Assembly (NCBI GenBank): GCA_017539045.1 | Contig: JAFYHS010000009.1 | Location: 40,578-104,577 of the forward strand | From: Bacteroidales bacterium | GTDB taxonomy: Bacteria; Bacteroidota; Bacteroidia; Bacteroidales; F082 | Reading direction: 5' to 3' | DNA: 64,000 bases | In this document: piece by piece, positions 1 through 64,000 of the stretch | Position numbering within the stretch: position 1 is the first letter of the stretch | How the letters are laid out: each line of letters starts with the position of its first letter | Notes under the pieces: generated by a model | Told to the model about the DNA's origin: nothing | The model's database searches: none | What the model saw: the letters and a program-made list of their open reading frames with translations, nothing else | Translations under genes and position numbers: made by a program

Positions 1-850
1 ATAGTTCGGGTTGGTGCTGACTTGGGTGCCGTTTCTGGTCCAGCGGACGAAATCGAAGCCCGTGGCAGGTGTGGCGCTGACGGTGCAGGATTGTCCATAT
101 TGGTAGGAACCGCCACCCGTGACGGTGCCGCCGTTAGTCGGGTCGGCAGTTACGGTGATGGTATAGCTTTGGGCTTGGAATTGGGCTACAAGAGTACGAT
201 TACCCGTAACCGTGAAGGTGTAGGAGGCATTAGTGGAGACTTGGTTGCCGTTCTCCGTCCATCTCAAGAAGGTGTAGCCCGTAGCAGGTGTAGCCGTGAC
301 GGTGCAGGACTGTCCTTGCTGGTATGTGCCACCGCCTGAGACCGAGCCACCATTGGTCGGGTTGGCCGAAACGTTAATGGTGTAGCTCTGAGGCTGTGCC
401 TGGAATTGGGCCACAAGGGTGCGGTTGCCTGTCACCGTGAAGGTGTAGCTGGCGTTAGTGGAGACTTGGTTGCCGTTTTCCGTCCATCTCAAGAAGGTGT
501 AGCCCGAAGCGGGTGTGGCCGTGACAGTGCAGGACTGTCCTTGTTGGTAGGTGCCACCGCCTGTGACCGAACCACCGTTGGTTGGGTTGGCCGAAACGCT
601 AATGGTGTAGCTCTGGGGCTGTGCTTGGAAGTTGGCCACTAGGGTACGGTTGCCTGTCACCGTGAAGGTGTAGGAGGCGCTGGTCGACACGACGCTGCCG
701 TTCTCGGTCCAGTTGGTGAAGGTGTAGCCATTGTTGGGCGAGGCCGTGACGGTGCAGTTTGCGCCTTGGTTGTATGTGCCGCCACCGGTGACAGAACCGC
801 CGATGGTCGGATTAGCGGAAACGCTAATGGTATAGGATTGCGGTGCACTG
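1..850 (-). repeat. Tandem 219-225 bp repeats encoding InlB-like modules
   Basis: Read on the minus strand, the same module begins near 848, 620, 395 and 175 (spacings 225, 225 and 219 bases), each opening with codons for QSYTI.VSANPT or a close variant. The units are in frame in the C25 protease and differ by few substitutions, so this is a recent tandem duplication of a protein module. The array continues past the left edge, so copy number is unknown. Confidence 0.9.
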
Positions 851-2895
851 CCAACATTGATGTCTTGGATGTAAGGCTGACATTGAGGCTTGGTAACCAC
901 GATACGCACTTGGCCCGAGGTGATGCCTGAGGCAACTTGTACGTTGACCGAACCCGAAGCGGGTACCAAAGCGGCGCCTTTCAGGACGTTATTCTGTGAG
1001 ATGCCGACATAAGAGCCTGCTTGGGCGTTCACCTGGAATGTGGTGGCTCCGGAGGGAAAGGTGCTGGCATGGCTGACGGTGTTGGGTGTCGGATTCACGC
1101 GGTAGGGCATGATGGAACCGTCACCGAGCACGTGGTAGGCTTGCCAATAGTAGGTCGGGCTGGAGCTGGTTTGATAGTTTCCGGCATGGGCGTAGCACAC
1201 TGCCAAATTGCCGAGGAAGACAATAGAGGATACTGTATTATAGGTGTCGTCCATCCAGATGCCGTCATAAACGCCAGTAGCCGTGTTGTTGATGTTGGGC
1301 ATTTGGCCAAAGGTGCTGGTGGCACCAACGCCAAAGTAGTAGTCCTCATACCAATAAGTCACGGGGCAGGAGCCGATGTAAGAATAGGCGGCTTTGTTTT
1401 CGCCACGGAGCATGGCCTCACCGAAACAGGGCTGGCTGTAACCGAAGTTACCCGTCAGACAGCAGTTACCCATGGCGAGGAAGTATTTGTTGGTGTTGGT
1501 AAGGGCATTCACCTGACTTTTGGTCAGTTGGGGGTCTGACCAAGAGGTCTCGCTGCCGTGAGCCGTGTAGTTGACAAAGCCGGTACCTGAACTCAACGAG
1601 GCATAGCAGTTCGTATAAGGCTGTCCTAACCAGTTATAGACATTGGTGAAACCATGTGCGGTGTTGTAATAATACTGCATCGCATATTGGATAGTGGGTT
1701 TGCCGACGTAATTGGTCCAATAGCTGTCCCAACCTGCGATAAGGGTCACGTTGTTGAGATAGCTCGGGTCGGGCATCGTGTATTGCTCGTATTGCAGAAT
1801 CTTGTTGACGATGGCAGTGACCTGATCAGGGCTCTCTGCCGACATACGGCTGTAGAACATATCCGGGAAGTAGTCACCGTCGATTGAACCATAATAAAGG
1901 TCGGTTACCTTGTTGGTGGCATTACCACTGGTTTTTCCTGGGATTTGTCCCGTGTCACCCACAAGGATGACGAAAGTCGGGGTGGCACCTTGGTTGACGC
2001 CTGTGTTGTAGAGGTTCTGAACGTAAGACTGAATGGCGTTGTAGTTACCGCCGGCCTGTGCCGTGGTCACCACATTCACATCGAAGCCCTTCTGTATCTT
2101 CCAATTGATCCAAGGCTGCAAGGCGGTGATGTAGTCCTGGGGCGTAATCACGATCATGTGGACGGGATAGGCCATCAGGTCGGGGTGGTCGGTGTAGACG
2201 TCAAGGATTTGACGGTAGTTGAACATCTGCTTGTAGACGATGTCAAAATAGGGGCTGTAGGTGCTGAGCAGCATGCGCTCGGTTTCGGCGCGGTCGGCAC
2301 CGTCGAAGCTGACTTCCACCTCGATGTCGTTGAACACACGCAAGGTGTTGGCGGCGGGGTTGTAGCTGACGGGGTTGATGAGCATCGATCCGATGCGGAT
2401 GCCACGCATAGTGCCTTGCACTTCGATTGTGGCCTCGGGGGCCGTGGCGAGGCTGCGGGTCTGGTAAGCAGCGGTGTTGTACACGAACTCAACGTCTTCA
2501 GGATTTTGGTCCTTGCGGACAGAAGGCTGGTGCGGCAGGATGGTGCCGATGCCATAGTCGGAGAGACGATAATCGGTTGTCGTGTAACTGATGACATTAA
2601 CGCGAGGCGTGGCGCCAAAAGGCACAGCCAGCAGTTGGTGAGAGGCAGGCAGTTCGGGCGTGCCGATTTCGCCAGAGGCATAGGTGCCTTCGATGGCGAT
2701 TTCGGAGAAAGTGCCTCTTTCGGTAGCAATCTCAATGCTCTCGATGGAGCCATAGCTGAAGGTGGCACGGAGGTTGGTGAACTCGCTGTGCGTGATTTCA
2801 GCTTTCGTTTCATGGCGCAAGTCAATGCGGCCGTTCTGGGCCAGGGCAAACAGAGTGCTCAAGGCAAGAACTAGAAGTAAGGTTATCTTTTTCAT
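1..2895 (-). CDS. Gingipain-like C25 cysteine protease with InlB-type repeats (3' end cut by window)
   Basis: Secreted cysteine protease of peptidase family C25; 965 codons are visible and the C-terminus lies beyond base 1. The start at 2895 gives a signal peptide (MKKITLLLVLALSTLFALAQ) and follows a TAnnTTTGC element by about 30 bases. A propeptide-like region (about 20-230) precedes the catalytic domain. The catalytic His is H446 in the motif NYTAHGSETSW. The nucleophile is in NCCLTGNF (C478/C479; C479 aligns by spacing to F with the gingipain VACVNGDF cysteine). From about residue 683 come near-identical 73-75-residue repeats (GGSVTGGGTY ... CTVTATP ... YTFTVTGNRTLVA.F), the divergent InlB B-repeat type. 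Family knowledge: such enzymes are exported by the type IX system and anchored through a C-terminal domain; that domain would lie outside the window. Because the frame has no stop inside the window it is easily missed by ORF callers; several antisense ORFs overlay it. Confidence 0.93.
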   Translation of the reverse strand, partial: MKKITLLLVLALSTLFALAQNGRIDLRHETKAEITHSEFTNLRATFSYGSIESIEIATERGTFSEIAIEGTYASGEIGTPELPASHQLLAVPFGATPRVNVISYTTTDYRLSDYGIGTILPHQPSVRKDQNPEDVEFVYNTAAYQTRSLATAPEATIEVQGTMRGIRIGSMLINPVSYNPAANTLRVFNDIEVEVSFDGADRAETERMLLSTYSPYFDIVYKQMFNYRQILDVYTDHPDLMAYPVHMIVITPQDYITALQPWINWKIQKGFDVNVVTTAQAGGNYNAIQSYVQNLYNTGVNQGATPTFVILVGDTGQIPGKTSGNATNKVTDLYYGSIDGDYFPDMFYSRMSAESPDQVTAIVNKILQYEQYTMPDPSYLNNVTLIAGWDSYWTNYVGKPTIQYAMQYYYNTAHGFTNVYNWLGQPYTNCYASLSSGTGFVNYTAHGSETSWSDPQLTKSQVNALTNTNKYFLAMGNCCLTGNFGYSQPCFGEAMLRGENKAAYSYIGSCPVTYWYEDYYFGVGATSTFGQMPNINNTATGVYDGIWMDDTYNTVSSIVFLGNLAVCYAHAGNYQTSSSPTYYWQAYHVLGDGSIMPYRVNPTPNTVSHASTFPSGATTFQVNAQAGSYVGISQNNVLKGAALVPASGSVNVQVASGITSGQVRIVVTKPQCQPYIQDINVGSAPQSYTISVSANPTIGGSVTGGGTYNQGANCTVTASPNNGYTFTNWTENGSVVSTSASYTFTVTGNRTLVANFQAQPQSYTISVSANPTNGGSVTGGGTYQQGQSCTVTATPASGYTFLRWTENGNQVSTNASYTFTVTGNRTLVAQFQAQPQSYTINVSANPTNGGSVSGGGTYQQGQSCTVTATPATGYTFLRWTENGNQVSTNASYTFTVTGNRTLVAQFQAQSYTITVTADPTNGGTVTGGGSYQYGQSCTVSATPATGFDFVRWTRNGTQVSTNPNY

Positions 2896-2927
2896 TTTGA
2901 ATATGATTATTTGACTTCGATTTGAGT

Positions 2928-2936
2928 GCAAAAATA
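2928..2936 (-). promoter_or_regulatory. Bacteroidota -7 element of the C25 protease gene
   Basis: On the minus strand the sequence is TATTTTTGC, matching TAnnTTTGC. It predicts a transcript start near 2921 and a leader of about 26 bases. No good -33 TTG is visible at the usual spacing. Confidence 0.6.
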
Positions 2937-2999
2937 GAAAAAACCATCAAAAAATGCGCTTATTTGGCTTGAAATGATACAAGTAATGAAAACTTTTCA

Positions 3000-3008
3000 T
3001 ACTTTTGC
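3000..3008 (+). promoter_or_regulatory. -7 element of the AbrB-acyltransferase unit
   Basis: TACTTTTGC matches TAnnTTTGC. Transcription would begin near 3015, which rules out the upstream TTG codon at 3005 as a start and makes the ATG at 3017 leaderless. This favours ATG 3044. Confidence 0.6.
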
Positions 3009-3043
3009 TGCAAAATATGAAAAATCATACAAATCAAACTATC

Positions 3044-3250
3044 ATGATAGCAGAACAAGGAAAATACATTTTCGGTGTAGTAAAAGTGGGCGACAGGGGC
3101 CAGATTGTCATTCCGAAAGACGCCCGCGAACTTTATGGTATCAAGGCGGGTGACAGCCTGTTGGTGCTGGGCGACTCAAAAGGCATGGCCATTTTGAAGA
3201 CGGAGATCTTTCAGGACAAAATCGATGAAGTGTTAGGGGAGGGCAAGTGA
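3044..3250 (+). CDS. AbrB/SpoVT-type DNA-binding protein
   Basis: Small transcription-factor-like protein (68 residues from ATG 3044; 77 if ATG 3017 is used). The core KVGDRGQIVIPKDARELYGI followed by KAGDSLLVLG is the swapped-hairpin AbrB/SpoVT/MazE fold that dimerises and binds DNA. The predicted promoter position argues for the 3044 start. The stop codon overlaps the start of the membrane acyltransferase gene by one base, so the two are translationally coupled. The target is unknown; such genes often regulate their own operon. A toxin-antitoxin role is unlikely because the partner is a large integral membrane enzyme. Confidence 0.8.
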   Translation: MIAEQGKYIFGVVKVGDRGQIVIPKDARELYGIKAGDSLLVLGDSKGMAILKTEIFQDKIDEVLGEGK

Positions 3251-4377
3251 TGGAACGCAAACATTGGATGGATAACCTACGTTGGGTGACGGTGCTCTTG
3301 GTGTTGTTTTACCACGTTTTTTATTTCTATAACAACAAAGGTGTCTTCGGTGGTGTCGGTGGCTTTGGCGAATACCCTCAGTATAGGCAGTATCAGGATG
3401 TCGTCATGTATATCCTCTATCCTTGGTTCATGCCACTATTGTTTTTACTGGCCGGTGCCAGTTCCCGATATGCACTGCAAAAGCAATCGGGCAAGGAGTG
3501 GTTCAAGTCGCGTACGCGCAAACTGTTGGTGCCAGGCACGATAGGCCTCTTTGTGTTCCATTGGATGGTGGGTTATTTCAATACCGTTGTTGCCTCAAGG
3601 CAAGGCGTGTTTGATGGCGTGCCCGCTATAGCAAAGTATTTCATGATGGCCATAAGTGGCACAGGACCGCTATGGTTCATCCAGGTGTTGTGGCTGCTTT
3701 GCCTAGTGTTGCTTTTGGTGCGTGCGATAGACAGGAAAGACGCATTCTGGAACTGGTGCGGAAAGGCCAACCTTGTTGTCATCATCCTGCTGGGTGTGCT
3801 GTTTTGGGTGGGTGAACAGACGCTCATCAAGAATCCCCGTCCCGAATCGTTGGATGGCCTCTTGAACTTGTATAAGCCCTTGTTCTACTTGGTTCCTTTC
3901 CTGCTGGGCTATTTCGTGTTCTCGCACGACGAAGTGCAGGAGAAACTTGAGAAGGCTTGGATTCCGTTGTTGGTCTGTGCCGTCGTTGCTGGGGCGGTTC
4001 TAATCATCACTACCTTCGGGCAGGACAATACTTCGCCTCAGTATCTAGGTAGTCCGCTCAACTGTCTTTATGGCTGGCTGATGTGTCTTGCTATGATGGG
4101 TTGGTTTAAGGCGCGCTTCAACCGTACTGGAGCTTTCGCAGGTTATATGACCCGCTCGAGTTACGGAATCTATATCGTTCATTATCTAGTGATTGCCTCG
4201 TTGGGCTATATGATGAAATACTACACCTCATTGGCTCCTTGGATGATGTATGTCATCCTTTTCTTGGCAGTGATGATTTTGTCGCCAGTGCTTTATGAGA
4301 TCATCCGCCGTATTCCGTTCGTGCGTTGGTGTGTATTAGGTATTAAGAAGCAAAAACATGAATTGCAGGCTGTATAA
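3250..4377 (+). CDS. Acyltransferase family 3 membrane protein
   Basis: Integral membrane O-acyltransferase of the OafA/OpgC-like family (375 residues). It begins MERKHWMDNLRWVTVLLVLFYH, the typical first helix with an Arg and the conserved His, and has about ten hydrophobic segments through to the C-terminus. Members transfer acetyl or succinyl groups to sugars of envelope polysaccharides; the acceptor cannot be told from the sequence. ATG 3250 is chosen over the GTG at 3247 because of the one-base overlap with the upstream stop. Its 3' end overlaps the next gene by 20 bases. Confidence 0.85.
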   Translation: MERKHWMDNLRWVTVLLVLFYHVFYFYNNKGVFGGVGGFGEYPQYRQYQDVVMYILYPWFMPLLFLLAGASSRYALQKQSGKEWFKSRTRKLLVPGTIGLFVFHWMVGYFNTVVASRQGVFDGVPAIAKYFMMAISGTGPLWFIQVLWLLCLVLLLVRAIDRKDAFWNWCGKANLVVIILLGVLFWVGEQTLIKNPRPESLDGLLNLYKPLFYLVPFLLGYFVFSHDEVQEKLEKAWIPLLVCAVVAGAVLIITTFGQDNTSPQYLGSPLNCLYGWLMCLAMMGWFKARFNRTGAFAGYMTRSSYGIYIVHYLVIASLGYMMKYYTSLAPWMMYVILFLAVMILSPVLYEIIRRIPFVRWCVLGIKKQKHELQAV

Positions 4378-5122
4378 CGAAATCCTCGCCCGACAAGATA
4401 CTGAGCAAGCCGTCAACCTGTCGCGTTTCTTCAAGACGGGTAAGGGACAATACGGTGAGGGGGATAAGTTCCTTGGTGTCAAAGTGCCTGTCACTCGTGA
4501 GGTGGTGAAACAGTGTTGGAAGGAGACCTCTTTCGACGACTTGGAGGCGTGTATTCGCTCTGAATATCACGAAATCCGTTTAGCTGCTTTGCTGACTTTG
4601 GTACAAATTTTCAAACACGCGGACAAAAGAGCCTCGTCCTCTTCTTCTGTCATTCCGGGCTTGTCAGTCATTCCGGGCTTGACCCGGAATCTCCAACAGC
4701 AATGCATTGACTTTTACCTTTCACATACCCAATACATCAATAATTGGGATTTGGTCGACCTCTCCTGTTACGAACTACTTGGCACATGGCTTTTGGACAA
4801 GGACAGAACATTGCTTTATGACCTCGCTCGCGACGGCAAGACGATTTGGGAGCAACGCATCGGCATGGTGAGTACCATGCAATTCATCCGTCATGGCGAG
4901 TTGGACGACACCTATGCCATTGCTGACCTCTTTTTGGCCAAACCGAAACCCTTGCACGACCTCTTGCAAAAGGCCGTTGGCTGGTTGCTACGTGAGGCGG
5001 GAAAACGCGATGAGCAAAGACTGAAAGACTGGTTGTCGACACGTTATGCAAAGATGCCACGTACTATGCTGAGGTATGCCATTGAGAAGTTTACGGAAGA
5101 AGAACGGAAACGATATATGTGA
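4358..5122 (+). CDS. DNA alkylation repair (AlkD-like HEAT) protein with captured repeat
   Basis: A 254-residue all-helical protein of the DNA alkylation repair family (AlkC/AlkD-like), which excises alkylated bases such as 3-methyladenine or 7-methylguanine. Supporting sequence: GDKFLGVKVPVTREVVK near the N-terminus, IRSEYHEIRLAALLTLV, NNWDLVDLS and a C-terminal PRTMLRYAIEKF, in the HEAT-repeat order of the family. Residues about 92-112 (ASSSSSVIPGLSVIPGLTRN) do not belong to the family: they are the translation of a palindromic intergenic-type repeat (4649-4693) that entered in frame. The insert lies between helices, so the enzyme may still fold. The gene overlaps the acyltransferase by 20 bases. 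Confidence 0.85.
   Translation: MNCRLYNEILARQDTEQAVNLSRFFKTGKGQYGEGDKFLGVKVPVTREVVKQCWKETSFDDLEACIRSEYHEIRLAALLTLVQIFKHADKRASSSSSVIPGLSVIPGLTRNLQQQCIDFYLSHTQYINNWDLVDLSCYELLGTWLLDKDRTLLYDLARDGKTIWEQRIGMVSTMQFIRHGELDDTYAIADLFLAKPKPLHDLLQKAVGWLLREAGKRDEQRLKDWLSTRYAKMPRTMLRYAIEKFTEEERKRYM
4649..4693 (+). repeat. REP-like palindromic element inserted in a coding region
   Basis: A perfect 8-bp inverted repeat, ATTCCGGG (4670-4677) and CCCGGAAT (4683-4690) around CTTGA, is preceded by a partial direct copy, TCATTCCGGGCTTGTCAG (4650-4667). The ATTCCGGGCTTGACCCGGAAT-type sequence (translated VIPGLTRNL) is a widely seen short dispersed repeat in bacterial genomes. Here it keeps the reading frame. Confidence 0.8.
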
Positions 5123-5158
5123 ATAGATTCCCTGAGGGTAAACTCAAAACAACGACCT

Positions 5159-5839
5159 ATGGATATCAAACTAAACTACTTTGAACAAGGCCAAGGCCAA
5201 CCGCTCATCTTGCTCCATGGCAATGGCGAAAACTACGACTACTTTGAGCATCAGATTCCTTTTTTCTCTGATGATTACCGCGTCATTGCTATTGATACAC
5301 GAGGCCATGGGAAATCACCTCGCGGTGAAAAGCCTTTCACCATCAAACAATTTGCAGAGGACTTACACGACTTCATAGATGAAAAAGGCGTAGAAAAAGC
5401 TATACTACTCGGCTTCTCCGATGGTGGCAACATCGCTCTGACCTTTGCCTTGAAATATCCCGATAGGGTGGAAAAGATGATTGTGGACGGCGCCAATCTT
5501 TTCCCGAAAGGAGTCAAACCTTTGTACCAATGGCCGATTGAGATGGGTTACCGTATCGCGAAGCTGTTCGCCAAGAAATCCGATAAGGCAAATCAAAACG
5601 CCGAAATGCTCAGCCTGATGGTCAACGAGCCGCATATCGAGCCTGCTGAATTGTCCCGGTTGACAATGCCCGTTTTGGTCGTTGCAGGTACTAAGGACAT
5701 GATTAAGGAATCACACACACGGCTTATATACGAGAGCTTGCCCAATGCGCAGTTGAGCATCCTCGAAGGCGACCATTTTGTAGCCAACAAAAACCCGGAA
5801 GCTTTTAATAAGGCGGTGGCAGAGTTTTTGAGAAAATAA
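5159..5839 (+). CDS. Alpha/beta-fold hydrolase
   Basis: Soluble 226-residue serine hydrolase. The catalytic set is visible: oxyanion motif LLHGNGE (H20-G21), nucleophile elbow GFSDGG (S87), acid in AGTKD (D180) and catalytic His in EGDHFV (H206). The RGHGKS motif after strand 4 is also typical. There is no signal peptide, so it acts in the cytoplasm. Substrate unknown; the GFSDGG elbow and short cap resemble esterase/lipase-type or haloperoxidase-type members. It starts 36 bases after the repair gene and probably belongs to the same transcript. Confidence 0.85.
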   Translation: MDIKLNYFEQGQGQPLILLHGNGENYDYFEHQIPFFSDDYRVIAIDTRGHGKSPRGEKPFTIKQFAEDLHDFIDEKGVEKAILLGFSDGGNIALTFALKYPDRVEKMIVDGANLFPKGVKPLYQWPIEMGYRIAKLFAKKSDKANQNAEMLSLMVNEPHIEPAELSRLTMPVLVVAGTKDMIKESHTRLIYESLPNAQLSILEGDHFVANKNPEAFNKAVAEFLRK

Positions 5840-5842
5840 TAC

Positions 5843-5851
5843 TACATTTGC
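5843..5851 (+). promoter_or_regulatory. -7 element of the C10 protease gene
   Basis: TACATTTGC matches TAnnTTTGC and lies just after the hydrolase stop. Predicted transcript start near 5858 leaves ATG 5874, not ATG 5859, as the sensible start. Confidence 0.55.
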
Positions 5852-5873
5852 AGGCAAAATGATTGTCTGTAAA

Positions 5874-8411
5874 ATGAAAAAGCTTTTATTATCTGTTTTC
5901 GTGCTGGTTTTCAGCATAATGAACCTTCATGCCAAACCCATCGACAGCAGTCTTGCCTTGACTGCCGCTCAAAAATTTGCCTCGACACAGTTTGCCATGG
6001 AACGCGCCATGCCCGAACTCGTCTACACGGGTCAGAATGATGCGTTTTTCGTCTATAACATAGGAGACCATAACTTCGTCATCATTGCTGGCGACGATGC
6101 CCACCGCCCTGTCATCGGTTACTCCGACCAGTCGGCATTTGACGCTGCCAACATCCCGCCCGCGTTGGCGTATTATTTGGATGGTGTGGCCGAGTGTATG
6201 GCGCTTTTGCGAAATGCCGTGGCCACTCCTGATGTGGCTGCGGAATGGGCTTCAGTGCTTGATCACGGTCGGCTCATCTCACGCCATCGCGGTCGTGGAA
6301 CGGGTTATTTCTGCCAAACCCAGTGGAATCAAGATTATCCCTATAACTATTGTTGTCCCGAAGACCCCGCTGGCTCTGGCGGTCACGCCATCGTGGGTTG
6401 CCTTGCCACGGCCATGTCGCAGCTGATGCGCTTCTGGGCCTATCCTGCCCAAGGCATCGGCAGTCATTGCTATTACCATGAGGATTATGGCGAGATTTGC
6501 GCCGACTTCGGCAACACTACTTACGATTGGGACAACATGCCCAATGTGCTGAACAACAATTCATCGGAAGCCGAGAAGCTGGCCACGGGTACGCTGTGTT
6601 TCCATTGCGGCGTCACCATCGACATGGGCTATGGTCCTGATGGCAGCGGAGGCGCCTCTGGCCCTATCCCTGGTGTGATGCATACCTATTTCAACTACTG
6701 CGACGCCATCGTCCAACTCCGTCGCAACGACTTTGAAACGGAGACTTGGAAGGCCATGGTGCGCGAACAGTTCGACATGGGTTGGCCTATGTATTATGGT
6801 GGCTGCCAAGACGGTGGCTGCCATGCCTTCGTGTGTGACGGCTACGACGATTTTGATATGTTCCATTTCAACTTGGGTTGGGGCGGCGGCTCCGACGGCT
6901 GGTATCTCATCGATGATGCGCCTTACACCAGTCCCGCCGACGCCATGTTCAATTTTGTCCCTGCCGAGGTCTATAACCAGACGCCTTCGGAACCGATCGA
7001 TTTCACGGCGGTTCCTGTCAGCGACACCGACCTCAAGGTGCGCCTCAACTGGACCAATCCTACCACCACCCTCGACGGTACAGCATTGGAGACCATCGAA
7101 CAAGTTGTGGTGACTCGCGACAACGAAGTCATCGCCACCCTTACCGATGTAGCTCCCGGCGTTACGCTTGAGTTTGAAGATGCCGGCGTGCCGCGTTATG
7201 ATGTGTTCCATTATGCCGTGTATGCCATTGCCAATGGCCGTGTGGGAAAACATGCCAATGTCATGAAAGTTTTGGTGGGCCCTTCTTGCCCATGGCAGGT
7301 CATCATGACTACCACTAGCTATCAAGGCTGGAAGGGTGGTGCCGTTTCGGTGTATTCAGCCACAGGCCGTGAAATTGCGAGTATGACGACCAACACCTCG
7401 GCAGGCGTACAGGCCCAACCTGCATTGCCGCTTGGTCATGTGAGCTTTGGCTGGACTGCCCCTGAAGAAACGGTCAGCCAGATGGCTTTCGTCATCAAGG
7501 ATGCTACTGGGCAGACGGTGTATTCCTTCTCAGGGTCTTCTGATGACATGCCTTCGGGTGTCTTCTTTGAGACCAACAACAATTGCGGAAACGAAATGGT
7601 TTGCGGAGCCCCGCAGAACCTCGTTGCCACGGTCCAAGACGACGCCATTATGCTCACTTGGGATGCCGTCCAGGATCCTGGTTATGGCTATAACATCTAT
7701 CGCGACGGCTTGCTGTACCGTCTTGTCCAAGAAGGTACGACATGCCTTGACGAAAACGCGCCCATGGGTGGACATTGCTATCAAGTGGCGGTGCTTTGCG
7801 AAGGCGGCGACAGCGGTGAACGCTCCAACGAATCGTGTGCCACGGCAGGGCCCTGCTATCCGCCTCGTAACCTGGACTATGAATTAACAAGCAATTTCAA
7901 GGTTAAGCTGATGTGGGAGACGCCACAGCTCAACGATGGTCTATCGGGCTATTATCTCTTCCGTAAGGAAGGCGATGGCGAATACCATCGCATCAAGTCG
8001 TTGAATGCCACAGCGGTTTCTTTCACTGACAATTCCGCGAATCAGGAAGGCCATTATTACTATCGTCTCTATGCGTATTACGGTGCTTTGGATTGCACCT
8101 CGGCACCCGCTAACAGGCATTATTACGACAACGTCTTTGAGTTGCATGTCTATTATTCGCCCACAGGCATGGATGAGAATGAGGCGCAAGTGAAGGTCTA
8201 TCCTAACCCGACGAAGAGCCTTATCACCATTGAAGCCGAAGGTATGAGAGCAGTGTCAGTTTACAACACTCTGGGGCAGTGTGTCTTGCAGAAAGACGTC
8301 GACGGTAATCAAACCACCGTTAACCTGCAACATGCGTCAGATGGACTCTACATGCTTCGCATCAAGACCGAGCAAGGCATCATCTCCAAACGCATTACCC
8401 TAAAGCATTAA
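5874..8411 (+). CDS. Streptopain-like C10 cysteine protease, T9SS cargo
   Basis: Secreted cysteine protease (845 residues). Signal peptide MKKLLLSVFVLVFSIMNLHA, then a propeptide (about 20-135) with FVIIAGDDAHRPVIGYSD typical of the C10 inhibitory prodomain. The catalytic Cys is in HAIVGCLATAMSQLMRFWAYP (C176), and the catalytic His in GGCHAFVCDGY (H317), followed by FNLGWGGGSDGWY, as in SpeB. Two or three fibronectin-type-III-like modules follow (about 370-760). The C-terminus (VKVYPNPTKSLITIEAEG ... GLYMLRIKTEQG) is a T9SS type A sorting domain, so export and surface attachment are expected. A further in-frame ATG exists at 5859 but lies almost at the predicted transcript start. Confidence 0.93.
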   Translation: MKKLLLSVFVLVFSIMNLHAKPIDSSLALTAAQKFASTQFAMERAMPELVYTGQNDAFFVYNIGDHNFVIIAGDDAHRPVIGYSDQSAFDAANIPPALAYYLDGVAECMALLRNAVATPDVAAEWASVLDHGRLISRHRGRGTGYFCQTQWNQDYPYNYCCPEDPAGSGGHAIVGCLATAMSQLMRFWAYPAQGIGSHCYYHEDYGEICADFGNTTYDWDNMPNVLNNNSSEAEKLATGTLCFHCGVTIDMGYGPDGSGGASGPIPGVMHTYFNYCDAIVQLRRNDFETETWKAMVREQFDMGWPMYYGGCQDGGCHAFVCDGYDDFDMFHFNLGWGGGSDGWYLIDDAPYTSPADAMFNFVPAEVYNQTPSEPIDFTAVPVSDTDLKVRLNWTNPTTTLDGTALETIEQVVVTRDNEVIATLTDVAPGVTLEFEDAGVPRYDVFHYAVYAIANGRVGKHANVMKVLVGPSCPWQVIMTTTSYQGWKGGAVSVYSATGREIASMTTNTSAGVQAQPALPLGHVSFGWTAPEETVSQMAFVIKDATGQTVYSFSGSSDDMPSGVFFETNNNCGNEMVCGAPQNLVATVQDDAIMLTWDAVQDPGYGYNIYRDGLLYRLVQEGTTCLDENAPMGGHCYQVAVLCEGGDSGERSNESCATAGPCYPPRNLDYELTSNFKVKLMWETPQLNDGLSGYYLFRKEGDGEYHRIKSLNATAVSFTDNSANQEGHYYYRLYAYYGALDCTSAPANRHYYDNVFELHVYYSPTGMDENEAQVKVYPNPTKSLITIEAEGMRAVSVYNTLGQCVLQKDVDGNQTTVNLQHASDGLYMLRIKTEQGIISKRITLKH

Positions 8412-8417
8412 TCAAAA

Positions 8418-8450
8418 AAACTCTCAACTCTCAACCCTAAACTCTAAACT
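8418..8450 (+). repeat. AACTCT-type leader repeat
   Basis: Short tandem copies of AACTCTCA and AACTCTAA lie between the C10 protease stop and the mrp promoter. They resemble the AACTGA-type arrays found in front of three other genes in this window. Confidence 0.6.
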
Positions 8451-8456
8451 ATTTAT

Positions 8457-8465
8457 TACCTTTGC
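8457..8465 (+). promoter_or_regulatory. -7 element of the mrp-nfuA unit
   Basis: TACCTTTGC matches TAnnTTTGC, 31 bases upstream of the mrp start codon. Confidence 0.6.
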
Positions 8466-8495
8466 AGGGTAATTTAGAATCATTTTAGAAACGCC

Positions 8496-9515
8496 ATGCT
8501 TAATAAAGAAAACGTACAGGAAGTCCTAAAAGACGTCATCTATTTCCCTAAGGGGGATAATATCATCGCATTGAATATGGTTGAGAACCTGATGGTTAGA
8601 GACAATACCATCCGTTTCGACCTTGTCATGGAACATGCCAACGACCCGAAGAACGATATCCTCGTGAATGGTGCCAAGCGTACGCTGACCGAGGTGTTTG
8701 GCGAAGATGTCGACATCGAGATCAAAGTGGTGGAGGAGAAGACAGCCCTCTCGAAGGTGAAGCATATCATCGCCGTGGCTTCGGGCAAGGGTGGTGTCGG
8801 CAAGTCGACGGTGGCTGCTAACCTGGCCGTCGCCTTGGCACGCGCCAACCAACGTGTGGGTTTGATCGATGCTGACATCTATGGCCCTTCTGTCCCGATG
8901 ATGTTTGGCCTTGGCAACGAACAGCCAGCTGCATTTGAGAAAGACGGTAAGACCGTAATGCTTCCTCTTGAAAGATTTGGCATCAAGTTGATGAGTATAG
9001 GTTGCTTTGTCGACGCCAACCGTCCGCTCATCTGGCGTGGACCTATGGCCACCAGCGCTTTGAACCAACTGATGAACGACACACTTTGGGGCGAGTTGGA
9101 CTGGATGGTCGTCGACATGCCTCCTGGGACAGGTGACATCCAGCTGACGTTGGCCCAGCAGTACAACGTGTCGGGTGCCCTCATTGTGACGACGCCTCAG
9201 AAGGTGGCTTTCGCCGATGTGCTCCGCGCCGCCATGATGTTCAAGGAAGAAGCCTTGCAGATCCCGATTTACGGTCTGGTGGAGAACATGGCCTACTTCA
9301 CGCCTTCCGACATGCCTGAGAAGAAGTATTACATCTTTGGCAAGGAGACTGGCAAGGAATTTGCTGATCAACTGGGTGTGCCGCTCTTGGGTCAGATCCC
9401 GATTACGGAGAAGATCGCCGAGCGTGGTGATGCCGGTATGCCGCTCGCTTTGGACGCTGATTCGCCAGTCACCAAGGCCTTCGACCAGATCGCGCAAACC
9501 ATTATTAATGTCTAA
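8496..9515 (+). CDS. mrp: Mrp/ApbC-type P-loop ATPase, Fe-S carrier
   Basis: Cytoplasmic ATPase of the Mrp/NBP35 family (339 residues) that holds and transfers Fe-S clusters to apoproteins. An N-terminal DUF59/MIP18-like domain (about 1-80, VQEVLKDVIYFPKGDNIIALNMV) precedes the deviant Walker A ASGKGGVGKSTVAANLA (97-105) and DADIYGPSVPMMFG, then DMPPGTGDIQLTL. The region usually holding a CxxC before the last strand reads VENMAYFTPSDMPEKKYY, the cysteine-free form common in Bacteroidota. It is followed after 26 bases by an NfuA-type carrier, so the pair is probably an Fe-S assembly unit. Confidence 0.92.
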   Translation: MLNKENVQEVLKDVIYFPKGDNIIALNMVENLMVRDNTIRFDLVMEHANDPKNDILVNGAKRTLTEVFGEDVDIEIKVVEEKTALSKVKHIIAVASGKGGVGKSTVAANLAVALARANQRVGLIDADIYGPSVPMMFGLGNEQPAAFEKDGKTVMLPLERFGIKLMSIGCFVDANRPLIWRGPMATSALNQLMNDTLWGELDWMVVDMPPGTGDIQLTLAQQYNVSGALIVTTPQKVAFADVLRAAMMFKEEALQIPIYGLVENMAYFTPSDMPEKKYYIFGKETGKEFADQLGVPLLGQIPITEKIAERGDAGMPLALDADSPVTKAFDQIAQTIINV

Positions 9516-9541
9516 CTGAACAACTTCCAACTGAACAACTG
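9513..9541 (+). repeat. AACTGA-type leader repeat before nfuA
   Basis: Two copies of CAACTGAACAACT-like sequence (AACTGAACAACTTCC then AACTGAACAACTG) fill the whole gap between mrp and nfuA. The same unit occurs before the genes at 16147 and 30015. Confidence 0.65.
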
Positions 9542-9799
9542 ATGGAAATGGAAAGAGAAACGATATTACGCAAAGTCAAGAACGTTCTTGAGCAAGTGCG
9601 TCCCTACCTCCAGCAGGACGGCGGCGACGTCAACTTCGTGGAACTCACCGACGATATGGTCGTTCTGGTGCAGCTCACGGGTGCCTGCGGCAATTGCCCT
9701 CACAGCAAGATGACCCTTAAAAACGGCATCGAATCTGTGATGAAAAAAGTCATTCCCGAAATCAAGGCGGTGGAACAGGCTGAAACTTTGGATCTATAA
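9542..9799 (+). CDS. NifU C-terminal-domain Fe-S scaffold (NfuA-type)
   Basis: Small (85-residue) Fe-S carrier consisting only of the NifU C-terminal domain. It has YLQQDGGDVNFVEL and the cluster-binding motif TGACGNCPHSKMTL (C49, C52); a dimer would hold one 4Fe-4S cluster between two CxxC pairs. It delivers clusters to client enzymes in the cytoplasm. ATG 9542 or ATG 9548 may be the start. The position directly behind mrp supports a shared role. Confidence 0.93.
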   Translation: MEMERETILRKVKNVLEQVRPYLQQDGGDVNFVELTDDMVVLVQLTGACGNCPHSKMTLKNGIESVMKKVIPEIKAVEQAETLDL

Positions 9800-9828
9800 C
9801 TCAATGTCAAACATAAAATCACTCTAAG

Positions 9829-11469
9829 ATGAAAAAAGTTCTATTCTCATTATTTGCCCTGCTGCTTCTTTCGGTGAGCGGCATCGCTCAAACTACCTAC
9901 ACCATGGTCAACTCGGCCGCGCAGCTCGAGCCTGGCCAGTACATCCTGGTGGGCTACGACAACGAAGGCCAAGCCTTTGTCATGAGCTACCAGAAATCCA
10001 ATAACCGTCATGCACTCACTATCGACGAGAATGGCGGTGTCATCACGGCTACCGTAGCCACCGACCCTTCGCAACAGGATGCTCCTTACGAGTTCACACT
10101 TGACGGTGCTCCCGGTGCCTGGACCCTCTTCGATCCGCTCAACAACGGTTATCTCTATGCTCCTGGTGGTGGCAACTACCTCCGCACGCAAACCGATCTG
10201 AACGACAATGGTCGCTGGACCATCACCGATGGTGAGGAAGGCGGTATGGTGCCTGTCAGCAACGGCGGCGTGGAACAGTGCTACATGCGCTACAACATCA
10301 TTTCCACCTTGTTCGGCTGCTATAAGGAGTCGTCGAATGTGGCCGCTCCCGTCTATTTCTTCAAGGCTGGTGGCGCTGCCCAGCCCGATCCCGAGCCGAG
10401 CAACTATCCGACCCAATTCACGGCTGCGGCTGATGGCATTGATGTTTACGTTGTGTGGCAGGATGCCACCGGAGCACAATTGCCTTCCAAGTATTTGGTT
10501 TTGGCCTCCACGGGCAATATCACAGTTCCTGTCGACGGCACACCTGTTCCTGATAGCGATCTCGCCAAGAATGTGCCTTATGGCATCAATGGCGTCGTTT
10601 TCGAAGGCTTAGAGCCCAACACCACCTATCACTTCGCCATCTTCCCCTACACCAACAGTGGTTCCAACATCGACTATAAGACCGATGGCACCTATCCAAC
10701 TGCAGAGGCCACTACTGAGGAGGTCTACGTTCTGCTCTATGAAGATTTCAATGATGATCTTGGCGTGTTTTTCACCTTCGATGCCTATGGCGATCAAACC
10801 TGGCACCAAGGTACTTATCAAGGCACGACCTATGCCAATATGAATGGTTATGCCGATGGCGCTGCTCACCAGAACGAAGACTGGCTGATTGGCTATGCTG
10901 AGATTCCGAATGGCCTCGGTTTTGATGAGATTTGGGTTGAATTCCGCACTGCCATGAAGTTTGATGGCGACCCGCTGCGCGTGGCCATCTCCACCGACTA
11001 TGACGGCATTAGCGAACCAAGCGATTTCGAATGGGAAGACATCACCGACGCTTTCGACTATTCGACAGGTAACTACGAATGGGTTGAGTCAGGTGCCTTA
11101 GATGTGTCTGACATCGTTGGCAATCACAGCTTCTACATCGCTTTCATCTATACCAGCAGTGACGAAGCCGCCGCTTCATGGGAAATCGACTATGTGAAAG
11201 TGACGGGTCAACACATGGTTGGCGTCAACGAAAACGCTGCCACGACGGTTGGTGTCTATCCTAACCCTGCCAGCGCCCAGGTTTCCTTCACGCTTGACAG
11301 CGACGCCCAAGTCAGCGTCTTCGACATGACGGGCCGCATGGTGCGTGAGATGAATGCCACTGCCGGCGAAGCTCAACTCAACGTGAGCGAGCTCGAAAAC
11401 GGCGTCTATTTCGTCAACTTCCGCTATGCCAACGGCACGACGGCAGTTGCAAAGTTTGTGAAGTTCTAA
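9829..11469 (+). CDS. T9SS cargo with choice-of-anchor-type jelly-roll domain
   Basis: Secreted 546-residue protein of unknown activity. Signal peptide MKKVLFSLFALLLLSVSGIAQ. Residues about 22-180 form a domain (EPGQYILVGY, NGYLYAPGGGNYLRT) seen in many Bacteroidota secreted nucleases and adhesins. A fibronectin-III-like module follows (about 190-300, GLEPNTTYHFAIFPYT), then a lectin-like beta-sandwich (about 303-455, LLYEDFNDDLGVF ... SWEIDYVKVTG). The C-terminal VGVYPNPASAQVSFTL ... GVYFVNFRYANGT is a T9SS type A sorting domain. No catalytic motif was recognised. It lies 29 bases after nfuA, but its function suggests an independent role. Confidence 0.85.
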   Translation: MKKVLFSLFALLLLSVSGIAQTTYTMVNSAAQLEPGQYILVGYDNEGQAFVMSYQKSNNRHALTIDENGGVITATVATDPSQQDAPYEFTLDGAPGAWTLFDPLNNGYLYAPGGGNYLRTQTDLNDNGRWTITDGEEGGMVPVSNGGVEQCYMRYNIISTLFGCYKESSNVAAPVYFFKAGGAAQPDPEPSNYPTQFTAAADGIDVYVVWQDATGAQLPSKYLVLASTGNITVPVDGTPVPDSDLAKNVPYGINGVVFEGLEPNTTYHFAIFPYTNSGSNIDYKTDGTYPTAEATTEEVYVLLYEDFNDDLGVFFTFDAYGDQTWHQGTYQGTTYANMNGYADGAAHQNEDWLIGYAEIPNGLGFDEIWVEFRTAMKFDGDPLRVAISTDYDGISEPSDFEWEDITDAFDYSTGNYEWVESGALDVSDIVGNHSFYIAFIYTSSDEAAASWEIDYVKVTGQHMVGVNENAATTVGVYPNPASAQVSFTLDSDAQVSVFDMTGRMVREMNATAGEAQLNVSELENGVYFVNFRYANGTTAVAKFVKF

Positions 11470-11490
11470 GAAAGTAACAAGTGTTTTGAA

Positions 11491-11569
11491 TCCCCCCAAC
11501 CCCCTTTGAAGGGGGAGCAGCTTCTTGAAAAGTAAAAGCTGCTCCCCCTCTGAGAGGGGGTTGGGGGGA
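11491..11569 (+). repeat. 79-nt dispersed hairpin element
   Basis: Left arm 11491-11523 (TCCCCCCAACCCCC ... GCAGCTT) is nearly the reverse complement of right arm 11536-11569. Each arm contains its own smaller hairpin (CCCCCTTTGAAGGGGG and CCCCCTCTGAGAGGGGG), so the RNA could fold as a branched structure. Elements of this kind occur repeatedly in Bacteroidota genomes. It sits just after the stop of the preceding T9SS gene and could also end its transcript. Confidence 0.8.
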
Positions 11570-11587
11570 GTAAATAAAACCTTCCTC

Positions 11588-13144
11588 TTGAAGAAACTCC
11601 TCCTCATAGCATCCTTGTTCCTTGCCAGTTGGGCAACAGCCCAACAGGTGGAGCCTGTGCGCTATGAGGTGAGCCGTTGGAACAAGGATCAGGGCTGCCA
11701 CTTCCAGTCCTTTGGCGACAAGGGCGGCCTTATGGTCTACGAGACCGAGAAGACCGACAAGCAGAAGCACCGCCTTTGGAACTTCGCTTGCGTCGACAGT
11801 AGCCTATACGAGACCCGCAGCGACTTGATTCCCTTGCCCGAAAAACTCAAATTCGTCGACTCGGGTAGCGACGACCGCTTTGCCGCGTTCCTCTTTATGA
11901 ATGACGGTAACAAAAAGGCCTCGGACTCCTTGGACTTCCTTGTCGTGAGTTTCAATCGACAAGAAAAGACCTACCAGACGTTCTGGAACAAATGGCCTGA
12001 GAAGTCGGTGCCGCTGTCGGTGGAAGTCACTGGCGGCACGATGATGATGGCGCTCAACAACAAAAGCGGCAACGGAGCCTTATATTTCTATGACCTCATC
12101 GACAACCAATGCCGAACGGTGTCACCATCCTCGAGTAGCTTTGTGCTGTTCCAGACGGAGGCCTTCGCCAAGGAGCGTTGCTTCGTGGTGGCGGCTAAGG
12201 AATACGAGAACAAGCATTTTGTCTCAACATCGTTCTTGGTCTATTCCCCAACGGGCAGCCTTCAAGGCAGCTATCGCTATGAGAACATCCCCAATGCCGC
12301 ATTGGGTCGTATGGTGTTCCGTTTCGACCGAAACCGAAACCTAGTGGTCATCGGTACCTTGGAGCGCGAGACAGGTCGTAAGGTCAACCTTGAAGGCGTG
12401 ACCGAGAACTACGACAAGGAGAGCGTTGGCGTGGTGTGGATGCGGTTTGCCTCGAGCGTGCCCGACAGCAAGGTGTATCTCTTCAAGGACATGCCCGAGA
12501 TAGAACATGCGCTGACAGCCTCCGACCGTGTGCGTCTGCGCGAGGAGAAGCTGAAGCTGAGCAAGAATCAAAAAGCCGTCAAAGGCGAGATCGCTTTCCA
12601 GTTTCTGACGCCGCGCTTGACCGATTTTGGCGACTTAACCGTCTTTGCAGTGGAGGCGTTTATGCCTTATTACCATACGGAGACACGCATGAACTATGGC
12701 TATTATGGCTATTACGGTGGCTATCCCTATACCTACACCGTATTCGACGGCTACGACTTCTTCAGTGAGGTGTTGTTGGCTTTCGACCAGGAAGGCCATC
12801 TGCAATGGCAGCAATCGTTGAAGTTCGACAACGAGCTGACTTTCGACCTCTTCCCGCATGCCGCCGAAGGCGCCTGCTATGACGAGCTTGTCGTGGCTTC
12901 GCCTTATCGCAACAAGTTGCGTTATGCCGCTTTCGATGCCCAGGGTCAGCCTTTGATGAACCTGCAGGAGGAGAAGCTGGCCCCGATCTATGGTGCTGAC
13001 TATGTGGAGGACGAGTACTTCGCTCAGATGGCGAGATGGTATGGCAGTAGATTCCTTATCTATGGTTCGCAGATCATCCAGAACGGTAGTCAGCCTAAGC
13101 CAAGACGTACGGTATACTATTTGCAAAAGGTTCAATACGATTGA
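11588..13144 (+). CDS. Secreted protein of unknown function
   Basis: Not recognised. From TTG 11588 it has a clear signal peptide (L/MKKLLLIASLFLASWATAQ) and about 518 residues. No ATG precedes the signal peptide, and reading further upstream would translate the hairpin repeat, so a TTG start is inferred. The mature part looks all-beta, with repeated strand patterns such as DFLVVSFNRQEKTYQTFW and LVVIGTLERETG, a charged helix near KLKLSKNQKAVKG, and a Tyr/Gly-rich stretch (NYGYYGYYGGYPYTYT). No T9SS sorting domain or lipobox is seen, so it may be periplasmic. Only 3 bases separate it from the next gene, so the two are probably co-transcribed. Confidence 0.75.
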   Translation: MKKLLLIASLFLASWATAQQVEPVRYEVSRWNKDQGCHFQSFGDKGGLMVYETEKTDKQKHRLWNFACVDSSLYETRSDLIPLPEKLKFVDSGSDDRFAAFLFMNDGNKKASDSLDFLVVSFNRQEKTYQTFWNKWPEKSVPLSVEVTGGTMMMALNNKSGNGALYFYDLIDNQCRTVSPSSSSFVLFQTEAFAKERCFVVAAKEYENKHFVSTSFLVYSPTGSLQGSYRYENIPNAALGRMVFRFDRNRNLVVIGTLERETGRKVNLEGVTENYDKESVGVVWMRFASSVPDSKVYLFKDMPEIEHALTASDRVRLREEKLKLSKNQKAVKGEIAFQFLTPRLTDFGDLTVFAVEAFMPYYHTETRMNYGYYGYYGGYPYTYTVFDGYDFFSEVLLAFDQEGHLQWQQSLKFDNELTFDLFPHAAEGACYDELVVASPYRNKLRYAAFDAQGQPLMNLQEEKLAPIYGADYVEDEYFAQMARWYGSRFLIYGSQIIQNGSQPKPRRTVYYLQKVQYD

Positions 13145-13147
13145 GTT

Positions 13148-13816
13148 ATGGTGTGCAGTTATCTGAAATACCTATGGAAGCGCAAGAGCGAATACAGCAT
13201 CCATTCGCCTTTTGTCTATGAGTTTAGCCGTAAGGTGCTCAACGACAGCGGCTCCAACCGTGACTACGACACCATACTGCGCATCAGTCGCTTGTTGGAT
13301 AAGAAGAAGTACATCAACTTCAACCTCCGCAAGCAGAGCCGCTTGCTTTATAGGATGGTGCGATATTTTGAGCCCGATTCGGTGGTGTCGTTCGGACACA
13401 TAAGCGCCTTGAACGCTACTTCGATGGCTTTGGGCCATATGCAGACCAAGGTCTACCTGGAGGAGTCGGAGAGCTTCTTGGAGACGTTGAATTCGATGGG
13501 TGTCGTCAACGTCAACCTCATCCAACCGGCCGAGTTCGACTCCGAGCATTTCAAACGCCTCAACACGGGCTTTGTCTTCTTCAGCCGTGACTCCTTTGAG
13601 GATGACACTTGGGATTATCTTGCGGACTGCTTGAACCACAAGACCTCTGAGTCGGTGTTTGTCTTCGAGGGCATACACCGCAACCGTGACATGGAGGATG
13701 CTTGGGAAGAGATCAAGGCCAACGAGGACGTGTCGGTCACCTTCGACCTCTTCTGTGTGGGTATGGTCTTCTTCCGTGAAGGCATTGAGAAACAGGATTT
13801 TGTATTGAAATACTAA
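13148..13816 (+). CDS. Methyltransferase-like protein (degenerate SAM site)
   Basis: 222 residues. The N-terminal EYSIHSPFVYEFSRKVL is the hallmark of a Bacteroidota class I SAM-dependent methyltransferase family. The expected nucleotide motif after the first strand (E-x-G-x-x-x-G) here reads VVSFGHISALNATSMAL and lacks the Glu and the Gly pattern. The protein may have lost activity or may use a different ligand. It sits between a secreted protein and cobalamin adenosyltransferase with gaps of 3 and 5 bases, in one likely operon. No substrate can be named. Confidence 0.6.
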   Translation: MVCSYLKYLWKRKSEYSIHSPFVYEFSRKVLNDSGSNRDYDTILRISRLLDKKKYINFNLRKQSRLLYRMVRYFEPDSVVSFGHISALNATSMALGHMQTKVYLEESESFLETLNSMGVVNVNLIQPAEFDSEHFKRLNTGFVFFSRDSFEDDTWDYLADCLNHKTSESVFVFEGIHRNRDMEDAWEEIKANEDVSVTFDLFCVGMVFFREGIEKQDFVLKY

Positions 13817-13821
13817 GAGAT

Positions 13822-14382
13822 ATGAAAAACATCACTTATACCCGTACGGGCGACGAAGGCAAGACCTCGTTGATAGGGGGCTTGCGCGTCGCGAAATTTG
13901 ACGACAGGGTAGAGGCTTATGGCACTGTCGACGAGCTGAGTGCCTTCATCGGGGTGCTTTACGACCAGGAAGGCGTCACCGCCGAGATGAAGACCGTGTT
14001 GGACACCGTTCAGAACAAGTTGTTCACCATTGAGTCGCACTTCGCCTTGGACGAGAACTCCGAGGTCAAGAAAATGATCCCTGTGTTAGCTCCTGATGAT
14101 GTGGCCTACTTGGAGCACGAAATCGACGTGATGAACGAGCAGCTGCCCGAGTTGAGGAGCTTTGTCATTCCGGGTGGCAATCTCAAGGCGAGTCATGCGC
14201 ATGTATGTCGTACGGTATGCCGTCGGGCCGAGCGTCAGGGATGGCGTTTGGCTGCTCAACATCCCGTCGATTCACTCGATTTGAAATACCTGAATCGCTT
14301 GTCGGATTACTTCTTTGTATTGGCAAGATTATTTGGTTTTTTAGACAAAGTTAACGAAAACAACTGGGAATCAAATAAATAA
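13822..14382 (+). CDS. ATP:cob(I)alamin adenosyltransferase, PduO type
   Basis: 186-residue cytoplasmic enzyme transferring the adenosyl group of ATP to cob(I)alamin, giving adenosylcobalamin for B12-dependent mutases. Motifs: YTRTGDEGKTSLIGGLRV at the N-terminus (ATP site), VEAYGTVDELSAFIG, then SHAHVCRTVCRRAER and LKYLNRLSDYFFVLAR near the C-terminus, all standard for the PduO/EutT-like trimeric fold. Full family length. Five bases separate it from the preceding methyltransferase-like gene. Confidence 0.93.
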   Translation: MKNITYTRTGDEGKTSLIGGLRVAKFDDRVEAYGTVDELSAFIGVLYDQEGVTAEMKTVLDTVQNKLFTIESHFALDENSEVKKMIPVLAPDDVAYLEHEIDVMNEQLPELRSFVIPGGNLKASHAHVCRTVCRRAERQGWRLAAQHPVDSLDLKYLNRLSDYFFVLARLFGFLDKVNENNWESNK

Positions 14383-14410
14383 TTATTTTCTATTTTAGAA
14401 TAAAAACCCC

Positions 14411-14441
14411 TTGTCAGTTAAGAAAATACTTGTACTTTTGC
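14411..14441 (+). promoter_or_regulatory. Canonical -33/-7 promoter of the DUF2795-like gene
   Basis: TTG at 14411-14413, 19-base spacer, then TACTTTTGC at 14433-14441. This is the consensus Bacteroidota vegetative promoter with full spacing. Confidence 0.75.
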
Positions 14442-14468
14442 GCGCTCAAAACAAAACGAAAAAAGACT

Positions 14469-14690
14469 ATGTATTGGACACTTGAATTAGCCTCAAAATT
14501 AGAAGACGCCCCGTGGCCGGCAACCCGTGACGAGCTATTGGATTGGGCATTGCGTACGGGCGCGCAGGAAGAGATCATCGAGAACCTTCAGGAAATCGAA
14601 GACGAGGGTGAGATCTACGAACGCATAGAGGACCTCTGGCCCGATTACCCCACGAAGGATGACTTCTTCTTCCACGAGGATGAGTACTAA
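14469..14690 (+). CDS. DUF2795-like small acidic protein
   Basis: 73 residues, strongly acidic. The segment WPATRDELLDWALRTGAQEEIIENL resembles the DUF2795 core, followed by IYERIEDLWPDYPTKDDFFF. ATG 14469 is chosen because it lies 28 bases after the -7 element. Function unknown; no signal peptide. It has its own promoter and terminator, so it is a monocistronic unit. Confidence 0.8.
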   Translation: MYWTLELASKLEDAPWPATRDELLDWALRTGAQEEIIENLQEIEDEGEIYERIEDLWPDYPTKDDFFFHEDEY

Positions 14691-14710
14691 ATAAGTTAGT
14701 AAAAAGTAAG

Positions 14711-14745
14711 AAAAGGCTTTCAAGGTTCTTGGGAGCCTTTTTTTT
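14711..14745 (+). terminator. Intrinsic terminator after the DUF2795-like gene
   Basis: Stem AAAGGCT...AGCCTTT with an inner CAAG/CTTG stem, followed by a run of Ts. Confidence 0.8.
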
Positions 14746-14769
14746 GATGTCTAATCCTGTTACACTAAA

Positions 14770-15327
14770 ATGTCCATCGTTTTTTCCAACCGTCTCAAAA
14801 CCGCCGCCCAACTCACCAGAGGCCTCTTTTTGACCGACAATAATCGGTCGCCATGGGGCCGTGTGTGGCAACTGTTCTCCAGGTTCACTTGGGAGTTGCC
14901 ACAGACCCTCGTGGGATGGCTCTATTCGGTGGGAAGGGCTTTGGCGGGACAGATTGACCATGTTGATACTTTAGGCGGCATCACTTTTGCGACGAAGTCG
15001 TCGTGCGCCTACCTCATGGGTGTGTCGCTGGGCACTTTCGTCGACCTGTGGACGGTACCGTGGATGCGAGGTGAAGGGGAGGGTTTTGTCCTCGCCAACC
15101 CAATCTGCCAGCACGAATTCGGCCATACCGCCGATAGCCGACGCTTCGGCTGGTTCTATCTCCCCTTTATCGGGCTGCCTAGCCTGCTGAGCACCCTCGG
15201 CAAAGGCGACCACAACGCGTTTTGGACCGAGATACGTGCCAACCGTCATGCTAAACGGTATTTTTCGAAGAACTATGCCATCGCTTGGGACGAGATGGGA
15301 TATCCTACCCAAACAGGTCTCGCATAG
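14770..15327 (+). CDS. HEFGH-motif membrane-associated protein
   Basis: 185 residues, function unknown. It carries CQHEFGHTADSRRFG (H115-E116-x-x-H119), a zinc-metalloprotease-like HExxH, and a distal WTEIRAN that could supply a third ligand (Glu). Hydrophobic stretches (VGWLYSVGRALAG; SSCAYLMGVSLGTFVDLW; FGWFYLPFIGLPSLLS) suggest membrane association. The family is seen as a hypothetical in Bacteroidota, and catalytic activity is an inference from the motif alone. No good -7 element lies in front of it. Confidence 0.65.
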   Translation: MSIVFSNRLKTAAQLTRGLFLTDNNRSPWGRVWQLFSRFTWELPQTLVGWLYSVGRALAGQIDHVDTLGGITFATKSSCAYLMGVSLGTFVDLWTVPWMRGEGEGFVLANPICQHEFGHTADSRRFGWFYLPFIGLPSLLSTLGKGDHNAFWTEIRANRHAKRYFSKNYAIAWDEMGYPTQTGLA

Positions 15328-15396
15328 AATAATCTCACTACAATTGGTTTTATTGCGTTTTTTTAGAAAAGATTAGGGCTTGTATGCGTTTTTCCT

Positions 15397-15405
15397 TATC
15401 TTTGC
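15397..15405 (+). promoter_or_regulatory. -7 element of the hypB-flavoprotein-hypA-DUF5692 operon
   Basis: TATCTTTGC matches TAnnTTTGC and lies 24 bases before ATG 15429. No other -7 match was noticed between the five genes, which supports one transcript. Confidence 0.65.
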
Positions 15406-15428
15406 AAAAATATATAAACCAAATTTTT

Positions 15429-16103
15429 ATGGACGAAGTTAGAGTTATCGAGATCAAGAAAAGTGTCTTCGAAGATAACGATAAGGATGCCAATGCTTTA
15501 CGTAATGAACTGAAAGCGAAAGGTGTATTCCTTCTTAACTTGATGTCGGCCCCAGGAAGTGGGAAGACGACGACCCTTATACAAACTCTCAATCGCATCA
15601 AGGAGAAGGTGCGTGTGGCAGTGATGGAAGCCGACATCGACAGCGACGTGGATGCCGTCAAGATTGTGGAAGCCACAGGTGTCCCGTCCATCCAGCTCCA
15701 TACAGGCGGCATGTGCCACCTCGATGCGGAGATGACTCGTCAGGGTCTCAACAACGTGGCCTTGAAAGATGTGGATCTGGTCGTTCTCGAAAACGTGGGC
15801 AATCTGGTATGCCCCGCCGAATTTGACACAGGAGCAGTCCGCAATGCGATGATTCTCTCCGTGCCGGAAGGCGACGACAAACCGCTGAAATATCCTTTGA
15901 TGTTCACGGTTTGTGACCTCGTTCTGATTAACAAGATGGATGTCATGCCGTACTTCGATTTTGACCTCGAACGCTGCAAATCTTACATCCACCAGCGTAA
16001 TCCCAAAGCACAAGTCATCCCCATCTGCGCCAAGACAGGGGAGGGCGTGGATGCCTTCGTCCAATGGCTCCTCACCGAGGTCAACGCCTGGAAAAACAAC
16101 TGA
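15429..16103 (+). CDS. hypB: HypB nickel-incorporation GTPase
   Basis: GTPase of the SIMIBI class that, with HypA, delivers Ni to NiFe enzymes. From ATG 15429 it has 224 residues. The P-loop is MSAPGSGKTTTLIQTL, with switch motif EADIDSD, the Ni-site GGMCHLDAEM, ENVGNLVCPAEFD and the guanine-specificity motif INKMDV. It lacks the N-terminal CxxCGC and His-rich stretches of some HypBs, so it is the minimal form. An upstream in-frame ATG at 15384 precedes the promoter and is rejected. It is the first gene of a five-gene operon that also carries hypA but no hydrogenase subunit. Confidence 0.95.
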   Translation: MDEVRVIEIKKSVFEDNDKDANALRNELKAKGVFLLNLMSAPGSGKTTTLIQTLNRIKEKVRVAVMEADIDSDVDAVKIVEATGVPSIQLHTGGMCHLDAEMTRQGLNNVALKDVDLVVLENVGNLVCPAEFDTGAVRNAMILSVPEGDDKPLKYPLMFTVCDLVLINKMDVMPYFDFDLERCKSYIHQRNPKAQVIPICAKTGEGVDAFVQWLLTEVNAWKNN

Positions 16104-16146
16104 TAACTGAACAACTCCAAACTGACAACTCCAAACTGATAATATT
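16104..16146 (+). repeat. AACTGA-type leader repeat before the flavoprotein gene
   Basis: Imperfect tandem copies of AACTGAACAACTCCA / AACTGACAACTCCA fill the gap between hypB and the flavoprotein gene, as before nfuA and rbfA. Confidence 0.65.
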
Positions 16147-18972
16147 ATGCCCGAAATGTCAACCAAATTTGTCCCCAAGCATAAAGGAGACAAAAACCCC
16201 AACCCGAAACTGCTGAAGTTTGTTCAAAAGGTCACCGACCGCATCCCTGGTAAGATCAAGATGACCAGCGATGCCCCAGAGTATTGGGGCTTGGCGTGTA
16301 TCTTTGAAGATGAGATGGATGCCACCACCCGCGAGGCTTCGCTCGACCTACTGTTGGATATGCTGCCTGGTAAACCTTTGAAGGTGCGTGAACACCGTAC
16401 CTACCAGCTGCTCCATGAATGGAACGCTAAGAAACACTACACTCCCGACGACGCTTCTTTCGACGAGCTGCTCGACAAACTGTCCTATTTTGGGATGCTG
16501 GAGTACGACTATGGCGACAAATACACCAAGGAAGGCCCCGTGGCAGGAACCACCTACAACCGCGAAGACCGTATCTACTGGGTGCCGATGTTCGTCCCAG
16601 GTTCGGCTGAATATACCAACATGAATACAGACCTGATGGACCGCCATCCCGAGCTGGCCATGTTTTTCGAACGAATGACGTTCTTGCCCTTGGAGAAGAT
16701 CACGCCTAGCATCCCCATGGGTGGCGCAGGCATCGGCATGCATGTCATCCCTGTGGAGAAGGCCATCAATATGGAAAACCAAAGTGTTGATATCGAGCAT
16801 ATTTCCTATTGGTTGAAGCGCTATGAAGGCCATCTGGCAGTGGGCATTTGCTCTTGCCGCTATGGCCGAAAGAAACTTGACGAGGGCTGCGCCGACGATT
16901 ACCGTGACTGGTGCATCGGCGTGGGCGACATGGCCGAATACCTTGCCGAGACGGGTCGTGGACACTTCATCACCTACGATGAGGCTATGGCGATCCTGAA
17001 AAAGGCCGAGGACAATGGCTTTGTGCATCAAATAACCAACGTCGACGGCGAAGGCAAGATTTTCGCTATATGCAATTGCAATGTCAAGATCTGTAATGCA
17101 TTGCGCACCTCACAGTTGTTCAATACACCTAACATGTCGAGAAGCGCTTACGTGGCCAAGGTTGACCCGAAGAACTGTGTGGCCTGTGGGCGTTGCGTGG
17201 AATACTGCCCCGCTGGCGCTGTCAGGCTGGGACAGAAGCTCTGTACCAAACATGGCGAACAAACCTATCCCAAACAGGAGCTTCCCGATGCCAAGAAATG
17301 GGGTCCGCATAAATGGACGGAAGACTACCGCGACAAGAACCGCATCAACTGCTATCCGACGGGTACCGCACCCTGTAAGACAGCCTGCCCAGCCCACATC
17401 GCCGTGCAAGGTTATCTGAAGAAAGCTGCTGAAGGCAAGTATAAGGAAGCCTTGGAACTCATCAAGCGCGAGAACCCCTTCCCAGCGGTCTGTGGTCGCG
17501 TGTGCAACCGTCGTTGCGAGGATGCCTGCACCCGTGGCACCATCGATCAGCCCATTGCCATCGATGCCGTCAAGAAATTCATCGCTGAGCAGGATCTCAA
17601 TGCCGACACGCGCTTTGTGCCCGAGATCAATATCGCGTCGAGCGTCATTGAGCGTTGGGACGAGAAGATCGCTGTCATCGGTGGTGGCCCTGCCGGTTTG
17701 AGTTGTGCTTATTATCTCGCCACGATGGGCTATTATCCCACAGTGTTCGAGAAGAATGATATTCCAGGAGGCATGTTGCAATACGGCATCCCTTCCTATA
17801 AACTTGACAAAGAGGTGATCAAGGCTGAAATCGACATCATGCGCGAGATTGGCGTTGACATCAAGACAGGCGTGGAAGTCGGCAAAGACATTACCATCCA
17901 ACAGCTGCGCGAGCAAGGCTATAAAGGCTTCTATGTGGCCATCGGTTGTCAAGGTGGCAAGCTGCCTGGCATCCCTGGTGAGACCATGTCGGGTACAACC
18001 ACGGCTATCGATTTCCTCCATCAAGCCAACTGCGGCCAGGTGAAGGTGGGTGGCAAAGTGGTCGTCGTCGGCGGTGGCAATGTGGCCATCGACGCAGCTC
18101 GTGTGGCCAAGTGCAGTGGTGCCGAAACGGTGACGATGCTCTCGCTGGAGACGGAAGACATCATGCCCGCCTCACTCGAGGAACGCCGCGAAGCCCGCGA
18201 AGACGGTGTGGTGATCAATCCTGGTTGGGGACCGAAAGAAGTGCTCGGCGAAGGCAAGGTCAGCGGCATCGTATTCAAGAAATGCACCTCGGTGTACGAC
18301 AACGAGCATCGTTTTGCACCTCAATATGATGAGAACGAACTTATTACCTTGGACGCCGATATGGTCATCTTCGCCATCGGTCAGACGGTCATTTTGAAGG
18401 ACCTGCTGAAAGACACCAAGGTGGAGTTCTTCCGTGGTGTGTATCCCGTGGCCGACAAGTTGACCTATCAGACCGCCGAAGCCGACATTTTTGTGGGTGG
18501 CGACTGCTATACCGGTCCTAAATTCGCCATCGATGCCATCGCAGCTGGTAAGGAAGCCGCTGAGAGTCTGCACCGCTATGTGCAGCACGGACACATGACC
18601 ATCGGACGCAACCGCCGCGACTTCATCGAACTCGACAAAGACGATATCATGGTGGAGTCGTACGACAATGGCTCGCGTCAGGTGGAAGGCGTGGCTGCCA
18701 AGGAGAATCCCTTCGGTGAATATATGGTGACCCTCAGCGAAGAACAGGTGCGTAAGGAGACTGCCCGTTGCTTGAGCTGTGGTGCTTCCGTCGTCGACGA
18801 GAACCGCTGCATCGGCTGTGGCATCTGTACTACCAAGTGCGGTTTCGATGCTATCCATCTCTATCGCGACCACCCAGAGGCTTCCCACATGGTCACCTCT
18901 GAGGACAAGTTCAGAGCCATTCTACCTTATATGCTCAAACGTACTGGTAAAATCATCTTTGGCAAAAAGTAA
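16147..18972 (+). CDS. Multi-[Fe-S] FAD/NAD(P)-dependent oxidoreductase (GltD-like core)
   Basis: 941-residue soluble redox protein. The N-terminal domain (about 1-330) is found fused to ferredoxins in anaerobes and carries Cys-rich CSCRYGRKKLDEGC...WC (C235, C237, C248, C256) and CNCNVKIC (C309, C311, C316). Next come a ferredoxin motif NCVACGRCVEYCPAGAV (C344-C354) and the GltD-type Fe-S region CYPTGTAPCKTACPAHI ... CGRVCNRRCEDACTRG (402-461). The FAD site is AVIGGGPAGLSCAYYLA (about 509) and the NAD(P) site VVVVGGGNVAIDAAR (about 637), with GGDCYTGPKFAIDAIAAGKEAA closing the FAD site. A C-terminal ferredoxin is CIGCGICTTKCGFDAI. It likely moves electrons between NAD(P)H and a ferredoxin-like or membrane partner. 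Flanked by hypB and hypA. ATG 16147 or 16156 may start it. Confidence 0.88.
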   Translation: MPEMSTKFVPKHKGDKNPNPKLLKFVQKVTDRIPGKIKMTSDAPEYWGLACIFEDEMDATTREASLDLLLDMLPGKPLKVREHRTYQLLHEWNAKKHYTPDDASFDELLDKLSYFGMLEYDYGDKYTKEGPVAGTTYNREDRIYWVPMFVPGSAEYTNMNTDLMDRHPELAMFFERMTFLPLEKITPSIPMGGAGIGMHVIPVEKAINMENQSVDIEHISYWLKRYEGHLAVGICSCRYGRKKLDEGCADDYRDWCIGVGDMAEYLAETGRGHFITYDEAMAILKKAEDNGFVHQITNVDGEGKIFAICNCNVKICNALRTSQLFNTPNMSRSAYVAKVDPKNCVACGRCVEYCPAGAVRLGQKLCTKHGEQTYPKQELPDAKKWGPHKWTEDYRDKNRINCYPTGTAPCKTACPAHIAVQGYLKKAAEGKYKEALELIKRENPFPAVCGRVCNRRCEDACTRGTIDQPIAIDAVKKFIAEQDLNADTRFVPEINIASSVIERWDEKIAVIGGGPAGLSCAYYLATMGYYPTVFEKNDIPGGMLQYGIPSYKLDKEVIKAEIDIMREIGVDIKTGVEVGKDITIQQLREQGYKGFYVAIGCQGGKLPGIPGETMSGTTTAIDFLHQANCGQVKVGGKVVVVGGGNVAIDAARVAKCSGAETVTMLSLETEDIMPASLEERREAREDGVVINPGWGPKEVLGEGKVSGIVFKKCTSVYDNEHRFAPQYDENELITLDADMVIFAIGQTVILKDLLKDTKVEFFRGVYPVADKLTYQTAEADIFVGGDCYTGPKFAIDAIAAGKEAAESLHRYVQHGHMTIGRNRRDFIELDKDDIMVESYDNGSRQVEGVAAKENPFGEYMVTLSEEQVRKETARCLSCGASVVDENRCIGCGICTTKCGFDAIHLYRDHPEASHMVTSEDKFRAILPYMLKRTGKIIFGKK

Positions 18973-18981
18973 TCTATTGTC

Positions 18982-19323
18982 ATGCACGAACTGGGAATCG
19001 TATTCTATATCGTCAAGGACGTCAAGCAGGTGGCCGAAGAAAACCATGTGGAGCATGTCTCCAGCGTGGTGATGGACATCGGTGAGGTGTCGACCGTGGT
19101 GCCGCATCTGCTCACCGATTGTTGGCGCTGGGCTGCCGATAAGGAAGACCTCCTTTGGGGTTGTGAGATGAAAGTCAACACCATCCCTGCGGTTACGCTT
19201 TGTGGCGACTGTAACAAGGAATACAAAACGGTCAAGTTTGGCAAGACATGTCCCTATTGTAACAGCAAAAACACCTGGCTGTTGCAGGGCAATGAAGTGG
19301 AAATCAATAGTATCATTGTTTAG
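18982..19323 (+). CDS. hypA: HypA nickel metallochaperone
   Basis: 113-residue Ni/Zn protein partnering HypB. It starts MHELGIV, with the Ni-binding M-H-E terminus (H2, E3), and has a zinc site CGDC...CPYC (C74, C77, C90, C93). Length and order match HypA/HybF. Nine bases separate it from the flavoprotein stop. The inserted residues WGCEMKVNTIPAVTLC follow the family fold. Confidence 0.94.
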   Translation: MHELGIVFYIVKDVKQVAEENHVEHVSSVVMDIGEVSTVVPHLLTDCWRWAADKEDLLWGCEMKVNTIPAVTLCGDCNKEYKTVKFGKTCPYCNSKNTWLLQGNEVEINSIIV

Positions 19324-19349
19324 TATTTAATCATAAAATCTTAATAATC

Positions 19350-19706
19350 ATGTCGTGTTTTATCGTCCCTTTAACGCAAGCCATCGCTACTAGCGCTTAC
19401 CGCAAAACGCATAAGAATACCATCGAAAGCGCTGAAGCATCGGTGCTCAAACGCAACCTGCCCGCTTTGGAAAAGATGCTTTGGGGTGGCTCGGTGATGC
19501 TCGTCGTGGATCATATTATCAACGGAGAGGTCACATGGCGCTATCCTTTCTTTACCGCTTTGGAAGAAGCGGGAGGCCTTCAGGTAATGCTCCATGAGAT
19601 GCTTACTGTAGGCCTGCCCATGTCAATCGTTCTGACGGCAGTGTGGGTGGGCTATGCCATCCTGAAAGAGCGCAAGAATAGAATTACTGTAACAAATGTT
19701 AAATAA
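19350..19706 (+). CDS. Small membrane protein of the hypA-DUF5692 operon
   Basis: 118 residues, not recognised. Two hydrophobic segments are evident, MLWGGSVMLVVDHII (about 44-58) and MLTVGLPMSIVLTAVWVGYAIL (about 85-106), with a basic tail KERKNR. A polar N-terminal part contains a conserved-looking TSAYRKTHKNT. The position between hypA and the DUF5692 gene, with gaps of 26 and 17 bases, suggests it is a small subunit of that membrane protein. Confidence 0.7.
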   Translation: MSCFIVPLTQAIATSAYRKTHKNTIESAEASVLKRNLPALEKMLWGGSVMLVVDHIINGEVTWRYPFFTALEEAGGLQVMLHEMLTVGLPMSIVLTAVWVGYAILKERKNRITVTNVK

Positions 19707-19723
19707 TTAAAAATCATTGCACT

Positions 19724-20827
19724 ATGTTTTTCCAAGTGTATGGGGCTAATGCCCTGTCTCAGTGGGGAATGATGCTCGTTGTCCTCGCTGGTCTTATCTT
19801 ACTGAACGAGTTTGCCCGTCGCACCAAGTTCGGCGGTATCTTTACTTTCTTGGTCGTTCCCGTTGCTTTGACGGCTTACTTCCTTGCCATCTGGCTTGGA
19901 GTCCGCAGCGGAGCACAGTGGGCGTTGGAAAACCAGACCCATGTCTATATGCAAGGCTGGTTCCATTATGCCAAGCTTTATGCAGCCACGGCTGGGTGTA
20001 TCGGCTTTATGATGATCAAATACAAATGGGGCATCGGCGCCAAGCACTGGTTCAAGCCTTTCCCATTCATCATCGTGGCTATCAACATCCTGATTGCCTG
20101 CGTCTCTGACTTCGAGAGCGCTGTGATGGGATGGAACAAGTGGTGGCTTACCTCCGAAGGCGTTTGGCAATACGGTGGTTGGCACAATGTCTTTAATGGT
20201 GTTGCCGGTTTGTTCAACATCTTCTGTATGACCGCTTGGTGGAATGTGTATGGTTCCAAGGACAAGAAAGACATGATTTGGGCCGACATGACCTGGGTCT
20301 ACATCGTCATCTATGACATTTGGAACTTTGCCTACACATACAACTGCCTGCCGACGCACAGCTGGTACTGCGGTATCGCCCTGTTGCTGGCTCCTACGGT
20401 GGCTGCTCTGCTGTGGAACCGTGGTGGCTGGATCCAGAACCGTGCCAACACCTTGGCCATCTGGTGCATGTTCGCACAGGTGTTCCCGCTCTTCCAGGAG
20501 ACCTTCAAAGACGGTCGTCAATGGTTCAGCTGGGCTACACTTCCTGTTCTCTATCCTGAAGGTGTCACCACCATTGAGAAGCTGTACGCTGCAGGCGGAC
20601 AGGCGGCCGTTGACGGCATTGTGGGCACTACCGTAGATCCTTCCGTCGTAGCGGCCAATCCTACCATGATGATGGTGATCAGCACACTCGCTCTGATAGT
20701 GAACATCGTTGCACTTTGCTACATCATCTCGGTTTCCAAGAAACGTCACATCAACCCGTACAAGGAAGACGTCTTCGTCAACCAGAAGTACTACAAAGAC
20801 GCCATGGCTCGTGCCGATGTCGATTGA
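19724..20827 (+). CDS. DUF5692-family polytopic membrane protein
   Basis: 367 residues with about eight or nine hydrophobic segments, beginning WGMMLVVLAGLILLNEFARR. Trp- and aromatic-rich loops (CVSDFESAVMGWNKWW, WHNVFNGVAGLFN, WADMTWVYIVIYDIWNFAYTYN) match what I know as DUF5692, a family without assigned function. It carries conserved acidic and aromatic residues inside the membrane that could serve ion or cofactor transfer; this is inference. It is the last gene of the operon and is followed by a strong terminator. Confidence 0.75.
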   Translation: MFFQVYGANALSQWGMMLVVLAGLILLNEFARRTKFGGIFTFLVVPVALTAYFLAIWLGVRSGAQWALENQTHVYMQGWFHYAKLYAATAGCIGFMMIKYKWGIGAKHWFKPFPFIIVAINILIACVSDFESAVMGWNKWWLTSEGVWQYGGWHNVFNGVAGLFNIFCMTAWWNVYGSKDKKDMIWADMTWVYIVIYDIWNFAYTYNCLPTHSWYCGIALLLAPTVAALLWNRGGWIQNRANTLAIWCMFAQVFPLFQETFKDGRQWFSWATLPVLYPEGVTTIEKLYAAGGQAAVDGIVGTTVDPSVVAANPTMMMVISTLALIVNIVALCYIISVSKKRHINPYKEDVFVNQKYYKDAMARADVD

Positions 20828-20850
20828 TGTTGCAACCTATTTAAAGCATA

Positions 20851-20879
20851 AAAGTCCGCAGACAACTGCGGACTTTTTT
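20851..20879 (+). terminator. Intrinsic terminator closing the hyp/DUF5692 operon
   Basis: Perfect 11-bp stem AAAGTCCGCAG / CTGCGGACTTT around ACAA, followed by Ts. Confidence 0.9.
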
Positions 20880-20935
20880 GTTTGCCTCATAATACAATTT
20901 GTTTGCTTTAATTATGCTTTGATTGATTAATTCCG

Positions 20936-20944
20936 TATCTTTGC
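20936..20944 (+). promoter_or_regulatory. -7 element of the aminolipid synthase gene
   Basis: TATCTTTGC matches TAnnTTTGC, 35 bases before the start codon. Confidence 0.6.
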
Positions 20945-20979
20945 CGTTTGAAACCTAAAACTCGACGGGCTCGATAACC

Positions 20980-22767
20980 ATGCGAAAAGTAGTTACAACA
21001 TCGGATCTCAAGAACGCTTTGGGCTTGAAAGGCTTCTTCGGCAATTGTGTCGCAGGCTTGGCCTATGGTTATCTCCGTTTGGGTAAAATCAATCGTTTGT
21101 TTGATGGGGCTGCTGATTATCAGGGACCTGCGTTTGCCGACCATCTCATCGAGAATATGGGCATCACCATCGACGTCAGTCCTGAGCAACTGGAGAATAT
21201 CCCTAAGGAGGGTGGCTTCGTGGTAGTCAGCAACCATCCCTTTGGCGCCATCGAAGGCGTGATGCTGTTGAGCGTCATCGCCAAGGTGCGTCCCGATTTC
21301 AAGGTGATGGCCAACTTCATCCTCTCACACATCCCCAACCTAAAGGAATGTTTCTTCGCCGTCAACCCGTTCGAGAAGAATCCCGAGTGGAAAAGCAGCG
21401 TAGGGGGCATCAAAGGCGCCATACTTTATCTTGAGGCAGGCAACGGCTTGGGCATATTTCCTGCTGGTGAGGTGTCGCGCTATCATGGCCACGACTATCC
21501 TGAGGACCTGCCTTGGAGCACTTCCATCGCCCGTATCATCAAGAACGCCAACGTTCCTGTGATTCCCGTGTTTTGGGATGGTCGTAACTCCAAACTGTTT
21601 TATGCGGTCGACAAGATCCATCCTATGATGGGCACGGCACGCCTGACCAAGGAACTGATTAACAAGCACGATACCAATTTCAATTTGCAAATAGGCAAGC
21701 CGATTCTGCCTTCCGAAGTGGCCTCATACGAGAAGCCGGCTGACTTGGCCGCCTACCTGCGTAGTCGTTCCTATGCCCTCGAAGCCAATATTCCAGGGAA
21801 AGTCCTTGGGACGCCATCGACGAAACAAGCCGAGATTGAAGCACCGACGGATTTGTCGGCGATGTTAAAGGAGCTGGAGGCTATTCGAGAGAAGTCTTTC
21901 TTGTATTCTGCCTCCGATTACGATTGTTATCTTGCAGACTATGAAGACATACCGAACTTGATGCACGAGATTGCCCGTCTGCGCGAGGAGACCTTCCGTG
22001 CCATCGGTGAGGGTACTGGCAAGAGTCTCGACCAGGATGAGTTTGACACACATTTCAAGCACCTGATCCTTTGGGACAACGCCAAACAGAAGATAGCAGG
22101 TTGCTATCGTTTGGGCATCGGCAGTGATATCATTCCGAGATTTGGTATCAAAGGCTTCTATATCAGCACTTTGTTCAATATCCGTGAGGCCTTCTCCGAA
22201 AAGCTGGCGCACACCATAGAACTGGGCCGTTCTTTCGTCGCCCTCGACTATCAAAAGGAGGTACTTCCTTTGGTGTTGTTGTTGCGTGGCTTGTCGGATG
22301 TGGTGGTTCGCTATCCCGACATCAACCATTTTATTGGCCCGGTGAGCATCAGCGCCTGGTATCCGAAGTTCTACATGAGCATGATCGTGAAGTATGTGTC
22401 CGAGAAGCATCCCGTGAGTGAGGACCTGGCCCACATGGTCACGCCGCTGACGCCTTTCCATTCCGATTTCCTGAAGGCGGATCCCGAGGTGCTGATGAAT
22501 GGCAATATGGAATCGATCGACAAGTTCGACAAGTTCATGTTCCGCTTGAGCAACGGTCAATATCGTCTTCCCACCTTGTTCAAGAAATACCTGAAGCTGA
22601 ACGCCAAGTTCCTTTGCTTCAATGTCGATCCCGACTTCAACGACACGCTCGACGCTTTGCTTTTCCTTACCTTCACTGATTTCCCCGAAGACGAAGTCAT
22701 GCCGCTCTTCCGTGACAGCAGCGACGAAGAGAAAGAAATCGTTAGGAAAAGATTTGGGTATATTTAA
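20980..22767 (+). CDS. OlsF/Gls-like bifunctional acyltransferase (aminolipid synthesis)
   Basis: 595 residues joining two acyltransferase domains. The N-terminal PlsC-like domain has VVSNHPFGAIEG (H86; an H-x4-x variant of the HX4D motif) and IFPAGEVSR (about 159-167), for O-acylation. The C-terminal domain (about 300-570) is a GNAT/OlsB-like N-acyltransferase (DYDCYLADYEDIPNLMHEIARLREETFRAIGEG, KIAGCYRLGIG, LGRSFVALDYQK). Family knowledge: OlsF makes ornithine lipids in one polypeptide, and GlsB/GlsA make glycine lipids in Bacteroides as two proteins. Which amino acid is used here cannot be read from the sequence. Own promoter; convergent with rsmD. Confidence 0.8.
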   Translation: MRKVVTTSDLKNALGLKGFFGNCVAGLAYGYLRLGKINRLFDGAADYQGPAFADHLIENMGITIDVSPEQLENIPKEGGFVVVSNHPFGAIEGVMLLSVIAKVRPDFKVMANFILSHIPNLKECFFAVNPFEKNPEWKSSVGGIKGAILYLEAGNGLGIFPAGEVSRYHGHDYPEDLPWSTSIARIIKNANVPVIPVFWDGRNSKLFYAVDKIHPMMGTARLTKELINKHDTNFNLQIGKPILPSEVASYEKPADLAAYLRSRSYALEANIPGKVLGTPSTKQAEIEAPTDLSAMLKELEAIREKSFLYSASDYDCYLADYEDIPNLMHEIARLREETFRAIGEGTGKSLDQDEFDTHFKHLILWDNAKQKIAGCYRLGIGSDIIPRFGIKGFYISTLFNIREAFSEKLAHTIELGRSFVALDYQKEVLPLVLLLRGLSDVVVRYPDINHFIGPVSISAWYPKFYMSMIVKYVSEKHPVSEDLAHMVTPLTPFHSDFLKADPEVLMNGNMESIDKFDKFMFRLSNGQYRLPTLFKKYLKLNAKFLCFNVDPDFNDTLDALLFLTFTDFPEDEVMPLFRDSSDEEKEIVRKRFGYI

Positions 22768-22774
22768 TTAGGAG

Positions 22775-23344
22775 TTATTCTTCCGATGTTTCAGCTCCCT
22801 CTTCTTCAATGGTCTGAGCGAAGAAGCTGAAATTCACTTTGCCATAATGCCTTTGTTCCATGAAGTGGGGATGTTCTTCAAAGCTCTGGTATTTGTCGTG
22901 CTCCAACACGAACATGCCGTTTTCCTTCAACAGATTGTTGTCAAAAATGAGTTGTACCAACTCGTTGTAATGCTCACAGTCGTAAGGTGGGTCGGCAAAG
23001 ATGAGGTCATATTGCATCTTGTGGGTGTCGAGGAAGCGAAACACGTCGGAACGAACGACAAGCAGTTCTTTCATGGTGAGTTTGTTGGCGGTCTCACGGA
23101 TGAACTTCACGCAGCCGAAGTCCTGGTCGACAGCCACCACCTTGGGGCAGCCTCTTGAGACGAGTTCGTACGAGATGTTGCCCGTGCCGGCAAAGAGGTC
23201 CATGGCCTCGGTCTCTTCAAAGTCATAGTAGTTCTCCAAGATGTTGAACAGGCTTTCCTTGGCCATGTCGGTGGTGGGTCGCACTGGCAGGTTGTTGGGC
23301 GCCACAATCTGTCGCCGTTGGTATCTTCCTCTAATGATTCTCAT
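22775..23344 (-). CDS. rsmD: 16S rRNA (guanine-N2) methyltransferase RsmD
   Basis: 189 residues; methylates G966 of 16S rRNA during 30S assembly. Motifs: MRIIRGRYQRRQIVAP, RPTTDMAKESLFNIL, SAM site AMDLFAGTGNISYEL and catalytic FADPPYD. The start overlaps the stop of the DUF3822 gene by 4 bases. The C-terminal tail EEEGAETSEE is acidic. It converges on the aminolipid gene with only 7 bases between the two stops. Confidence 0.93.
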   Translation of the reverse strand: MRIIRGRYQRRQIVAPNNLPVRPTTDMAKESLFNILENYYDFEETEAMDLFAGTGNISYELVSRGCPKVVAVDQDFGCVKFIRETANKLTMKELLVVRSDVFRFLDTHKMQYDLIFADPPYDCEHYNELVQLIFDNNLLKENGMFVLEHDKYQSFEEHPHFMEQRHYGKVNFSFFAQTIEEEGAETSEE

Positions 23345-24192
23345 CTCAATGCTTGGTAATGAAGGTAATAATACTGATAAGGCACGTCCTCCAAGGCTTT
23401 GCTGACTTTGAGCTCATGACGGTCCTCCACAAAACAGAGGTCTCTCACGTAACGGCCGCAGAGGTCAACGATTTCGGAGGCGGGCAGGATGAGTCCGGTG
23501 AAACAAACGGGTGTATCCATGCCTGAAAGGCCATTCTGCTCCATGGCAAAGACCAAGAAGTAGGCGAAATCGTCTTTGGTGTTGAACCTATAGTTGTTGA
23601 AGAAAGAGAGCCTCCCTTCCCTTTGGATGAGCATGTCGAAATCGCGGTTTCTGACGTTGACAAACACACAATGGTCTTCTGGGTTTTGCATAACACTGTT
23701 GATGAACACGCTGCTAGAATGGGTCACTTGGGCGTGTTTCCATTTGGCCATAATCTTGTCTTTCAGATCCTTCGACCAGGCGAAGACATTGTAGCATCCC
23801 ACGCCTTCCAATAGCTCGGCCTGCAACGTGTAACGGTTGGGCACCTGGAAAGCGAAGTCAAGGTACTGGCTTTGGTCGGCTTCGTTGTATAGCGCTTGGG
23901 GGACGAGGGCGTTATATCGTTCGTCGATGATGCATGTCACCGATTCGAACTCCTTGTGGTTCAAGTCTTTGGCTTCCAATGCCCGTTCAAGGGCATGGAA
24001 AAGGTCGTCGCTGCTGTTCAGTAGCTCCGATTGGTAGTATTCCAAGCCCAAGAGGGTCTTGCTTGCATCATCGAGAAGGGCAAAAGAAAAACCACCCAAC
24101 GTACATTGGATGGTCATTCTGTATTGGGATGACTTCTCGACATCAAGTTCCTCGTCAAACTTGGAGATATAAGGATTCAATGATGCCGTCAT
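23341..24192 (-). CDS. DUF3822 family protein
   Basis: 283-residue cytoplasmic protein of the DUF3822 family, found upstream of rsmD throughout Bacteroidota. It has an actin/hexokinase-like pattern of beta-rich halves (MTIQCTLGGFSFALLDD, ESVTCIIDERYNALVP, HCVFVNVRNRDFDMLIQREGR, SFFNNYRFNTKDDFAYFLVF). Function unknown. The tight 4-base overlap with rsmD predicts coupled translation. Confidence 0.85.
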   Translation of the reverse strand: MTASLNPYISKFDEELDVEKSSQYRMTIQCTLGGFSFALLDDASKTLLGLEYYQSELLNSSDDLFHALERALEAKDLNHKEFESVTCIIDERYNALVPQALYNEADQSQYLDFAFQVPNRYTLQAELLEGVGCYNVFAWSKDLKDKIMAKWKHAQVTHSSSVFINSVMQNPEDHCVFVNVRNRDFDMLIQREGRLSFFNNYRFNTKDDFAYFLVFAMEQNGLSGMDTPVCFTGLILPASEIVDLCGRYVRDLCFVEDRHELKVSKALEDVPYQYYYLHYQALR

Positions 24193-24205
24193 TCATCAGG
24201 CTGGT

Positions 24206-24847
24206 TTAGAGTTTCTCCCAGTTGCCGTCGGTGGTGGCTTCTTCCATGGAGCCCACTCTCAGACCGGCATAGCGGTTGATGCTTTCCTTTTCAGCCTTGG
24301 CATTGTCGCGGCGTTGGTTCCATTCCTTCTCATTGAAGTTGGCGCCAGGAGTGGCCAGGTAGACTTCATAAGGCGTACGGGCTTCGAACACCGGGATGTC
24401 GATACCGTTACGCTTGATCATGCCGGCTTCCAGTTCAAACTGTTGCTGGTTCTCTGCAAAAGGCACATACTTCAGGTCGTTGATGTTGAAGTTCTCTCTA
24501 CTCGACTTGATGGAGTCCATCACCTTAACGAAGCCCAAAGTGTCGTTGATGGTGCGGGTGAAGGTGGTGTCGGTCGGGTCGGGAACGATCTTCACGATCG
24601 GGATCTCGGCGGTTTGGCAGAATTGGATCAATGAGTCAAAATCGGCCGTGTACTTGTTGTTGGCGTTTTTGTAAAGCACCTCGGCGTTACGGATGTCGAT
24701 AAGACGTTCGACGACCTTGGTCTCACGGGCTTTCTGTTCGTTGTTGAACTTGATGGGAGCCTGAATGCTCTTGACCACTTGCCAAGCTAAGAACACGATA
24801 ACTGCAAACAGCAGGATGTTGATGAGAATTGATAATCCTTTTTTCAT
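24206..24847 (-). CDS. Pseudopilin-like single-pass membrane protein
   Basis: 213 residues. A single N-terminal membrane segment (ILINILLFAVIVFLAWQVV) is followed by VVERLIDIRNAEVLYKNANN and KYTADFDSLIQF, the layout of type II secretion pseudopilins (long helix, then a short globular domain). A prepilin peptidase site (G before F-x4-E) is absent, so it is not a normal pilin. Function unknown. It stands 13 bases upstream of the DUF3822 gene on the same strand and carries the promoter of the group. Confidence 0.65.
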   Translation of the reverse strand: MKKGLSILINILLFAVIVFLAWQVVKSIQAPIKFNNEQKARETKVVERLIDIRNAEVLYKNANNKYTADFDSLIQFCQTAEIPIVKIVPDPTDTTFTRTINDTLGFVKVMDSIKSSRENFNINDLKYVPFAENQQQFELEAGMIKRNGIDIPVFEARTPYEVYLATPGANFNEKEWNQRRDNAKAEKESINRYAGLRVGSMEEATTDGNWEKL

Positions 24848-24891
24848 TTTTGTATGAGTTTTCTAATTATTATTTCAACGTCTGATTGGCG

Positions 24892-24900
24892 GCAAAGTTA
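24892..24900 (-). promoter_or_regulatory. -7 element of the pseudopilin-like/DUF3822/rsmD unit
   Basis: Minus-strand TAACTTTGC matches TAnnTTTGC, 45 bases upstream of the start at 24847. Confidence 0.6.
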
Positions 24901-24941
24901 GGATTTTTTCCTTTACAAAGCGCAACTTTTTTTCAGTCATT

Positions 24942-25343
24942 TTAAAAATGGATTTTGTGATAATCTAAATATTTGTCATCCAGATATTTACGAATCTTGC
25001 TGGCGAGAATGAGAAAAACCTGCAATTCATTTTTCTCCAGCCAATTCAACGCATCGTCGTCACGATTAATGGCTTTTGCAAAGGCGAGGTCGACTTCAAA
25101 ATGGTTTTTCAAAAGCCATTCGGCGGCTTTTTCTTCCTTGTCGATGACGCTGTCGATGGCGGCCAGTTGGGGAAAGCCGTGATTCATCAGCCAGTCTTTG
25201 GCCTCAGTGTCGCCTTGGATGGTCCGGCTCAAGGCGCCGAGTTCGGGATAGCCGTTGCGCATCAGCCAGTCGAAGAACTCGTCGCTCTCGGGGTCGAAAG
25301 TGCAGCCGAAGGCCATCAGTATTTTTATCGGATAGTGTGTCAT
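24942..25343 (-). CDS. Protein with four exact 25-residue helical repeats
   Basis: 133 residues, not recognised by name. Four units share the pattern (D/E)-x-x-x-x-W-L-x-x-(N/H)-x-(F/Y)-x-x-L/V with the invariant Trp at residues 26, 51, 76 and 101, exactly 25 apart. Each unit reads as one or two short helices (FFDWLMRNGYPELGALSRTI, AKDWLMNHGFPQLAAIDSVI, AAEWLLKNHFEVDLAFAKAI, ALNWLEKNELQVFLILASKI). It is a small solenoid, probably a protein-binding scaffold. No signal peptide. Divergent from amn. Confidence 0.7.
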   Translation of the reverse strand: MTHYPIKILMAFGCTFDPESDEFFDWLMRNGYPELGALSRTIQGDTEAKDWLMNHGFPQLAAIDSVIDKEEKAAEWLLKNHFEVDLAFAKAINRDDDALNWLEKNELQVFLILASKIRKYLDDKYLDYHKIHF

Positions 25344-25350
25344 TTACCAT

Positions 25351-25359
25351 GCAAAGATA
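25351..25359 (-). promoter_or_regulatory. -7 element of the 25-residue-repeat gene
   Basis: Minus-strand TATCTTTGC. With 25382-25390 it forms a compact divergent promoter pair; the minus leader is only about 0-3 bases if the start at 25343 is right. Confidence 0.5.
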
Positions 25360-25381
25360 CACACAATTCAAATAGAATTCT

Positions 25382-25390
25382 TATCTTTGC
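25382..25390 (+). promoter_or_regulatory. -7 element of the amn-holA unit
   Basis: TATCTTTGC, 18 bases before the amn start codon. Confidence 0.6.
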
Positions 25391-25408
25391 GCAAATATTT
25401 GAAAGTAA

Positions 25409-26179
25409 ATGAAGACCAAGCAAGAAATAGTTGAAAACTGGCTGCCACGCTATACGGGCTTGCCGTTGAATCAGTTCGGGAAATACATCCTGCTGACCAA
25501 CTTCCAAAACTATGTGGACCGCTTTGCCGAATGGCAAGGCGTGGAAGTCGTTGGGCGTGACCGCTCGATGCCCTGTGCCACCGATGGCGAAATCACCATC
25601 ATCAACTTCAGCATGGGCAGTGCCAACGCCGCCACTATCATGGACCTGTTGAGTGCCATCCAACCCAAGGCTGTGCTGTTTCTCGGCAAATGCGGCGGTA
25701 TCAAGAAAATCAACAAGGTCGGCGACCTTATCCTTCCTATCGCAGCCATCCGTGGAGAAGGTACCTCCAACGACTATTTCCCGCCTGAAGTGCCTGCACT
25801 GCCGGCATTCAGCCTCGAAAAAGCCATCTCCACCACCATCCGCGACTATGGCCGCGACTATTGGACGGGAACGGTCTACACCACCAACCGCCGCGTGTGG
25901 GAACACGATGATGAGTTTAAGGATTACCTTCGTAGGATCCGCTGCATGGCGGTCGACATGGAGACGGCCACTATTTTCACGGTAGGTTTCCATAACGAAA
26001 TCCCTACAGGTGCCCTGCTACTGGTATCCGACAACCCCATGGTGCCCGAAGGCGTGAAGACCGAGGAGAGCGACAAAAAGGTGAGCAAGAACTTTGTTGG
26101 CGAGCATCTTCGCATCGGCATCGACTCGTTGCGACAACTCATCAATAATGGCATGACCGTCAAGCACTTGAAGTTCTGA
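25409..26179 (+). CDS. amn: AMP nucleosidase
   Basis: 256 residues; hydrolyses AMP to adenine and ribose 5-phosphate in purine balance. It has the nucleoside-phosphorylase-like fold seen in NFSMGSANAATIMDLLSA, FLGKCGGIKK, the MAVDMETATIF motif (substrate ribose binding) and LLVSDNPMVPEGVKT. It is the short Bacteroidota form lacking the regulatory N-terminal domain of E. coli Amn. Its stop overlaps the holA start by one base. Confidence 0.9.
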   Translation: MKTKQEIVENWLPRYTGLPLNQFGKYILLTNFQNYVDRFAEWQGVEVVGRDRSMPCATDGEITIINFSMGSANAATIMDLLSAIQPKAVLFLGKCGGIKKINKVGDLILPIAAIRGEGTSNDYFPPEVPALPAFSLEKAISTTIRDYGRDYWTGTVYTTNRRVWEHDDEFKDYLRRIRCMAVDMETATIFTVGFHNEIPTGALLLVSDNPMVPEGVKTEESDKKVSKNFVGEHLRIGIDSLRQLINNGMTVKHLKF

Positions 26180-27177
26180 TGGATTACGAGCAGATTCTTT
26201 CCGAGATCCACAAGAAGAACTTCGCTCCCGTCTATTTCCTGACGGGCGAAGAACCTTATTTCATTGACATGGTTTCGGATACCATCGAGAATGAGGCCTT
26301 GGACGAGGCTGACCGCGCTTTCAACCAAATCGTGCTCTATGGCCGCGACGTGGATGTGGAAACCATAGCTAACCACGCCCGTAGTTTCCCGATGATGGGC
26401 GATCGTATGGTGGTCATTGTCAAGGAAGCACAGGATGTGAAGAATCTGGAGAACTTTGAGCCTTATCTCGACACCATCCCCGATACTACGCTCCTTGTTT
26501 TCGTTTATAAATACAAGAAGTTCGACAAGCGTAAGGCCCTCGCCAAGAAGATTGACAAGAAAGGCGTTTGGTTTGAGTCGAAAGCCTTGCGCGACTATAA
26601 CATCCCTGCATGGATCGTGAGCTACTTGAAGGCTGACGGCTATTCCATCACGCCCAAGGCTACGCAGATGCTGGCCGATTATCTTGGCACCGACCTGCAT
26701 AAAGTCGCCAACGAGTTGAGGAAACTCACCATCGCCTTGCCCAAAAACAAGAGCATCGATGACGCGGATGTGGAGCGTAATATCGGCATCTCTAAGGACT
26801 ATAACATGTTCGAATTGCAAAACGCTATCGGCAGCCGCGATGTACTGAAAGCCAACCGGATTGTGAACTATTTTGGCGACAATACCAAAGAGAACCCCTT
26901 GTTGGTCGCTGCCATTTCGCTATATGGCTTTTTCGCAAAACTGATCAAGCTGCACTGCACACAGGATAAGTCGCAAGGCAACCTGGCGAGTGTGTTGGGT
27001 GTGATTCCTTATTTTGTCAAAGACTATCTGGTGGCTGCGCGCAACTATCCTCCTGCGACCTGCATCCGCTGTGTCTCCATCCTTCGCGAGTTCGACTTGA
27101 AGTCGAAAGGTTATGAGAGTGGTGAGGTCAGCGAGAAGGACTTGTATAGGGAGATGATTTTCAAATTAATGCATTAA
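26179..27177 (+). CDS. holA: DNA polymerase III delta subunit
   Basis: 332 residues; clamp-loader subunit that opens the beta sliding clamp. It has FAPVYFLTGEEPYFIDMVSD at the N-terminus (mononucleotide-binding-like domain), ALAKKIDKKGVWFESKAL, the clamp-loader-box helix YLGTDLHKVANELRKL and the C-terminal collar domain (NYFGDNTKENPLLVAAISLYGFF). Normal family length. One-base overlap with amn suggests coupled expression. Confidence 0.92.
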   Translation: MDYEQILSEIHKKNFAPVYFLTGEEPYFIDMVSDTIENEALDEADRAFNQIVLYGRDVDVETIANHARSFPMMGDRMVVIVKEAQDVKNLENFEPYLDTIPDTTLLVFVYKYKKFDKRKALAKKIDKKGVWFESKALRDYNIPAWIVSYLKADGYSITPKATQMLADYLGTDLHKVANELRKLTIALPKNKSIDDADVERNIGISKDYNMFELQNAIGSRDVLKANRIVNYFGDNTKENPLLVAAISLYGFFAKLIKLHCTQDKSQGNLASVLGVIPYFVKDYLVAARNYPPATCIRCVSILREFDLKSKGYESGEVSEKDLYREMIFKLMH

Positions 27178-27182
27178 TCTAA

Positions 27183-27208
27183 GGGTCCCTGAGCCTGTCG
27201 AAGGGCCC
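27183..27208 (+). repeat. CCTGAGCCTGTCGAAGG-type dispersed palindrome
   Basis: GGGTCCCT (27183-27190) and AGGGCCC (27202-27208) pair around GAGCCTGTCGA. This sequence is a very common dispersed element in unrelated bacteria. It fills the gap between holA and dtd. Confidence 0.75.
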
Positions 27209-27223
27209 GTAACTTTTATCTAT

Positions 27224-27676
27224 ATGCGCATTGTTGCACAAAGAGTTACACATGCTTCCGTCACGATCGACGGTAAAGTGAAATCAAAAATCGGTCTTGG
27301 AATGATGATTTTGCTCGGCATCGAGGAAGCCGACAACGAAGAGGATGTGGATTGGCTGTGTACCAAACTCACCAAGCTTCGTATTTTCGACGATGGAAAT
27401 GACTCGATGAATTTAGACATTAATCAGGTGGAAGGATCTTTCCTGGTGGTGAGTCAGTTTACCCTCCACGCTCTGACCAAAAAGGGCAACCGCCCGAGCT
27501 TTATCCGTGCCGCCCGGCCAGAGCAGGCGATACCGTTGTATGAGCTATTTCTGAAACGCCTCATCGAAATCTCGGGTCGTCCAGTGCAGAGCGGAGAGTT
27601 TGGCGCCTTGATGGAAGTGGAACTGCTCAACGATGGACCAGTGACGATTTTGATGGACTCGAAGCGACGGGAATAG
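27224..27676 (+). CDS. dtd: D-aminoacyl-tRNA deacylase
   Basis: 150 residues; removes D-amino acids from mischarged tRNAs. Motifs: MRIVAQRVTHASV start, the cross-dimer SQFTLHALTKKGNRPSF (SQ-x-T catalytic Thr region) and the C-terminal NDGPVTI (Gly-Pro loop). Full-length family member. Probably read through from holA, since no -7 element was seen in the short gap. Confidence 0.95.
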   Translation: MRIVAQRVTHASVTIDGKVKSKIGLGMMILLGIEEADNEEDVDWLCTKLTKLRIFDDGNDSMNLDINQVEGSFLVVSQFTLHALTKKGNRPSFIRAARPEQAIPLYELFLKRLIEISGRPVQSGEFGALMEVELLNDGPVTILMDSKRRE

Positions 27677-27682
27677 TTTTCT

Positions 27683-27769
27683 CACGCAGAAAACGCAGAA
27701 ATCGCTGAACCTACCGGACATATGCCTGACATCGCTTTGCGCTTCATGTAATTCAGCGGATTCTGCGTG
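27683..27769. repeat. CACGCAGAA-type imperfect inverted repeat
   Basis: Left arm CACGCAGAAAACGCAGAAATCGCTGAA pattern (27683-27709) pairs with TTCAGCGGATTCTGCGTG (27752-27769). It occupies the 99-base gap between convergent dtd and subtilase genes and may end both transcripts. This is a distinct family from the other palindromes here. Confidence 0.6.
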
Positions 27770-27775
27770 CGAATA

Positions 27776-29866
27776 TTATTCCACCACAATCTTCCGCGTT
27801 TTGCTACCCATAGTCACAAAATACATTCCTTTTGGTAGTTCCAACTTTTCTTTGCTCTTGATTTCCTTGGTCAGGATGGTTTGGCCGAGGGCATTCGTGA
27901 CGGTCATATTGCCTGTGCCTTCAATGATAATATATCCCTTGGCAGGATTAGGATAGATTTTGAAGGTGCTTCTATGGTTCTCGCAAAGATAATCATAGGG
28001 CATCGTGCAATATACCGCTTCAGGACTCACTGGCGAGGCATAATGCGATCTTGTTTCCTTCTTGCGTTGAGTGAAAATATAGGAGGTGCTTGGCATTAAG
28101 CCTTCAAATACTGGAGATGGTTGCCACTCGCTGCCATTGATGTTATATTCACCATCTTCTATAGCAACAAGAGTTATGCTTGTATCGGTGTTGCTCTCCA
28201 TTTGTGGAGCTTCGGGCATGGGCTGTTCCGCTTTTTTGATAGGGCCAAAAAGAGGTGAAATTATGGCTCCTGTGCAGTTTTCGGCCGTGACTTGCACACA
28301 GACTTTCTCGAAAATGTCATCTTCGGTCAAAGTGTAGGTTGAATAGACAGCTCCTTCGATAGCTGTTGTGTCTCTTCGCCATTGGTAATGCAACTCTCCT
28401 AAATCAGGAATGGATGGCGTAGAACCCAAATTTGTTTCGGCGGTCAATGTTTCTCCGAAGAAAGGTTCTCCAGAAATATTGACTTCGCCTGTTAAAGTGG
28501 GTATAATGCTGTCATATAAAACACTTTCGATTGCACCGTAGGCATTCAATCGCCTTCCTGAGGCAACCAAACCATCGAGCGAAGGCAAGTGGTCGGCACC
28601 GTTAAGAAGGTGATGCCTCACTGAAAGACAGAAATTTGCTGGGTCGTTTTTGCATGCTATCATCATCTCCTCGGGCAAGGCAGCATACATCAGCGCAATG
28701 GTTCCAGAGACTTGGGGAGTGGCCATTGAGGTTCCAGTCATATTGCCGTAATTGTTGTTAGGAAGTGTAGAATAGATAGATGTGCCAGGTGCACCAATGT
28801 CGATGTTGTTGATGCCATAGCCTGCACCGCTATTCTTTACATCTTGCGAAGTAGTGTTGGTGATGCCTATCAGATAATTGCCAGGACAAGTGGATGGCAC
28901 ATCGCCGACCACATCGACATTCACATTTAAGTTAGGGCCAGCCCCGCAACTCAAAATGCCGACAGCTCCCATTTCGTCATACATCGAGCACCAGATAGGA
29001 TAATCGTCGGGATCGCCGTAATCGACGCCGAAGGAGGAATTGGTGGCCACAATGAAGGCGCCTTCCTCACCATCGGTCTCATTGTATCTTGCTCGCATTT
29101 CCAAAACGTAAGCATAGGCTTCCACGACAATAGACTCTTCGCCTGAACTACCACCGATGGGCATGATTTTTACATTCCAATTCACGCCGCAAACGCCTTT
29201 TCCATTGTTTCCGACAGCACCGATGATGCCCGAAACATGAGTGCCATGGTTGTTGCTGCCGACATAGCCGTTGTGGTTGTAAGCATTCCAACCGTGAAAG
29301 TCATCAATATAGCCGTTACCATCGTCATCGATGCCATTGTTGGGGATTTCATGAGCGTTTTCCCAGCAATTCAGGTCTTCATGGGTCCAATCAGCACCTC
29401 CGTCGATGACGGCTACCACGATGGTGTCGCCAGTCGCCGTGACACCGCCTGTGGTAAATTCTTCCCAAGTTTGCGGCAGGTTCATAATGGCAGGTGCCCA
29501 TTGTTGGCCAAAGAAGGGATCGTCTGGAATCGCTTCGCGTAATGTGATGTTGGTATGGTTGTTTTGTATGACACGCACATCAGCATTGGCGTTTAAGCGG
29601 CGCATTTTGTCTTCTCTAAGCTCTTTGTTGTCGTTGATTTCGAAAAGCCAGATATTCAGCCTTTTGGACAGTTGTCTTTTCGGCATGATTCCAGTATTGG
29701 ACTTGGCGGCAAAGTCTGCGGCATCCACATCTTGCTCTAGCCAGATGATGAATTCGTTTTCCACATATGTGGTTGATTCTTGGCTTTGCTGTGGTTCCTG
29801 CGCGTATGAAAACACGGACAAAGCCATTATGGCCAAGATGAATAGTGGTTTAATGATTGATTTCAT
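27776..29866 (-). CDS. Subtilisin-like serine protease (S8), T9SS cargo
   Basis: 696 residues. Signal peptide (MKSIIKPLFILAIMALSVFSYAQ), an inhibitor-I9-like propeptide (about 30-105), then the S8 domain: AVIDGGADWTHEDL (D155), NNHGTHVSGIIG (H207), ATNSSFG (oxyanion Asn276) and GTSMATPQVSG (S380). A calcium-type DDDGNGYIDD insert lies at about 180-189. Ig/Fn-like modules follow (about 455-615). The C-terminus IYPNPAKGYIIIEGTG ... GMYFVTMGSKTR is a T9SS type A sorting domain. Own promoter on the minus strand. Confidence 0.94.
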   Translation of the reverse strand: MKSIIKPLFILAIMALSVFSYAQEPQQSQESTTYVENEFIIWLEQDVDAADFAAKSNTGIMPKRQLSKRLNIWLFEINDNKELREDKMRRLNANADVRVIQNNHTNITLREAIPDDPFFGQQWAPAIMNLPQTWEEFTTGGVTATGDTIVVAVIDGGADWTHEDLNCWENAHEIPNNGIDDDGNGYIDDFHGWNAYNHNGYVGSNNHGTHVSGIIGAVGNNGKGVCGVNWNVKIMPIGGSSGEESIVVEAYAYVLEMRARYNETDGEEGAFIVATNSSFGVDYGDPDDYPIWCSMYDEMGAVGILSCGAGPNLNVNVDVVGDVPSTCPGNYLIGITNTTSQDVKNSGAGYGINNIDIGAPGTSIYSTLPNNNYGNMTGTSMATPQVSGTIALMYAALPEEMMIACKNDPANFCLSVRHHLLNGADHLPSLDGLVASGRRLNAYGAIESVLYDSIIPTLTGEVNISGEPFFGETLTAETNLGSTPSIPDLGELHYQWRRDTTAIEGAVYSTYTLTEDDIFEKVCVQVTAENCTGAIISPLFGPIKKAEQPMPEAPQMESNTDTSITLVAIEDGEYNINGSEWQPSPVFEGLMPSTSYIFTQRKKETRSHYASPVSPEAVYCTMPYDYLCENHRSTFKIYPNPAKGYIIIEGTGNMTVTNALGQTILTKEIKSKEKLELPKGMYFVTMGSKTRKIVVE

Positions 29867-29897
29867 GGGAATGTAATTATTTATGTTTCAGTTCGCA

Positions 29898-29906
29898 AAA
29901 ATAAAC
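29898..29906 (-). promoter_or_regulatory. -7 element of the subtilase gene
   Basis: Minus-strand TATTTTTGC, 31 bases before the start at 29866. Back-to-back with the rbfA element. Confidence 0.55.
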
Positions 29907-29954
29907 ATTTTCAGTTTACTGAATGCTTTTCCGAAAGATTTCAAAAGAATTGCC

Positions 29955-29963
29955 TATTTTTGC
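29955..29963 (+). promoter_or_regulatory. -7 element of the rbfA unit
   Basis: TATTTTTGC, followed by a 50-base leader made largely of the AACTGA-type repeat. Confidence 0.55.
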
Positions 29964-29971
29964 ATCTCTAT

Positions 29972-30007
29972 TTAACTGACAACTGAACAACTGCAAACTG
30001 ACAACTA
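29972..30007 (+). repeat. AACTGA-type leader repeat before rbfA
   Basis: Tandem AACTGACAACTGAACAACTG / CAAACTGACAACT just before the rbfA start codon; it would lie in the 5' untranslated RNA. Confidence 0.65.
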
Positions 30008-30014
30008 AAAAAAG

Positions 30015-30359
30015 ATGGAAGGAAAGCGATTAGAAAAAGTAAACAAGTTGTTGCTGAAAGAATTAGGCGATATATTCCAGAAGGAACTGAAACCCAAAGT
30101 CCCTTCGCTGATGATCACCGTGACGCGTGTCAATGTCACTTCCGACCTTTCGTATGCGCGTGTATATCTGAGTGTGTTCGGTGTGGACGAGAAAAAGAAG
30201 GTCGTGGAAGAGGTAGGCCAAAACGCCAAAGCCATCCGTGGCTTGCTGGGCAACCGCATACGTCACCAGATGCGCGTGGTGCCTGAGTTACGTTTCATCG
30301 AGGACGACTCGCTCGACTACATCGAAAACATCGACAACCTGCTGCATCCCGAAAAGTGA
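30015..30359 (+). CDS. rbfA: Ribosome-binding factor A
   Basis: 114 residues; KH-type protein binding the 30S subunit during 16S rRNA maturation. Seen: MEGKRLEKVNKLLLKELGDI start, LMITVTRVNVTSDLSYARVYLSVFG with the conserved T-x-V-x-x-S-x-D-L-x-x-A pattern, and the C-terminal VPELRFIEDDSLD. The next gene starts on a GTG overlapping its stop. Confidence 0.95.
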   Translation: MEGKRLEKVNKLLLKELGDIFQKELKPKVPSLMITVTRVNVTSDLSYARVYLSVFGVDEKKKVVEEVGQNAKAIRGLLGNRIRHQMRVVPELRFIEDDSLDYIENIDNLLHPEK

Positions 30360-31588
30360 GACTGCCGCTATTCATAGCAAACCGTTACCTGCTGGCCAAA
30401 AAGAGCCACAATCTCATTAATATCATCACGTGGATCTCCATTCTGGGTATTAGTGTGGGCTCGTTTGCGCTTATCGTGGTGTTGTCAGCTTTCAACGGCT
30501 TGGAGAAGGTGATTTCCTCGATGAACAACCGCCTCACACCTGACCTGCAAATCTCCGCTGTAAAAGGCAAAACCATCGACTTGACGTCTTTTCCATTAGG
30601 CCAACTTGAAGATATACAGGGTGTTGAGTATGTAATTCCTACGATCACCGAGGACGCATTGTTTCGCGCCAATGACAAGCAACATATAGGTCAAGTGAAG
30701 GGCGTAGGCTTGGAGTACCAGAATATTGACCGTTTAAAGGAGATCATTTCCGGTGATGGCACTTTGGTGCTTTCCGACGAGGACGAGCATGATTTCGCCG
30801 TTCCTGGTGCCGGTGTGGCATGGTATCTTGGTATTAATGCCTATAACCCATACGCTATGGTGCGCATCTATGTGCCCAAGCGTGGCAATGCGTCGCTGAT
30901 GAGCCTCGAAAACAGTTTCAACTCCGATGTGCTGACCGTGCGTAGTGTATTCTCCACCGAGCAGGAACAAGATGAGAAACTGGTGCTTGTGCCTTTCGAC
31001 ATGCTTTCAGAACTGCTTGAATACGAGGATAAAGCAACCAATGTTGAGGTTTTTGTTGTACCGAATTCGGATATTAAAAAAGTGAAGAAATCTGTGGCTG
31101 CCGTCATCGGTGCCGACTATGCTGTGAAGAATCAACAGGAGCAGCAGGAAACGCTTTACCGAATCATGCGTTCCGAGAAGTGGGCGGTTTATGTCATTCT
31201 AACTTTCATCCTGATTTTGGCCACATTCAACGTGGTTGGCTCGCTCTCCATGCTGATGATCGACAAGCGCAAGGACACGGAAATCTTGAAATCCATGGGC
31301 GCCGACAACCGATTGATTAAAAAGATTTTCCTGAATGAAGGCCTGCTGATTTCGGTGGCGGGCGGTGTCATCGGATTGCTGTTGGGCATCATTTTGGTGT
31401 TGTTGCAGCAGCAGTTCGGTTTCGTAAAGTTTGGCACGGGCGGCAACTATGTCGTGGATGCCTATCCAGTGCTTTTGAAATTAAAAGACGTGCTGCTGAT
31501 TTTCGCCACGATTCTGGTGGTGGGTTGCACTTCGGCTTTCCTCACGGTGCGTCATGCACTGAGGAAATCAGATTTGTCAAGTCAATAA
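30356..31588 (+). CDS. LolC/LolE-type ABC transporter permease (FtsX family)
   Basis: 410 residues with four membrane helices: one near the N-terminus (NIITWISILGISVGSFALIVVLSAFNG) and three near the C-terminus, around a large periplasmic domain (about 50-265), as in lipoprotein-releasing permeases. It probably moves lipoproteins off the inner membrane. The start is GTG 30356 overlapping the rbfA stop; no ATG fits the conserved RLPLFIANRYLLAKKSHNLINI beginning. Its 3' end overlaps the convergent ksgA gene by 47 bases. Confidence 0.85.
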   Translation: MRLPLFIANRYLLAKKSHNLINIITWISILGISVGSFALIVVLSAFNGLEKVISSMNNRLTPDLQISAVKGKTIDLTSFPLGQLEDIQGVEYVIPTITEDALFRANDKQHIGQVKGVGLEYQNIDRLKEIISGDGTLVLSDEDEHDFAVPGAGVAWYLGINAYNPYAMVRIYVPKRGNASLMSLENSFNSDVLTVRSVFSTEQEQDEKLVLVPFDMLSELLEYEDKATNVEVFVVPNSDIKKVKKSVAAVIGADYAVKNQQEQQETLYRIMRSEKWAVYVILTFILILATFNVVGSLSMLMIDKRKDTEILKSMGADNRLIKKIFLNEGLLISVAGGVIGLLLGIILVLLQQQFGFVKFGTGGNYVVDAYPVLLKLKDVLLIFATILVVGCTSAFLTVRHALRKSDLSSQ

Positions 31589-32321
31589 ACTCCTTTACAG
31601 AGAGCTGCTCAGGCCGTTTGTTGAAGACCTCGTTTTCGATGATGTCGGGGCTGATTAATGGACGCAACGAGTTGCGCATGGTCTTGCGACGTTGGTTGAA
31701 AGCCTGCTTGACGATGCTCACAAACAGCTTCTCATCGCAACCTAAGTTGGTGACCGCATTGCGTCGCATTTTGATAACGGCGGACTTCACCTTCGGCGGT
31801 GGGTTGAACACGTTCTCGTGAACGGTGAAAAGATACTCGATGTCGTACCAAGCCTGCATTAATACGCTCAAAATGCCGTAGGTCTTGCTGCCTTCCTTGG
31901 CGGCCATGCGCTCGGCCATCTCTTTTTGCACCATGCCCACCACTTCAACGACTTGTTCCTTGTATTTCAGCACTTGGAAGAAAATCTGACTGCTGATGTT
32001 GTAAGGGAAATTTCCGATGATGGCCATGTTTTGTTTGCCAAATTGACTGAGGTCGGTGCGGAGGAAGTCGCCCTCAATGAGCCGATCACCGAGCATTGGG
32101 AAATGCTTCTCCAAATAGGCGATGGACTCCTTGTCGATTTCGATGACGTGGAACTTGTCGAGAATGTCTTGCACCAAATATTGGGTCAAAACGCCTGTGC
32201 CGGCACCCACTTCGATGACGCTCTCCACATCGGGCGACAATTGCTCCACGATGCGTTGGGCGATATTTTGGTCGGTCAGGAAATGCTGGCCTAAGGCTTT
32301 CTTGGGTCGGACCTCGTTCAT
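31542..32321 (-). CDS. rsmA: 16S rRNA dimethyladenosine transferase KsgA
   Basis: 259 residues; dimethylates A1518 and A1519 of 16S rRNA. Motifs: KKALGQHFLTDQNIAQRIV, SAM site VIEVGAGTGVLTQYL, catalytic GNFPYNISSQI and the C-terminal NQRRKTMRNSL. Starts 4 bases inside the end of the TPR gene. Its 3' end overlaps the permease gene tail to tail. Confidence 0.96.
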   Translation of the reverse strand: MNEVRPKKALGQHFLTDQNIAQRIVEQLSPDVESVIEVGAGTGVLTQYLVQDILDKFHVIEIDKESIAYLEKHFPMLGDRLIEGDFLRTDLSQFGKQNMAIIGNFPYNISSQIFFQVLKYKEQVVEVVGMVQKEMAERMAAKEGSKTYGILSVLMQAWYDIEYLFTVHENVFNPPPKVKSAVIKMRRNAVTNLGCDEKLFVSIVKQAFNQRRKTMRNSLRPLISPDIIENEVFNKRPEQLSVKEFIDLTNLISSVHDAP

Positions 32322-34165
32322 AGTTTTCGGTAATTTTTCTTCGCTTGTGCGGTATAAATGCTCGTCGGGTATTCGTCAATCAGCTTCTCGTAATGCTGCT
32401 TGGCCAGTTCCTTGTTTTTCAAATGGCTCTGCTCAATCAAGGCGGCATGCATCAACGCGGCGTCGGCCATGTAGCTGTCGGGATATTGCTCCACGATTTG
32501 CAAATACAGTTGTTCTGCGGCTTCAAATTCTTTGCGTTTCTCCTCAATCTCTCCTTTTCGGAATAGGGCATGGGGCTTGCTGATGTTGTTGCCGGTGGTG
32601 ATGATCTCGTCAAGCAAAACAACGGCTTCGTCTTCGCGTTGCTGATATATCCTGTAGTCAGCACGGGCTAAGCGGTTGAGTTCTACACCGGTGGTATCCG
32701 CTTCCAGGTTGTCCTTGATGGCTAGCGAAAGCGTCATGGCATCGTTGGCGATGAGTTTGGAGGTAGCGGCTTTGAGTACCTTCAGCTGGCTTTCGGCCCA
32801 CTCATATTCGCCGATGAAATAGCGTAGTTGCGCGTTCTTGAATCGGGCCTCGTGCCCCAGTGGCTCTTCTTTCAGGCTCTTGTCGACTTGGCTGTAAAGC
32901 AAGGTGGCTTCCCAGACTTCGTCGACGTGCAGGTAGATGTCGGCCAGCTTCAGTTTGAGTTCGGCTTGGCTTTGACGGGAGGAAGCGCTGTTCAGGTTGT
33001 CATTCAGCAGCTTGATGGCCTGCTCTGGTTCCTCGAGTTGGTAGGCCATAATGTCGGCTTGGATGGCCATGAGTTTTGACAGGTCGTTGGTGCTGACCTC
33101 GTCATAGGCTTCGTCTATACGCTTCGATAGTCTTTCGTAGGCTTTCTTGTCGCTGCTGTTGTTAGCCTTCAGCTTCTGATAGTCTGTCTTGATGACGCCT
33201 GTGATGGCCTGGCCGTAGAACGGACTGCTTTTCCCCTTTTCGACGATATAGGAATAGCCTTCGCGGGCAACGTCAAATTGTTTGTTGTTGAGGCAGATCC
33301 CCGACAGGTTGTTGATCTGTGCATCTTGGTCGTGGGTACGGCGGTCGATGCTTTGGCTTTGGGCCAAAGCTATGTCATAGTCTTCCTGTTGCAGGGCAAA
33401 CCATACCAGCAGTTGGGCGAACTCGAGGTTGTCGGGCTCTTCTTGGGTTTGTTGCAGCAAGGCGATGCGCAATTCGTCGGCGATGCTATTGTTCACGTCG
33501 TAGAATAGTAGCGTTTGCAGCCTGTTGCGTATATTGTTGTATTGCCCGGGATGGGTTTTCAACTCAAGGAAATAGTAGCGGAAGGCCTCTTGGTAGTTCA
33601 CCATCGACTGGTTGAGGTAAGCCAGGTCCATGTAGAAGTTCTCTTCTCCGCCAAGGAGTTTGTTGCCTCTCTCAAGGACGGTAACAGCCAGGTTGTTAAG
33701 GCCTCGCGACTGGAGGGCGTTGCTGAGGCCTCTGATGACGGGAGCCTTGTCGGGAAGTTCCTTCAAGATGTCGTTGAAGTAACGTTCCGCCTTGTCGTTC
33801 TTGCCTTGCAGGGTGTAGACGTACACCAAGTCCGCTACGGTCTTGGCCTGAATAGGGTTTTTCTTGGCGAACGACTTAAGTTCTTTCTCGGCGTGGTCGA
33901 AGTCCTTCAGCTGGATGAGACACTCTATGTATTGCTGGAAATAATGGATTAGGTTTGTCTTTTGGTATAAGTCGGAATAGAGGTCGCGAGCCTTTTCGTA
34001 TTCATGATCACGAAATGCTTGTGAGGCCAACTGTTCGTCGATCTGTATCTGTTCCTTTTGGCGTGCGTCAACTTTCTTTCCTTTTGGAGACGTAGTCACC
34101 TGGGCATTCGCCTGAAAGACGAAGGCAAAGGAGAGAAGAATTATGGCAATCCAACGTAGTTTCAT
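32318..34165 (-). CDS. TPR-repeat exported protein
   Basis: 615 residues with a signal peptide (MKLRWIAIILLSFAFVFQANA) and tetratricopeptide repeats along nearly all its length (for example AFRDHEYEKARDLYSDLYQK, YTLQGKNDKAERYFNDILKE, EEKRKEFEAAEQLYLQIVEQ, NKELAKQHYEKLIDEYPTS). The terminal repeats resemble YbgF/BamD-type TPRs. Likely a periplasmic scaffold; the partner is unknown. Co-transcribed with an upstream lipoprotein and downstream ksgA. Confidence 0.85.
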   Translation of the reverse strand: MKLRWIAIILLSFAFVFQANAQVTTSPKGKKVDARQKEQIQIDEQLASQAFRDHEYEKARDLYSDLYQKTNLIHYFQQYIECLIQLKDFDHAEKELKSFAKKNPIQAKTVADLVYVYTLQGKNDKAERYFNDILKELPDKAPVIRGLSNALQSRGLNNLAVTVLERGNKLLGGEENFYMDLAYLNQSMVNYQEAFRYYFLELKTHPGQYNNIRNRLQTLLFYDVNNSIADELRIALLQQTQEEPDNLEFAQLLVWFALQQEDYDIALAQSQSIDRRTHDQDAQINNLSGICLNNKQFDVAREGYSYIVEKGKSSPFYGQAITGVIKTDYQKLKANNSSDKKAYERLSKRIDEAYDEVSTNDLSKLMAIQADIMAYQLEEPEQAIKLLNDNLNSASSRQSQAELKLKLADIYLHVDEVWEATLLYSQVDKSLKEEPLGHEARFKNAQLRYFIGEYEWAESQLKVLKAATSKLIANDAMTLSLAIKDNLEADTTGVELNRLARADYRIYQQREDEAVVLLDEIITTGNNISKPHALFRKGEIEEKRKEFEAAEQLYLQIVEQYPDSYMADAALMHAALIEQSHLKNKELAKQHYEKLIDEYPTSIYTAQAKKNYRKL

Positions 34166-34173
34166 CGTGGGTG

Positions 34174-34677
34174 TTACTTCTTTTTCTTGAAGCCGTTAAG
34201 GTCTTTGCTGCAGGTGTTGAAACGGTCCTTGAAATATTGGACTTGGTTGCTGAGTCGTGTGACGTGTTGGGTCTCTGTCTCAAGGTAGACGGCGGCGAGG
34301 GAGTCGGAGAGGTAATGGGTCTCGATGTCCGACTTGAGGTTGTCGAGTTGGATCAACGTGGAGTCCATGTCGGCCTGTATCATGGGTCGGGTTTCTTTGA
34401 ATTGCTTGATGTAGGCATCCACCAGCTGGAGCTGCTGAAACATCTCGTCGACTTCTTCGGGATGCAGGTATTGCAACATCGAGTCGCAGGCGACGAAGTC
34501 GCTTTGGAGTTGGACCAAGGTGTTGGTTTCAAGTTCGCCCAGGGTTTTGGCGTCGGCTTGCACCTGTTTCTTCAGGGCATCGATGCGTTCGACGTCGGTC
34601 TTGGGGGCAGGGTTGCAGGCGGAAAAAGCCAAGGCGGCAGCGAACAATAGGGGAGTTATAATGGCTCTGAATCTCAT
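34174..34677 (-). CDS. Coiled-coil lipoprotein
   Basis: 167 residues. Lipoprotein signal with lipobox FSAC (lipidated C20) after MRFRAIITPLLFAAALA. The rest is almost wholly heptad-like helix (IDALKKQVQADAKTLGELETN ...), ending in GFKKKK. Function unknown. It lies 8 bases before the TPR gene; together they could form an envelope complex. Confidence 0.75.
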   Translation of the reverse strand: MRFRAIITPLLFAAALAFSACNPAPKTDVERIDALKKQVQADAKTLGELETNTLVQLQSDFVACDSMLQYLHPEEVDEMFQQLQLVDAYIKQFKETRPMIQADMDSTLIQLDNLKSDIETHYLSDSLAAVYLETETQHVTRLSNQVQYFKDRFNTCSKDLNGFKKKK

Positions 34678-34699
34678 TTTTTCAATATTGGTTACGACG

Positions 34700-34708
34700 G
34701 CAAAGATA
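34700..34708 (-). promoter_or_regulatory. -7 element of the lipoprotein-TPR-ksgA operon
   Basis: Minus-strand TATCTTTGC, 23 bases before the start at 34677. Confidence 0.6.
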
Positions 34709-34730
34709 CGTATTTTGGTGCAAACGGGTA

Positions 34731-34765
34731 TAAAAAATCCCGATCATCGTAGAGATAATCGGGAT
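34731..34765 (-). terminator. Intrinsic terminator of rplU-rpmA
   Basis: Read on the minus strand, stem ATCCCGAT / ATCGGGAT with a 13-base loop is followed by a run of Ts. Confidence 0.85.
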
Positions 34766-34788
34766 AAAACGGTATGCTATGAATACGA

Positions 34789-35061
34789 TTATTCAGTGAC
34801 TTGACCTTCAACGGGAAGGATGGAAACGAAAGATTTGCCTTCGCTCTTCTTCTTGAATTCGACGATGCCGTCACACAATGCATACAAAGTGTGATCCTTG
34901 CCCATACCGACATTCTTGCCAGGATAGTGCTTCGTGCCGCGCTGACGAACGATGATGTTGCCAGCAATGGCAGCTTGTCCACCGAAAAGTTTCACTCCGA
35001 GTCGCTTACTAGCTGACTCACGACCGTTCTCGGAACTACCAACGCCTTTTTTGTGTGCCAT
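34789..35061 (-). CDS. rpmA: Ribosomal protein L27
   Basis: 90 residues; 50S protein at the peptidyl-transferase centre. Begins [16 protein letters not shown], so the N-terminal tail is the unprocessed bacterial type, then [10 protein letters not shown] and [15 protein letters not shown]. Follows rplU by 24 bases. Confidence 0.98.
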
Positions 35062-35085
35062 ATCTTATTCTGTTTTTTCGGGTTT

Positions 35086-35397
35086 TTACTCAGTGATGTT
35101 CTCAATCTGGATCTTGCTCAGATACTGACGGTGACCGTTAGAAGTCTGATATCCTTTTCTTCTCTTCTTCTTGAAAACGATAATCTTGTTGCCTTTGAGG
35201 TGTTGCATCACCGTGGCTTCGACGCTGGCGCCGGCTACCGTCGGGGCTCCTACTTTGGTCGAACCGTCGTTTCCAATCAATAACACTTTGTCGAAAGAAA
35301 CCTTGCTTCCTTCTTCTTCATGCAGTCTGTTGACGAAGATTTGCTGACCCTTCTCAACTTTGAACTGCTGTCCTGCGATTTCTACTATTGCGTACAT
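35086..35397 (-). CDS. rplU: Ribosomal protein L21
   Basis: 103 residues; 50S protein. [18 protein letters not shown] start and the signature [21 protein letters not shown]. First gene of the rplU-rpmA operon with a consensus promoter. Confidence 0.98.
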
Positions 35398-35444
35398 TTC
35401 TCGATATCTTTTAGTTAGATACTAACTCTCTTTTTTTTCGGACT

Positions 35445-35474
35445 GCAAAAATACACATTTTTTCAATCGGTCAA
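35445..35474 (-). promoter_or_regulatory. -33/-7 promoter of rplU-rpmA
   Basis: On the minus strand, TTG (35474-35472), an 18-base spacer, then TATTTTTGC (35453-35445). The 48-base leader contains a small hairpin GTTAGTATCTAAC (35413-35425) that could be a binding site for autogenous control. Confidence 0.7.
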
Positions 35475-35640
35475 GATTTTCTTTTCGTTTTTTCGCATTA
35501 ATTTTCTGCAAAAAGTAGGATGCTACCATCTATATTATTGATTAACATATTGTTATATTTTGTCATTAATTGAATAAAAGCGACTCTCCCTCCCATTAAT
35601 TCACGGTTTTCTATCGCCTTAATGCGGAGAAAAGTATGAC

Positions 35641-35699
35641 TTTCGTCTCCAAACTGCACTATCTTTGTCTCCAAAATGTGGTTTGTCTCATAAAAATGT
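35641..35699 (+). repeat. Three GTCTCCAAA-like direct repeats upstream of the sigma gene
   Basis: TTTCGTCTCCAAA (from 35641), TTTGTCTCCAAAATGTG (from 35664) and TTTGTCTCATAAAAATGTG (from 35682). The GTCTC cores lie at 35645, 35667 and 35685. They end at the sigma gene's -7 element and could be an operator. Confidence 0.5.
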
Positions 35700-35700
35700 G

Positions 35701-35709
35701 TACTTTTGC
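35701..35709 (+). promoter_or_regulatory. -7 element of the ECF sigma gene
   Basis: TACTTTTGC, 39 bases before ATG 35749. An alternative TATCTTTG lies at 35660-35667 inside the direct repeats. Confidence 0.55.
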
Positions 35710-35748
35710 CGCCAGTTTAGCCATTGGCGATAATACCTATATTAATTA

Positions 35749-36291
35749 ATGAACGAAAACGAGCTCAAGGTTCTTATCGACAAGATGAAGGTTGGCGACA
35801 GGGAGTCGTTCAACAAGTTGTTCCGTCGCTACTATAACCCGTTGACTCGTTTTTGTGTTCGGTTTGTGGCCGACGGCGACCAAGCCCAAGAAATAGTCCA
35901 GGACCTTTTCGTGAAGCTTTGGACCAACCGCGAGAAGCTGGTTTTCAACACTTCGTTTGAGTCCTATATGCTTCGCTCGGTGCGCAATGCCGCCATCACC
36001 TTTATTAATAAGGAACGCTCGCATGCCGAGGCCAACGAACGGGTTCTTGGTGACGATTCCGACGCCAACGATCCTTCCGAGACGCTTCAAAGCAACAATC
36101 TCGAGTCGTCGTACAGGGCTATTCTGGCTTCCATGCCCGAAAAACGCCGCGAAGTCTTCCTAGCAAGCCGTTACGATGGGATGAAATACAGCGAGATTGC
36201 TGAAAAGATGGATCTTTCGCAAAAGACCGTCGAGTCGCACATGAGCGCTGCTATCAAACAACTGAGAGAAGGGCTGAAAGATTACCTTTGA
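35749..36291 (+). CDS. ECF (FecI-like) RNA polymerase sigma factor
   Basis: 180 residues. Region 2 (KLFRRYYNPLTRFCVRFVADGDQAQEIVQDLFVKLW) and region 4 (ASMPEKRREVFLASRYDGMKYSEIAEKMDLSQKTVESHMSAAIKQLR, a helix-turn-helix) are intact and joined by a short linker, as in Bacteroidota FecI-type sigmas. It directs RNA polymerase to target promoters and is held by the FecR protein encoded 127 bases downstream. Targets probably include the STN-barrel operon behind it; this is inference. Confidence 0.93.
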   Translation: MNENELKVLIDKMKVGDRESFNKLFRRYYNPLTRFCVRFVADGDQAQEIVQDLFVKLWTNREKLVFNTSFESYMLRSVRNAAITFINKERSHAEANERVLGDDSDANDPSETLQSNNLESSYRAILASMPEKRREVFLASRYDGMKYSEIAEKMDLSQKTVESHMSAAIKQLREGLKDYL

Positions 36292-36297
36292 TCAGTA

Positions 36298-36325
36298 GCG
36301 GTGGCTGAACCTGTTGAAGCACCGC
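36298..36325 (+). repeat. Dispersed palindrome between sigma and fecR
   Basis: GCGGTG (36298-36303) and CACCGC (36320-36325) flank GCTGAACCTGTTGAAG, a variant of the widespread GGTGCTTCGACAGGCTCAGCCACC element read on the opposite strand. It is followed by an A-rich run, so it could act as an attenuator between sigma and anti-sigma genes. Confidence 0.65.
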
Positions 36326-36417
36326 AAAAAATTTTCAAAAAAATTTCATTTTTGACTAAGGGTAAAACCAAAGTTATTAGTCATATAGGTGAATCGATGA
36401 GATAAAAACGATTAATA

Positions 36418-37428
36418 ATGTACGCGATCAACGACAAATATGAAGCATTAATCATGAGCTACCTCGACGGGCAGTGCACGTCGGAGGAAGCCCATGAACT
36501 GCTATTGTGGGTCGCTGAGTCGGAAGAGAATCGTCTTTATTTCAACGCGATCAAGGACCAATACGAAGTGTGGAGCCTTACCGATTTCGCCATGCCCGAG
36601 CTTGACGAAGCTGATGTGGAGGCTGCTCTCGATGCCGTCAACGCCAAGATCGATGCCATCGGTGAAGAGGAAACCAAGGTTGTCCAAATGCCTTGGCTCC
36701 GCAGAAACTATAGGTATGTCTCTGGTGTGGCCGCCGCATTAATCGTTGCCCTGTTCCTGGGCTTCCTGGTCGTGAAACCGAATTCAACAGTGACCTTGGC
36801 CTATGATGGTCAAAACACGGAGTACATCCTTCCGGATGGCACTTCGGTGACTTTCGATGGCGAAGGCACACTCACCTATCCCAAGCATTTCACCAAATCG
36901 ATCCGTAATGTCGATTTTGAAGGCGCCGCCTATTTCGATGTCGCCAAGGACGAAGCCAAGCCTTTTGTCATCCATTGCAACAACATGGACGTGGAAGTGC
37001 TGGGCACGAGCTTCTTGATGAATGCCACCGCCGAACGTTACACCCTTGACCTCTATACGGGTAAGGTTAAGATGACGGCTTTCGACGACAAGGGTCAGGT
37101 GATGTCGCAGATGGAGGTGAATCCTGGCGAGCGTGGCGTATGGAATGTCGCCGAAGCCGAGATGAAGACGATGACTTATCCCGAGGTGAAGGAAGAAGAG
37201 CTGCATACCGAACACGTGCTGGTGTTCGACAATGAGAAGCTGTCGAAGATCGTTGAAGCCTTAGAGTACATCTACAAGGTGAATATCGACCTCGCCGAGT
37301 CATGCGCCTTCAAGAAACTCACCGCCCGTTTCTCCGACGACGAGTCCATCGACGATGTGCTCGAAACCATCGCCATCGTGACGGAAGTCACGGTCACGAA
37401 GACCGAAGAAGGCTATCAGATCCGATAA
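36418..37428 (+). CDS. FecR-type anti-sigma factor
   Basis: 336 residues. N-terminal cytoplasmic anti-sigma helices (ALIMSYLDGQCTSEEAHELLLWVAESEENR), one membrane segment (YVSGVAAALIVALFLGFLVV, about 100-119), then the periplasmic FecR domain (TEYILPDGTSVTFDGEGTLTYP, VEVLGTSFLMNAT, GERGVWN) and a C-terminal STN-like DUF4974 module (KIVEALEYIYKVNIDL ... DVLETIAIVTEV). It senses a periplasmic partner's STN domain and controls the upstream sigma factor. A terminator follows the gene. Confidence 0.94.
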   Translation: MYAINDKYEALIMSYLDGQCTSEEAHELLLWVAESEENRLYFNAIKDQYEVWSLTDFAMPELDEADVEAALDAVNAKIDAIGEEETKVVQMPWLRRNYRYVSGVAAALIVALFLGFLVVKPNSTVTLAYDGQNTEYILPDGTSVTFDGEGTLTYPKHFTKSIRNVDFEGAAYFDVAKDEAKPFVIHCNNMDVEVLGTSFLMNATAERYTLDLYTGKVKMTAFDDKGQVMSQMEVNPGERGVWNVAEAEMKTMTYPEVKEEELHTEHVLVFDNEKLSKIVEALEYIYKVNIDLAESCAFKKLTARFSDDESIDDVLETIAIVTEVTVTKTEEGYQIR

Positions 37429-37463
37429 CCGAAAATCATTTCCAAATAGTCATTTTTTCAATT

Positions 37464-37487
37464 AAATGAGAGTCCTCTCATTTTTTT
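37464..37487 (+). terminator. Intrinsic terminator after fecR
   Basis: Perfect stem AAATGAGAG / CTCTCATTT around TC, then seven Ts (37481-37487). It separates the sigma-fecR unit from the STN-barrel operon. A TATCTTAGC (37492-37500), one mismatch from the -7 consensus, follows immediately. Confidence 0.8.
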
Positions 37488-37524
37488 GTCGTATCTTAGC
37501 GGCCTATTTTGAACTATCTTGGAA

Positions 37525-38850
37525 ATGAAATACCCTAATCCCAATATGGACCTTGACCGACACAATCATAAAGGAAAAGCCTTGGGCAGGTTGCCGCTTC
37601 TCCTGCTTTTTGCCGCGTTCTGGGTCTTCTCACCCCGTGCTCTTTCCCAAACTTTCAACCCGCTCATTTCTTTCTCGGTCGAGTCGTGTACCTTGGACCA
37701 AGCCCTTGAAAAACTGTTTGCCGACTATGAACTGAATGTGGCTTTCAGCAAAGCCGAACTGAGCAAAATCCGTATTGAGAGTTACTCCTGCTCCTACAAA
37801 TCGGTGGAGGAGGTGCTGACCGACCTGCTGAAAGGCACGGGCTATGGCTTTAAGAGAATCGGAAAGCAGTATGTGATCCGCAAGAACCAACTACTTGTCA
37901 ACGAACCTGACGCAACCATTTCTGCTCCCCCCGAGCCGAAAGTGGAGGTGGTCAAGCCCAAACGCGACACGGTGGTCAGCCGCACGGGCGATATCGTACG
38001 CATCTATGACACGACGCAGATCATCCGCACTGTGATGCGTTACGACACCATCGTCAAGATACAACATGAGGTGAAGACTGACACGGTGTATACCGTGAAA
38101 TACCAGGGCTGGCAGATCCCATGGCCCGAGTTCCGAAACAACGGCTGGTTCATTACCCCTTCAGTGATGCTGAGTTCTGCGCAGTTCAAGCATGACAATG
38201 GCTTGCCGCAACCTGAAAACGGCAGCCTCGATGTAAAGCCGAGTCTGGTGTATGGCATAGGCCTGGATGGCGGCTATAAGCATAACCGCCTGAGTGTGGG
38301 CATGAATCTGGGCTACCGCTCGGTGCGTTATCGTTTTTTGCTGGAACAGACGATGTTCTCTGGCGATTATTATGTGAACGACACGTTGGATACCTATTAT
38401 GTGGTGCATCCTGCTGGCGACACCACTTTCCAATACGTCCTCGACTCTACCTATGTCCCGCTCACGACGACTAATTATGCATACCGCGATGTCAACCGGC
38501 TGGATTATCTGAGTGTAGGCCTGTTTGCCGCTTTTGACTTTGTCAAGCTCGAGCATTTCAGGGCATTCGTCAAGGCGGGCGCATCAGTCGATTTCCTTAT
38601 CGGCTATGCGGGCTCGCTCAACGCCACGGAGGCGCCTTTCCATGCTCCTATCGCCAAAACGCAGGTGGAGCCGACGCGTATCTCCTATTATGGCGGCTTG
38701 GGTTGCGCCTTTAAGGTGGCCCACCGCATCGAATTGGTGCCCGAGGTGCATTACCGCATGACGCACGGCGCCTTGTATCGCGCTGATTTCCCCTTTGATA
38801 TGAAGATGAGAATGTGGGACTATCGTTTGGGCCTGACTTATTATTTCTAA
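37525..38850 (+). CDS. STN-domain outer-membrane beta-barrel protein
   Basis: 441 residues from ATG 37525. Signal peptide region GRLPLLLLFAAFWVFSPRALSQ, then an STN (secretin/TonB N-terminal) domain at about 50-118 (ESCTLDQALEKLFADYELNV ... LTDLLKGTGYGFKRIGKQYVI). A linker of Asp/Thr-rich strands (RIYDTTQIIRTVMRYDTIV) follows, and a C-terminal barrel of about 230 residues with alternating aromatic strands ending in RMWDYRLGLTYYF. In FecIR systems the STN domain sits on a TonB-dependent receptor, but here the barrel is small and no plug is seen. It probably presents the signal to the neighbouring FecR. Confidence 0.8.
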   Translation: MKYPNPNMDLDRHNHKGKALGRLPLLLLFAAFWVFSPRALSQTFNPLISFSVESCTLDQALEKLFADYELNVAFSKAELSKIRIESYSCSYKSVEEVLTDLLKGTGYGFKRIGKQYVIRKNQLLVNEPDATISAPPEPKVEVVKPKRDTVVSRTGDIVRIYDTTQIIRTVMRYDTIVKIQHEVKTDTVYTVKYQGWQIPWPEFRNNGWFITPSVMLSSAQFKHDNGLPQPENGSLDVKPSLVYGIGLDGGYKHNRLSVGMNLGYRSVRYRFLLEQTMFSGDYYVNDTLDTYYVVHPAGDTTFQYVLDSTYVPLTTTNYAYRDVNRLDYLSVGLFAAFDFVKLEHFRAFVKAGASVDFLIGYAGSLNATEAPFHAPIAKTQVEPTRISYYGGLGCAFKVAHRIELVPEVHYRMTHGALYRADFPFDMKMRMWDYRLGLTYYF

Positions 38851-38853
38851 ACC

Positions 38854-41847
38854 ATGAAACCGCTCAAGTTCATAAGACTTCTCTTGGTCCTGTTGCTGAT
38901 GGCTCAGGGCTTGTCGGTCGAGGCGCAGCATTACGTCCCGATCAACGGTGAACTTGACACGTTGATGGTCCTGCCCAAGTTGGGTGGCGATTCGGTCTAT
39001 TGGGTGAATGAGTCACTCACGGTCGTTGAAGGCGGCACACTCCGTGTCGAAGGTGGCGTGAAGATGTATTTTGGTCAGTCGGCTTATCTCCGCGTTGACG
39101 GCGGCAGCCTGCTGCTTGAGGGTCAGCGCGACGACTCCATCTCATTGCTTTGCTATGAGTTCTCCCACGACTGGGCTGGCCTACAGCTGAAAAATATCGA
39201 CGAAAACGACACGGTAAGGATTTCCTATGTAGAGGTGGTGGGCGCGCTCACGGCTTTGAATGCCTCCACTAGCAGCCATGCCCAGATCAGCCATTGTTCG
39301 TTCAATAACTATTATGCGGGTAAGGGCGTTGAATTAATCGATTGCAGCAATTTCTTGATCGATAGTTGTTTCTTCTTCCAATGTGTGTCGGGCATTGAGC
39401 TGAAGTCGAGAACGAGCGATAGCGAGGATAATGTGTTTTCGCACAATATCTTCGACCAAGGACAGATCAATATCGAACTCTCCAACGTGGGTTATGGTTT
39501 CAAGTGTAACCGCAACCGTATTATAGGCAATTGTTTCCAAGGCGCTTCCACTGCCATCAGTTTTGAGGCCACGGGCGGCATGTCCGACAAGGATGCCACC
39601 AACTATATTGAGGATAACCTGATTTCCTCCGAGCTGCCCGAAGGCGGTTCTGGCTATTCTTCCTACGGCATCAAGGCAGCCATGGATACGGTGGTCGTTC
39701 GCAACAATGTGTTCTGGAGCAACGACGAGGCCATCAGGATGATTCGCGTCTGTTATCTGGTCGTTGAACAGAATACTTTCTATGACAACAAACTGACGGT
39801 TACCAATTTGATGTCGGCAGGCTACTTGAGTTTTGTAGGCAACACCATCAGCGAAGCCGAAAAGAGGATTGTGAGTTTCCCCTCGGGTAAGTCGCAGATC
39901 AACGGCAACAACTTCCTTCATTTCAAGAAAGACGCAATACTTTTTGCCAACGTCTCGACAGAGGATATCGACATGCGCAGCAATTACTGGGACGTTGAAG
40001 ATACAACGGAGATCGATGCCGTGATTCTCGACAAGCACGACTCGCCTTCGTTGGGTGAGATCGTTTATGAAAACTATTTGTCGGAATGCGACACCACGAT
40101 ACCCATCGCACCTCCATTCAGGGTAAAGAAACAGTTTGTGAACAACAAGTGGCTGATATCGTGGGACGAGAACCTGGAGCAGGATGTCGACCATTATGTG
40201 CTGTTTTATGGTAATTTCAATTACTACAAGTTCGCCAACCGCATCGACGGTATTGTAGACAATTCCTATGTGCTCACACCACAGCAGACCGAGAACCTGG
40301 CTGTGGCTGCCTGCGACCGTGCATACGACCCCGATGTGTATGCTTCACCGGGACAGAGTGCTTACGCGTTTGCGACCTACTATCCCTATGCGGGTCCTGA
40401 CGGTAGCATTTGTGCCTCACAATATGGCTATGCGCTGAATAAGTCGAACATTCCTTACCAATACAGTAGTTTCGTTTGGCGATCGTCAGGCACGGGCGCT
40501 TTTGCCGACTCGTTGTCGTTGCAGACCGTTTATTATCCTTCCGATGCCGATTACGAAGCGGGCGAGGTGACGCTGACCCTGCGTGTGACGAGCAATGGAA
40601 CGACCAAGACGGACGCCTTGCAGCTGAATCTGTATAAGGCTCTCGGCGTTTATGCCGGTGAGGATGGCTTCAGCGGCACGAACCGCCCGATTGTCCTCGA
40701 CCAAGCGGAGGCCTACAATTACGATTCGTTGCGTTGGCATTCCCTGGGTGACGGACGTTTCGAGGATTCGCTGGCTTTGCACACGCTCTATTATCCTGGT
40801 GCCTTGGATAAGGAACAGGGCTATGTGGAACTGATGCTTGAAGCTTGGTCGTTCTGTGGCCAATCTTCCGATGTGGTTCGTTTCGAGTTGTTCAAAGACT
40901 ATAGCCTTGAGGGTAGGACTTGGTCTGATGGGGCTCTGCGGCCTCATACCCAAGTGATTGCCGCCGCCATGGGTGATGACAACCCCTTTGTCTCAGGATT
41001 CTATCGCACGCTTTCCGATGATGACGGTTTCTTCCGCTTCGACGCCTTGCTGCCCGACACCTATGCCCTTTATGCCTTTCCCGACACCTTGGATGCCGAT
41101 GTGAGCGGATGCTATTATCTTGGCGATCTGCAATGGAACGAATCCAATATGATTGAGGTCGACGGCAACGTCTATGATGTAGACATCTCTTTGCCCGTTT
41201 TGATGCAGGGCTTCAATATGGGTGAAGGCCGTATCACAGGCCTGTTTGATATGCCCGACAGTCCTTTCAAGGCCCGCGATTTCTACTGTCAGCCTTGGCT
41301 GCGTGAGGGAACGGATGCCGATTATTGCTCTGACGGTCTTTCGAACGTCGGTGTGCTGTTGCTCAATGCCGGCAAGCAAAGGGTGTTGGGTTTTGCACTG
41401 ACCGACGAAGCGGGACATTTCAGCTTTAACCACTTGCCCTTCGGCACCTATCAGGTGATGGCCGACTTGCCGCGTTATGGTCGCGGGATGTGTGAGGAAA
41501 TCACGCTTTCGGCTGAGCAACCAGCCGTTTCGGGATTGCATCTGTTTGTCAATGAAGAGGGGAGGGTGCGCATGAGATATGAAGGCGATGCGCCTGAGTC
41601 GAAGGAGCTTTCTATCTATCCCAACCCTGTCGAAACGGAGCTGCTCATTGGCGGAGTGAAAGCGAATACGGATTATCAAGTGACAGTTATGGATGTCCTA
41701 GGCTTGATGGTAGTGCCGACGACTTCTTTACACAGCAACCTGTTGGGTGAGATGCCCTTAACGTTAGGCAGGTTGTCATCTGGTATTTATTTCATCCTTG
41801 TCGATGATGGTGTGAGACCTGTCATGGCGAAATTTGTGAAACGATGA
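38854..41847 (+). CDS. Beta-helix and Ig-like T9SS surface protein
   Basis: 997 residues. Signal peptide (FIRLLLVLLLMAQGLSVEA), a right-handed parallel beta-helix (about 55-390: ISHCSFNNYYAGKGVELIDC, DNLISSELPEGG, VRNNVFWSNDEAIRMIRV, VVEQNTFYDN), Fn3-like and PKD-like modules (about 410-690, with the repeated RSSGTGAFADSLSLQTVYYP / HSLGDGRFEDSLALHTLYYP), carboxypeptidase-regulatory-like modules (about 700-900), and a T9SS sorting domain (LSIYPNPVETELLIGG). Beta-helices often bind or cleave polysaccharides, but no catalytic residues were identified. Three bases after the STN-barrel gene; overlaps the next gene by 4. Confidence 0.85.
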   Translation: MKPLKFIRLLLVLLLMAQGLSVEAQHYVPINGELDTLMVLPKLGGDSVYWVNESLTVVEGGTLRVEGGVKMYFGQSAYLRVDGGSLLLEGQRDDSISLLCYEFSHDWAGLQLKNIDENDTVRISYVEVVGALTALNASTSSHAQISHCSFNNYYAGKGVELIDCSNFLIDSCFFFQCVSGIELKSRTSDSEDNVFSHNIFDQGQINIELSNVGYGFKCNRNRIIGNCFQGASTAISFEATGGMSDKDATNYIEDNLISSELPEGGSGYSSYGIKAAMDTVVVRNNVFWSNDEAIRMIRVCYLVVEQNTFYDNKLTVTNLMSAGYLSFVGNTISEAEKRIVSFPSGKSQINGNNFLHFKKDAILFANVSTEDIDMRSNYWDVEDTTEIDAVILDKHDSPSLGEIVYENYLSECDTTIPIAPPFRVKKQFVNNKWLISWDENLEQDVDHYVLFYGNFNYYKFANRIDGIVDNSYVLTPQQTENLAVAACDRAYDPDVYASPGQSAYAFATYYPYAGPDGSICASQYGYALNKSNIPYQYSSFVWRSSGTGAFADSLSLQTVYYPSDADYEAGEVTLTLRVTSNGTTKTDALQLNLYKALGVYAGEDGFSGTNRPIVLDQAEAYNYDSLRWHSLGDGRFEDSLALHTLYYPGALDKEQGYVELMLEAWSFCGQSSDVVRFELFKDYSLEGRTWSDGALRPHTQVIAAAMGDDNPFVSGFYRTLSDDDGFFRFDALLPDTYALYAFPDTLDADVSGCYYLGDLQWNESNMIEVDGNVYDVDISLPVLMQGFNMGEGRITGLFDMPDSPFKARDFYCQPWLREGTDADYCSDGLSNVGVLLLNAGKQRVLGFALTDEAGHFSFNHLPFGTYQVMADLPRYGRGMCEEITLSAEQPAVSGLHLFVNEEGRVRMRYEGDAPESKELSIYPNPVETELLIGGVKANTDYQVTVMDVLGLMVVPTTSLHSNLLGEMPLTLGRLSSGIYFILVDDGVRPVMAKFVKR

Positions 41848-44798
41848 AAGGAAGGGTTATGAATAGGTTATTGAGGTTTTTTGCAGCTCTTGCCTTTGTT
41901 TTGATGGGGTCAACATTGTCCTATGGTCGGGTTTTGGTTTATGGCGAGGTGGACGAACAGGATTGGGTTACGCCAATTGAGAACGCCACGGTGACCTTTT
42001 CGGGTGTTGATGCCGCAGGCGACACGGTGGTTTATCATATTAATACCGACGCGCAAGGTTATTTTGCCGACAGCATCAATGCAGGCATGTATCGGGTGTG
42101 GGCTTCAGCCGAAGGCTATGAGACTGACTACCAGCCCGACTCATTGGAGATCGTAGAGGGCGAGTATTTCTACGGGCTCTATTTCGTTCTTTATGAGATT
42201 TACCACCCTGTGCAATATGTCGCAGCGCGGCAATTCACCAACGATTTGGTGCGTGTCAGCTGGTCGATGCACGAGCCTCAGCTATTTGAAGACTTTGAGA
42301 CGGGTGATTTCAGTCGTTTCAACTGGATAAACAACATCTCCGATTATCCGTGGGCTATCGATTCCCTCCATGCCTACGAAGGTGCCTATTGCATGAAGTC
42401 ATCGTGCGAAAGACAGGGCAATGGACTTTCTCAGATCGAGGTCTCTGTATATGTTCCCATGGAGGGCCAGATGCGTTTCTTCAGCAAGATTTCGTCGGAG
42501 AGCCCGTGGGATATGGGCCGTTTCTACCTCGACGGCGTGAAGAAAATGGAGTGCTCGGGCGAGGAAGGCTGGACTGAGCATCAGTTCGACATCACCGTTG
42601 GCGAGCACGTGTTTCGTTGGACCTACCAGAAGGACGCTTCCACTGATTTGGGTGACGACTGCTTCTATGTCGATGGCATCCGTTTCTATGAGGAGGGTGC
42701 GAAAGGCGAGCGTTCTTTCCAATACTACGATCTGTTTCGCAGTCGTTTCGAGGAGGAGCCCGTGATGATGGCCTCGCATCTGACCGATACGGTGTTTATG
42801 GATATGAACTGGGGCAGCTTGCCTTGGGGACAATACCGTTGGGGTGTGAGCTGCTACTACGAAGGCAATCGTGGCCATTCCGATACCATTTGGTCAGCCT
42901 ATCTTGACAAGGACATGATCACCACTTTTGAAATTAATGCCATCACCAATGTTGGACTTGCGCCAACGGGTGCCGTTGTTACGCTTTCCTCTCAACAAGG
43001 TCATGAATACGCAGGTACTTTGGATGCCAACGGGCATTTATTGCTGAGCAATGTCTATCGCGATAATTATGATTTGACGGTACATCTTGACGGCTTTGTG
43101 GATTATGTCTCGGATTCAACGCTACACGTGTATGGTCCGACCCAAGTCGAGATTGAGCTGATGGAGGCCGCCAACGGCATCGACAGTTTGTATGTCTCGT
43201 CAACGGGATGGGCTATGTGGACCTTGGAATCGATGAGGAACCGCGGTTTGCAGCATTTTGAGATTGTGTTGGATGGGACGCCAGTGGGCACTTCCCTGAC
43301 GAATGACTTCCAGTTTGACGTGAGTGGCCTAACGGAAGGCGAAACATATATGGCTCAAGTGCGGCCCGTGTATCTCTCTGGACCGGGTGAATGGCGGACC
43401 TGCGAATGGATTTATCACCCCTGTTCTGACTATTCGGGTAGCACCACAGGATTAGGATGGTCACAGCACAACGATGCGCTCCAACTTTCGTGGACCTATC
43501 CCGAAGGTGAGTTCATGGGAGCTATCTTGTATCGCGATGGCAGCTATCTTGGTTTCACCGATGACGATTCTTTCATGGATGAGAGCGTGACGATGCATGG
43601 TGAGGTGACGTATTGCTTGCGTCTGGTGTATGACGGTGCCCTCGATGGTACGTACTACTCCATGTCGTGTGAGGAATGCGTCACGGCAGTCTTCCCCGCC
43701 TATTGTGATCCGCCAACGAAGCTTGATGGAATTCGCTATTACGAAAACGAGGAAGATTTTGGCGCCTTGATCTCATGGGGCGAGCGTCCCGATCCGATAG
43801 AGCAATGGCTGCAATATGACAACGGCGTCTATGCCAACTCATTGGGTGGCGACGGTGAGCCACGTATCTTCTGGGCCATCCGTTTTGGTGCAGACGAGCT
43901 GGCAGAATACACAGGTACGTCGCTGAAGAAGGTCTCGTTGTATGACGTGGCCGCTGGTACCTACCAGCTTTGGATCTATGTGGGCGGCGACACGGCACCG
44001 GGCACCTTGGTTCGCTCGCAAAATATGGTATTGGATAACGCTCAAGCTTGGCATGAGGAAACCATTAGCCCGGCCTACATAATCCCGGAAAACGAACCGA
44101 TTTGGATTGTCGTCGGGCAACAAGGCATGGCACGTCCTGCCGCCGCCTGTGAAGACATGGGCGACCCTGATGGGCGTTGGGTGTCGTTGGACGGAACGAC
44201 TTGGACCGATATGCATACCTTCAACATGCACTACACCTGGATGCTGCGCGCTTTTGTTACCAATCAAGCCGGAGGCATGGAAGCACTTGCCAAAGACGGC
44301 TACGCCTTGCAGCAATACAACTTGTATCGCTCGTTCGACAACACAGATTATGAGCAAGTGGCATCAATTCCTGCCATAGAAAGCCAGCTATATTATGAAT
44401 ATCGCGACAACCTGGCGGAGGACGAACACGAGGATGTCTATTACCGCTTGACGGCCTTCTATCTGGCCGACAATGGCGAAACCTGCGAGTCGGACTTTGC
44501 CGCCACTTTGAACAATCCCGATCAAAACTATGTGGCCATCGACCTGACTGCAACCAACGAAAACCAAGCGCTTGATTTCAAGCTCTATCCCAATCCGACA
44601 AGAGGCCAAATTACCATTGAACTGGAAAGGATGCAGAAGGTCGTGGTTTATAATGCTTTGGGACAGGCCTTGCTTAACAAAGAAACCAGCAGCGACATAT
44701 TGCAACTCGATTTATCGGGCTTTGAGAATGGCTTGTATTGGGTTAAGGTGATGGCGCAAAACGGAACGGCGGTTAGGTCTTTCGTTATTTCACGATAA
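41844..44798 (+). CDS. Modular adhesin-like T9SS surface protein
   Basis: 984 residues. Signal peptide in MNRLLRFFAALAFVLMGSTLSYG, a carboxypeptidase-regulatory-like module (about 28-110, ENATVTFSGVDAAGDTVVYHINT), a jelly-roll module (about 148-280, LFEDFETGDFSRFNW ... DDCFYVDGIRFYE), Fn3-like modules with SLYVSSTGWAMW, a module WLQYDNGVYANSLGG ... LWIYVGGDTAPGTLV (about 650-770), further Fn3, then a T9SS sorting domain (KLYPNPTRGQITIEL). The same modules recur in the giant protein at the right edge. The 4-base overlap with the beta-helix gene favours ATG 41844. No enzyme motif seen. Confidence 0.86.
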   Translation: MKGRVMNRLLRFFAALAFVLMGSTLSYGRVLVYGEVDEQDWVTPIENATVTFSGVDAAGDTVVYHINTDAQGYFADSINAGMYRVWASAEGYETDYQPDSLEIVEGEYFYGLYFVLYEIYHPVQYVAARQFTNDLVRVSWSMHEPQLFEDFETGDFSRFNWINNISDYPWAIDSLHAYEGAYCMKSSCERQGNGLSQIEVSVYVPMEGQMRFFSKISSESPWDMGRFYLDGVKKMECSGEEGWTEHQFDITVGEHVFRWTYQKDASTDLGDDCFYVDGIRFYEEGAKGERSFQYYDLFRSRFEEEPVMMASHLTDTVFMDMNWGSLPWGQYRWGVSCYYEGNRGHSDTIWSAYLDKDMITTFEINAITNVGLAPTGAVVTLSSQQGHEYAGTLDANGHLLLSNVYRDNYDLTVHLDGFVDYVSDSTLHVYGPTQVEIELMEAANGIDSLYVSSTGWAMWTLESMRNRGLQHFEIVLDGTPVGTSLTNDFQFDVSGLTEGETYMAQVRPVYLSGPGEWRTCEWIYHPCSDYSGSTTGLGWSQHNDALQLSWTYPEGEFMGAILYRDGSYLGFTDDDSFMDESVTMHGEVTYCLRLVYDGALDGTYYSMSCEECVTAVFPAYCDPPTKLDGIRYYENEEDFGALISWGERPDPIEQWLQYDNGVYANSLGGDGEPRIFWAIRFGADELAEYTGTSLKKVSLYDVAAGTYQLWIYVGGDTAPGTLVRSQNMVLDNAQAWHEETISPAYIIPENEPIWIVVGQQGMARPAAACEDMGDPDGRWVSLDGTTWTDMHTFNMHYTWMLRAFVTNQAGGMEALAKDGYALQQYNLYRSFDNTDYEQVASIPAIESQLYYEYRDNLAEDEHEDVYYRLTAFYLADNGETCESDFAATLNNPDQNYVAIDLTATNENQALDFKLYPNPTRGQITIELERMQKVVVYNALGQALLNKETSSDILQLDLSGFENGLYWVKVMAQNGTAVRSFVISR

Positions 44799-44839
44799 GA
44801 ATTTTAATTCAAAAGTACTTGCAATTTCGTGAAAACCAT

Positions 44840-44848
44840 TATCTTTGT
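44840..44848 (+). promoter_or_regulatory. Probable -7 element of the 44899 gene
   Basis: TATCTTTGT, one mismatch in the last base of TAnnTTTGC, 50 bases before ATG 44899. Confidence 0.45.
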
Positions 44849-44898
44849 CGGAAAAAGAATGGCATATTCCAACTAATATTAGGTTAAATGTATTTGTC

Positions 44899-45444
44899 AT
44901 GGTTAAAAAGGTTCTATGGTTTTTGATTTTGCCGTGTTTTCTTTTTACGGTGAAGGATGTTATGTCACAAGACAAGACAGGATATAGAATCCGTCTAGAA
45001 ATAAACGACACTATTCGTTATCAGGAACTGATACAAGTAAAAGCGATCCTAGAAACAGACAAACTGTTTCCTGTAATCATCAAAATGCAAAGGTATATTG
45101 CACCCACTAGGCTATCAGAACACTATGTTGACCATTGTGTTTATCTTGAAGTCGTCCATAATGATACAAAATATGAACAAGTCATTCCGTCTTTATTGTT
45201 TCATACGGCATTTGAACTTAAAAAGACATGGTTCACAAGATGGTTCCCACGTAATGACATATATGGTGTGTTCGAGTTTAGCAATCTGCTTCCAGAAGAT
45301 TATGTTTTGACACATAGTAAGAAAGAGTGTTTCAATGTTAAAAACAGGGACTTTGGAGAGTATCAGATCCGAGCCATTTTTGTAAATACGGATAACGATA
45401 CTGTCTATTCCAATCCCGTGACAATTCACTATTTGGAACAGTAA
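44899..45444 (+). CDS. Exported protein of unknown function, A+T-rich gene
   Basis: 181 residues from ATG 44899. Signal peptide MVKKVLWFLILPCFLFTVKDVMSQ; a TTG further upstream (44845) falls on the predicted -7 element and is rejected. The mature part is beta-rich (GYRIRLEINDTIRYQELIQVKAILETDKLFPVII ... EYQIRAIFVNTDNDTVYSNPVTI), like a single immunoglobulin-like domain. Codon use is distinctly more A+T-rich than in the flanking genes, which fits recent acquisition or weak expression. No family recognised. Confidence 0.65.
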   Translation: MVKKVLWFLILPCFLFTVKDVMSQDKTGYRIRLEINDTIRYQELIQVKAILETDKLFPVIIKMQRYIAPTRLSEHYVDHCVYLEVVHNDTKYEQVIPSLLFHTAFELKKTWFTRWFPRNDIYGVFEFSNLLPEDYVLTHSKKECFNVKNRDFGEYQIRAIFVNTDNDTVYSNPVTIHYLEQ

Positions 45445-45519
45445 TTTTGTTAATGGAAAGAATTTGAAAATTAGCGCTTTATACCATAAATAGGCCGTAA
45501 AACGCTTGAACGGAAAGAA

Positions 45520-45547
45520 GTAGAGACGTAGCGCGCTACGTCTCTAC
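45520..45547. repeat. 28-bp perfect palindrome (GTAGAGACG-type dispersed repeat)
   Basis: GTAGAGACGTAGCG (45520-45533) is followed directly by its exact reverse complement (45534-45547), then AATTTTT. The motif belongs to a dispersed palindrome type seen in Bacteroidota and cyanobacteria. It lies in the 205-base gap between the 44899 gene and the ABC-F gene and may act as a terminator. Confidence 0.85.
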
Positions 45548-45600
45548 AATTTTTCGTTCCATAAAATCGGAGTGTTTGGTCAACCTGTCGTGCTTTCGCG

Positions 45601-45631
45601 TTGAGCATTGCCCAAAATTCCGTACCTTTGC
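45601..45631 (+). promoter_or_regulatory. Canonical -33/-7 promoter of the ABC-F gene
   Basis: TTG (45601-45603), 19-base spacer, TACCTTTGC (45623-45631), 18 bases before the start codon. Confidence 0.8.
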
Positions 45632-45649
45632 CGCTCTAAACGGTAAACG

Positions 45650-47599
45650 ATGATTTCAATCCAAAACCTGAGCATGCACTTCACCGGTGAGGACCTCTTC
45701 ACTGATATTTCCTTCTTGATTCGCGAGAAGGACCGCATCGGTTTGGTGGGCAAGAACGGAGCAGGCAAAACCACGCTGTTGAAGCTCATTTGCGGATTGG
45801 AACAGCCTTCGAAAGGCGATGTTATTATCCCCCAAGGCGTTACCATCGGCTATCTGCCTCAGGAGAAGAATGTCAACAGCCCGAAGACCGTTTTGGACGA
45901 GGCCCTTTCTGCCTTCGACGAATACCACCAGCTGGAACGCGATGTGGAACGCCTACAACAGGAACTGGCCGAACGCACCGACTATGAAAGCCCTCAATAT
46001 GAGAAACTCATCGTCAAACTGAACAACCTAAACGACCGTTTGGCCTTGCTTGGTGGCAACTCTATCGAAGGCGAAGCGGAAAGGATTCTGGTCGGTTTGG
46101 GCTTCGGTCACGAAGATATGCAACGCCCGATGCGCGAGTTCAGCAACGGCTGGCAGATGCGTGTGGAACTGGCCAAAATCCTGTTGAAAAAGCCTAACTT
46201 GCTTCTTCTCGACGAACCGACCAACCACCTCGACATCGAGTCCATCCAATGGCTCGAAGGCTTCCTGAAGGCCTATTATGGTGCTATCCTGATGGTTTCG
46301 CACGACCGCGCTTTCTTGGACAACATCACCATCCGCACGGTGGAGATCAGCAATGGGAAGATCTATGATTACAAGGTGCCTTATTCTGACTATGTGAGCC
46401 TGCGCGAAGAGCGTGTCGACATGCAACGCTCGGCCTACGAGAACCAGCAACGCGAGATCAAGAACATCGAGGCTTTTATCGAGCGTTTCCGTTATAAGGC
46501 CACCAAGGCCAAACAGGTGCAAAGCCGTGTGAAGCTGCTTGAGAAGATGGATGAGATCGTCATCGACGACATCGACAGCACAGCCATACACTTCAAGTTC
46601 CCGCCTGCGCCGCATTCCGGTAAGGTTACATTGGAGCTTAACCATGTGGGCAAGTCCTATGGAGACCAAGTCATCCTCAAAGACATCAACCTGCTGATCC
46701 CGAGAGGGGAGAAGATTGCCTTTGTCGGGCGTAATGGAGAGGGTAAGTCCACGCTTTCTAAGATTATCTGTGGTGTGCTCGACCACGAAGGAGAGGTAAA
46801 GCTCGGTCACGAGGTCAAGATTGGGTATTATGCCCAGAACCAGCAAGACATGCTCGACATGAACAAGACCGTTTTTGAGACCTTGGACGACGTTGCCGTG
46901 GGCGACATGCGCCTGAAGGTAAAAGCCTTACTCGGTTCATTCCTCTTCCGTGGTGACGACATCGACAAGAAGGTGAAGGTGCTTTCGGGTGGCGAGAAAG
47001 CCCGTCTTTCATTGGCCAAGATGTTGCTCTTCCCGACCAACTTGTTGGTCCTCGATGAACCGACCAACCATTTGGACATGCTCTCGAAGGACATCCTTAA
47101 AAACGCCTTAATCCAATATGACGGCACGCTGATCATTGTCTCCCACGACCGTGACTTCCTGCAAGGGCTGACCAACAAAGTCTATGAGTTTCGCAAGCCC
47201 AACATCAAGGAATATATTGGCGACATTTATGACTTCTTGGAGCAGAAGAACCTCAGCCACTTGAAGGAGCTGGAGATGGCGGCCAAATCACAGCCCAAAG
47301 TGACTGCAGCAGAACCCGTATCTCAAAACAAGATCAACTACGAGCGCAAAAAACAACTTGACGCGAAGTTGCGCAAGGTCGACAAGGAAATCCAACGTTT
47401 GGAAGAGGCCATTGGGAAACTCGAAGCCGAACTTGCCGAACAAGATGCCATCATGGCCAATCCAGACCAGCATCCCGACATCAAAATTGATAACGACTGG
47501 TACTGGGCCTATGGACAGAAGAAAGAGCAGCTCCAAGCCTTGATGGACGACTGGGGAGAGAAGCAGATGGAACGAGAAGAAATAGAAAACGGGGCTTAA
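45650..47599 (+). CDS. ABC-F family ATPase
   Basis: 649 residues, cytoplasmic, no membrane segment. Two ATP-binding cassettes: Walker A GLVGKNGAGKTTLLKL and signature FSNGWQMRVELAK with LLLLDEPTNHLD in the first, then FVGRNGEGKSTLSK, LSGGEKARLSLAK and LLVLDEPTNHLD in the second. A charged linker (about 240-310) and a C-terminal coiled-coil (KKQLDAKLRKVDKEIQRLEEAIGKLEAELAEQ) match the Uup/YfmR-like subgroup. ABC-F proteins bind the ribosomal E site and rescue or protect translation. The stop codon lies within a terminator palindrome. Confidence 0.92.
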   Translation: MISIQNLSMHFTGEDLFTDISFLIREKDRIGLVGKNGAGKTTLLKLICGLEQPSKGDVIIPQGVTIGYLPQEKNVNSPKTVLDEALSAFDEYHQLERDVERLQQELAERTDYESPQYEKLIVKLNNLNDRLALLGGNSIEGEAERILVGLGFGHEDMQRPMREFSNGWQMRVELAKILLKKPNLLLLDEPTNHLDIESIQWLEGFLKAYYGAILMVSHDRAFLDNITIRTVEISNGKIYDYKVPYSDYVSLREERVDMQRSAYENQQREIKNIEAFIERFRYKATKAKQVQSRVKLLEKMDEIVIDDIDSTAIHFKFPPAPHSGKVTLELNHVGKSYGDQVILKDINLLIPRGEKIAFVGRNGEGKSTLSKIICGVLDHEGEVKLGHEVKIGYYAQNQQDMLDMNKTVFETLDDVAVGDMRLKVKALLGSFLFRGDDIDKKVKVLSGGEKARLSLAKMLLFPTNLLVLDEPTNHLDMLSKDILKNALIQYDGTLIIVSHDRDFLQGLTNKVYEFRKPNIKEYIGDIYDFLEQKNLSHLKELEMAAKSQPKVTAAEPVSQNKINYERKKQLDAKLRKVDKEIQRLEEAIGKLEAELAEQDAIMANPDQHPDIKIDNDWYWAYGQKKEQLQALMDDWGEKQMEREEIENGA

Positions 47600-47611
47600 G
47601 CCCCGTTTTTC
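47586..47611. terminator. Bidirectional terminator overlapping the ABC-F stop codon
   Basis: Perfect palindrome AAAACGGGGCTT / AAGCCCCGTTTT (47586-47609) with Ts on both strands. The ABC-F stop (47597-47599) is inside it, and sppA ends 13 bases further on the other strand, so it can end both transcripts. Confidence 0.85.
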
Positions 47612-47612
47612 G

Positions 47613-49403
47613 TTATTCAATGATCATGTCAAATGGCAACCGTGCTTGGATTCCCGTATTCTGTTGCAGGTTCTCCAATCCTTCCAAGTAGCCGTAGTAG
47701 GGTCCGAGTTTTTGTTTCATGGCGGCGTCGAGTTTGTCGGAGCCGCTGTTGTTCATCGATTCCCTCATGCGAGTGAAGAAGTCCTTGGGTTTGGGCAACT
47801 CCACCACTTTGTAATCGTCGGCGATGTTGGCTTTCTGTGCAGCATAGGCGATGGCGTCTTCCATGTCGCCCAGTTGGTCGACGAGGCCGAGGCCGATGGC
47901 GTCGGCGCCAGCCCACACCCTGCCTTGACCGATGCTGTCGACATAGGTCTGGCGCAGGCCACGACCCTCGGCAACGCGTTTGGTAAAGTCATCGTAAGTT
48001 TTCACCACCATCTCCTGCAGTTTGGCATATTGGAACTCGGTGAGTGGTTGGGTTATAGAGCCGAAGTCGGCGTTTTCATTGGTCTTGGCCACATCGAAGG
48101 TCAAGCCGATTTTGTCGTTCAAGAAACCTTGGGCGTTCGGGAAGGTGCCAAACACACCGATGGAACCGGTGAGGGTGGTGGGGTCAGCGAAGATATAGTC
48201 GGCATTGGCCGAAATCCAGTAACCGCCCGAAGCGGCATAGTTACCCATCGAGACGATGATGGGCTTCACCTCTTTGGTAAGGTCGAGTTCGCGGCCGATG
48301 ACGGCAGAGGCTAAGGCACTGCCACCAGGGGAGTTGACGCGCAGCACGATGGCTTTCACGTTATCATCTTCGCGGGCCTTACGGATGATCTTGGAGAGGT
48401 TCTCGGAATAGATGGCTTGGTCTTCATTGCCCTTGCCGTCAAAGATTTGGCCCGAGGCATAAATGACAGCCACCTCGTTCTTGCTGGCACTCTTGTTGGA
48501 ATACGACTTAGCGTAGTTGGCATTGCCGATGGCATTGATGTTCTTGTTGCTGCCCGTCAGTCCCTTCAGCTCGTCAAGCACTTGGTCTTTGTAATAGAGG
48601 TTGTCGACCAAACCGAAGTCGAGGGCTTTTTGGGCGTTGAACATGGTCTCCAGGTTGTCGGCAATCTGGTTGAGCTGTTCCACGCTGATGTTGCGGCTTT
48701 GGCTGATGCTTTGGAGGATCTGTCCCCAAACGGTGCCCAGCAGCTTGTCCATCTGCTCGCGGTTGGCTTCGCTCATCTTGTCGAGGAAATAAGGCTCCAC
48801 GGCGCTCTTGAAACGGTTGTTGGGACCACGCACGATCTGCATCTCGATGTCGAGCTTGTCAAATAGGTGTTTGTAGAACATTATTTGCGAGGCCATACCG
48901 TGTAGGTCGAGCATACCTTCGGGGTTGAGGAAGATCTTATCAGCGACAGAGGCTATGTAGTAAGCGCTTTGGCCGTAGTTCTCGCCATAGGTCACAATGA
49001 ATTTGCCCGACTCCTTGAACTCGAGGAGTTTGGTTCGGATTTCCTGTAGCGTGGCAGTCGAAGTCGGTATATTGCTCAAGTCCATATAAATGCCTTTGAT
49101 GTTCGGGTCGGTCTTGGCATTTTCGATATTGCGCAAGATGTCATTCAAGCCAGTGGATTCTTTCGATTCCATGGACTGGAAATCGATGGCGCCAAACGGG
49201 TTATCGACCGTGCGATCCGGGATATCATAGTCAAATTTCATGTAAAGCACTGAATTTGGCTTGACGGTAGCCGTGGTTTCTGCATCTGATTTCGAGAACT
49301 TTGAAATCATGGAAGAGATGACACCAACTTTGATGAAGAAGTTGACCATCAGTGCAATCAATGTGCCGAGGAAAGCGGCAAGAACAACTTTTGAGAATTT
49401 CAT
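47613..49403 (-). CDS. sppA: Signal peptide peptidase SppA, 67-kDa type
   Basis: 596 residues from ATG 49403, a membrane-anchored serine protease (S49) that degrades cleaved signal peptides. One N-terminal membrane segment (KVVLAAFLGTLIALMVNFFI), two tandem S49 domains, general base Lys in ESGKFIVTYGENYGQSAYY (K134) and nucleophile Ser in VSMGNYAASGGYWIS (S392), the spacing of the E. coli-type enzyme. An upstream ATG (49433) overlaps the promoter and is rejected. Confidence 0.93.
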   Translation of the reverse strand: MKFSKVVLAAFLGTLIALMVNFFIKVGVISSMISKFSKSDAETTATVKPNSVLYMKFDYDIPDRTVDNPFGAIDFQSMESKESTGLNDILRNIENAKTDPNIKGIYMDLSNIPTSTATLQEIRTKLLEFKESGKFIVTYGENYGQSAYYIASVADKIFLNPEGMLDLHGMASQIMFYKHLFDKLDIEMQIVRGPNNRFKSAVEPYFLDKMSEANREQMDKLLGTVWGQILQSISQSRNISVEQLNQIADNLETMFNAQKALDFGLVDNLYYKDQVLDELKGLTGSNKNINAIGNANYAKSYSNKSASKNEVAVIYASGQIFDGKGNEDQAIYSENLSKIIRKAREDDNVKAIVLRVNSPGGSALASAVIGRELDLTKEVKPIIVSMGNYAASGGYWISANADYIFADPTTLTGSIGVFGTFPNAQGFLNDKIGLTFDVAKTNENADFGSITQPLTEFQYAKLQEMVVKTYDDFTKRVAEGRGLRQTYVDSIGQGRVWAGADAIGLGLVDQLGDMEDAIAYAAQKANIADDYKVVELPKPKDFFTRMRESMNNSGSDKLDAAMKQKLGPYYGYLEGLENLQQNTGIQARLPFDMIIE

Positions 49404-49429
49404 AGTGTTGTGTTTTGTAGGTTTGAAAT

Positions 49430-49438
49430 GCAAAAGTA
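49430..49438 (-). promoter_or_regulatory. -7 element of sppA
   Basis: Minus-strand TACTTTTGC. Only 13 bases separate it from the plus-strand TACTTTTGC of folK, so the two promoters are back to back and polymerases probably compete. Confidence 0.65.
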
Positions 49439-49451
49439 CACAAAAAAAACT

Positions 49452-49460
49452 TACTTTTGC
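49452..49460 (+). promoter_or_regulatory. -7 element of the folK unit
   Basis: TACTTTTGC, 12 bases before ATG 49472, giving a very short leader. Confidence 0.65.
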
Positions 49461-49471
49461 AGAAAATCTCT

Positions 49472-49981
49472 ATGATGGAAAGATGCGTCGTGCTCTTCGG
49501 TTCCAACATGGGCGACAAGGAACAGCTTTTTATGCAAGCCTGCCTATTAATAAATAATAGGTGTGGATCCATCTTTGATCTGTCTGCAGCCTATGAGTCG
49601 GAACCGTGGGGCTTTGAGGCTGAGGAATGGTTTTTGAACCGTGCCATCGTGTTGGAGACCGAGTTGGACCCCGAGCCTTTGTTGAAGGAGTTGCTCGACA
49701 TTGAGAAAGAATTGGGTCGGGTGCGCCATCCTGAGGTGGAGGGCTACTGTTCGCGCACTGTCGATTTGGACCTCTTGTATTATGGCGACCGCGTCGTCTT
49801 GACACCCACGTTGACGATCCCCCATCCTCGACTGCATCTGAGGCGTTTCGCCTTGGTCCCACTTTGCGATGTGATGCCCGATTTCAGGCATCCGGTCTTT
49901 CAATTGACCCAGGTGGAGCTTTTGCAGCGATGCCCCGATAGCTCTGTCGTGAGAGAATTGTATGTTGAGAAAGAAGATTAG
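49472..49981 (+). CDS. folK: HPPK, dihydropterin pyrophosphokinase
   Basis: 169 residues from ATG 49472 (ATG 49475 is equally possible); transfers pyrophosphate from ATP to 6-hydroxymethyldihydropterin in folate synthesis. Motifs: VLFGSNMGDKE, YESEPWGF, NRAIVLET, LGRVRHPE...SRTVDLDLLYYG and IPHPRLHLRRFALVPL. Two bases separate its stop from the deoxynucleoside kinase gene. Confidence 0.95.
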   Translation: MMERCVVLFGSNMGDKEQLFMQACLLINNRCGSIFDLSAAYESEPWGFEAEEWFLNRAIVLETELDPEPLLKELLDIEKELGRVRHPEVEGYCSRTVDLDLLYYGDRVVLTPTLTIPHPRLHLRRFALVPLCDVMPDFRHPVFQLTQVELLQRCPDSSVVRELYVEKED

Positions 49982-49983
49982 CC

Positions 49984-50625
49984 ATGTATTATAACTATAT
50001 CGCCATAGAAGGTACGCTGGGTGCGGGCAAGACTACGCTGGCCTCGCGCATCGCCAACGATTTCAACGGGAAGCTGGTGTTGGAGGAGTTTGAGGGCGAC
50101 AAGAATCCGTTTTTGCCTAAGTTCTACAAGGAACCCGATAAGTATTCGTTTCAGGTGGAGATGACGTTCTTGGCTTTGCGTTATCAGCAATTGAAGGACA
50201 AATTGGGGGCGCTTGATTTGTTTCACGACTTCATCATCTCCGACTATTACGTGGCCAAGTCGTTGATTTTTTCGAAGAATAACTTGCAGGACGACGAGTA
50301 TCAGTTGTTCTCCCGTTTCTTCAACATCATTTTCTCTGATATGCCTAAGCCTGAGCTGTTGGTGTATCTCTATTCCGATGTGGAGCGACTGCAAGCTAAC
50401 ATCCGCAAGCGTGGCCGCAGTTACGAGCAGGAGATCAGCGATGCCTATCTGGAGGACATCCAACAGGGTTATTTTGATTTCCTACGTCAGCAGCAGAACA
50501 ACATGCGCATCTTGTTGATCGACACCAACCATCTTGACTTTGTGGCCAACGAGGGCGACTACCAACGCATCATCGAGGCCATCGACCAGCCATACGACAT
50601 CGGGCTGCATCGGGTGTCGTTGTGA
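49984..50625 (+). CDS. Deoxynucleoside kinase
   Basis: 213 residues of the dNK/dGK family, phosphorylating deoxynucleosides in salvage. P-loop IEGTLGAGKTTLASRI, catalytic-type E in LEEFEGDKNPFL, FIISDYYVAKSLIF (D-R/Y type motif) and LID region RKRGRSYEQEI. Pairing with folK is usual in Bacteroidota. Ends before an intrinsic terminator. Confidence 0.92.
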   Translation: MYYNYIAIEGTLGAGKTTLASRIANDFNGKLVLEEFEGDKNPFLPKFYKEPDKYSFQVEMTFLALRYQQLKDKLGALDLFHDFIISDYYVAKSLIFSKNNLQDDEYQLFSRFFNIIFSDMPKPELLVYLYSDVERLQANIRKRGRSYEQEISDAYLEDIQQGYFDFLRQQQNNMRILLIDTNHLDFVANEGDYQRIIEAIDQPYDIGLHRVSL

Positions 50626-50666
50626 GTGCTCGTTGATGCAATCTTATATATACTTTAATTTATAAC

Positions 50667-50692
50667 CGCCAGCCTCGCCACTGGCGTTTTTT
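50667..50692 (+). terminator. Intrinsic terminator after the dNK gene
   Basis: CGCCAG / CTGGCG stem with an 8-base loop, then six Ts. Confidence 0.85.
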
Positions 50693-50808
50693 GTGTTCTT
50701 TGTTCAAAAACACAAGTTATGAAATACAATTCCTGTCTAGTTTTCTCAAAAATTGTACAAAAAATGAATATAATGCATATTATCGACTAATTATTTTAAA
50801 AATTACCC

Positions 50809-50817
50809 TATATTTGC
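50809..50817 (+). promoter_or_regulatory. -7 element of the sphingolipid operon
   Basis: TATATTTGC, 31 bases before ATG 50849, in an A+T-rich region. Confidence 0.6.
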
Positions 50818-50827
50818 GCTTTAATAA

Positions 50828-52053
<1,226 letters not shown>

Positions 52054-52054
<1 letters not shown>

Positions 52055-52848
52055 TGATAGTATTCATCACAGGCATCTCTTCGGGCTTTGGCTTGGAAAC
52101 TGCAAAACTGCTCTCGCAACAAGGCTACACAGTCTATGGCACGGCGCGACGCAACGAGGATTTGCCATCTGACATCTATTGTTTCAAAGTGGATGTCCGC
52201 GACCAAGAGTCAGTAGAAAAAGCCGTTGCTGAGATTGTCGAAAGAGAAGGTCGCATTGACGTGTTAATTAACAACGCCGGCATGGGCATCGGTGGTCCGT
52301 TGGAGTTTGCCGCCGAGGAAGAAATCCGTGAGCAAATGGACACCAATTTCATGGGTTTGGTGCATTGCGTTAACGCTGTGTTGCCACGAATGAGGAAAAA
52401 GGGCTCAGGCAGAATCATCGCCATCAGTTCCATAGGCGGCTTGATGGGATTACCCTTCCAAGGTTATTATTCCGCCAGCAAGTTTGCTGTCGAAGGCTAT
52501 TGCGAGGCTTTGCGGTTGGAGACGAAACCGTTCGGCATCACTGTGACTGTAATTCGTCCTGGCGACTTCGCCACGAGTTTCACCACCAGCCGAATAAAGA
52601 TTGCCGACGAGGCTGCCTTTCTGACGTATCCCGCTTATCAGAAGTCGATTGACAAGGTGGAGCACGATGAGGCCAATGGACTGAATCCTCGGGTGCTTGC
52701 CCGTAAAATCAGTAAAGTCATCCAAAAAAAACATCCGCGATACGGTTATGTGGTTTCCTCTTGTGAACAACATCTCTCCATTATACTGAAGCGCGTTTTA
52801 CCCGATAGATGGTTTGCCGCGATTTTGAGAAAATATTATTGCGTGTAG
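52054..52848 (+). CDS. SDR oxidoreductase, probable 3-ketosphinganine reductase
   Basis: 264 residues, short-chain dehydrogenase. TGISSGFG (T6-G13) cofactor motif, NNAG, catalytic Ser in ISSIGG and Y139-x3-K143 (YYSASK). ARR after strand 2 suggests NADPH preference. Coupled by a one-base overlap to serine palmitoyltransferase, it probably reduces 3-ketosphinganine to sphinganine; this is inferred from position and not from a unique motif. Confidence 0.72.
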
Positions 52849-53217
52849 TGTAAACCTTTGCGTTCCTTGGCTTTTTAACGAAAGGGCACGAATCATGCGC
52901 CATAGTAAGTAGATGAGCAAATTTAGTTTACATATTGACTATTGACGCGAGACCGCGTGACATTGGTTTGTCCCGTGTCCCGAAGTCCCGTGTCAAATGA
53001 ATAACTGTAGTTTAATTCTGAACACTTACTTATAAATATAGGCGGGATTAGAGTAGTTCTATTGAATTTCTCAAATAATTTGTAAAAAAACCCACAAAAA
53101 GACTTGTATATTGAAAAAATAGTCTAATTTTGCATAATAAATCCATACCAAAAGGTATGAATATGCAAATTATGGAGATGGTCTATTCGCCTAAATATCA
53201 ACTAAAAATTAAGAATC
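52849..53217. other. 369-base intergenic region
   Basis: No gene seen. It holds a GTCCCGTGTC direct repeat pair (52971-52980 and 52986-52995), a small inverted repeat ACGCGAGACCGCGT (52945-52958), and the promoter of the following gene with a leader hairpin CATACC/GGTATG (53144-53159). Confidence 0.6.
53104..53133 (+). promoter_or_regulatory. -33/-7 promoter of the 53218 gene
   Basis: TTG (53104-53106), 18-base spacer, TAATTTTGC (53125-53133). The leader of about 77 bases includes CATACC-AAAA-GGTATG. Confidence 0.7.
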
Positions 53218-54891
53218 ATGAAAAAACTGTTACTCATTATCCTGTCAGCGATGGCTTTCGCTGGCATAGCAACGGCCCAGGATGTGTATACCTCGGGCTA
53301 TTACAGAAATGATGATGGCTATGAAGTTGCCGCGGTCTACAAGAATGGCGAGCTCCTCCATTCAACGAGTCCTTCGGCCAATCTCGACCACAAATCATCC
53401 GATGTGCTCTATTTGGATGGCAACGTCTATTGGGTGGACAACTGCTACAATGCGAACGGAGCGTTCAACTACGGTGACGTTTTCAAGAACGGCGAACGTT
53501 GGTTGAGCAATCCAGTGAATTCACAAACCTATATCATTTGTCTGTTAAACGACGACCAGGGCAATGTGTATGCCGTAGGTTGCAAGGACTATGATGGTAA
53601 CCAAGCGGTTGTAGTGTGGAAAAACGACGACAACACGGTGTATTTCTTGGTGAACTACAACACAATCGTCACTGATGCTGCCATGGTGGATGGCAAAATT
53701 GTGGCTTGTGGCTATTTCACTACAGGTCAGGGTTTCGTTTGGTGGGATGTTACATCAACCCAAATTACCGATCTTGGTTATGGGGTTTTTCCAGGCGGTT
53801 TGGCTATCTACGACGGACAAGTATACACCATCGCCACTGACATAAACAGTAACACCTCTTTAGTTAAGGTGTTTAAAAACGACCAAGTGCTTTACACATT
53901 GTCTTCAAACATGTATGGAAAAGGCATCAGCATCGACGGGGGAAACATCTATTCCGTTGAAAGCTCGGATAGTGGTTACCGTGTTTGGAAAAACGACAAT
54001 ATGATTTACGAGCAGATAGATGAAGTTGGATGCATCGAGGCCAACAGTGAAGGCGTCTTCTACGCTGGCCTTGAATGGGTGTATAAGAACGGCCAGGCAA
54101 TTTACGGGCCAGAGGCACAAACTTACTTCACCGGCATCTCTGTCGATCTCGGGTGCACCAATTCCAATGTGCGCACGCTGCCCTACTTCGAGGGCTTCGA
54201 GACGGGCGCAACCGATTGGAGATGTTGGACAAAGGAGGATCGCGACGGCAACAATGGCGGCAATGCTTCCTATTGGCATAGAATTGGCGGCACGTTGAAT
54301 CCTGGCCCCGCCCCCGTTTCAGGCAACCACTGCGCTTATCATCGGTGGAACAACAGCGTGGATCAGGAAGGTCGTCTGACCAGCCCCACCATTGCCATCC
54401 CCTCCGACGGCGCCACACTGACGTTCAAGACCTACGAGCGGTATCCTGGTGACTATCATCATGAGAGCGTGTGGATTTGGACGGGTGGTACGGGTACCCG
54501 TGAGTGGATGCAGGATGAACCTTCCGATGAATGGAAGACCGTCACCATCGACCTCGCCGACTATAGGAATCAAAACATCCAAGTCGAATTCCGCTATATG
54601 GGCTTCGATGCCCATGGTTGGTACATCGACGACGTAAGCATCACTCCTGGTAGCACGGGTGTTGACGAGAACGAGGAAGTCGGTTTGGCCGTCTATCCCA
54701 ACCCCGCCCGCGACCGTATCCGCATCGAAGGCCTTGAGGTCGGCAGCACGGTACAAGTCTTCAACGCCTTAGGCGAACTTGTGAAGACGGCCAGGGTGAG
54801 TGCCGACAATGAAATCGGCATTGGCGAATTGGCCTCGGGTCTTTACCTTGTGCGTTGCGGCAATATGACCTGTCGTTTTGTGAAGGAATAA
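53218..54891 (+). CDS. Propeller-like and jelly-roll T9SS cargo
   Basis: 557 residues. Signal peptide MKKLLLIILSAMAFAGIATAQ. Residues about 22-310 contain six or seven repeats of the form VxKN(D/G)xxxY, for example AAVYKNGELLHS, DVFKNGERWLS, VVWKNDDNTVYFL, KVFKNDQVLYTL, RVWKNDNMIYEQ and WVYKNGQAIYG, as in a beta-propeller. A jelly-roll/choice-of-anchor module follows (about 325-475, PYFEGFETGATDWRCW ... HGWYIDDVSITPG), then a T9SS type A sorting domain (LAVYPNPARDRIRIEG ... GLYLVRCGNMT). Likely a binding protein on the cell surface. Confidence 0.85.
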   Translation: MKKLLLIILSAMAFAGIATAQDVYTSGYYRNDDGYEVAAVYKNGELLHSTSPSANLDHKSSDVLYLDGNVYWVDNCYNANGAFNYGDVFKNGERWLSNPVNSQTYIICLLNDDQGNVYAVGCKDYDGNQAVVVWKNDDNTVYFLVNYNTIVTDAAMVDGKIVACGYFTTGQGFVWWDVTSTQITDLGYGVFPGGLAIYDGQVYTIATDINSNTSLVKVFKNDQVLYTLSSNMYGKGISIDGGNIYSVESSDSGYRVWKNDNMIYEQIDEVGCIEANSEGVFYAGLEWVYKNGQAIYGPEAQTYFTGISVDLGCTNSNVRTLPYFEGFETGATDWRCWTKEDRDGNNGGNASYWHRIGGTLNPGPAPVSGNHCAYHRWNNSVDQEGRLTSPTIAIPSDGATLTFKTYERYPGDYHHESVWIWTGGTGTREWMQDEPSDEWKTVTIDLADYRNQNIQVEFRYMGFDAHGWYIDDVSITPGSTGVDENEEVGLAVYPNPARDRIRIEGLEVGSTVQVFNALGELVKTARVSADNEIGIGELASGLYLVRCGNMTCRFVKE

Positions 54892-54969
54892 GGAGGGTTT
54901 ACTAATGGAAACCATATAACTATATATAAAGTATCAATTAACTTATTTATTAACCAAACTAAATTCATT

Positions 54970-57900
54970 ATGATGAAAAAAGTAATTTCATTGATGATGC
55001 TCTTGCTTGCCTTTACTGGTTTTGTGAGAGCTGGAGAGATTACCGTCCATGACGGTAATGTCACAAGTTCCTACATCCCTGTTTGGGGTTTGTGGACCGA
55101 CAACAGTCTCCAACACGAATTCGTGTATCCAGCCAATGAGCTCGGTGCCATGAATGGAGAGGAGATTTCGAAGCTAAAGTTCTATACGAACGTAACCAGT
55201 TCTGGCACTTACGCTAACATTTCGTGGAACGGAAGCTTTCGGGTCTATTTGAAAGAAGTTGCTTCTGCATCCATTGCTTCTTTCCTAGGCACCGATGATG
55301 CCACACTCGTTTACGAAGGATTGCTTGGCGTTGTTTCGAACGAGATGGAGATCACATTTGCCACTCCCTACACCTACAATGGAGGTAATTTGTGGATCGG
55401 TGTTTACTACACTGCCACCACAGGTTATTCCAGTAGTCAATGGGTAGGCGAAACCGTTTCTGGTGCTGCTGTCTATGGCAGAAGCGGTGCCAACTACACC
55501 GTCAACACGACGGACTTCCTCCCGAAAACCACCTTTACCCACACGGGTAGTGGCAACGGTGGCGGCGGCTTTGAAGACATGCTGCATGTCAAGTACATGG
55601 ACGGTGACACCGAAGTCATTGACACGCTGAACCTGGGCGTTCGCCCTGCCGGCTGCTGGATGGAACCTTTCCAATTCACCATGTATAGCGAAGGTCCGAC
55701 CTATACCGTGACTGTATTGGACTTCACCCCTAGTGACGGCATGTTTAGCGTCAGCGGTCAGGAACTGCCTTTCCAGGTGGCTCCCAATGCCGACGTTGAT
55801 CTGACCATGGCCATCAATGGCACGCAGCCCGGAATTATCGAGCGTCAGTTCGTGGCCATCACCGAAGGCAACCGCGCTGCCCATATTTGGCCCGTGATGG
55901 TGGAGCTTTACAGCCCCGAATGCCCCGACGTGGTAGAGGTGGCCTATGACCTGGGCACCATTACCCCTGGCTTCAGCTATGTGGGCATCCCCGCCGACAT
56001 CACGCCTACGACCTTGCACGATGACTACACACTGCCCTTCCCCGAGATTTCGGAAGGCGTGGATGGTGTGTACAAACTCACCTTCGAGCAAGACCAGTTG
56101 CTGAATGCCTTCGTCAGCCAAGGCGAGAATGGCAAGGTGGCTCTCTACACCGAGGACTTCTATGGTGAAGGCGGCCCGATGGCCCATAACTACTACCAAG
56201 GTCCCGGCATAGGCGGAGGAGGTCTCCCCTTCGAGGCCATGATTGGCGACGAGAGCAGTACTACGGTCTCGTCCTACTTCCCGTTCCATGTGTTCTTCCG
56301 GTACAGCATTGGCGAGAACCTATTCCTTGCCAGCGAACTTGCGGAAGCCGGTGTGACCACAGCCCCGATGACCAGCCTTAGCTGGTACGTGGACAACACC
56401 ACCTGCACGCAAGAGCAGAACAACATCAGCATCTGGATGGCCAATGTGGAAGAAAACGAAATTCCGACCATGTCACACATCACAAGTGATATGGCCTTGG
56501 TCTATACGGGCAACAACCTGCCGGCTCCTGCCGAGGGCTGGAACGAGTTCGTCCTTAACGGGGACAGCTTCGCCTGGGACGGTGTGAGCAACGTGCTCAT
56601 CGTGTGCCAGAGGAACAACGGCGAATACCAGGGCAGGGTCAATTGGAGGACCCACAACCCGGGCTTCTATGCCATGGGTTACAAGTGGACCGACGGTTCG
56701 GCCTACGACATGCAGAATGAGAGTTATTCGCTCACTCGCTCGAACACCAACCGCGCCAACATCATCATGAAGGGCGGTAACCGTGGCAATCGCGATGCCC
56801 TGAGCTTCGATTTTGAAGACGGTATGCTCGGCTGGACCTCCATTGACAACGATGGTGATGGTAACACTTGGTTCCACAGCTCATTGAGTCAGACCTACTC
56901 CTGCTATGTCTATACGGGATGGGGTAACAACGATTCCGATGGCTTTGCCGTTTCGCAGTCTTACACCGATTGCACCAATGATGCCTATGATGCCGACAAC
57001 TACCTTGTTTCGCCTCAGAAGTATTCCCTTGAAGCAGGTGCATCCCTGAACTTCTACTTTGACTATGCCAATGACAATTATCGCGATTACTTTGAGGTTT
57101 GCGTTGCTACTGCCAACAATCCTACCGCCAATGACTTTACGTCGGTTTGGAATGTTAATATGAGAGGTAATGCCGCAAAGACTCAGGTTCGCCATACGAA
57201 TAACCGTTATTTTAACTGGCGTGAGGTTAATGTTGACTTGAGCGCATACGTTGGCCAGGAGGTGTGGATTGCTTTCCACCACGAGGATTATGACAATTAT
57301 GAGATCTTTATTGACGATGTTACGATCAATACTGGTGATACCGCTCCTACTCCTCCAACCCCGACGGTTGGTGACATCAGCGCAGGCCCCGTCATCGAGA
57401 ACCTGCCTGTAACGCCTGGCACCTATTATCTGGTGGCCTCTTCGACGGATCCTGACTTTGAGGTGACCATCAACGCCGAACAAATCCCCTGCCCGGCAGT
57501 GGAGGGCTTTGCCTTCGGCCCGACGCCTCCCGACAACTATGACGAGGCCGAGCCTGCCAGTGTGACGCTCCATTGGAACATTCCTCCGTACGCCACGGGC
57601 TGGCGCCTGATCTTCGGTTCCACCTATTATCCGGAACCTGGTCATCCGCAAACCATCATGTATCCTGCGGATGGCAGTTTCAGCACCGATTTGGCCAACA
57701 GCTACACCGTCCGAAACCTATGGAACAACACCAACTATTTCTGGCATGTCGAGTTCAACAACGATGGATGCCCCGATGGAGTGAGTAGTCCGATTTGGGG
57801 CTTCACAACCCACCTCAACATCCCGAACAACCTGCATGCGGAGGACGAGACCATCTTCGAGGGTGAGGACGCCGTTCTGTTGTGGGATCCTGTTGTCGAC

Positions 57901-60900
57901 CGTACCTATCGCATGTACAATGTGTATCAGGACGGCCAGCTGATTGGCCACACCACGGTCAATGACATTAGCAACGCCACTTACACTGTCAGCGGCCTGA
58001 CATACAATATGACTGGTTACACTTTCCAGGTGTCAGCGGTATACGACGAAGGCGAGAGCGCCCTTTCTGACCCGTGCACAGTGAAGGTCTCCGGATATGG
58101 CGACGTGAACGGTCACGTGTACGAGCAGGACGGCACTACTGGCATTGCTGGCGCTACCGTGACGATGGTTGGCCAAGACGAGTTCGGTGTTTCGCACACC
58201 TATAACTTCCAGACCAACACCCAGGGCTACTACACCGGCCACATCTATGTTGGTGTCGCCTATGACGGCCAAGCCGCCAAGGAAGGCTATCAGACCGCTT
58301 ACGAGCCTGTTCAAGGTGAACCCATCGTGATCAACTACGACGAGACCACCAGCCCGATCGACTACATCCTCGACGAGAACTTCGATCCCGTCTGTCAGGT
58401 CATCGCCGAGTACTACCCCGACAGCCTTGATCCGAATAGCCCGTACGTTAAGGTTTACTGGGGCTGTGGCCTGCCCGGTAGCGAAATCATCGAGGACTTC
58501 GAGACTGGCGACTTCAGCAAATTCGATTGGCAGATCGATCCCACCTATCCTTGGAGCATCACCACCACCAACCCGTATGAAGGTACCTACTGCATGAAGA
58601 GCGGCGGCTCTGGCGTGGCCAATGTCGTCAGCAATATGACCGTGTCGGTGAATATACCCTATGACGGTATCATGAGTTTCTTCGGCAAGATCTCCTCGGA
58701 GAACAACTGGGATTATGGCTATTTCTACATCGACGGCGTCCAGAAGGGCAGCTACACTGGTGCTGGCTCATGGGGCGAGAAGAAGTTTGACATCACAGCT
58801 GGTGACCACACCTTCCAATGGAGATACACGAAGGATGGTAGCGTCAACAGCAACGACGACTGCTTCTATGTCGACTACATCACCTTCTATAAGAGACCCG
58901 AACCTGCACAACCCGGTTGGCACACCTACTGCGAGAGCGAGTTCAACAACGCTGTCGGTAGCAACCTGACCACGACCCCGAGCTGGGCTTACGAATATCC
59001 CGCCAGCTTCCTGAACAACACTTATGCAGGTTGGAACATCACTAAGGTCTCCCTGTTCTCCGACAACATGTACAGCGCCGTTGGTGGCAACTACACCTGC
59101 CGTATCTATGTGGGTGGCAACGAGCCCGCCGCTGGTACCATGGTGAGCACCATCACCGTTGACGTTCCGAGCAACCAGAACGCCTGGGTTGACTGGGATC
59201 TGACGACTCCTGTCAACGTGACTGGTACTGACCCGATTTGGGTGGTCTGGACGGCCAACAGCACCGTGAGTAGCTGGCCCGCTGGTTGCTGTGGCGACCT
59301 GAACGACCTCGGCACCTGGTGGGATGGCGGCAATGGCTGGGATCACCAGAGCTATGGCACCTGGACCATGAGACATTGGTTCACGAACCGCGCTGGTCGT
59401 AGCGTTGCTGTGGAAGCTGCCGATGTGGCTCCTACTGCCGTTGCCGACGCCAACTCGATCAACAGCAACCTCCGCAACTTCGTGAAGGGTGACAACAGCA
59501 GCAGTGCTGTTTGCGCCAACCCAAATGCTGTTAAGGGTGCTGCCCTGAGCAGCGATGTCAACCGTAGCCTGAACCACTACAGAGTGTATCGTACGAACTG
59601 CTACAACGACGGTCCTTACACTGCAGAAAACACCGTTCTCTTGGCCACCGTTTGGGTGCCCGACACCGTCTACATCGATGTTGAGTGGGCCGACCTTGAG
59701 CCTGGTGTCTACAAGTGGGGCGTTGGTGCCGTATACGAGGGCAACCGCGGCGAGATGATTGAGGCACCCATCAACTGGGCTGCTCCTGTCACTGTCAATA
59801 GAGACATGAATGCCGAAGCTACACCTTCCGATCCTGTTGAAGTGGTAATGGATCGCGCTCCTTGGGATTTGCTTGCTTACTTTACTGGTACAAGTGCTGG
59901 TCAGCAGGCTATTGCTACGGATGGCAATAGTATCTTTACGGCAAGTTGGCAAGCAACGCCAACAGGCGGTTACACTTTCTATCAATACGATATGTCTGGT
60001 AACTTCATCGAGGGATTCAATATTGCTGGGGCTACACAAATCCGAGACCTATCTTATGATGGACAATACTTCTATGGTTCGTCTGGCGGTGCTAACATCT
60101 TCAAGCTTGACCTCACCAACCGTACCTTGGTTGGTACTATCACTTGCTCTGGCGCCACTTCGCGTCACTGCACCTATGATCCTGTCCGTAACGGTTTGTG
60201 GGTCGGTAACTGGTCAACCTTGGCCCTCTATGATATGAATGGTGCTCTCCAATTCACGGCTCCGAACCCAACGAGTGCATATGGTTCTGCTTACTATCAG
60301 GATGAGACGGGCGACGAACATCTCTACTTGTTCAGCCAACCAAACAGTGACGCTAAGGTCTTTGACTATAACATTACTACCAACACCATAGAATACTCAG
60401 TCGTCTTTGACTTTGCTTCGACTCCTGGTTATGACGAGGGTATTGCGGGCGGTGCCTTTATTGCAGAATATAATGGGAAGATTGCCTTCTTTGGTAATAT
60501 TCAGCAAGACCCGAACCTCATTGGTATCTATGAGCTGAGAGAGAGTGGTACAGGTCCGACGCCTCCAGGTCCTGGTGGCAGCAACCTGAACCAACTGGCC
60601 CTGCCTCGTGAGAGCGAGACCATCTGGTCGAACTGCCTCGACAAAGATATGTTCATCATCAACGACTCACTCAATAACAATGGCGTGACTGTCAATGTGC
60701 TGCTCAACAGCGCCGATAGCCCAGAGGGTGTCCAAGTGACCTTCACCAACTACAACGAGGCTGAGCAGGAGATGTATCCTGTCGATCCCGTCATCCTTGA
60801 CGAGACTGGCTTCTATGCCTTCCAGAGCTTCCGTAAGGGCGAATACAACGTCAAGGTTGAATTCGATGGCTACGAGCCCATTGAGGATAGCGTGAGCATC

Positions 60901-63900
60901 TGGGCCCCGACTGACCTGCGTTATGTGATGACTGAGATCATCTACGGTGTTTCCGACCTTTACGTGTCCAGCACTGGTTGGGCCATGTGGGGTGCCGAAG
61001 GTACGCCTGTTGCCCCGACTCCCCCTGGTACTGGCAGTACCTTCAACGTTGACTTCGAGAGTGGCATGCCTGACGGTTGGACGACCATCGATGCCGATGG
61101 CGACGGATACAACTGGGTGCTTGGATCGGCTGTTGGCGGCATCTATCTGATTCCTGGTGCCAGTCTTGCTGGTGCGGGCCATAATGCCTCGGGTGACTTG
61201 ATCTGCTCTGGATCGTACGAGAATAATTATTACCAAGCTCTTCATCCGGACAATTTCCTCGTGTCGCCCCAGGTGACCCTCGCAACTGGTTCCACCTTCA
61301 GCTTCTGGGCCTGTGGCCAGGATGCCAGCTACGCAGCTGAACACTTCGGTGTGGCAGTGTCCGATAATGGCACAAGTAACTGGACAATGGTCCAGGAGTG
61401 GACGATGACCGCCAAGGGAGGTGATAATGGCATAATGAGTTATGGCCGTGATGGCAACAATCGTGTACAAGGTAATTGGTACCATTATAGCGTTGACCTC
61501 AGCAGCTTCGCTGGCCAGAAGTACATAGCCATTCGTCACTTCAACTGCACCGACCAGTTTATCCTTGATGTTGACGACATCGAGCTCTCCAGCGGTGCCA
61601 AAGACGGTGACCGTCACCTCGAGTACTTCAAGGTTATGTGCACCAGCATTGACGGCGAGCCCATCTTCAACGCTGACACCGAGCACCCGTTCTGCCAGGT
61701 GAACACAGAGGATTTAGTTGCAGGCGAGCACTACATCGCCAAGGTTGCTGCCGTGTACACTACTGGTATGAGCGCCTGGACAGAATGCGAGTGGCAGTAC
61801 ATCCCATGCGAAAATTACCCTGGCACTGTCAACGGTGTTGAGGTCAACGGTAACGAAATCAGCTGGGAGTATCCTGGTGGTGGCGTTGGCCCGCAACCAG
61901 GCCAAGGCGACGTCTTCAGCGTTGATTTCGAGGCTGGTCTGCCCGATGGTTGGACGGTCATTGATGGTAACAACGACGGTTGGACATGGTGCTTAACTAG
62001 TGCTATCCCTTCCACTTGGATTTACTATCAAGGCTTGAGTCTTGACTGGTATCATGGTGGTACGAACGCCATTTGTAGTGGCTCCTATATTAATGGTGTG
62101 GGCGCCTTGAATCCAGACGAATACCTGGTTACGCCTCTGGTGAACATTGCCAGCGGATCAACCTTCAGCTTCTATGCTGCTGCTACTGACGCCAGCTATC
62201 CCGCTGACCACTTCGGTGTGTTCGTCTCCGATGACGCTGTCAACTGGACCATGGTCAACGAGTGGACGCTGACGGCTAAGAACGCCGGCAAGGCTGGTGA
62301 CCTCCGCGCTTCACGCGACGGTAACGGCGCTAGACTCGGCAACTGGTACAACTATAGCGTCGACCTGAGCGCCTACGCTGGCCAGAAGTACATTGCCATC
62401 CGTCACTTCAACTGCTACGACCAGTACATCATGTGCGTTGACGACATTGAGCTGACCAACGGCGCGAAGAGCCGCGACATCGAGATTGCCTTCAACGGCT
62501 TCGTGACCGATCCTGGTGCGATGGCCAACGGTGCCGACGCTTCTTGGATCAAGGGGGGTCAGAGCACCTTTGGTCCTGGCTGTCAACAGTCCAGTGGCAA
62601 CAGAGTTGGTGATGTCTTTACCCTTGATGCCGCCACAACCATCAGCGAGATTGAGGTCTATGGCTACCAGACTGGTAGCTCTACCACTTCGACTTTCACA
62701 GGCTTCTATGCCCAGATTTACGACGGCAACCCGATGAACGGTGGCAGCGTCGTTTGGGGCGATGCCAACGCTAATATCATGACAGCCACGGCCTTCACGA
62801 ACTGCTATCGCGGTAGTGATGGTGATGCCACTGGTACGACCCGCCCGATTATGAGCGTCACTGCCAGCAACCTCAGTATCCAACTTGAAGCTGGCACGTA
62901 CTACCTCGTGTATCAACTGAGCGGCACTGGTTCAAGCGGTCCTTGGGGTCAACCTCACGCTGAGCCTGGTGTCGGCAATATCGGTAACGGTGTTCAGTGG
63001 CTTGGCAGCAATAACGCTTGGCAGACCCTGATTGATTCAGGCTCTAACACTCCTTACGGTTGTGCCATGAAAATCATGGGTGCCGGTGGCACTCCTGGTC
63101 CTGGCCCGCAGCCTGGCGGCGACATCCTTGGAGCTATGATCTTCGTGGACGGTGAATGGGAGGCCTTCGTTGAGGCTCCGACCAACACCTACACCTACGA
63201 AGGCGACGGCAACGAGGTCTGCGTCCGCATGGTTTACAACGGCACGAACACCCTGCCTGAGGGTAACATCTACTACTCGATGAGCTGCCCCGAGTGCGAC
63301 GAGTTCAATCCTTCCGCTGCATGCGAACCTGGCGAACCTATCCACGCCGAGGTGAACAACACCACCGACGAGGTGACAGTGTGGTGGGGCGAACAGCCCA
63401 CGCCTCCTGCCCAACCCATCGAGGAATGGCTGTACTACGACAATGGTACCTATGCCGTGAGCGTTGGCACCGACAACGCCACGACCACGATCTACTGGGC
63501 TACGATGTTCCCGGCCGAATCGCTGGTTGCCTACGCTGGCACCAACCTGACGAAGGTTGCTGCGTTCGAGTATGCAAGTTCGTACAATAATCCTAAGACT
63601 GTGACCATCTATCTGGGAGGTACCACTGCTCCTGGCACTGCCTACAGCACGGTAACCTATACTCCGAGTGTTGACGGTGACTTCGAGGAAGTGACTCTGA
63701 CCACGCCAGTTGCCATCGATGGTACACAGAACCTGTGGATTGTGTGCTCGCAGATGGGTCCACATCCTGCCCATGCGTGCGTCGACACCGGTGAGCCGAA
63801 CAACCGCTGGATCAGCCTCGACGGCAATGAATGGCTTGACCTGGCCGCCGCCGGTCTGCCTGGCTACGGCTGGTTGCTGCGTGGCTTCGTGACGAACCAG

Positions 63901-64000
63901 GCCAAGGGCTCTGTTGAGAACATCGCCATTGAGCCTGCTCCTGCACAGCCTGTGACTGGCAACATGACGCTGAGCCACACCGAGGAGGTGAGCATCCCGG
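54970..64000 (+). CDS. Giant gingipain-adhesin-like surface protein (3' end cut by window)
   Basis: The frame is open from ATG 54970 to the right edge, 3,010 codons, with no stop. Signal peptide MKKVISLMMLLLAFTGFVRA. Modules in order: beta-rich N-terminal domain (about 20-600); cleaved-adhesin-like module 1 (about 613-788, FEDGMLGWTSIDNDGDGNTW ... DNYLVSP); Fn3-like (800-1040); carboxypeptidase-regulatory-like (1043-1128); jelly-roll (1175-1310); Fn3-like; a propeller-like segment (about 1631-1857); then cleaved-adhesin module 2 (2025-2212) and module 3 (2316-2497) with GWTTIDADGDGYNWVLGS, as in the gingipain K domains; then WLYYDNGTYAVSVG modules. It most likely mediates binding to host or matrix. 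A T9SS sorting domain is expected beyond 64000. Confidence 0.9.
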   Translation, partial: MMKKVISLMMLLLAFTGFVRAGEITVHDGNVTSSYIPVWGLWTDNSLQHEFVYPANELGAMNGEEISKLKFYTNVTSSGTYANISWNGSFRVYLKEVASASIASFLGTDDATLVYEGLLGVVSNEMEITFATPYTYNGGNLWIGVYYTATTGYSSSQWVGETVSGAAVYGRSGANYTVNTTDFLPKTTFTHTGSGNGGGGFEDMLHVKYMDGDTEVIDTLNLGVRPAGCWMEPFQFTMYSEGPTYTVTVLDFTPSDGMFSVSGQELPFQVAPNADVDLTMAINGTQPGIIERQFVAITEGNRAAHIWPVMVELYSPECPDVVEVAYDLGTITPGFSYVGIPADITPTTLHDDYTLPFPEISEGVDGVYKLTFEQDQLLNAFVSQGENGKVALYTEDFYGEGGPMAHNYYQGPGIGGGGLPFEAMIGDESSTTVSSYFPFHVFFRYSIGENLFLASELAEAGVTTAPMTSLSWYVDNTTCTQEQNNISIWMANVEENEIPTMSHITSDMALVYTGNNLPAPAEGWNEFVLNGDSFAWDGVSNVLIVCQRNNGEYQGRVNWRTHNPGFYAMGYKWTDGSAYDMQNESYSLTRSNTNRANIIMKGGNRGNRDALSFDFEDGMLGWTSIDNDGDGNTWFHSSLSQTYSCYVYTGWGNNDSDGFAVSQSYTDCTNDAYDADNYLVSPQKYSLEAGASLNFYFDYANDNYRDYFEVCVATANNPTANDFTSVWNVNMRGNAAKTQVRHTNNRYFNWREVNVDLSAYVGQEVWIAFHHEDYDNYEIFIDDVTINTGDTAPTPPTPTVGDISAGPVIENLPVTPGTYYLVASSTDPDFEVTINAEQIPCPAVEGFAFGPTPPDNYDEAEPASVTLHWNIPPYATGWRLIFGSTYYPEPGHPQTIMYPADGSFSTDLANSYTVRNLWNNTNYFWHVEFNNDGCPDGVSSPIWGFTTHLNIPNNLHAEDETIFEGEDAVLLWDPVVDRTYRMYNVYQDGQLIGHTTVNDISNATYTVSGLTYNMTGYTFQVSAVYDEGESALSDPCTVKVSGYGDVNGHVYEQDGTTGIAGATVTMVGQDEFGVSHTYNFQTNTQGYYTGHIYVGVAYDGQAAKEGYQTAYEPVQGEPIVINYDETTSPIDYILDENFDPVCQVIAEYYPDSLDPNSPYVKVYWGCGLPGSEIIEDFETGDFSKFDWQIDPTYPWSITTTNPYEGTYCMKSGGSGVANVVSNMTVSVNIPYDGIMSFFGKISSENNWDYGYFYIDGVQKGSYTGAGSWGEKKFDITAGDHTFQWRYTKDGSVNSNDDCFYVDYITFYKRPEPAQPGWHTYCESEFNNAVGSNLTTTPSWAYEYPASFLNNTYAGWNITKVSLFSDNMYSAVGGNYTCRIYVGGNEPAAGTMVSTITVDVPSNQNAWVDWDLTTPVNVTGTDPIWVVWTANSTVSSWPAGCCGDLNDLGTWWDGGNGWDHQSYGTWTMRHWFTNRAGRSVAVEAADVAPTAVADANSINSNLRNFVKGDNSSSAVCANPNAVKGAALSSDVNRSLNHYRVYRTNCYNDGPYTAENTVLLATVWVPDTVYIDVEWADLEPGVYKWGVGAVYEGNRGEMIEAPINWAAPVTVNRDMNAEATPSDPVEVVMDRAPWDLLAYFTGTSAGQQAIATDGNSIFTASWQATPTGGYTFYQYDMSGNFIEGFNIAGATQIRDLSYDGQYFYGSSGGANIFKLDLTNRTLVGTITCSGATSRHCTYDPVRNGLWVGNWSTLALYDMNGALQFTAPNPTSAYGSAYYQDETGDEHLYLFSQPNSDAKVFDYNITTNTIEYSVVFDFASTPGYDEGIAGGAFIAEYNGKIAFFGNIQQDPNLIGIYELRESGTGPTPPGPGGSNLNQLALPRESETIWSNCLDKDMFIINDSLNNNGVTVNVLLNSADSPEGVQVTFTNYNEAEQEMYPVDPVILDETGFYAFQSFRKGEYNVKVEFDGYEPIEDSVSIWAPTDLRYVMTEIIYGVSDLYVSSTGWAMWGAEGTPVAPTPPGTGSTFNVDFESGMPDGWTTIDADGDGYNWVLGSAVGGIYLIPGASLAGAGHNASGDLICSGSYENNYYQALHPDNFLVSPQVTLATGSTFSFWACGQDASYAAEHFGVAVSDNGTSNWTMVQEWTMTAKGGDNGIMSYGRDGNNRVQGNWYHYSVDLSSFAGQKYIAIRHFNCTDQFILDVDDIELSSGAKDGDRHLEYFKVMCTSIDGEPIFNADTEHPFCQVNTEDLVAGEHYIAKVAAVYTTGMSAWTECEWQYIPCENYPGTVNGVEVNGNEISWEYPGGGVGPQPGQGDVFSVDFEAGLPDGWTVIDGNNDGWTWCLTSAIPSTWIYYQGLSLDWYHGGTNAICSGSYINGVGALNPDEYLVTPLVNIASGSTFSFYAAATDASYPADHFGVFVSDDAVNWTMVNEWTLTAKNAGKAGDLRASRDGNGARLGNWYNYSVDLSAYAGQKYIAIRHFNCYDQYIMCVDDIELTNGAKSRDIEIAFNGFVTDPGAMANGADASWIKGGQSTFGPGCQQSSGNRVGDVFTLDAATTISEIEVYGYQTGSSTTSTFTGFYAQIYDGNPMNGGSVVWGDANANIMTATAFTNCYRGSDGDATGTTRPIMSVTASNLSIQLEAGTYYLVYQLSGTGSSGPWGQPHAEPGVGNIGNGVQWLGSNNAWQTLIDSGSNTPYGCAMKIMGAGGTPGPGPQPGGDILGAMIFVDGEWEAFVEAPTNTYTYEGDGNEVCVRMVYNGTNTLPEGNIYYSMSCPECDEFNPSAACEPGEPIHAEVNNTTDEVTVWWGEQPTPPAQPIEEWLYYDNGTYAVSVGTDNATTTIYWATMFPAESLVAYAGTNLTKVAAFEYASSYNNPKTVTIYLGGTTAPGTAYSTVTYTPSVDGDFEEVTLTTPVAIDGTQNLWIVCSQMGPHPAHACVDTGEPNNRWISLDGNEWLDLAAAGLPGYGWLLRGFVTNQAKGSVENIAIEPAPAQPVTGNMTLSHTEEVSIP

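Follow-up and report, generated by a model that had tools for sequence, protein, structure and literature searches.

The closest described counterpart of the operon reported here is the isr operon of Acetobacterium wieringae, in which the gene for IsrA, a putative isoprene reductase, is accompanied by two hypA genes, hypB and a ferredoxin gene; the genome is described as lacking hypCDEF and NiFe hydrogenase (Kronen 2023; PMC10134865). According to the text of that paper, four of the five isr proteins were strongly induced by isoprene in A. wieringae, and the neighbours of 988 IsrA homologues included HypA (0.73), HypB (0.56), DUF5692 (0.40) and TetR (0.21). For the Cys6 site of IsrA, the paper predicts no more than an Fe/S site and leaves open whether nickel is present there. 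Proteomics of strain Y are reported to point to the same oxidoreductase as the candidate (PMC9765523), and the butadiene reducer strain N is reported also to carry an isr cluster (PMC12509576). As presented in these three papers, the IsrA-type members with physiological evidence are those of isoprene- or butadiene-reducing acetogens. Enzymes of the IsrA type are candidates for a class that adds hydrogen to unfunctionalised double bonds.

Here we describe a related operon from a Bacteroidales genome. Judged against the published descriptions of A. wieringae ISORED-2, Y and N, it shares with the isr operon a flavoprotein with an NAD(P)H/FAD domain, Fe-S motifs and an equally spaced CxC...CxC site, as well as HypA and HypB within the operon and the lack of a NiFe hydrogenase (the latter stated by the authors for ISORED-2). 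The isr operon has a separate 4Fe-4S ferredoxin and two hypA genes, whereas the operon here has neither a ferredoxin gene nor a second hypA; it also differs in placing hypB first, in the addition of DUF5692 and a small protein, and in the apparent lack of the insertion of isoprene reducers. Its gene content is the same as that given in PMC10134865 for the clade 9 homologues with hypA, hypB and DUF5692 neighbours, and the operon appears to be of that kind. The first-pass annotation of this DNA had regarded the layout as one for which no role was described; this did not hold, as PMC10134865 finds HypA, HypB and DUF5692 repeatedly in the neighbourhood of IsrA homologues, so that the layout, though not the biochemistry, is already described in what that paper reports.

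Organisation and boundaries of the operon

The operon is situated in a 64,000-nt stretch of DNA (hereafter the window; positions 40,578-104,577 of contig JAFYHS010000009.1) from the Bacteroidales bacterium MAG GCA_017539045.1, a Bacteroidota genome of 2.36 Mb in 43 contigs that is 81% complete and whose phylum was read from its relatives. Its features, in window coordinates, are as follows.

15397..15404, + strand: candidate Bacteroidota -7 element TATCTTTG (single pattern match)
15429..16103, + strand: hypB, nickel GTPase metallochaperone (TIGR00073; P-loop, C96-H, C128)
16147..18972, + strand: isrA-like flavoprotein, 941 aa (Pyr_redox_2, Fer4_20 and Fer4; architecture compared with PMC10134865)
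16849..17094, + strand: N-terminal cysteine site C235-x-C237, C248, C256, C309-x-C311, C316 (invariant cysteines; proposed nickel/Fe-S catalytic site)
17176..17208, + strand: first ferredoxin-type [4Fe-4S] motif, C344-C347-C350-C354 (Pfam search, alignment)
17350..17601, + strand: dihydropyrimidine dehydrogenase domain II Fe-S region, residues 402-485 (PF14691)
17665..18549, + strand: FAD/NAD(P)H domain, residues 507-801 (PF07992)
18808..18840, + strand: C-terminal ferredoxin-type motif, C888-C891-C894-C898 (Pfam search, alignment)
18982..19323, + strand: hypA, nickel metallochaperone (PF01155; MHE nickel site, two CxxC zinc motifs)
19350..19706, + strand: small membrane-type protein, 118 aa (ORF; no family match)
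19724..20827, + strand: DUF5692 polytopic membrane protein, 367 aa (PF18948)
20850..20877, + strand: intrinsic terminator with a 12-pair stem (hairpin search)

The ORF list gave five co-directional genes (15429-20827, + strand) separated by 43, 9, 26 and 17 bases; coordinates and family searches agreed with the five-gene operon of 9-43 base gaps that had been annotated, in both order and strand. A longer hypB ORF, with its start at 15384, is also possible. The bounds of the operon, which had been described as clean, stood less firmly: the -7 match at 15397 and the 12-pair hairpin both exist and together delimit the operon, but each is weak evidence singly when judged against shuffled sequence. 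The -7 pattern TANNTTTG had 46 matches in the window versus 29.6 expected (none of 100 shuffles had as many), one of them within isrA itself, and the lone TATCTTTG match is weak promoter evidence because the pattern is this frequent. Terminator-like sites in the operon region numbered three, against 5.2 in shuffles, leaving stem length as the sole distinctive trait of the terminator. An ORF at 13822-14382 of the window, close upstream of the operon and apparently separate from it, resembles what we take to be a PduO-type cobalamin adenosyltransferase.

The flavoprotein is of the IsrA type

Pfam domains and structure matches confirmed the annotated 941-residue flavoprotein with ferredoxin and GltD-type Fe-S motifs. 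In common with the IsrA type it has a length of about 900 residues, PF07992 and PF14691 domains, two ferredoxin motifs, and an N-terminal site with two CxC motifs, which in IsrA lie within a six-cysteine environment; hypA and hypB, which are usual rather than required neighbours of clade 9 isrA genes, are also present in the operon. The cysteines C235, C237, C248, C256, C309, C311 and C316 were invariant in an alignment of 71 full-length homologues (71/71), and the 74 residues from the C235/C237 pair to the C309/C311 pair equal the distance from Cys180/182 to Cys254/256 in IsrA.

Solved structures that matched residues of about 345-880 included those of Nfn (NfnA/NfnB), the glutamate synthase small chain and dihydropyrimidine dehydrogenase. 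NfnB, GltD and dihydropyrimidine dehydrogenase (5jca, 2vdc and 1h7w) share only the FAD/NAD(P)H and Fe-S module (residues of about 390-815) with the flavoprotein, and not residues 1-340; we know of no nickel chaperones belonging to these three systems. Residues 1-340, which contain the cysteine site, had no match among the solved structures searched, and structure prediction for the N-terminal part yielded no informative fold.

In a comparison of cysteine spacing with the published IsrA positions, which relies on the start convention of PS51379, the offset between the two proteins was 55 at C344 and about 31 at C888, amounting to some 24 residues fewer in between. From this spacing, the 26-residue insertion of isoprene reducers (IsrA 756-782) appears to be absent from the flavoprotein, which would make isoprene an unlikely substrate. 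With IsrA compared by its published description, we therefore place the flavoprotein as an IsrA-type homologue rather than an isoprene reductase.

Distribution of carriers

A contig scan for DUF5692 confirmed at least 588 relatives, and loci were analysed for the best 80 of these. Rumen or ruminant labels were carried by 67 of the best 80 of at least 588 DUF5692 loci, the titles of the other 13 being host-free, and all 80 were named Bacteroidales, Bacteroidia or Bacteroidetes; 'RUG' in record titles presumably stands for rumen uncultured genome. The same gene order was also found in a different phylum, on a Subdoligranulum plasmid encoding hypB-isrA-hypA-DUF5692 (70, 61, 50 and 55% protein identity, respectively) without the small protein.

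In a family sample of 173 genomes, including that of the window and with 99 belonging to the same genus (counted from sample order), DUF5692 was present in 32, of which 29 were of the same genus and three of other genera. IsrA, at E <= 1e-100, was found in 26 of the 173, all of them same-genus and DUF5692-positive, and the three other-genus genomes with DUF5692 had no IsrA. Across a phylum-wide sample (n = 395), the genome of the window was alone in having DUF5692 over the cut-off, with one further match below it, and alone in having IsrA at E <= 1e-100, few candidates having been scored per genome.

Ruminant carriers are newly noted here for this kind of operon. The terms rumen, gut and linole- have no occurrences in the main text of PMC10134865, and rumen carriers, the small protein and the glpABC neighbours described below are not among the features found in its account of clade 9. 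Among the literature matches listed, in which subscription journals are thinly covered, there were no reports of such operons in rumen bacteria.

HypA, HypB and the search for other nickel clients

The annotation of HypA and HypB as complete was borne out. The hypB product scored 238.5 bits against TIGR00073 (NCBIfam cut-off 121.2) and is of the type without an N-terminal metal-binding stretch, retaining the P-loop, Cys96-His and Cys128. The hypA product scored 102.3 bits against PF01155 (Pfam cut-off 28.9) and retains the MHE and two CxxC motifs. With these metal and GTPase motifs intact, both proteins look functional. Under the stricter TIGR00100 cut-off HypA falls short (67.6 versus 88.1 bits), indicating divergence from hydrogenase HypA. 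NiFe-hydrogenase maturation shares the HypA and HypB families and their metal motifs with this operon, but HypD and the hydrogenase large subunit were not found here. It had been claimed that the window contains neither a NiFe hydrogenase subunit nor hypC/D/E/F; the lack of a hydrogenase extends to the 81%-complete genome from which the window derives, in which HypD and the NiFe large subunit were not found and which has one HypA match in total.

HypD was found in none of the same-genus genomes of the family sample, the 66 positives among 173 all being of other genera. None of the 26 IsrA-positive genomes, that of the window included, had a NiFe large subunit (PF00374), compared with 5 of 14 controls, and urease and LarA were each found in none of the 26 and in some of the 14 controls. 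In nine of the 26 genomes completeness is 90% or more and contamination 5% or less. HypA scored over the cut-off in 27 same-genus genomes, namely 25 of the 26 IsrA-positive genomes together with G482 and G486; the IsrA-positive genome without HypA over the cut-off, G505, has a partial isrA. Outside the genus, HypA was over the cut-off in 68 of 74 family genomes, most of which are also HypD-positive. As the other tested clients were not found, IsrA is the likely client of HypA and HypB.

G482 (L143, 8658-9008) and G486 (L144, 8433-9478) encode a different type of HypA, adjoining genes for ATP synthase, with no IsrA and no HypD found, and in G486 a hypB of its own lies beside the different HypA. 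These form a second hydrogenase-free Hyp set in the genus, and such a HypA in genomes that have no isrA weighs against the interpretation preferred below.

Linkage and separability of the module

Within the best 80 of at least 588 loci, isrA adjoins DUF5692 in 61. In all 61 of these linked loci (among the best 80 of at least 588), hypA was present as the next gene after isrA, with identical gene order and strand, and the isrA-hypA gap was at most 9 bases in 40 of them by tblastn ends. The hypB gene was found in 50 of the 61; in the other 11 the contig breaks off inside isrA or some 110 bases short of it. The small protein was detected in 49 of the 61 linked loci (again among the best 80 of at least 588) and undetected in 12, 11 of which have only 24-46 bases between hypA and DUF5692, whilst three of the 61 have other sequence of 1.8 to 3.7 kb in this position. 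In two loci, L070 (4744-5511) and L071 (6278-7030), the gene for the small protein is separated from hypA by a related ORF of approximately 250 aa, the start of which is signal-like. In L054 (8152-10955; G508) the isrA homologue is split into two frames, covering residues 1-828 and 835-941, which reflects either a frameshift or an assembly error.

DUF5692 occurred without the other genes, in varied surroundings, in 19 of the best 80 of at least 588 loci. Ten of those 19 genomes have isrA elsewhere and nine have none detectable; a further three genomes (G522, G477 and G501) have DUF5692 without detectable isrA, the copies of G477 and G501 being at contig edges. In all ten unlinked genomes with isrA, hypA directly follows isrA and hypB is on its other side. 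HypA was over the cut-off in 10/10 IsrA-positive and 0/12 IsrA-negative genomes with unlinked DUF5692, with one match below the cut-off in G582. Since hypA lies next to isrA, a genome that lacks both shows one event and not two independent ones, and some of these absences may be MAG gaps. In a DUF5692 tree of 56 rows, well-supported branches force at least five changes of the no-IsrA label, which is also clustered on the tree (as low in 2 of 500 shuffles); in favour of a passenger role, this suggests that DUF5692 and isrA have come apart repeatedly.

DUF5692 stands by itself, with neither hyp genes nor isrA beside it, for example in L037 (9908-10999; G522), L034 (7959-8888), L035 (3020-3952) and L036 (11730-12665). 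L034 lies on a Latilactobacillus plasmid, where the 8 kb around DUF5692 have no annotated hyp gene or isrA, and the gene just before DUF5692 in L035 looks carbonic-anhydrase-like.

The first-pass annotation had proposed asking whether these genes co-occur in genomes without hydrogenase and whether relatives consistently separate DUF5692 from hypAB. No hydrogenase was found, and DUF5692 is apart sometimes (19 of the best 80 of at least 588 loci) but not consistently.

DUF5692 and the small protein

A DUF5692 membrane protein was correctly annotated as the last of the operon, its PF18948 score being 427.6 bits against a gathering cut-off of 27. Seven members, down to 38-41% identity, have invariant charged residues including E29, R32, D129, D188, D198 and R240, and only one invariant His, leaving no obvious haem or Fe-S ligand set. 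These conserved charges and the single His fit binding or transport better than electron transfer. The 118-aa small protein had no Pfam or NCBIfam match. It had been called a two-helix protein; the gene is present after hypA, but a Kyte-Doolittle plot gives one strongly hydrophobic segment, of 19 residues, and the label is loose.

glpABC neighbours in some relatives

In 7 of the 61 linked loci (among the best 80 of at least 588), DUF5692 has glpA, glpB and glpC after it on its own strand (L085, L087, L088, L090, L095, L106 and L126; for example L085 9147-13136 and L087 9312-14760). They begin 52 to about 230 bases downstream of DUF5692, and a glpT-like gene comes next in four loci. One member each of glpA, glpB and glpC scored over the NCBIfam cut-offs for anaerobic glycerol-3-phosphate dehydrogenase subunits, whilst the glpT-like transporter reached 535 bits against a glpT cut-off of 632.6 and passes that of a related subfamily. 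In a quick IsrA tree, which could take in six of these glp loci, the six fall into two groups. The contig ends within 2 kb of DUF5692 in 8 of the 61 linked loci. As glpABC was present in none of the other loci among 122 examined, it is a trait of some relatives and not of the window.

GlpABC is menaquinone-linked in E. coli, and glycerol 3-phosphate arises with lipid breakdown. A lipid or isoprenoid substrate is worth testing, given the glp neighbours, the oleate hydratase that PMC10134865 reports near an IsrA homologue of A. woodii, and the proposal that unclassified Bacteroidales are agents of ruminal biohydrogenation (Huws 2011, as cited in PMC5880937). The operon could conceivably encode a nickel-dependent rumen Bacteroidales biohydrogenase that reduces conjugated double bonds in plant-lipid fatty acids or isoprenoids (e.g. 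phytol-type chains or conjugated linoleic acid), with DUF5692 presenting the lipid and, in some relatives, GlpABC providing a coupling to the oxidation of glycerol 3-phosphate, though we hold this specific version to be distinctly doubtful.

Proposed function and alternatives

Gene content, conserved order, intact metal motifs and the absence of the other tested clients underlie our preferred interpretation, to which we give somewhat better than even credence: the operon makes and matures one IsrA-type (clade 9) nickel-loaded flavo-iron-sulfur reductase of unsaturated carbon bonds, with DUF5692 assisting at the membrane. The domain order shared with IsrA, the equal CxC spacing, the seven invariant cysteines and the reports on isoprene induction and on strains Y and N cited above also speak for it. 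HypB, a GTPase, would hand nickel to HypA, which would insert it into the flavoprotein at the N-terminal site rich in cysteines. The FAD would be reduced by NAD(P)H, and electrons would pass from it by way of [4Fe-4S] clusters, first dihydropyrimidine-dehydrogenase-like and ferredoxin-like in type, to the N-terminal site, where an unsaturated carbon-carbon bond would be reduced. Homology to the putative IsrA is what predicts the direction in which electrons flow, the nickel at the cysteines and the C=C reduction. DUF5692 and the small protein may act as membrane partners, with handling of a hydrophobic substrate or product, or anchoring of the enzyme, likelier than electron carriage.

The annotation had envisaged a self-contained nickel-linked redox module, in which either the chaperones serve the flavoprotein or the flavoprotein passes electrons to a DUF5692 complex. 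The module and the former option are supported, in that no other tested client was found and hypA is next to isrA in 61/61 linked loci (among the best 80 of at least 588) and 10/10 unlinked genomes; the link between isrA and the chaperones is favoured because HypA stays with isrA where DUF5692 lies elsewhere. That HypA and HypB instead serve a nickel enzyme elsewhere, their seat in the operon being incidental, would be very improbable, because searches of the genome itself and of its IsrA-positive relatives gave no HypD, NiFe large subunit, urease or LarA, and 9 of the 26 genomes searched have a completeness of 90% or above and a contamination no higher than 5%; it would draw on the 81% completeness of the genome and on a client search confined to these enzymes. 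A rather unlikely alternative is that the chaperones act on IsrA without catalytic nickel, the N-terminal site being a plain Fe-S site and the metal handled being zinc or a structural or regulatory ion. The prediction of the IsrA Cys6 site only as Fe/S (in the account of PMC10134865) and the HypA score below the strict TIGR00100 cut-off are in line with this, but HypA and HypB retain their nickel-site residues (MHE; CH and C) and hypA is joined to isrA throughout the 61 linked loci (among the best 80 of at least 588).

Electron transfer to DUF5692, the other annotated option, fared poorly, since DUF5692 is separable from isrA, being present in genomes where neither isrA nor hypA is detectable, and since a single His is invariant in it. 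We thus consider it quite unlikely that the flavoprotein is an electron-input module with DUF5692 as a terminal or proton-pumping membrane acceptor, or as a feeder from menaquinol. Linkage to isrA in 61 of the best 80 of at least 588 loci would suit such a role, as would the GlpABC genes that follow in 7 of the 61, six of them in two separate groups on the IsrA tree; against it are the lack of detectable isrA in 9 of the 19 unlinked genomes and in G522, G477 and G501 (some perhaps being MAG gaps), the Latilactobacillus plasmid, whose DUF5692 lacks annotated hyp and isrA genes within 8 kb, the three other-genus family genomes with DUF5692 and no IsrA, and the single invariant His. The same separability could mean that the reductase works whilst DUF5692 and the small protein are unrelated passengers, such as a transporter or sensor using the same promoter, and the five or more forced label changes on the DUF5692 tree and the 12 of 61 linked loci in which the small protein went undetected (11 with 24-46 base hypA-DUF5692 spacing) favour this. 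We nonetheless regard it as unlikely: DUF5692 is beside isrA in 61 of the best 80 of at least 588 loci and present in all 26 IsrA-positive genomes of the family sample, the order recurs in a different phylum on the Subdoligranulum plasmid, and co-occurrence over 988 IsrA homologues is given as 0.40 in PMC10134865.

Implications

Under the preferred interpretation of an IsrA-type reductase matured by its own chaperones, our analysis separates DUF5692 from the nickel step. The ruminant Bacteroidales form, without the other tested clients, offers a clean test of whether HypA and HypB mature an enzyme that is neither a hydrogenase nor a urease. The operon is also an enzyme candidate for rumen biohydrogenation. 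If the biohydrogenase reading were true, it would name both the uncultured agent and the enzyme for ruminal biohydrogenation, and the process carried out by this enzyme would be a hydrogen sink competing with methanogenesis.
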